Part shown: positions 1 through 20,014 of the stretch, piece after piece
Layout: every line of letters starts with the position of its first letter
Numbering within the stretch: the first letter of the stretch is position 1
Source: a virus
Direction: 5' to 3' (one strand)
IMG/VR virus record: IMGVR_UViG_3300025110_000177
Span: 1 to 20,014 of that record
Length of the DNA stretch: 20,014 nucleotides
The notes under the pieces: model-generated
What the model was told of the DNA's origin: nothing
Databases searched by the model: none
What the model saw: the letters and a program-made list of their open reading frames with translations, nothing else
Translations under genes and position numbers: made by a program

Positions 1-2
1 AG

Positions 3-1937
3 GCAATGGGTGGAAGCTTTAAAGAAGGAGCTATCTCTGGTGTTGGGGTTGGCTTTGCTGCCAAACCTGTAGTGGAGGCAATAGGTGGAACTGCTACGTA
101 TGCGTCAAATATTGAAAAGTTAAAAATAGCATTAAAAGGAATAACTAAAGACCAAGCAAGCTATGAAGCTGCATTAGCCGCTGCAAAAAAAGCAACTGAT
201 GATTATAACGTGCCTCAAGAAGTAGCGATAAAGGGAATGACAAGATTGAGTGCTGCTGTTTTAGGTGCTGGTGGAAATATTCATAACGCAACCGAAGCAT
301 TCTTAAATACAACAGTTGCAATTAAAGGTACGGCTGGTGGTGCAGAAGATGTTAAATCAGCGATAACTGCGATGGTGCAAATCTTCAGTAAGGGCAAGGT
401 ATCTGCCGAAGAACTTTCGGGCCAGTTGGGTGAAAGATTTCCAGCGGCAGTAACAAAGTTTGCTAAAGCAAATGATATTTCTACTCAGAAATTACAGAAA
501 AATCTTAAAGATGGAACAGTCGGATTAGACATGTTAAGTAAGTTTATTGCAAGCTTAGGAGAGGAATATGAACCATTAGCAAGGAAGATTGCAGCTTCAA
601 ATGAGGAAGCAGGTGCAAGATCTAGCATTGCAATGAATAGGTTGAAAATTGCAGTTGGAACTAGTTTGAAAGATGTTGGGGCAGAGTTTCAAATTATAGG
701 AGCGGAATTATTGATAGAGCTAATTCCTGCATTAGAAAAAGTGGCTGAAATTGCTGCATGGGCATTTGGCGGTTTGTCGAGTGTTTTGAAGCCTATTGCA
801 GGCCAACTGGACAGAATCATGGAAGCAGTAATTTTGTTAGCTGGAGGTACTGGATTTGTTGCATTAGGCAACTCAATTGCGTTCTTAGTTAGCGGTGCGG
901 CTCTTCCTTTGTTTATTAAAACTCTTGGGAGAGTACGAGTGGCGATGAGGGCATTAAGACTGGAACAGATGCTAAATCCTCTCTTTGCCGTTGGAGTTGC
1001 AGGGGCGGCAATAGCTGTGAAAATTCATAAAGATAGTGTGGCTCTTGATGAGTTTGTTAAAGATCTTCGAGATGGAGTGATTTCTGTAGAAGAGGCCACC
1101 GTTAAACTTCAAAAAATGGATCAAGTTTTGGAGGAAGGTATTGGAAACTTTGATCCACAAATAGTCGCATGGGAGAAAATATTTGGCCCAATTGGAAGTG
1201 AAGAAGAATTGCTAAAGATAAGAGAGAGAATTGCGACAATACTTAAAGACTTAAAGGATATAGAGAAAGGAGTAAAGATCGAATTTGAGCCTCCAACAAA
1301 ACCAGATGACCCTGATGGAGACAGTTCACCATTGCAGAGCTGGGCGGATGATGCTTTTAAATTTAAAGAGCAAGTAGAAAATGTTGTAGTTAGTGCGTTT
1401 AAAGGAATGGAAGATGCACTCGTTAAATTCGCTCAAACAGGAAAACTTGAATTTAAATCTTTAGCTCAATCTATTCTTGCTGATATGCTCAGAATCATGA
1501 TAAGGGCAGCAATTATAAAACCTTTAATGCAATCACTGGGACTAGATATTGAATTTGCAAAAGGTGGTGTTATAGCTAATAACAATATTGTTCCCTATAG
1601 AAAAGGTGGTGTTGTAGGCGCACCAACAATGTTCAGATATGGTGGGTCGAAATTAGGGATCATGGGTGAAGCTGGCCCTGAAGCAATAATGCCTCTTAAG
1701 CGTGGCCCAAGCGGAAAACTTGGCGTTGAAATGACTGGTAGTAGAGGTGCTGGTAGAGCCACAACTGTGAATTACACAGGCCCAACATTGAATTTTAATG
1801 GTGATGAATATGTTCCTAAATCTGCTGTAGGTGGCATCATTAGTTCAGCGGCATCTCAAGGTGCAAGTATGGGAGAGACAAGAACAATGAGATCATTGCA
1901 AAATAATCGTTCTACCAGATCAAGGATTGGTATCTAA
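3..1937 (+). CDS. Tail tape measure protein (3' part, start lies upstream of the window)
   Basis: This protein fixes tail length and fills the tail tube before DNA ejection. The frame is open through the first bases of the window, so the Met at base 6 is probably internal and the N-terminus is missing; 643 residues are visible after it. Residues about 30-190 resemble the tape-measure N-terminal domain family (TIGR02675 type), including the segment around SAEELSGQLGERFPAA. Two hydrophobic stretches, near residues 275-305 and 324-342, could be the membrane-inserting segments common in tape measures. The C-terminal part has a short amphipathic region (FKGMEDALVKFAQTGKLEFK) as in lambda gpH-like proteins, then a Gly-rich tail with GGVVGAPTMF and GEAGPEAIMPLKR, a hallmark of tape measure C-termini. 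The stop overlaps the next start (TAATG), which suggests coupled translation. The family call is firm; the full length cannot be judged. Confidence 0.9.
   Translation, partial: AMGGSFKEGAISGVGVGFAAKPVVEAIGGTATYASNIEKLKIALKGITKDQASYEAALAAAKKATDDYNVPQEVAIKGMTRLSAAVLGAGGNIHNATEAFLNTTVAIKGTAGGAEDVKSAITAMVQIFSKGKVSAEELSGQLGERFPAAVTKFAKANDISTQKLQKNLKDGTVGLDMLSKFIASLGEEYEPLARKIAASNEEAGARSSIAMNRLKIAVGTSLKDVGAEFQIIGAELLIELIPALEKVAEIAAWAFGGLSSVLKPIAGQLDRIMEAVILLAGGTGFVALGNSIAFLVSGAALPLFIKTLGRVRVAMRALRLEQMLNPLFAVGVAGAAIAVKIHKDSVALDEFVKDLRDGVISVEEATVKLQKMDQVLEEGIGNFDPQIVAWEKIFGPIGSEEELLKIRERIATILKDLKDIEKGVKIEFEPPTKPDDPDGDSSPLQSWADDAFKFKEQVENVVVSAFKGMEDALVKFAQTGKLEFKSLAQSILADMLRIMIRAAIIKPLMQSLGLDIEFAKGGVIANNNIVPYRKGGVVGAPTMFRYGGSKLGIMGEAGPEAIMPLKRGPSGKLGVEMTGSRGAGRATTVNYTGPTLNFNGDEYVPKSAVGGIISSAASQGASMGETRTMRSLQNNRSTRSRIGI
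1922..1926 (+). promoter_or_regulatory. Ribosome binding site of the gpL-like gene
   Basis: AAGGA lies ten bases before the ATG at 1937, inside the end of the tape measure gene. It is one of the few clear Shine-Dalgarno sequences in this tail block and supports the chosen start. Confidence 0.5.
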
Positions 1938-2479
1938 TGTCAACTTTAGTTCCTATATGTGTCTTTATGGATCTTTATGATCCTAAACAACCAAGATCTT
2001 TAGGGCCAGAACATAGGTTTCAGAACTCAGAACCAACTATTGCTGGTATCTCGTACCAAAATCCTTCTAGTGATTATTTTGGGCAAGGTGTTTATAAGTA
2101 TTTAAGTTTTCTTTATTCAGGGGCAACACAAACAAAAAGTGGAGATAATCTTGAAGCTTCTTTGCTGTTGGCAAACACAAGTACATTTAGAGATGGGAAT
2201 ACAAGTCCCAATAAGTTATCTATGAGTTATGCCCATGAGGCTGTTAGTAAAGGTTGGAATGTTCATATTCATATTTGCAAAATGAATACGTCATTTACGT
2301 CTGTTGAAGATACGCTCTCGACTGATAGTTGGTCGGTAACTTCAATGGGATACAATGTTTCAAATATAGAAATAATGCTTTCTACAGGTGTAGATGCTGT
2401 TGGGGCTAATATTGGTAGATTTTTAACAAGTTCATTAGTTGGTCATCTGCCTGTAACAGGAACTATAAGAGCAAGATGA
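1937..2479 (+). CDS. Minor tail protein, lambda gpL-like / DUF1833-like
   Basis: A 180-residue protein directly after the tape measure, where lambda carries M and L. The text resembles gpL/DUF1833-type proteins: an N-terminal beta segment with a YLSFLYSGATQ-like stretch, a central 'GDNLEASLLLANTS' segment, then 'DSWSVTSMGYN' and 'MLSTGVDAVGANIGRFLTS', ending in a short LPVTGTIR tail. In lambda, gpL sits at the tail tip and binds an Fe-S cluster through four cysteines. Here I see only two cysteines (in VPICVF and HICKMN), so cluster binding is unlikely. The start is supported by AAGGA at 1922-1926, ten bases upstream, and by TAATG overlap with the tape measure stop. The 3' end overlaps the next gene by ATGA. 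The role as tip component is inferred from position and family resemblance. Confidence 0.7.
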   Translation: MSTLVPICVFMDLYDPKQPRSLGPEHRFQNSEPTIAGISYQNPSSDYFGQGVYKYLSFLYSGATQTKSGDNLEASLLLANTSTFRDGNTSPNKLSMSYAHEAVSKGWNVHIHICKMNTSFTSVEDTLSTDSWSVTSMGYNVSNIEIMLSTGVDAVGANIGRFLTSSLVGHLPVTGTIRAR

Positions 2480-2847
2480 AAACTGAATTGCTTTTGGGTT
2501 TGCCTTATCGTTTAGGGTCAAATCCAGATCAACATAAAGCTGCTGATTGTGTCTCGTTAGCTGGACAAGTTATTAGAAATTATGGAATAGATTTCCCTAC
2601 TCAAGAACGTGCTTGGTATAGGCGTTTAAGAAAAAAAGACTATAAAGTGTTTTCTGATGAATTAAAAAAGTGGGGAAGAGAGACAACAACCGCTAATATT
2701 GGTGTTGTAGCTCTGTGCAAAGCAGAAAAAGGCTATGGTATGGCTGTCTATTGGAAAAACGGTTGGCTATCATTCGTAAAAAAGACGGTTCAATGGAGTC
2801 CTCTAACCTCTTTGGACGTTATCGAACTTTATTACCCTACGAAGTAG
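2476..2847 (+). CDS. NlpC/P60-like tail protein (lambda gpK-like), apparently lacking the catalytic His
   Basis: A 123-residue protein in the position of lambda K, between the gpL-like and gpJ-like genes. Residues 10-30 (PYRLGSNPD...ADCVSLAG) match the entry of an NlpC/P60 cysteine peptidase domain, with Cys25 as the expected nucleophile. In active members a GDV segment and an HVGIY-type strand carrying the catalytic His come later. The matching strand here is 'GYGMAVYWKNGWLSF' (about 86-100), with Gly or Met where His is expected and no later candidate. His20 is the only His in the protein and precedes the Cys. Lambda gpK also has an N-terminal JAMM metallopeptidase domain, which is absent. 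Most likely a structural tail-tip plug derived from a peptidoglycan hydrolase. The start overlaps the preceding stop as ATGA, and the 3' end overlaps the start of the hub gene by about 55 bases. Confidence 0.65.
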   Translation: MKTELLLGLPYRLGSNPDQHKAADCVSLAGQVIRNYGIDFPTQERAWYRRLRKKDYKVFSDELKKWGRETTTANIGVVALCKAEKGYGMAVYWKNGWLSFVKKTVQWSPLTSLDVIELYYPTK

Positions 2848-5800
2848 AGCTATGTAATGCTCTTGGAATAACTGATAAAGAATATTTAGAGTTTGTAGAT
2901 TTAACTTTTCAATATCACCAAGACTCAAGAAAGGGTTATGAATTAATTCCAGATGTTAGATGTGATCCAGTAAGCCTATTCTTGATGGCTGTTAATGCAG
3001 GCTTTTGGACAAAGGTAGCGATTACTGTTGCTATTGCTGCTGTTACTTATCTTCTTTCTGACAAAGATAGAGGTAAAGAAGCTCCTAATTTAAGTGTAGG
3101 AGGGGTTCAAGGTAGAAGTAGATTTAATCCTGTAAGTGGATTTGAAGCTCAACAAGATTTAGCTGTTTTAGGTTCTTTTATTCCTTTAGTTTATGCAAGG
3201 TTAGGAGTAAGAGTCTCAAGCCAGTTGATTTGGTCGCAAATCCGTTCAACACAGTATGGTCAAGAAATTAATGCTATATGTTTGTTTTCTCAAGGTGAAC
3301 TAGGTAGCAAACCAGCTTTTAATACTTTTGCAGTAGGTGAAGCATTTTTAGATAACTTTCCACCATCAAAGTTAAGACTTTATTTTACTAAAGGTGGTCG
3401 TGCTAATACAAAAACTAGTACTACTACACAGCAAGAATTTCTTAATGAATCAAACCGTTTAAACAATTCTGATTGGTATGAAGAATATACAAAGGCTGCT
3501 AATACTAATAATTACGCTGCACGAGGTCTTAGAGAGTATGACGATAATGATCCTTTTATGGTCAAGCTTTTAAAAGATTATCCTACTGTTGATAGTAAAT
3601 TTGAATGGAAACCAAGTTTTTCAAGTGTAAAAACTCCTTTTTCTAATAGTACCTTTGGACTTTATGCTCCAGTGTCTAATGGTAATGCTTATAAAATTCC
3701 TTGGGAATTATTGTTATTTCAAAAAGATATGGAGAGTACACCCAGAAGGGATCAGCGTGAAAAACGGAAAAAAATGATTCATTTTTTCCCAAGATATGTT
3801 GCGTTACAAGATATTGCTTACCACTCTGAGTCTGATCCTGAGATAAGGCTAGCACATCGAGAAGTATTACCTGGTCATGATTTTGATGTAATTATTGAGA
3901 AACAAGAGAATGAAGAAGCTTGGATAAAAGATACAGAAGATATAGATCCAGATCGTACAAAAAGATGGGATAAATTTTCTCCGTGGGGGAGTGGAGATGC
4001 AAAAGCTGTTGCTGATACAACAAGAGAAAATTCCGATAGGACTATGGCTTTAGGTGAGCAATACATGGTTGGCTCGGCTTTGGCAACGGTTTATCTAGAA
4101 ACTGATGGAAATGTTTGGAGTCCTTATCCTTGGTTTGATGAAAATGGAAATCCTCAATACACAGGGAAAGCATACAAGATGAAAGTTGATGAAGGTGGAT
4201 GGATGAGTTTTGCTGGGATAACCGATGCACAAATGCCTTATGAGTCTTTAGTCCTTCAGAAATGTGCTATTGGTTCATTCTCGAATACTAGAGAATGTGA
4301 TGTAACTGAAATAGGAATTAAAAGTACGGTTTGGAGAAAAATTAATGGGATACAAAATCTAAATGAATGTCCTAGTCGACAAAGAATTGTTAGTTATGAA
4401 GGTGATAATGGTAATATTCAATTAGGTTCTGTAAATAAGTTTGTTAATCGTTTAAGTTTTTTTAAATTACAAGCAAAAATATTAGATACTGATACTCCTT
4501 GGAAGGATTTATGTAACAAGGTTTTTTGTGTAAAAGGCTCCACAAATCAACCTCAATATAATTCACTAAATGTAAAACATAAAAATCGAAAAACTCTTGA
4601 ATATCGTTTTTTGCCTGTAGCTGGTAATGTCGTTTTAAATGATTTAGCAGATAGACAAGTTTATCTTTTAAATTATGCTTCTGCTCTTCATACTCAGCCA
4701 TTTGAATTATCGGATGGCATAAGAGACAATGCTGCAACAGGTGTACTTTATTTTCATGGTTATCTTGAAAATTTGCCAACTAGTATAGCCGTAGGAAATG
4801 GGTTTACTAATAATATTGAATGGGTAAGAGGTGGTTTAGGTGCTGGTTATGATTCAGAAGGCAATCCTACTAATCCTGGTGAAGGTGTTTCAAGTTTTGG
4901 GCCACTTGAACAGGGTGAAGATAATTGGCAAGCTTTAGATTTTTCTTATCTAGATAGAGATTTTGAACCAGAAATAATTACAACTGCTCTGAACAGAGCT
5001 AGAAATAATGGAAATGGTGTTCCTTGGAATAAAGGAGGTTCAAATTCAGAGGTAAATGATTATGTCTACTGGGGAACTGGGCCAGGTACTGATCCTGATG
5101 GGGCAAATTACGGCAACTGGGGAAGATCAGGTTTTGCAAGTCCTAGCATAAGAAATTTTAAAGGTACTCCGTCAACCGGCGGTAATTCATATTTTAGTCG
5201 TTATCACGGTGTTGAATTAGTAGCAACATGGACTGGAGGGGGGATTTGGGGGATAAATTTTTGGCGTTGGGACTATTATTTTGGCGACACGATAATTCCT
5301 CACGCTTCTCTCGCTTCAATAGACGCTCTTGGAACTGAAAACAGCGCAAATACAGAAAATGTTGAGAAGTGGACACAGGCAATAGAAGAACAAGATGGGA
5401 GAGGAAATCGTACAGGTAGATTTCATCGTTTTAGAGTTGCTAGAAATCCAGAAGCTAATAATGGTGGTTTGGATTGGAGATTTAGTAACGTAACGGATGG
5501 CATAAAAACTCAGCATTATGGAATTGAAGTTCAAGTACAAGATTCAAATGCACCTGTCCCTGTCGTCACCAATCACGCTACTGTTCCTTATGGAACAAAT
5601 ACAGAGACTAACAGAGCCGTTACTGGAACTGGATTTAGGATCGAAATGTCTACTAAATCATGGGTAGATGCAAATGGTAATACTCAGGCTTATAGAACTT
5701 TTGCTACACAACCTGGTCATGCAGGCGTTGGGTATTACACAGGTGATCAAGTTCAAATGGTTGCTCCGTCTCTTGAAGGCACATATGTATTTACTGTAAT

Positions 5801-7334
5801 AGCAGGAACACCAAGAGTAGATCCTGATCAGGAGTATGACGAGGGCAAATTTGATAGTATTAGTGATGAACACAATACTTATTTTTATGATCAAAGAGAT
5901 ATAAATCCTAATAATGCTATAGCTGATTATTTTATGTTTGACGCAGAAGATTCTAGTCATAGCAATAATCCTGAACATGAGATAGTTCATATCAATGAAA
6001 TAATTCATGAAGGGGACACCAGTGCAGAGGCACGAATTAATTATGAAAAACTTGCAATGGCAGGCTTAAGAATTGGTGCTAGTCAAAATTTGAAGCAGCT
6101 CGCTTCTCTTTCTTGTTTTATACAAGAAGGAATTAAAGTTCAAAGGTTAATTGATGATAATGGAAACTATAGAACTATTAATGTTGATACAGGTAAAAGC
6201 AATTTGTTTGCGTCAACGGACAATATTGTTGAAATAGTTTATGACTTATTAACTAATACTGATTATGGTGCTGGTGATATTGCGGGTATAAAAGCAGTTA
6301 ATACTACACACATGCAGTCAGGAGCTAAATATTGTTTAAAAAATCAATTTAAATGGAACGGTATTATTGATAAAGAGATAAATTTAAGAGAATTTATATT
6401 TGAAAATGCTGGTTATTGTTTCTTAGATTTTTGTATTGTTGGTGGGCAATTTAGTTTAAGGCCAGGTGTTCCTACTGATGGTAATGGTCGGATAAGATAT
6501 AACATCACCAGGACCGAGATGGAGAGTGAAGTTAAAGCATTATTTACTGATGGAAATATGAAAGATATACAAGTTACTTTTTTAACTCCAGAAGAAAGAA
6601 AAATGTTTAAAGCAACTGTTATTTATAGGCAAGATAGAAAAGATGGTTTTCCTGAAACTAAGGCAAAAACTTTTGCTTATAGAAAACCAGAAGAATATGC
6701 AGAGCCAAATGATCCAAGAACAGCACAATTTATAAATGATGTAGAAAAATTACCTGAAGAAGTATTCGACATGAGTGGATGGTGTACACATGAAAGTCAT
6801 GCAAAGAAATTTGCTGCTCATGTATTAGTTACAAGAAAAGAAGTCGATCATGGCCTAAGTTTTGAAACTACTCCTGAATCAGTTTTGGGGTTGGTCGCTG
6901 GTGATTACATACGAATAATGACTGAGACGACACATACAACTCGATTTAACAATGGAAGTGTTGATGGAGAAGGGAATATTGTTAGTCGAGATCCAAACGG
7001 AATCAGTGGTAATAAAACTGTTTATTATTGGACTCCAGGAAAAGAAGGTGGTGTTCATAAAGAATCCTTTGTTTTTGCTGGGGATGGAAAAGCTCCAGAT
7101 ATTTTAAGAGGTACTTTATTTACAGTTCTTGATGATACACTGGATGATCGTTTGTATAAGATTGAATCAATCACTCATGGAGAGGAAGGTTTTATAAAAA
7201 TCGGAGCAAGTCATGTTCCATTTGATGATGATGGCTATATGAGTGTTTTGCGGTACACCAATCCTGATGCTGCAATTGGTTCTGATGATTACAATGAATA
7301 TAAAATTCGTTTTCCTGACGTGAATCAACTCTAA
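2793..7334 (+). CDS. Tail tip / host specificity protein, lambda gpJ-like central hub
   Basis: A 1513-residue protein (lambda gpJ is 1132), the expected centre of the siphophage tail tip, linking tube to fibres. I chose the ATG at 2793, which gives an N-terminus MESSNLFGRY followed by a conserved-looking LLPYEVELC segment. An in-frame GTG at 2715 would add 26 residues coded within the preceding gene that look like frame-shadow sequence. Residues about 75-88 are hydrophobic (VAITVAIAAVTYLL), as in other J-like proteins. A 'SGFEAQQDLAVLGSFIPLVYAR' type segment (20-residue core QQDLAVLGSFIPLVYAR) follows near 115-135. The C-terminal third carries hub-type sequence: a FEWNG-like 'FKWNG' segment, DMSGWCTHESHAKKFAAHV near 1326, and GLVAGDYIRIM. 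A Trp/Gly-rich stretch near residues 755-835 appears to be an insertion. The stop overlaps the next start (TAATG). The family call is firm; which part contacts the host is not visible. Confidence 0.88.
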   Translation: MESSNLFGRYRTLLPYEVELCNALGITDKEYLEFVDLTFQYHQDSRKGYELIPDVRCDPVSLFLMAVNAGFWTKVAITVAIAAVTYLLSDKDRGKEAPNLSVGGVQGRSRFNPVSGFEAQQDLAVLGSFIPLVYARLGVRVSSQLIWSQIRSTQYGQEINAICLFSQGELGSKPAFNTFAVGEAFLDNFPPSKLRLYFTKGGRANTKTSTTTQQEFLNESNRLNNSDWYEEYTKAANTNNYAARGLREYDDNDPFMVKLLKDYPTVDSKFEWKPSFSSVKTPFSNSTFGLYAPVSNGNAYKIPWELLLFQKDMESTPRRDQREKRKKMIHFFPRYVALQDIAYHSESDPEIRLAHREVLPGHDFDVIIEKQENEEAWIKDTEDIDPDRTKRWDKFSPWGSGDAKAVADTTRENSDRTMALGEQYMVGSALATVYLETDGNVWSPYPWFDENGNPQYTGKAYKMKVDEGGWMSFAGITDAQMPYESLVLQKCAIGSFSNTRECDVTEIGIKSTVWRKINGIQNLNECPSRQRIVSYEGDNGNIQLGSVNKFVNRLSFFKLQAKILDTDTPWKDLCNKVFCVKGSTNQPQYNSLNVKHKNRKTLEYRFLPVAGNVVLNDLADRQVYLLNYASALHTQPFELSDGIRDNAATGVLYFHGYLENLPTSIAVGNGFTNNIEWVRGGLGAGYDSEGNPTNPGEGVSSFGPLEQGEDNWQALDFSYLDRDFEPEIITTALNRARNNGNGVPWNKGGSNSEVNDYVYWGTGPGTDPDGANYGNWGRSGFASPSIRNFKGTPSTGGNSYFSRYHGVELVATWTGGGIWGINFWRWDYYFGDTIIPHASLASIDALGTENSANTENVEKWTQAIEEQDGRGNRTGRFHRFRVARNPEANNGGLDWRFSNVTDGIKTQHYGIEVQVQDSNAPVPVVTNHATVPYGTNTETNRAVTGTGFRIEMSTKSWVDANGNTQAYRTFATQPGHAGVGYYTGDQVQMVAPSLEGTYVFTVIAGTPRVDPDQEYDEGKFDSISDEHNTYFYDQRDINPNNAIADYFMFDAEDSSHSNNPEHEIVHINEIIHEGDTSAEARINYEKLAMAGLRIGASQNLKQLASLSCFIQEGIKVQRLIDDNGNYRTINVDTGKSNLFASTDNIVEIVYDLLTNTDYGAGDIAGIKAVNTTHMQSGAKYCLKNQFKWNGIIDKEINLREFIFENAGYCFLDFCIVGGQFSLRPGVPTDGNGRIRYNITRTEMESEVKALFTDGNMKDIQVTFLTPEERKMFKATVIYRQDRKDGFPETKAKTFAYRKPEEYAEPNDPRTAQFINDVEKLPEEVFDMSGWCTHESHAKKFAAHVLVTRKEVDHGLSFETTPESVLGLVAGDYIRIMTETTHTTRFNNGSVDGEGNIVSRDPNGISGNKTVYYWTPGKEGGVHKESFVFAGDGKAPDILRGTLFTVLDDTLDDRLYKIESITHGEEGFIKIGASHVPFDDDGYMSVLRYTNPDAAIGSDDYNEYKIRFPDVNQL

Positions 7335-7771
7335 TGGCAACAGAACAACAATTTCCTATTGATCTTCCTGCTCCTTCAACTAGAAGTTATTCTCCTGGTG
7401 AATTTTCTCAACAAGAATTTCAAGCTCTAAATGGAGTAAAAACTGTTATTAGATATGGCAAACGTAGATATAATTCGACCTTAACATTGTCATATAATAA
7501 TATTTCTGATGATTTAGCAGGGCATATAATATCCAACTATGTCGCTGTGATGTCTGTTTACGATTACGTTAAATTTGAAAATAGTAGGGCTATGGACGGA
7601 ATAGAGGATACACAAGGAGGATCGGGATTCGCTTTGAGGAAATACATGAAAGAAGCACCTGATTTTTCTACTCAAAGATGGAGGTATAATGGTCCTCCAA
7701 CTGTGACAAGTGTCTATCCTGGATTTAGCAATGTTGAATGTAAATTTGTTGGTTGTCTCGATTCGCCTTAG
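7334..7771 (+). CDS. Minor tail protein of unknown exact role
   Basis: A 145-residue protein coupled to the hub gene by TAATG overlap. It begins with a Pro-rich extended arm (FPIDLPAPSTRSYSPGEF), followed by a beta-rich body with 'TVIRYGKRRYNSTLTLSY' and 'YVAVMSVYDYVKF', then 'RWRYNGPPTVTSVYPG' and a closing 'VECKFVGCLDSP'. This pattern (arm, RYG-type strand, WRY near the end, final strand with Cys and a short tail) is one I associate with small tail proteins of lambda gpM or distal-tail type found in marine siphophages. That is recollection, not a search. No enzyme motif, signal peptide or membrane segment is visible. Position next to the hub argues for a tip or tube-end component. Confidence 0.6.
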   Translation: MATEQQFPIDLPAPSTRSYSPGEFSQQEFQALNGVKTVIRYGKRRYNSTLTLSYNNISDDLAGHIISNYVAVMSVYDYVKFENSRAMDGIEDTQGGSGFALRKYMKEAPDFSTQRWRYNGPPTVTSVYPGFSNVECKFVGCLDSP

Positions 7772-7802
7772 AATATAATGACTGTTTAACTTAAGTATTG
7801 TC

Positions 7803-8252
7803 GTGGGCTACTATTCAGGCGGTGATGGAACGATGAAAGTGGGTGGTACCACTGTTTTAACCGTGACCACATGGAGTTTTACCGCATCACAAGAAACCTT
7901 AGACATCACTACATTAGGTGATCGTGATAGGAAACTAACAGGTGGAACTCGCAGTATTTCTGGGTCTGCTTCAGTCTCTTGGTATAGCGATAGTACAAAC
8001 GCAGCAGGAAACACTGTGGCAGCTACTTTGTTAGGTAAATTAGTTAAATCAGGTACAGACGCTGCAAATGCTTCAGACGAAGTAGCCCTTACTTTAGGAA
8101 TCAAAGATCATGCTGCTGCTGATAAAGTCATAGAAATGACTGTAGTGCTGACCAGTATTGCGATGACAAGTAGCCAAGGAGAAGTACTTTCTGCCGAAGT
8201 TTCATTTGAAGCAACTGGTGCGCCTACTACGTTTACTCTTGATACTCCTTAA
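7803..8252 (+). CDS. Tail tube-like protein (major tail protein fold)
   Basis: A 149-residue protein that reads like a siphophage tail tube subunit. It opens with 'YYSGGDGTMKVGGTTV', then 'WSFTASQETLDITTLGDRDR' (the helix-less tube motif ETLDITTLGD is typical), then 'GTRSISGSASVSWY', and ends with 'AMTSSQGEVLSAEVSFEATG'. Such proteins stack as hexameric rings to make the tail tube. The start is GTG at 7803; the preceding in-frame stop is at 7779-7781, leaving only CTG 7782 or ATT 7797 as alternatives. No clear Shine-Dalgarno sequence precedes it, which is odd for a protein normally made in hundreds of copies. In lambda-like genomes the tube gene lies before the tape measure, whereas this one is after the hub. 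It could therefore be a second, tip-associated tube-fold protein instead of the main tube. Confidence 0.75.
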   Translation: MGYYSGGDGTMKVGGTTVLTVTTWSFTASQETLDITTLGDRDRKLTGGTRSISGSASVSWYSDSTNAAGNTVAATLLGKLVKSGTDAANASDEVALTLGIKDHAAADKVIEMTVVLTSIAMTSSQGEVLSAEVSFEATGAPTTFTLDTP

Positions 8253-8256
8253 ATAA

Positions 8257-9129
8257 ATGCCCACCTATTTAGGTAGTGGAGGGTTCGTTGAACTCAAAAG
8301 AACTTCAATGGAGCAGAGTCTTACTGCTTCATTAGTTCCTGGTGATGTAAGTACGTCAAGGAAAAGATTTTCTGTTGATGGTGTAAAAGGAAATATTATT
8401 ACTGGTGATCGACTTTCAATATCAAGAATAGATGGAACTTCTGCAAATTTAGAATTAGTTTCTGGTCATAATGCAAGAGATGGTAGTTGGTTTGCTCATG
8501 TTGACGATATAGGAGGATTGCGGCTTTATAACACTTTTGCACTTGCTGTTGGAGGTACAAAAGCTACTGCTATAGCTTTAGTAACTCCTTCTAGCAATCA
8601 AGAAATCTCAATAGTTTCAAGAAATAACAATTATAGGCCTTTAGCACGAATTGAAGAATATGAGTTCACCACACAAAGAGATCAAATAGAGATTAGTCAG
8701 TTAGGCGATGTTTTTAAAAGGCAATATGACAATGGAATGATTCAAGGGCAAGGATCAATGACTTGCTTTTGGGAACACAGGTATGTTACTTCTGACCCTG
8801 ATTATTCTGCCGATCAAGAATTTTCTTCTTATTTAGCACGTTTGATTTTACGAGTTCAACAAGGTACTGATTTTGTTGGTCGATTTTTTCTTTATAGAGA
8901 ATCTGCTTCTTCTGTAAATAATGCTTGGTATGAATGTACGGCACAAATAACAAGTTGTAGTATCTCAATTCCTAATGTTGGAATAATAAAAACTCAAATA
9001 GAGTTTATTACTAATGGCAAGTTTGATCTTAAAGTGGGTACAACTCCTGGTTATATCTTACAAGAATCAACGGATTACATATTGCAGGAAGATGGGAGTA
9101 AGCTCTTCTTAGAAGATGATGCGACATAA
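8257..9129 (+). CDS. Tail protein with tail-tube-like C-terminal domain
   Basis: A 290-residue protein four bases after the tube-like gene. The first part (residues 1-130) has 'YLGSGGFVELKRTS', 'DRLSISRIDGT', 'LELVSGHNARDGSWFAHVD' and 'GGLRLYNTF', a beta-rich phage structural text. From about residue 140, 'EYEFTTQRDQIEISQLGDVFK' and 'GMIQGQGSMTCFWEHRY' parallel the ETLDITTLGD and SGSASVSWY motifs of the upstream gene, so I infer a second tube fold fused to a different N-terminal domain. The last 30 residues hold two YILQE copies and end LFLEDDAT, a short-repeat acidic tail that I recall from other marine phage structural proteins. Two-domain tube-like proteins can cap or terminate tails; that role is inference. 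The ATG start has no strong Shine-Dalgarno. Confidence 0.62.
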   Translation: MPTYLGSGGFVELKRTSMEQSLTASLVPGDVSTSRKRFSVDGVKGNIITGDRLSISRIDGTSANLELVSGHNARDGSWFAHVDDIGGLRLYNTFALAVGGTKATAIALVTPSSNQEISIVSRNNNYRPLARIEEYEFTTQRDQIEISQLGDVFKRQYDNGMIQGQGSMTCFWEHRYVTSDPDYSADQEFSSYLARLILRVQQGTDFVGRFFLYRESASSVNNAWYECTAQITSCSISIPNVGIIKTQIEFITNGKFDLKVGTTPGYILQESTDYILQEDGSKLFLEDDAT

Positions 9130-9140
9130 TAGATAAAAGG

Positions 9141-9148
9141 TATAAACT
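9141..9148 (+). promoter_or_regulatory. Possible weak promoter -10 / late-promoter-like TATAAACT
   Basis: TATAAACT lies in the 41-base gap before the giant fibre gene. It matches six of eight positions of the TATAAATA late promoter known from T4-type phages, and could equally be a sigma70 -10 without a convincing -35. The short GAGAG at 9162-9166 just before the ATG at 9171 may serve as ribosome binding site. Low certainty: AT-rich DNA gives such matches by chance. Confidence 0.15.
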
Positions 9149-9170
9149 GTCCCTAAAGACCGAGAGTTAA

Positions 9171-12100
9171 ATGGCTGATCTTCAAATAAGTCAACTGCCT
9201 GCTTTAGCGGAGGCAGATTTAGCGGCTGGAGATGAATTGGCTGTCGTAGATGGCAGCGCATCGGAAACCAAACGAATTACAGCAAAAGCTTTAGTTGAAA
9301 AAGGTGTTGCTTTAATTGATGCTGGTAGCATTCCAGGCTCAGCACTTTCGACTTTAGGGGTAAATACGGTAGTAACGGCAAGTATTACTAATTTAAACGT
9401 CACAGCAGCAAAGATTGCAAACGCAACAATAACAGCGACTCAAATAGCGGATGCAACAATAACTGGAGCAAAATTAGTTGACGATACTGTTACTGCAACA
9501 CAGATAGCTGCTAATGCGATAGGTGCGTCTGAGCTAGCTGATGACGCTGTTGATAGTGCTGCTATAGCTGCAAACGCAGTAACAACTGTCAAAATTGCAG
9601 ATGCAAATGTTACTTATGCAAAGTTAAGTCTTAGTGATGGAGATATTGCAGGAGCAAAAATTGCAACAGGTGGGATTACAGCATTACAAATAGCAGCAAA
9701 TGCTGTTGGTGCTAGTGAGCTCGCAGACAATGCCGTAGATACAGCAGCCATAGCAAATTTAGCTGTTACGTCTGGAAAGTTAGCAGCTAATTCTATCACC
9801 GTAGATAAGATTACTGATGGTGTTATTACAGGTGCAAAACTAGTAACTGGAACAATTACAGCTACTCAAATAGCGGCAAATGCTGTTACTGCCTCTGAGT
9901 TGGCTAATGATGCTGTCGATACAAATGCAATTCTTGATGATGCTGTAACTGCTGCAAAACTTGCGGCTGGTGCTGTGGATACAACAGCGTTAGGCACAGC
10001 GGCTGTTACAGGAGCAAAAATTGCAAATACAACAATCACAGCAGCGAACATTGTAGCTGGCACGATTACATCTGCTGAACTTGCAGCCGATTCTGTAGGT
10101 GCTAGTGAAATAGCTGCTAACGCTGTTGGTGCTAGTGAACTTGCAGACGATGCAGTTGACACGAATGCAATAGCAAATAGTGCTGTTACAGGTGACAAAA
10201 TTGCAAATACAACTATTACTTATGCAAAGTTAAGTCTTAGTGATGGGGATATACCTGCTGCCAAGATTGTTGCTAATTCATTAACTGCTGGTCAGATAGC
10301 TGCAAATGCTATAGGAGCTAGTGAATTGGCTGATAATGCAGTTGATACTGCTGCTATTGCTGATGATGCAGTTACTGGAGCCAAAATTGCAGCAACAACT
10401 ATTACTGGAGCAAATATTGCAGCAACAACAATTGCAGCAGGAAATATTGTTGCAAATACTATTACTGCTTCAGAAATAGCTGCTAATGCAATTGGTTCAA
10501 GCGAATTGGCGGATAATGCTGTTGATACTGCTGCCATTGCAAACGCAGCAATAACTAACGATAAAATTGCAAATACAACTGTTGCTTATGCCAAATTAAA
10601 TTTATCGGATGGAGATATAGCAGGGGCAAAAATAACAAGTAATTCGATTACAGCTACTCAAATAGCTGCTGATGCAGTAGGGGCTAGTGAACTTGCAAAT
10701 AATGCTGTTGACACCAATGCTTTAGCAGATGATGCGGTTACTGGAGCAAAGATCGCAGCGGCAACAATTGAAGGAGCAAATATTGTTACTGGCACAATTA
10801 CTGCAACTCAATTAGCTGCTGATTCTGTAGGGGCAAGTGAAATAGCAGCAAATGCAGTTGGTGCTTCAGAACTAGCAGATGATGCTGTCGATACAGCAGC
10901 TATAGCGAATTTGGCTGTCACAGCAGCAAAGATAGCTAATACAACTATTACGGCAGCAAAATTAAATTTATCTGCTGGAGATATTGATGGAACAAAAATT
11001 GCAGCTAATTCACTTACAGCTAGTCAAATTGCTGCAAATGCAATAACAGCTAGTGAGTTAGCTGATGATGCAGTTGATACAGCCGCTATAGCTAACAACG
11101 CTGTCACAGCAGCAAAGATAGCCACTAATGCGGTTACTGCGACAGAACTTGCAGACAATGCCGTAGATACTGCTGCTATTGCAGATGGTGCGGTTACTGC
11201 TGTTAAAATTTCAGGCACATTAAATACTGCAACTATTGCTGATAGTGCGATAACAACAGCAAAAATTGCTGATGATGCAGTAACTAGTGCGAAGCTTGGA
11301 GCCAATGCTGTTGATGCTGCCGCTTTGGCTAATGACGCTGTAGATTCAACAGCGATTTTGGATGGAGCAGTATTAGAAGCAAAGATTGGAACAGGTGCAG
11401 TAACAAATGCAAAAATAGGAGCAAATGCTGTAACAGCAGCAAAGATTACTGACGGCACAATTACAGCGGCAAAATTAGCCACCGCAAATATCGACAGATC
11501 ATTAAATGTAGCTTCCGGAAATTTAGGAATAAATAATGTTATTTCTGCTGGAATTCGCTCAGGGATCACCTATAACGCTCAGGGCTTAATAACCTCTACA
11601 ACTGCACTGGTAGCAAGCGATTTGCCTGTTGCAACTGCTACTGCGGTTGGTGGTGTTTCTATCGTTAGTACAGGTGGGCTGACAGTAACAGGAGCGGGTG
11701 CATTATCTATTGCAACAACAACAACTGCAAGCACAGGAACAAAAGTCACTTTTAACAACTTTGGTCAGGTAACTAGTACTGCAACTCTTGCTGCTAGTGA
11801 CTTGCCTGTTGCGACTGCTAGTGCTGTTGGTGGAGTTTCTGTTCCTACAGGTGGTCCTCTTTCGGTCGATGGAAACGGTGCAATTACCGTTGCTAATTCA
11901 GGGGTAACAGCAGGTGTTGGTACAAAAGTAACAGTTGACGCAAAAGGTCGAGTAACCAATCTTGCAACTCTTGCAGACAGTGATCTTCCTAATCACAGTG
12001 CAGCTTTAATAACTTCTGGAAGTATTCCAACAGCAAGGATTGCTAATGATGCAATTACTGGAACAAAACTTGCAAATGCCTCAACAACTATATTTGGATC

Positions 12101-15100
12101 TGTCGCCCAGACAGGGTTCCCGACATCCGATTTCACAGGGCAGTTTTTCTTCGATTCTGTTTCTGAAGATTTATACATATATGATGGAAATGCCTATCAA
12201 CCAGTAACAACTTTAACTAAAGGTTCGCTGGTCTTTGGTGGTACTTTTAACGCATCAACAAGTAAAGTTGCAAGTGTAACAACCGCAGGTGCAGCAGCGG
12301 GTCTAACAGTTGGATCTAATGTTCCAACTCCGACAACTAGTACGGATGGTTTGTACTTAGTAGTTGAGACTGCTGGTACTCCAAGTGCGCCAGCCCCAGT
12401 AGTTTCTCTCGCACCACCAGATTATATTTTAGGTGTTACAAATACATCAGGAAGTTCATGGGAAGAAATTGATTTATCTCAAACAGTAGCAGGGCAGGTC
12501 GCAAGCAATATTACTTTTACACCATATGGGCAAATTCAAAGTACAAATGTACAGGATGCTCTTGAAGAGTTAGAAACAGAAAAGTTAGCAAAAGCTGGTG
12601 GTACTGTCACTGGTCAAGTGTTATTAGGTAATACTGCAACGCTTGTTTTTGAAGGTTCTAGTACAGACGCATACCAGACTACTTTAGGAGTTGTTAACCC
12701 AACTACAGCAGACAAAACAATACTTTTACCTAATACTTCTGGAACTTTAATAACAACTAATGATTCAGGGACTATTTCATCAGCAATGATTGCAGATGGA
12801 GCCATTCTTAATGCAGATATAAATGCCGATGCTGCAATTGCATTTACAAAATTAGCTGATTTAACTTCTGCTCAGATACTCGTTGGTAATGCTTCTAATG
12901 AGCCAACATCAGTAGCAGTAACAGGAGATATAGCGATAACTAATGCAGGTGTTACTTCTATTGCCGCTGGAGTCATTGTTGATGCTGATATATCTGGATC
13001 GGCTGCGATAACAGGTAGCAAGATTGCTACTGGAACGACAAGTGCAGTTGGTGTTCTTCAGTTAACAAACGCAACAGATAGTACAAGTGCTACTACGGCT
13101 GCTACTCCTGCTGCTGTTAAGACAGCCAAAGATGCTGCTGATGCTGCTGCTGTAACTGCTAATGCTGCTTTACCAAAAGCAGGCGGCACTTTAACCGACA
13201 ACTTAATTATCGATAATGCCAAAAGTGTCAGATTCTCTGAAGCTGATTCAAATGGCGCACATTATTTAGCACTAAAAGCCCCTGATTCTGTAACGGCTGA
13301 TATTACTTTTACCTTGCCTGATGGTGATGGCAGTTCTGGGCAAAGATTACAAACAGATGGATCTGGAAATTTAAGTTGGGGTACTGACAATGCAACAGAC
13401 CCCACCAAGTTGCCATTAGCAGGCGGCACAATGACTGGTGCTATTGCAATGGGTACAAGCAAGATCACTGGTCTTGGAGATCCAACAGCAGCGCAAGATG
13501 CAGCAACTAAAACTTATGTAGATGCAGCAAGTACAACAGGAAATGCAGCAACAGCAACAGCACTTGCAACAGCAAGAACAATAGGTGGAGTCAGCTTTGA
13601 TGGAACTGCAAATATAGATTTGCCAGGTGTTAACGCTGCTGGCAACCAAAACACTACAGGAAACGCAGCCACAGCAACAAAGTTTGCTTCTGCGGTCACG
13701 ATTGGTGGGGTTAGTTTTGATGGTTCAGCAAACATAACTCTGCCTGGTGTTAATGCTTCTGGTACTCAAGACACTTCAGGAACAGCAGCACTCGCAACCC
13801 AGTTCACAGTCACAGCAAACGACACGACAAATGAGACTGTTTATCCAGTTTTTGTAGATGCTGCAACAGGTTCTCAAGGTGCTGAAACAGATTCTGCTTT
13901 AACTTATAATCCTTCAACTGGAGCTTTAACTACAACAACATTTATTGGTGCGTTAACTGGAAATGTTTCTGGATCATCAGGTTCATGTACTGGAAACGCT
14001 GCTACTGCAACAGCTTTAGCGACTGCTAGAACGATTGGTGGGGTTAGCTTCGACGGTACAGCAGCAATAGATCTTCCTGGTGTAAACACTTCAGGAACGC
14101 AAGATACAAGTGGAACAGCAGCACTCGCAACACAATTTACAGTTACAGCGAATAATTCTACAAATGAAACTGTTTATCCTTTGTTCTCTGATGGAGCAAC
14201 AGGTAGCCAAGGTGCGGAAACAGATACTGGGTTTACTTATAACCCCTCAACTGGTGCTTTAACTTCTACTTCTTTTGTTGGTGCTTTAACTGGGAATGTC
14301 ACAGGTAACGCAAGTGGTTCATCAGGTTCTTGTACTGGTAATGCGGCGACAGCAACTGCATTAGCAACTGCAAGAGCCATTAACGGAGTTGATTTCGATG
14401 GTACTGGAGCCATAACAGTAACGGCTGCTGCTGGCACGTTGACTGGGACTGAATTAAAAAGCACTGTTGTTACTTCCAGCCTGACTTCAGTAGGAACTCT
14501 TGCGAGTTTGGCAGTTACAAATAACGCAACTATCGGCGGTAATGCAACGATCACTGGGGATTTGGTTGTAAATGGAACCACTACAACGGTTTCAAGCACC
14601 ACCGTTGAGGTAGCTGACAAAAATATAGAAATTGGAAAAGTATCGAGTCCTAGTGATACAACCGCAGATGGAGGAGGTTTAACTCTTAAAGGTACAACAG
14701 ATAAGACATGGAACTGGGTTAATTCAACAGATGCTTGGACATCTTCAGAACATATTCAAGTTGCTAGTGGTAAGACATTTATTGGAGATGGTTCAACGTT
14801 AACTGCATTAAACGCATCAAACATTGCCTCTGGGACTATTGCAGCAGCTAGGGTTCCAACTCTTAATCAAAACACAACGGGATCAGCAGCAACATTAACA
14901 ACAGCAAGAACTATTAACGGGATAAGCTTTGACGGTTCTGCGGATATAACGGTTACTGCTGCTGCTGGAACACTTACAGGAACAGAATTAAAAAGCACAG
15001 TTGTTACATCAAGCTTGACTTCTGTTGGAACGTTAACTGGTTTAACAAGCACTGGAAATATTGATATTGATAGTGATTCAACAAAATTAAGGTTAGGGGC

Positions 15101-15839
15101 AGATCAAGACGCAGAACTATATCACACTGGAGCGCATGGATACTTAGTAAACAGTACAGGTAATTTTAATTTAAGAACTGGCGGCACTTTATGGATAGAT
15201 AATGCAGCAGGTAACGAAACATACATAAAAGCTATTGAAAACGGAGCCGTAGAGTTATTTCACAATAATATTAAAACTTTTGCAACTGCCAGTCATGGCA
15301 TAGAAGTTTTAGGCCCTGAAGGAGGCACTGCAAATGTTTATATGTATGCTGACGAAGGAGATGATAATGCAGATAAATGGGGATTAGAAGTAGATACAAG
15401 CGGTAATTTTAATATACGCAACTACTCAACAGGGTCTTGGGTTGACGGTTTAACTTTAGACGGCTCAAATAACGCCACGTTTGCTGGAACGGTATCAGAC
15501 AGCAAAGGCAACCTGCGTTCTATACCTCAAAAAACTGGTTCAACAGGTACTGCTACTTATGAATTAGTTGCTGCTGATGCTGGCAAACATGTTTATCATG
15601 CGTCAACAGGAAGCATAACTGTACCACCAACGTCAGGAATCTTTAGTGCTGGAGATGCCATAACAATATTAAATGGACACGCCTCTGGTACGTTTCAAAT
15701 CCTTCAAGGTACTGGTGTTACTATTTGGAACTCTGGCGATGGAACTTCAGGTACACGCACTGTAGGTGTAAAAGGAATGTGTACATTACTTTGTGTTGGG
15801 AGTAATGGGTACTACATTTCAGGTGCAGGGTTGACATAA
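9171..15839 (+). CDS. Giant modular tail fibre protein with ten-residue repeat shaft
   Basis: A 2222-residue, Ala/Thr-rich, almost Cys-free protein. Residues 1-70 (MADLQISQLPALAEADLAAG start) form a likely tail-attachment head. Residues 78-774 are 69 tandem ten-residue units of the type TAxxIAxxAV. From about 783 come three copies of a G-x-V/I-T-S-T-x-L-x-x-SDLP module, then a segment near 974-1013 (FFFDSVSEDLYIYDG). AGGT-type fibre repeats follow near 1140, 1334 and 1414, with a phage tail fibre repeat (GVLQLTNATDSTS) near 1293. Next are repeated TGNAATATALATAR / IGGVSFDG modules (about 1457-1745) and two LTGTELKSTVVTSSLTSVG copies (about 1755 and 1933). Near 1790-1865 lies a segment with GDLVVNGTTTTV and DKNIEIG, then an AELYHTGAHGYLV region. 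The protein ends in a beta-rich tip (2130-2222). No S74 chaperone ending is seen. Probably a trimeric fibre; host binding is inferred. Confidence 0.85.
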   Translation: MADLQISQLPALAEADLAAGDELAVVDGSASETKRITAKALVEKGVALIDAGSIPGSALSTLGVNTVVTASITNLNVTAAKIANATITATQIADATITGAKLVDDTVTATQIAANAIGASELADDAVDSAAIAANAVTTVKIADANVTYAKLSLSDGDIAGAKIATGGITALQIAANAVGASELADNAVDTAAIANLAVTSGKLAANSITVDKITDGVITGAKLVTGTITATQIAANAVTASELANDAVDTNAILDDAVTAAKLAAGAVDTTALGTAAVTGAKIANTTITAANIVAGTITSAELAADSVGASEIAANAVGASELADDAVDTNAIANSAVTGDKIANTTITYAKLSLSDGDIPAAKIVANSLTAGQIAANAIGASELADNAVDTAAIADDAVTGAKIAATTITGANIAATTIAAGNIVANTITASEIAANAIGSSELADNAVDTAAIANAAITNDKIANTTVAYAKLNLSDGDIAGAKITSNSITATQIAADAVGASELANNAVDTNALADDAVTGAKIAAATIEGANIVTGTITATQLAADSVGASEIAANAVGASELADDAVDTAAIANLAVTAAKIANTTITAAKLNLSAGDIDGTKIAANSLTASQIAANAITASELADDAVDTAAIANNAVTAAKIATNAVTATELADNAVDTAAIADGAVTAVKISGTLNTATIADSAITTAKIADDAVTSAKLGANAVDAAALANDAVDSTAILDGAVLEAKIGTGAVTNAKIGANAVTAAKITDGTITAAKLATANIDRSLNVASGNLGINNVISAGIRSGITYNAQGLITSTTALVASDLPVATATAVGGVSIVSTGGLTVTGAGALSIATTTTASTGTKVTFNNFGQVTSTATLAASDLPVATASAVGGVSVPTGGPLSVDGNGAITVANSGVTAGVGTKVTVDAKGRVTNLATLADSDLPNHSAALITSGSIPTARIANDAITGTKLANASTTIFGSVAQTGFPTSDFTGQFFFDSVSEDLYIYDGNAYQPVTTLTKGSLVFGGTFNASTSKVASVTTAGAAAGLTVGSNVPTPTTSTDGLYLVVETAGTPSAPAPVVSLAPPDYILGVTNTSGSSWEEIDLSQTVAGQVASNITFTPYGQIQSTNVQDALEELETEKLAKAGGTVTGQVLLGNTATLVFEGSSTDAYQTTLGVVNPTTADKTILLPNTSGTLITTNDSGTISSAMIADGAILNADINADAAIAFTKLADLTSAQILVGNASNEPTSVAVTGDIAITNAGVTSIAAGVIVDADISGSAAITGSKIATGTTSAVGVLQLTNATDSTSATTAATPAAVKTAKDAADAAAVTANAALPKAGGTLTDNLIIDNAKSVRFSEADSNGAHYLALKAPDSVTADITFTLPDGDGSSGQRLQTDGSGNLSWGTDNATDPTKLPLAGGTMTGAIAMGTSKITGLGDPTAAQDAATKTYVDAASTTGNAATATALATARTIGGVSFDGTANIDLPGVNAAGNQNTTGNAATATKFASAVTIGGVSFDGSANITLPGVNASGTQDTSGTAALATQFTVTANDTTNETVYPVFVDAATGSQGAETDSALTYNPSTGALTTTTFIGALTGNVSGSSGSCTGNAATATALATARTIGGVSFDGTAAIDLPGVNTSGTQDTSGTAALATQFTVTANNSTNETVYPLFSDGATGSQGAETDTGFTYNPSTGALTSTSFVGALTGNVTGNASGSSGSCTGNAATATALATARAINGVDFDGTGAITVTAAAGTLTGTELKSTVVTSSLTSVGTLASLAVTNNATIGGNATITGDLVVNGTTTTVSSTTVEVADKNIEIGKVSSPSDTTADGGGLTLKGTTDKTWNWVNSTDAWTSSEHIQVASGKTFIGDGSTLTALNASNIASGTIAAARVPTLNQNTTGSAATLTTARTINGISFDGSADITVTAAAGTLTGTELKSTVVTSSLTSVGTLTGLTSTGNIDIDSDSTKLRLGADQDAELYHTGAHGYLVNSTGNFNLRTGGTLWIDNAAGNETYIKAIENGAVELFHNNIKTFATASHGIEVLGPEGGTANVYMYADEGDDNADKWGLEVDTSGNFNIRNYSTGSWVDGLTLDGSNNATFAGTVSDSKGNLRSIPQKTGSTGTATYELVAADAGKHVYHASTGSITVPPTSGIFSAGDAITILNGHASGTFQILQGTGVTIWNSGDGTSGTRTVGVKGMCTLLCVGSNGYYISGAGLT
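9610..9640 (+). repeat. 31-base exact direct repeat, copy 1
   Basis: Bases 9610-9640 are identical to 10216-10246, 606 bases downstream. They code for the TYAKLSLSDG interruption of the fibre shaft. Flanking bases differ on both sides. This is the longest exact DNA repeat I noticed in the fibre gene. Confidence 0.9.
10216..10246 (+). repeat. 31-base exact direct repeat, copy 2
   Basis: Identical to 9610-9640. The spacing (606 bases, 202 codons) keeps the reading frame, so recombination between the copies would delete or duplicate twenty ten-residue units without a frameshift. Confidence 0.9.
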
Positions 15840-15868
15840 ATTTGTACCTACTAACTAACACACAACAC

Positions 15869-15872
15869 GGAG
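15869..15872 (+). promoter_or_regulatory. Ribosome binding site of the LamG adhesin gene
   Basis: GGAG seven bases before the ATG at 15880. It is stronger than the sites before the tube-like and giant fibre genes and fixes the start of the adhesin. Confidence 0.7.
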
Positions 15873-15879
15873 ATTAATT

Positions 15880-18411
15880 ATGAGTCCTATTCAACAAATG
15901 CTTTTAGGTGGTGGTGCAGTTGCTACTAAAAAATATATTGAAGACGCTTTTTTGACGTATGTTTATGCAAATAATAATGGTACACAAACTACAAATTTTG
16001 ATCTAACTGAAAGCGGTGGATTGTTATGGATAAAAAATAGGTCTGAGAGTAAAAATCATGTACTCAATGACACTGTTAGAGGAGCAACAAAAATGCTCAT
16101 GACTAATGAAGATAAGGAAGAAGAAGTTTCTAGTGGAAGAATATCTGGTATTACATCTACTGGTTTTACTCTTGGTTCTGATAATGAGGTTAGAGATAGT
16201 AGCAGTAAATATGTGGCTTGGAATTTTGCAATAAAACCAGGCTTTTTCACCTGCCTGACCTACAGTGGAAATGATACTAATCGCCTAATTGCACATGACC
16301 TCGGAAGCGTTCCTGGGCTAATTATAGTTAAAAGAAGGGATGACGGTGGACATGATTGGAGGGTTTTATATCGAGGTAGTGATGGTATCGATACACTGAG
16401 GCTCAACAGAAGTAATACACCAATTCAATCATCTGCTTCATGGAACTCAACTTTACCTACAGCTACTCATTTTAGTTTAGGTAGTCACAGCGACGTTAAT
16501 GATGTTAGTGGTACTTATGTAGCCTATTTATTCGCAGGGGGAGCGTCCGCAGCCGCGACTGCAAAGAGTGTTGATTTTGATGGTAATGATTATTTAAGTC
16601 TTGCAAGTAGTGCAGATCTTGCTCCTGGTACTGGTAATTTCACATGGGAAGCATGGATAAAGCCCGATGACTGGGATCAAACTTATATGCCTTTGTTTGT
16701 TAATGGTAGTGCTGGAGGATTATGGATAGGTAAATTAAGTAGTAATTTTGCTGTGCATGCTTATAACGGTAGTACTCAGTTAACTTATGGAACATTCCCT
16801 TCTATAGGAACATGGACTCATGTAGCAGTTACAAGGTCAGGAACAACTTTAAAATTGTTTTATAACGGTTTAGAGGTTAAAAGTGTAACAAGTTCTCAAG
16901 ATTTTATAGCAGCCACAACATACATAGGAAACGATACAAGTACTAACTATTTTGATGGGAGGATTTCTAATGTTCGATTCGTAAAAGGAACAGCAGTTTA
17001 TACCTCAACATTCATACCACCAACTGAGCCATTAACAAACATAACTAATACCAAGCTTTTATGTTGCAATGACTCATCTAATACAGGTTCAACTGTAACT
17101 CCTGGAACGATTACCGCTCATGGAGATCTAGCACCAAGCAAAGATAGTCCCTTCGATGACACCGCTGGTTTTGTCTTTGGAGAGAACGAAGACCAAGGAG
17201 TAATCAAGTGCGGTACTTATTTTGGAAATAGCAGTACCGATGGTCCTGAGGTTTATCTAGGTTGGGAGCCGCAATGGGTAATGATAAAAAATTTGGACAC
17301 TGCAAAACCTTGGTGTATACATGACATGATGAGAGGGTTTTGGAATAATGGCACTTCTGACGATATAAGCAGTTTCGCTAATTTACAAAATGCCGACTTA
17401 GCTTTTGGAGTAGGAGAATTTACTTCCACAGGATTTAAACTAAGAACAACTGATAGTAATTGGAATAACGATGGTGATGAATACATCTATATTTGCATTA
17501 GACGGCCAGATGGATACGTTAGTAAGCTTCCCGAAGTTGGTACGGATATATTTAATGTTATTGCTGGAACGTCTGGAGATCCTACATTTAAAACTCAATT
17601 TGTAACTGATTTCATATCAGCAAGACCAGACGATTCAGCTTCTTCTTGGTGGACTTACTTCAGGCCTACAGGTACTAATTATCTAGCTTTTAACTCCAGT
17701 AGTGGCTCAGGTGCTGGTGGTGCTAGCAAAAGATTAGACTTTATGAACGGTTTTACTACAGGTGGTAGTACAAATGATACGGCTTGGGGTTGGAAACGCT
17801 ACGCTGGGATGGATTTGGTTTGTTATTCAGGAAATTCAAATAATAGAGATATAAGGCATTCAATGGGAATTGCCCCGACGATGGTCTGGTTGAAAAATAC
17901 AACAGGTAGTGAAGGGTGGGTCGTTGGTTCTTCTGAGTTAAGTAGTTGGGCTGAATATTTAACTTTAAATAATAATGATGGAGAATCTACAAATGCTGGA
18001 TTATTTAATTCAAAAGCTCCAACTGCTACTCATTTTAGTTTAGGAACTCAAAACAGATCTAATGAGACTAATCAAGATTATATAGCCATACTCTTCGCCA
18101 GCGTTTCAGGAATTTCATCCGTGGGAAGCTACACAGGAAATGGACAAACTGGTAGTTCAGGAACCTTTGTTACAACAGGTTTTCAACCAAGACTTGTATG
18201 GGTAAAAAGATTTGATGGTCATGGTCAAGATTGGCCTATTTATGATTCACATAGAGGTTTTGATGCAGATACATTGTACTTAAATGAAAATAATGCTGCT
18301 GATGCTGTTTCAACTGCGGTGGAAGTTTCTTCTACTGGCTTTAGGTTGATAACTAACAATGCTAATACTAATAACAATACAGACGAATATATTTACTACG
18401 CCCATGCTTAG
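15880..18411 (+). CDS. Putative receptor-binding tail protein: six repeated domains plus a LamG lectin-like domain
   Basis: An 843-residue protein following the giant fibre. After an N-terminal MSPIQQMLLGGGAVATKKYI segment, about 95-residue units recur: roughly residues 27-117, 120-220, 435-545, 570-641, 644-741 and 746-843. Each has a Y-x-G-N opening, a VWxK strand (LLWIKN, LIIVKR, WVMIKN, MVWLKN, LVWVKR), a W or H-N rich loop, a TGF or ATHFSLG strand, and a closing YVAW/YIYI/YIAI strand. This resembles the uncharacterised DUF7483-type domain of phage tail proteins. Between copies 2 and 3, residues about 229-400 form a LamG/concanavalin A-like domain (VDFDGNDYLSLASS, FTWEAWIKPDDW, WTHVAVTRSGTTLKLFYNG, YFDGRISNVRFVKGTAVY), a fold that often binds glycans. 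No signal peptide or membrane segment. GGAG precedes the ATG. Surface or glycan binding is inferred from domain type and position. Confidence 0.8.
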   Translation: MSPIQQMLLGGGAVATKKYIEDAFLTYVYANNNGTQTTNFDLTESGGLLWIKNRSESKNHVLNDTVRGATKMLMTNEDKEEEVSSGRISGITSTGFTLGSDNEVRDSSSKYVAWNFAIKPGFFTCLTYSGNDTNRLIAHDLGSVPGLIIVKRRDDGGHDWRVLYRGSDGIDTLRLNRSNTPIQSSASWNSTLPTATHFSLGSHSDVNDVSGTYVAYLFAGGASAAATAKSVDFDGNDYLSLASSADLAPGTGNFTWEAWIKPDDWDQTYMPLFVNGSAGGLWIGKLSSNFAVHAYNGSTQLTYGTFPSIGTWTHVAVTRSGTTLKLFYNGLEVKSVTSSQDFIAATTYIGNDTSTNYFDGRISNVRFVKGTAVYTSTFIPPTEPLTNITNTKLLCCNDSSNTGSTVTPGTITAHGDLAPSKDSPFDDTAGFVFGENEDQGVIKCGTYFGNSSTDGPEVYLGWEPQWVMIKNLDTAKPWCIHDMMRGFWNNGTSDDISSFANLQNADLAFGVGEFTSTGFKLRTTDSNWNNDGDEYIYICIRRPDGYVSKLPEVGTDIFNVIAGTSGDPTFKTQFVTDFISARPDDSASSWWTYFRPTGTNYLAFNSSSGSGAGGASKRLDFMNGFTTGGSTNDTAWGWKRYAGMDLVCYSGNSNNRDIRHSMGIAPTMVWLKNTTGSEGWVVGSSELSSWAEYLTLNNNDGESTNAGLFNSKAPTATHFSLGTQNRSNETNQDYIAILFASVSGISSVGSYTGNGQTGSSGTFVTTGFQPRLVWVKRFDGHGQDWPIYDSHRGFDADTLYLNENNAADAVSTAVEVSSTGFRLITNNANTNNNTDEYIYYAHA

Positions 18412-18446
18412 TGCTGGTCGAACAGGTTAGGGATAGACAGTAGGGT

Positions 18447-18452
18447 TATAAT
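18447..18452 (+). promoter_or_regulatory. Possible promoter -10 element before the small-gene cassette
   Basis: A perfect TATAAT hexamer lies in the 64-base gap between the adhesin gene and the small coiled-coil gene, 24 bases before its ATG. No good -35 sits at 16-18 bases upstream. It could give the small-gene cassette its own transcript, but single hexamers in AT-rich DNA are weak evidence. Confidence 0.25.
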
Positions 18453-18475
18453 TTAAAGGCATATACACTTTATCT

Positions 18476-18685
18476 ATGTCTACTATTTCTGAATTAGATG
18501 CTGCTGTTGAAGAATACAACGGTGTTGTTAGAAGACAGCAAGAAGCAAACAAAGCTGAACTTGAACCACTTACAGTAAAGATTCAACAGTTGCAAGGTCA
18601 AATTATTAACGAAGCTAGGGAAGCTGATCAGAATCCACATGTTTGTGATCCAAATGCTAATAACGGTGAGGCATCTCCTGAATGA
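18476..18685 (+). CDS. Small coiled-coil protein of unknown function
   Basis: A 69-residue hydrophilic protein. Residues 5-48 are rich in Glu, Gln, Lys and Leu with heptad-like spacing (ELDAAVEEYNGVVRRQQE, then LTVKIQQLQGQI), so a helical or coiled-coil protein is likely. The C-terminus is short, acidic and disordered-looking (DPNANNGEASPE), with a single Cys in HVCDPN. No signal peptide or enzyme motif. It is the first of three genes joined by ATGA overlaps, so it probably acts with the two small membrane proteins after it. I do not recognise a named family. I recall short proteins of this style beside structural genes in cyanophages, but could not check this. Confidence 0.65.
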   Translation: MSTISELDAAVEEYNGVVRRQQEANKAELEPLTVKIQQLQGQIINEAREADQNPHVCDPNANNGEASPE

Positions 18686-18888
18686 TAAAAATCATAACTT
18701 GGATTAATTTCGCTGCTTTCATTTTGGGAGTAGCGGGATTAGGTGGTGCATTTGTTTTTAGATCAAAAATTTTTGATGCAGTACTCGATGGCGTTAAAAA
18801 AGAACTTCCTTCTTTAGTTCAAGACGCAATACCAGAAATACCAAAAGTGCCATCATCAACTGGCTCTGTGCTTCCTTTCGGGAGATGA
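18682..18888 (+). CDS. Small single-span membrane protein of unknown function
   Basis: A 68-residue protein with one clear membrane segment at residues 4-27 (IITWINFAAFILGVAGLGGAF), followed by a basic and amphipathic stretch (RSKIFDAVLDGVKKELPSL) and a Pro/Ser-rich tail ending GSVLPFGR. Few residues precede the span, and Arg/Lys follow it. There is no lipobox. It overlaps both neighbours by ATGA, so the three proteins are made together. Holin-like size and topology make a lysis role possible, but a holin usually sits by an endolysin and none is visible here. A membrane-anchored virion or assembly factor is equally possible. Function unknown. Confidence 0.65.
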   Translation: MIKIITWINFAAFILGVAGLGGAFVFRSKIFDAVLDGVKKELPSLVQDAIPEIPKVPSSTGSVLPFGR

Positions 18889-19442
18889 TTCAATTCAAGT
18901 CGTTTAACGGCCTGACTTCTTTAGTGTTAGGCGGTGGATTAATCGCTACGAACTTTATGAGCCTTAACCTTTTGGCTCGTAAAGATTCTGGTATCCCTGA
19001 TATAGCAAAGCTTTCTAGTACTCCTTACAGTTCAATTCAAATCAGGAGTGAAACCAAGCCTGATGGAGCAGAGGAGTGGATGTTTAATTCTAAGCAGCAC
19101 GATCCAAAACTAGTTACAACAATAATTGATGATGAGAAGCCTACTTTTAGTGGCAAAATTAAAAAGAAATATGTTCATAAACAAGACGTAGCCCAGTTTG
19201 CAATCTATCCAAAAGGTTCAGACGGAAAACTTACAGCAGATCAAATTGCTTGCATTGAAAAAATGGCTCAGGGTAAATCAAATGGAATGATGATTGCTGA
19301 CGCTGCTTCTGTTCAAGTAACACCTGCTATTGCTGGAATACCAATTATCGGGCCAGTATTGGCGGGGATTTTCTTTGGTCAATCTAGAAAACAGCTAGGA
19401 AGTGTTGCAGGTGACATTGCTGGGCAATGGAACGACTGCTAA
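18885..19442 (+). CDS. Membrane-associated protein of unknown function (185 residues)
   Basis: The protein has an N-terminal hydrophobic segment (residues 10-31, LTSLVLGGGLIATNFMSLNLL) followed by Arg-Lys. A polar middle domain (about 45-125) contains YSSIQIRSE, GAEEWMFNSKQHDPKL and KKKYVHKQDVAQFAIYPKG. A second hydrophobic and Gly-rich segment at 146-165 (TPAIAGIPIIGPVLAGIFFG) is followed by a basic turn and an amphipathic tail ending in WNDC. The topology could be two spans with the middle domain on one side. It starts inside the preceding stop (ATGA) and is the last gene before the structured intergenic region. I recall similar proteins beside structural genes of cyanophages, unverified. 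No catalytic motif is seen. Confidence 0.62.
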   Translation: MIQFKSFNGLTSLVLGGGLIATNFMSLNLLARKDSGIPDIAKLSSTPYSSIQIRSETKPDGAEEWMFNSKQHDPKLVTTIIDDEKPTFSGKIKKKYVHKQDVAQFAIYPKGSDGKLTADQIACIEKMAQGKSNGMMIADAASVQVTPAIAGIPIIGPVLAGIFFGQSRKQLGSVAGDIAGQWNDC

Positions 19443-19516
19443 TATGTTTTTACGCTTATGAACTGTTTAACCTTTTGCGGTTGCACGTCATTGAAGCAGA
19501 TGCGATTTTTTCACAC

Positions 19517-19571
19517 CAGCTAAATAGACCACGAAGCTCTGCGTCAGTGGATACGGGTCAAGGTTTAGCTG
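19517..19571 (+). ncRNA. Possible structured RNA element closed by an 8-bp perfect stem
   Basis: CAGCTAAA at 19517-19524 is the exact reverse complement of TTTAGCTG at 19564-19571, extendable by one T-G pair. Inside it, GACC (19527-19530) pairs with GGTC (19556-19559), and the enclosed loop offers alternatives (CCAC at 19529-19532 with GTGG at 19547-19550; ACG at 19531 with CGT at 19542). Two competing inner pairings suggest either a multi-branched RNA or a switch. No T-tract follows directly, so it is not a plain terminator. It may be part of the 3' UTR of the cassette or the leader of the next gene. No known family recognised. Confidence 0.35.
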
Positions 19572-19586
19572 ACAATCGGTCACTTT

Positions 19587-19623
19587 AAAATCCTCTAACA
19601 TTACTAGTATGTTAGGGGGTTTT
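19587..19623 (+). terminator. Rho-independent terminator-like hairpin
   Basis: CCTCTAACAT (19592-19601) pairs with ATGTTAGGGG (19609-19618) in a ten-base stem with one wobble around a seven-base loop (TACTAGT). Four A precede it and four T follow (19620-19623), so the stem can extend and the 3' end is U-rich. It would end the transcript of the small-gene cassette. The 3' arm also holds the probable ribosome binding site of the next gene. Confidence 0.7.
19614..19619 (+). promoter_or_regulatory. Ribosome binding site AGGGGG embedded in the hairpin arm
   Basis: AGGGGG lies nine bases before the ATG at 19629 and is the only candidate Shine-Dalgarno for that gene. It is paired when the 19592-19618 hairpin folds, so the hairpin may hide it. 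Translation could therefore depend on transcripts or conditions in which the hairpin is open. Confidence 0.45.
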
Positions 19624-19628
19624 ATTGT

Positions 19629-20014
19629 ATGGAAATAGAAGAAATTGGAATTAGGGAGATACCTGACGCTTCAATTAATACAACAATAGTTCGTACATCA
19701 AGTCCACAACTCCCTAGCAATATAGGTTTTCCGATTATTCAAATGCCTGGATGTGTAAGGGCTAGGACTTTAAAGAATAAGAATTTAGTGACTTCAGATC
19801 CTGCTGGGAATTTTTATGTATGCGACGGGAATGTCCCAACACTTGAAAGTATGACTGTTGACTGGGACGGGTTATCTGCTGTTGGGCCTGTAAAAGAAGA
19901 TGAACCAGAAATAGTTCCACCTCTTCCGAAAATTAATTCAAAAGGGAATAAGAGAAAGGAAGTGAAAGAAGAGGATAGCAAAAATAACGAGGAGGGAGAT
20001 ACCGATATAGGTCA
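19629..20014 (+). CDS. Hypothetical protein, 5' part (runs off the window end)
   Basis: An open frame from the ATG at 19629 to the window end gives 128 residues with no stop. It begins MEIEEIGIREIPDASINTT, continues with RTSSPQLPSNIGFPIIQMPG and a CV, then a segment with two further features (FYVCDGNVPT and WDGLSAVGPV). The last 40 residues are Pro-rich then strongly charged (KRKEVKEEDSKNNEEGD), probably disordered. Amino acid use and third-base AT bias match its neighbours. I recall proteins with this 'IREIP..INTT.VRTSSPQLPSNIG' pattern in cyanophages beside the same kind of small membrane genes, which would make the four genes one conserved cassette; this is memory, not a search. No function is known to me. 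AGGGGG nine bases upstream supports the start. Confidence 0.6.
   Translation, partial: MEIEEIGIREIPDASINTTIVRTSSPQLPSNIGFPIIQMPGCVRARTLKNKNLVTSDPAGNFYVCDGNVPTLESMTVDWDGLSAVGPVKEDEPEIVPPLPKINSKGNKRKEVKEEDSKNNEEGDTDIG

Follow-up and report, generated by a model that had tools for sequence, protein, structure and literature searches.

Residues 78–774 of a very large protein encoded in IMG/VR record IMGVR_UViG_3300025110_000177 are the long, spacer-like shaft of the tail fibre of an uncultured marine phage. This shaft is ordered and modular, and its stand-out features are a six-unit word with a fixed pattern at the fourth position of its ten-residue units and a nearly fixed first copy of a 12-residue unit, hereafter the GDI unit. 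As a whole, we consider it reasonably probable that the shaft is a trimeric spacer leading from a conserved anchor to a swappable tip, made of ten-residue units arranged in six-unit words, in which the GDI units are module starts and most likely markers of register rather than flexible hinges. The window, that is the whole stretch of DNA analysed (20,014 nucleotides, positions 1 to 20,014 of the record), is a 20-kb virus contig whose tail gene module is of siphovirus type.

The fibre gene and its architecture

The tail-fibre gene (9171..15839, plus strand) encodes 2222 amino acids and was delineated from its open reading frame, PHROG profiles and tail-module neighbours. Profile matches identify genes for a tape measure, a J-like tail protein and minor and major tail proteins upstream of it, and the same module contains a weak NlpC/P60 match. 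The protein matches the PHROG tail-fibre families phrog_892, 6722 and 28766 and the unnamed 13518 with E-values down to 3e-104, the significant matches including those to phrog_892 (6.5e-79) and phrog_6722 (1.9e-51). Both the profile matches and the place of the gene in the tail module assign it to the tail fibres. Downstream of the fibre, positions 15880–18411 encode another adhesin-like protein, which has DUF7483 and laminin-G-like domains and relatives in Synechococcus, Pelagibacter and Roseobacter phages.

The N-terminal domain (aa 1–62; 9171..9356, plus strand), a probable anchor delimited by conservation and comparison with relatives, has a mean conservation of 0.95 (n = 18 fibres). It is carried by 96 distinct fibres from viral contigs and had no match among 50,697 records of cultured phages; the fibre family with this domain is widespread in viral contigs, with no cultured member found. 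The shaft is followed by a conserved region (aa 775–1200; 11493..12770, plus strand) that shares 61–87% identity with 17 relatives over aa 775–960 and 70–97% over aa 961–1200. Comparison with 17 relatives also delimits a variable distal part (aa 1451–2222; 13521..15836, plus strand), the last 272 residues of which have a partial, weak match (31–39%) in only three of the 17, several relatives ending at the contig end. Within this distal part, window positions 13698–14299 hold a 333-bp imperfect tandem repeat of 1.8 copies that encodes a ARTIGGVSFDGTANIDLPGVN-type segment. Judged from these sequence comparisons, a conserved N-terminal domain and shaft with a variable tip would correspond to the common fibre layout, in which an anchor and a spacer precede an exchangeable receptor-binding tip.

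The ten-residue array and its exceptional units

Autocorrelation and phase tracking place the shaft at 9402..11492 (plus strand), with 69 units of consensus T-A-A-K/Q/E/A-I/L-A-D/N-N/G/D-A/T-V/I, a pattern that can also be written T-A-A-[KQEAN]-[IL]-A-[DN]-[NGD]-[AT]-[VI]. Over aa 78–774, autocorrelation peaks at lags 10, 20, 30 and 40. The lag-10 peak, which an earlier sequence-only reading of this DNA had put forward as a check of the period, is present with an identity of 0.346 (z = 17 against composition shuffles) and is absent from the other parts of the fibre protein. That reading had the boundaries and the number of units right, aa 78–774 mapping exactly to 9402–11492. The array itself goes back one unit or more beyond that boundary, to aa 68. 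Phase tracking resolved the 69 units into 64 of ten residues, four of 12 and one of nine, which gives 697 residues. The period had been called strict, wrongly because of the nine-residue unit TAVKISGTL (aa 676–684; 11196..11222, plus strand) near the C-terminal end of the shaft, which had been overlooked; found by phase tracking and comparison with relatives, it is kept in the latter as TAAKLSGTL or TSAKLSGAL.

The 12-residue units start at aa 148, 350, 472 and 594, so that the spacings of 202, 122 and 122 residues first reported for them are correct. They are TYAKLSLSDGDI at aa 148–159 (9612..9647), recognised by autocorrelation, phase tracking and comparison with relatives, and, by phase tracking, TYAKLSLSDGDI at aa 350–361 (10218..10253), AYAKLNLSDGDI at aa 472–483 (10584..10619) and TAAKLNLSAGDI at aa 594–605 (10950..10985), all on the plus strand. 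Each does add two residues, as had been noted, but the added part is not SDGDI, which aligns with ADNAV; the insert is [N/S]-[L/I] after K-L. With [NS]-[LI] taken as the insert, T-Y-A-K-L-[NS]-L-S-D-G-D-I aligns with T-A-A-K-I-A-D-N-A-V, an alignment that is also supported by TVDKITDGVI (aa 210), which occupies the equivalent position and has no insert. Each GDI unit is of the K type and is lengthened by an inserted dipeptide, S153-L154 (9627–9632) in the first one.

When sequences were set side by side, the anchor/shaft junction ALIDAGSIPGSALS (9309..9350, plus strand) was found to be GDI-unit-like. Between the N-terminal domain and the shaft the window has ALIDAGSIPGSAL and the relatives have ALIDDGDIPAAKV, and both resemble the GDI unit plus the residues after it, KLNLSDGDIPGAKI; the likeness can be followed between the latter and LIDDGDIPAAKV of the relatives. 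The GDI unit may repeat the shaft-start motif of this junction.

Sixty-residue words

Representing each unit by its fourth residue, with a slash before every 12-residue unit, the shaft reads S KQKQEAK /KKQEAK KKQEAK AKNEEEAK /KKQEAK NNEEAK /KKQEAK NQEEAK /KKQEAK EA... Against shuffled unit order, the identity between units has peaks at a lag of 6 units (z 8.9) and of 12 units (z 6.2). This 60-residue super-repeat had been overlooked in the sequence-only reading. The six-unit word is K-K-Q-E-A-K, and the 122-residue block is therefore 2 × 60 + 2. In 18 fibres that share this architecture, conservation at position 4 reaches 96%, more than at any other site of the unit, though the residue differs between units. 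The order N/Q/S-E-A-K of these residues recurs in Planctomycetota proteins and in a second family of phage fibres. A super-repeat of 40 residues was rejected for the window fibre family, for which the data give 60; the 40-residue one was found in the group of phage fibres that includes L031.

The position-4 residues might form a pairing code that fixes the register among three near-identical chains, with the GDI units as start marks, so that a 69-unit fibre would assemble in one register only. We regard this as a speculative and rather improbable extension of the proposal.

Relatives and the origin of the modules

A scan of viral contigs yielded at least 79 loci with relatives of the fibre, and pooling them with a DNA-pattern scan for the GDI unit gave 116 distinct GDI fibre genes. 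Interior units in the 79 relatives comprise 3344 of ten residues, 164 of twelve and 90 of nine; other lengths are rare, an exception being a 13-residue stretch at the anchor/shaft junction. With only these three lengths common, and the shaft architecture the same in 18 fibres diverged to about 73% identity, the earlier claim that the shaft is not random low-complexity sequence is upheld. Wherever the start of a GDI fibre is intact, an N-terminal domain of the kind seen in the window fibre is present, with slight variation.

The start was recognised in 96 fibres, of which 83 have their first GDI unit at aa 148/149, 12 at 142 or 153 and one later. Each GDI unit after the first begins a module, of 122, 202 or 82 residues. 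A single GDI unit is present in 58 of the 96, and two, three, four or six in the rest. GDI-to-GDI spacings are 122 (60 cases), 202 (17), 82 (10) and 116 (9), with 182, 142 and 121 found once each; a fibre with the spacing of 116 that was inspected (L052) contains a non-repeat insert. The clean spacings all equal an even number of units (8, 12, 14, 18 or 20) plus two residues, and this evenness may follow from the six-unit words.

From the position-4 code and phase tracking, the window shaft contains a module of 202 residues (20 units plus two; 9612..10217) and one of 122 residues (two six-unit words plus two; 10218..10583) with the code /KKQEAK NNEEAK; module comparison identifies a further one of 122 residues (10584..10949) that is 71% identical to the preceding one, all three on the plus strand. 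Across relatives, the modules starting at aa 350 and 472 share 73% identity within a fibre, compared with 83% and 88% between each of them and its counterpart in other viruses. Where residues are identical between modules, the third bases agree at a rate of only 0.47, a value near saturation. For 113 of the 115 modules of multi-GDI fibres the nearest relative lies in the fibre of another virus, and in four-GDI fibres the mean identity is highest for modules of the same number. Recent tandem duplication was rejected as the source of the modules, since third bases are near saturation and the nearest relatives are in other fibres. These comparisons indicate that the modules arose long ago, each with its own kept sequence. 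Shaft length differs by whole modules, the unit-by-unit pattern being fixed. The even spacing of 122 residues is the inherited length of old modules and therefore needs no mechanical reason. The spacing that had suggested hinges has this simpler origin, and regular spacing by itself is no argument for a mechanical function.

This modular history raises the question of whether GDI units beyond the first copy have a role of their own, or were carried along in module duplications that would have lengthened the fibre. Module sizes and copy numbers do vary (one, two, three, four or six GDI units), and across the 18 fibres the GDI units, with a conservation of 0.91, are no more conserved than E units (0.93) or N units (0.92). 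Against such passive carriage, all four copies are exactly 12 residues long in the 18 same-architecture fibres, none having gone back to ten, despite the near-saturated third bases between modules. We therefore keep it as a possible, though minority, explanation.

Predicted fold of the shaft

An AlphaFold2 monomer of aa 300–600 (17 relatives) had a pLDDT of 36 and no usable information, and that of aa 1–239 (28 relatives) reached a low-confidence 57. In this pLDDT-57 monomer most units have a predicted three-residue helix at positions 2–4, which the GDI unit and its successor lack. The pLDDT has no dip at the GDI unit, the ten-residue blocks from aa 141 scoring 58, 62, 56 and 65. Foldseek searches of the shaft models returned no match in the PDB and, in a viral library, other fibres with ten-residue repeats that superposed poorly. 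Searching the PDB by sequence gave only two entries: 8i4m, matched best in the C-terminal part rather than in the array, and 9eg4, where the match to orf16 covers a few units (E 0.005). The related stretches in the sequences of both are short. The sequence-only reading knew of no structure for this exact repeat, which is correct insofar as the sequence searches turned up no solved structure with such an array.

The missing helical turn at the GDI unit and its neighbour is what, in a low-confidence model, would agree with the earlier proposal that GDI units are mechanical hinges or kinks bending a stiff rod at set intervals. Hinged long tail fibres, such as those of T4, are also known. However, GDI spacing tracks old modules, in 58 of 96 relatives the only GDI unit lies near the anchor, and model confidence does not drop at the GDI unit. 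An exact two-residue insert that keeps strand alternation would moreover be unusual for a hinge, and we find this explanation unlikely. A change of register at these units, the other effect suggested in the sequence-only reading, is possible.

Many trimeric viral shafts are of the triple beta-helix or triple beta-spiral kind. An interlocked fold of this sort has that precedent in its favour here, together with V/I at position 10 and A/T at position 9, which favour extended structure. The first half of the unit points elsewhere: T, D or G at position 1, followed by A-A-K and I/L, resembles a helix N-cap and one turn, and AlphaFold2 places its helical turn, weakly, at the same place. From the sequence, T/D/G at position 1 would fit a helix cap. 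We see the interlocked beta fold as a plausible but less favoured option.

Hydrophobic residues every five positions raise another candidate, a single-chain, right-handed pentapeptide-repeat (quadrilateral beta) solenoid with two pentapeptides per unit. A related cyanophage array matches Pentapeptide_4 with E 7e-6, below the cut-off (26 vs 38 bits), and weak profile matches were obtained to 5dra, 4yfo and related chains, which we take to be designed pentapeptide solenoids. The window shaft itself, however, matches no pentapeptide model. The fold calls for a small residue two positions before the central hydrophobic one; A, S or T stands there before I/L5, but N, G or D before V/I10, where a small buried residue is needed. 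Units of nine and 12 residues would break the fold, and the AlphaFold2 models contain no solenoid. A pentapeptide solenoid is accordingly the candidate to which we give the least credence.

In the trimeric spacer that we favour, three chains would wind together in the shaft, and each unit would begin with a short N-capped helix of one turn and continue with a turn or an extended link, as in the helix-plus-turn shafts of R-type pyocin and phi29 head fibres. If the rise per unit is about 10 Å, the spacer would measure some 65–70 nm (about 67 nm for 69 units). The GDI units would re-create the anchor/shaft junction and serve as module starts, and as register marks they would stop near-identical repeat chains from slipping by ten residues. 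GDI-free ten-residue arrays exist, some of them longer than the window shaft, and a register lock is therefore not required in general. The window fibre family, in which a six-unit word and not only the ten-residue unit is conserved, offers a testable case of how a long homotrimer of near-identical repeats finds its register and length.

Comparison with known systems

Ten-residue-unit shafts occur in some bacteria as well as in fibre and tail-tip proteins of diverse phages. Nevertheless, no structure found in the PDB contains such an array, and curated models fail to recognise the window shaft. Word searches of the literature, mostly without subscription papers, found no description of the repeat, and papers on Anabaena phage A-1(L), roseophage R4C and phage 7-7-1 had no bearing on it. 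By profile, the shaft and the domains after it are matched best by the marine tail-fibre families phrog_892, 28766, 6722 and 13518, the last without a listed function; these families come with no account of the unit, the super-repeat or the GDI units. The Pfam Decapeptide repeat region (PF25296) and the repeats of Legionella IcmE/DotG have a ten-residue period with the same order of cap, hydrophobic and polar positions. The N-terminal profile matched IcmE with E 9e-8, aa 78–774 did not match PF25296 (cut-off 45 bits) even at E 1, and other phage arrays reach it only below the cut-off.

R-type pyocin fibres (Rod/Shaft) and the stem of the phi29 head fibre gp8.5 are trimeric and consist of turns and very short helices, the linkers being variable (PMC6116203, PMC6542822), the phi29 head fibre rising about 10 Å per turn (PMC6116203). 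The single helical turn per unit predicted in the AlphaFold2 monomer would recall these shafts. Pyocin repeats, unlike those of the window shaft, are irregular and invisible in sequence, and phi29 gp8.5 was rejected as a sequence relative, as it contains no such units. With neither a PDB fold match nor a sequence match to the pyocin and phi29 proteins, the likeness is therefore one of resemblance only.

Long ten-residue arrays were also found in cyanopodophages, gp24 of Alteromonas phage V22, a J-type protein of a roseophage, gp94 of Arthrobacter phage Mimi and a Marinitoga virus, as well as in bacterial proteins of Planctomycetota and Cyclobacteriaceae; the GDI unit is absent from all these arrays examined. 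In V22 the array lies in gp24, which does not bind host cells, and not in the receptor-binding gp26. Mimi gp94 (L111), a minor tail protein, has about 4270 residues and more than 100 ten-residue units. A second fibre type (L030, L031, L032, L034 and L044) has, where fully covered, more than 100 ten-residue units in strict phase and without GDI units; its word is N-E-A-K, four units long, and at aa 872 it carries a single insert of five residues (VGGTG). Proteins encoded in bacterial contigs, of Planctomycetota among others (L081–L086), have up to about 70 ten-residue units, several of them with the S-E-A-K order and a similar C-terminal domain.

The Planctomycetota surface proteins with S-E-A-K arrays share the ten-residue unit and the E-A-K order with the window fibre; they differ in lacking GDI units and in being encoded by bacterial genes. 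Their loci were found with a pattern holding an E unit followed by a D-starting unit, and some bias in the E-A-K order is therefore to be expected. With a tracking profile that ignored positions 1–4, the order exceeds chance by far in the window, in Planctomycetota and in the phages of the L031 group; this is not so in V22, DSS3_VP1 and the cyanopodophages.

The cyanopodophage fibres (NATL2A-133, P-SSP2, P-GSP1 and gp28 of P-SCSP1u, PDB 8i4m) carry arrays of the same ten-residue unit, and the C-terminal region of the P-SCSP1u protein is partly similar to the window fibre. P-SCSP1u gp28 is a trimer, the distal fibre of which is not resolved in 8i4m (PMC10575957). These fibres differ from the window fibre in having another N-terminal domain, no GDI units and another order of unit types.

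Follow-up and report, generated by a model that had tools for sequence, protein, structure and literature searches.

The gene at 15880-18411 of the window, as we call the whole 20,014-base virus record analysed here, encodes an 843-aa protein of six homologous units and one LamG insert, and its relatives have exchanged both the insert and every one of the units. Among these relatives we observed alternative inserts at two places, shared blocks that preferentially end at unit junctions and stay in the same slot, and divergence that is decoupled from that of a downstream gene. The product is a probable tail-fibre-associated adhesin, and we consider it likely that this adhesin diversifies by swapping units and LamG domains with the genes of other phages, the parts being joined at conserved junctions.

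Gene neighbourhood and domain layout

The window probably derives from an aquatic phage. We found no end repeats in it, and the 20-kb record, which may be a fragment, contains no match to reverse transcriptase (RVT_1). Its tail genes are consecutive: a tape measure gene, the gene for a 1539-aa protein, small proteins of which two have tail-family matches, a 2222-aa tail fibre gene, and then the adhesin gene.

6-1937: tape measure gene
2715-7334: gene for a large protein of 1539 aa
9171-15839, + strand: long, repetitive tail fibre gene, 2222 aa (open reading frame, translation, PHROG tail fiber families)
15880-18411, + strand: gene for the six-unit DUF7483 and LamG protein, 843 aa (open reading frame, Pfam, AlphaFold2)
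18885-19442, + strand: gene for a 185-aa protein, our reference for relatedness (phrog_605, E 6e-12)

The 1539-aa protein has five matches among phage records, all of them to the Synechococcus phages S-CBS1, S-CBS3 and S-LBS1 (23-27% identity over one-fifth of its length), so a cyanobacterial host is possible. The 2222-aa protein has no Pfam match; one of its PHROG tail fiber matches is phrog_892 (E 6.5e-79), and stretches related to it are present in 59 of the 92 loci searched. By eye, it contains many short repeats of the type ANAVGASELADDAVDTAAI. The adhesin gene follows the fibre gene directly, across a gap of 40 bases, while in phages CRP-1, HTVC011P and Skadi-1 one gene intervenes between the annotated tail fibre and the DUF7483 gene. 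Two overlapping small open reading frames, 18476-18685 (69 aa) and 18682-18888 (68 aa), separate the adhesin gene from the 185-aa gene.

Pfam assigns the 843-aa protein to DUF7483 (PF24299; E 1.5e-97, 327 bits against a curated cut-off of 27 bits) and its residues 234-368 to Laminin_G_3 (E 5.4e-20, 72.5 bits against 27.6); up to E 1, only DUF7483 and LamG families matched. A Pfam scan of separate segments revealed that DUF7483 itself consists of three units of ~100 residues. The 843-aa protein contains two such three-unit modules in tandem, a1-b1-[LamG]-g1 and a2-b2-g2, with unit lengths of ~90-112 residues. Five of the six units match DUF7483 individually, and unit 4 has no Pfam match when scanned alone.

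15880-15936, + strand: N-terminal 19 residues, modelled with low confidence at the start (residues 1-10, mean pLDDT 47)
15937-16236, + strand: unit 1 (a1), residues 20-119, DUF7483 profile 6-102
16243-16539, + strand: unit 2 (b1), residues 122-220, DUF7483 profile 128-222
16540-17175, + strand: LamG insert, residues 221-432, Laminin_G_3 at 234-368, fold match at 223-426
17176-17511, + strand: unit 3 (g1), residues 433-544, DUF7483 profile 223-325
17533-17802, + strand: unit 4 (a2), diverged, residues 552-641, placed by profile only (hhalign to other units, 94-97% probability)
17809-18105, + strand: unit 5 (b2), residues 644-742, DUF7483 profile 126-224
18106-18408, + strand: unit 6 (g2), residues 743-843, DUF7483 profile 226-327

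The N-terminal 19 residues are a possible attachment segment. The LamG insert comprises a variable core (residues 229-358) and a conserved tail (359-432). We ruled out that it is a fusion or frame artefact, given the single open frame and the identical junction in dozens of contigs.

Homology and predicted fold of the six units

A reading of the sequence alone had proposed a six-fold repeated unit, interrupted by LamG between units 2 and 3. Single-sequence pairwise alignment gave z scores of 24 for units 2 and 5, 22 for units 3 and 6, and 13 for units 1 and 2, each score being reached by 0 of 500 shuffles. Unit 4 aligned with no other unit in this comparison but was placed by profiles: with 68-sequence alignments of the units, profile-profile comparison in hhalign related all 15 of the 15 unit pairs (probability 94-100, E below 1e-7), the weakest links being those of unit 4, mostly over 53-67 columns. 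The same kind of comparison found no relation between LamG and the units (probability below 0.5). The six-fold repeat is thus borne out, and the segment scan together with the fold match given below confirms the place of LamG. The longest ungapped DNA repeat that we found within the adhesin open reading frame is only 28 nt at 82% identity, in agreement with the statement of the sequence-only reading that the units are too diverged at the DNA level to be recent copies.

The AlphaFold2 model of the 843-aa protein (76 sequences) has a mean pLDDT of 89.3 and a pTM of 0.88, and its strand list, read by eye, gives a similar strand order across the six units, with fewer strands in unit 4; we take all six to be small and beta-rich. 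Residues 223-426 have the LamG/pentraxin (ConA-like jelly-roll) fold (4dqa, Z 20.6, rmsd 2.5 over 188 residues). Module 2 modelled alone reached a pLDDT of 93.6; against the PDB, Foldseek returned weak matches only (best 6d7a_B, E 5e-5 at TM 0.24) and VIA a best Z of 5.3 to 2w38 over 71 residues, neither of them a convincing fold relative for DUF7483.

Relatives carry LamG, another domain or nothing at the LamG place

An IMG/VR scan with the 843-aa sequence alone found no relative, and alignment-based searches were needed. The best 80 matches of each alignment search yielded 229 distinct IMG/VR relatives; L-numbers denote the loci of relatives that we fetched, chiefly IMG/VR metagenome contigs. 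Coverage was sufficient for 221 of the 229, and eight were set aside, among them L029, which has LamG at the slot. The queries were chosen for their inserts, and the loci were taken by similarity to them among the best 80 matches, so the following insert frequencies are biased: 187 of the 221 have no insert over 45 aa, 19 have one in a loop of unit 1 that follows position 25-33 of the a1 model, 13 have one at the b1-g1 junction that holds LamG in the window, one (L058) has one late in unit 1 with a sub-threshold BNR match only, and one (L167) has 66 extra residues between g1 and b2. The insert-free class includes two cut proteins, L082 and L095, with LamG ahead of what remains of unit 1.

Twelve of the 13 inserts at the b1-g1 junction are LamG. 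The other, in L038, is an F5/8 type C (discoidin) domain with a Pfam score of 31.0 bits, near the cut-off of 28.2 bits; it is the sole non-LamG domain found exactly at the LamG slot. In phages CRP-1, CRP-4, CRP-9, CRP-13 and ctnlZ23 the LamG place is empty and occupied by a short linker; the alignment of the window protein to these phages ends at residue 219 (151 for CRP-9 by blastp) and restarts at residues 433-441. The sequence-only reading had anticipated homologues with the same scaffold and either another domain or none at this position, and L038 and the five empty scaffolds are examples of each. The pattern that would have counted against it, LamG in all homologues with uniform divergence, is contradicted by the empty scaffolds and by the swapped LamG domains described below.

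Ten of the 19 inserts in the unit 1 loop, which we place near residue 46 of the window protein, were scanned with Pfam. Seven are LamG (L034, L044, L172, L173, L178, L194 and L219), two are propeller-like (L155, with weak sub-threshold propeller matches, and L245, by its repeats and without a supporting Pfam match), and the insert of L046 has no Pfam match. Judging from these alignments, unit 1 is a second insertion site. The protein at L301:1768-4899 has LamG at the b1-g1 slot plus a ~160-residue gap inside unit 1, probably a second insert. Loci L016 (phage DSL-LC04), L356, L360 and L361 encode proteins in which at least five LamG matches follow one another, possibly a wider pool of LamG sequences.

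Diverged LamG versions are swapped between phages

We assembled a LamG-slot group from a LamG scan (79 loci) and the earlier loci: 72 entries have LamG at the b1-g1 slot, or 59 distinct proteins after deduplication, window included. The order of the units is constant throughout this group. Mean LamG identity over its 1711 pairs is 0.72 in the tail versus 0.31 in the core; because the tail is conserved across the whole group, segmentation over 1710 pairs was misleading, and we relied on block and silent-site tests instead. Five of the 1711 pairs have LamG cores at least 0.75 identical (0.80-0.92) with scaffold units at 0.24-0.70, and in four contig pairs, L019/L022, L301/L303, L306/L313 and L308/L326, the LamG cores are 85-92% identical and the flanks 33-51%. 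The clearest swap is L019/L022: LamG is 93% identical in amino acids over 221 residues, with 47% before it and 48% after it, nucleotide identity is 0.953 inside LamG versus 0.563 outside, and the limits of the shared block lie at most nine residues from the LamG ends.

The reverse pattern occurs in L023/L350, where a1 (0.96), b1 (0.91) and b2 (0.94) are alike and the LamG core is not (0.22); this pair calls for caution, as a single metagenome supplied both contigs (L322 and L023 are one contig). The window itself has no near-identical donor, its best identity to any relative being 0.64 for LamG and 0.58 for a unit. All the DNA it shares is a 221-nt stretch (90%) with L313, at the LamG tail (residues 359-432, 16954-17175). 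The four swap pairs establish LamG as exchangeable, as the sequence-only reading had it, and within the LamG-slot group the difference lies mostly in which LamG is present.

Single scaffold units are exchanged as well

The constant unit order and the LamG swaps in at least four pairs would also fit a fixed scaffold, with swapping confined to LamG and the six units passed down with the phage. This explanation is already contradicted by proteins in which a single unit is 81-96% identical in amino acids amid other blocks that are 25-56% identical (LamG tail left out): L305/L323 have a1 in common (0.96), L302/L303 g1 (0.81), L313/L326 a2 (0.92), L331/L344 b2 (0.88) and L303/L313 g2 (0.88). For b1 the example is L292/L350 (0.86), likewise diverged elsewhere, so none of the six units lacks a shared pair. 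Together with the codon identities given below, these pairs make a fixed scaffold decidedly unlikely. The idea of a scaffold with an exchangeable domain thus stands as far as LamG and the insertion sites are concerned, but the scaffold is not fixed, since all six units are swapped too.

Across 286 proteins, counting only pairs with four or more measured units, just 2 pairs reach at least 0.8 in every measured unit, while in 903 pairs one or more units reach 0.8 and two or more do not exceed 0.6. As many as 785 of these 903 mixed pairs concern g2 alone. Vertical divergence with uneven rates, by which slowly changing units merely look shared, accounts for much of this: codon identity at identical residues is 0.43 for g2 and 0.49 for b1, compared with 0.44 for diverged units, and we read most g2 and many b1 similarities, like the conserved LamG tail, as conservation and not recent exchange. 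Hundreds of pairs that have diverged in the rest of the protein retain unit 6 (g2) at 80% identity or above, and its silent sites are saturated.

Uneven rates cannot, however, produce near-identical silent sites in one block beside saturated flanks, nor confine the likeness of one pair to a1 and that of another to a2. In the codon test, which covered the proteins that have an IMG/VR locus (seven, among them that of the window, have none), 50 unit pairs from 42 locus pairs have a codon identity above 0.75 (background mean 0.44). They are distributed over all units: 6 in a1, 7 in b1, 7 in g1, 7 in a2, 12 in b2 and 11 in g2. Silent-site identity is unequal along the gene in the mosaic pairs, which refutes uneven rates for those pairs and leaves them extremely improbable as a general explanation.

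The cultured phage CRP-4 shares b2 with L088 at 91% amino acid identity, the other units being 0.37-0.61 identical; the DNA block is only 79% identical, so this exchange is not very recent. Two or more DUF7483 open reading frames, often in tandem, occur in 23 of the 334 fetched loci that have DUF7483 genes, some of which overlap on the same contig; examples are L040, L052, L088, L142, L232, L270 and L346. The units of tandem copies are 26-78% identical where measured, and a second copy in a locus is a possible local donor for exchange.

Break points favour unit junctions and blocks keep their slot

To locate break points, we used a DNA block scan that is blind to the units (at least 200 nt, at least 88% identity, under 60% of the gene). 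The 95 blocks that it returned come from 89 pairs among 79 loci, and 103 of 167 block ends (62%) are no more than 15 residues away from a unit junction versus 21% for random positions; block ends from related pairs are not independent events, so any p value is nominal. With looser limits (150 nt, 85%), 271 of 589 ends (46%) are near a junction versus 22%. An earlier test, on pairs chosen by unit identity and so biased to unit-sized blocks, had placed 52 of 88 ends within 15 aa (random 0.23). Conservation peaks close to several unit junctions, and the units tend toward variable middles and conserved edges. Shared blocks also keep their register. We took blocks of at least 150 nt and 85% identity, at any coverage, and dropped those whose midpoint has no unit label in one or the other protein; of the remaining 326 blocks, all 326 occupy the same slot in the two proteins. 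LamG accounts for 162 of them, a number to which its conserved tail contributes.

As most of the relatives are contigs assembled from metagenomes, individual mosaics might be chimeras of assembly. Assemblers of short reads would fuse variants at conserved junctions, which is where the break points lie, and the two contigs of L023/L350 do come from one metagenome. In the other 46 of the 47 pairs in the set chosen by unit identity, however, the two contigs have, by our reading, different metagenome or genome numbers. The shared blocks are 86-95% identical in the LamG-type swap pairs, and those listed by the unit-blind scan are mostly 88-98%, with a few above 99%, so for the most part they are not copies of a single sequence from within a sample. 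The b2 common to L088 and CRP-4 moreover involves a cultured phage. We find it quite improbable that chimeras explain the mosaics.

The pattern of exchange between phages suggests a mechanism: by recombining at the conserved edges of the units, phages would exchange their binding parts singly. The conserved junction sequences are probably the sites where recombination joins old and new parts, and joining guided by them would return each part to its own slot and keep the reading frame. Going one step further, the gene may well be a seven-slot combinatorial cassette, whose units and lectin insert are separately interchangeable within their own slots and drawn from a pool that a population of aquatic phages shares, with the junctions as built-in recombination sites.

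Divergence of the probable adhesin is decoupled from a neighbouring gene

As a yardstick we used the 185-aa downstream gene, for which we had 25 sequences (window and 24 loci), 18 of them from loci of the 59 distinct LamG-slot proteins. Over these 18 loci, identity ranges from 0.25 to 0.97 for the 185-aa gene and from 0.33 to 0.54 for the adhesin, and the two are uncorrelated (Spearman 0.06, p 0.49, 153 pairs). The window and L319, for instance, are 0.91 identical in the 185-aa gene and 0.41 in the adhesin.

A hypervariable region at 13,646-15,713 of phage Skadi-1 is given in the available part of a published report (PMC10504331). In the Skadi-1 record, gene 45 (13,353-14,408) and gene 46 (14,408-15,730) lie at this region. 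Gene 45 encodes a full DUF7483 module (E 8e-127) and gene 46 a SPRY protein, and the region spans most of the DUF7483 gene. The part of PMC10504331 available to us calls this gene uncharacterised and does not describe units, inserts or exchange.

Discussion

LamG and F5/8C folds often bind carbohydrate. From the position after the fibre gene, the often sugar-binding folds of the inserts and the variable middles and conserved edges of the units, we infer that the protein is an adhesin and a component of the virion, placed on the fibre or close to it. The ligands of LamG and of the unit loops may be host surface sugars or proteins, and the exchange of parts would probably alter host range, that is, what the phage sticks to. 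The protein could instead be a structural or decorative virion protein that varies for a purpose other than adhesion, such as interference between phages; the sequence relatives with solved structures that we found correspond to the LamG part only, and the fold search with module 2 is compatible with this as well. We think such a role rather unlikely, as the gene lies at or one gene beyond tail fibre genes, the inserts include LamG and F5/8C, and the published pelagiphage hypervariable region contains a DUF7483 gene together with a SPRY gene.

The DUF7483 proteins of marine phages (Skadi-1 gene 45, HTVC011P, CRP-1 gp41) belong to the same family, with the same three-unit module near tail fibre genes. 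The three members from pelagiphages that we looked at (HTVC011P, HTVC103P and Skadi-1) have one module, whereas the window has two in tandem and the LamG insert; CRP-1 has two modules without LamG.

Several known systems resemble this adhesin. In the portions available, gp38 of T-even phages (T2, PP01) is the receptor-binding protein at the long tail fibre tip (PMC12892980), and gp38 adhesins have conserved glycine-rich motifs between hypervariable segments (PMC12529663). By that description the likeness is that conserved junctions flank exchanged blocks in the window family too; unlike gp38, the window family exchanges whole ~100-residue domains and inserted lectin-type domains. It is established that domains are shuffled among phage receptor-binding proteins, and the available text of Smug et al. 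2023 (PMC10684548) likewise reports recent domain sharing between otherwise diverged tail proteins; the tail-protein examples in that text replace one protein end, whereas in the window family every unit of a six-unit chain is replaced slot by slot. Host-recognition genes of marine phages vary within populations as metaviromic islands, according to the part available of Mizuno 2014 (PMC3909814); the variable host-recognition genes are the likeness to such islands and hypervariable regions, and that of Skadi-1, as placed in the accessible text, spans the DUF7483 gene. The name DUF7483 occurs in none of the papers searched, and the titles and beginnings of abstracts that we covered include no paper on the adhesin family, so the slot-wise exchange of every unit and the insertion sites for other domains are new as far as the literature was searched.

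These results outline, at the level of mechanism, how proteins with DUF7483, a domain of unknown function carried by many phages of aquatic bacteria, could work, and they identify the content of at least one published pelagiphage "hypervariable region". If the slots carry binding specificity, host range would be readable as a combination of parts and could be tested part by part.
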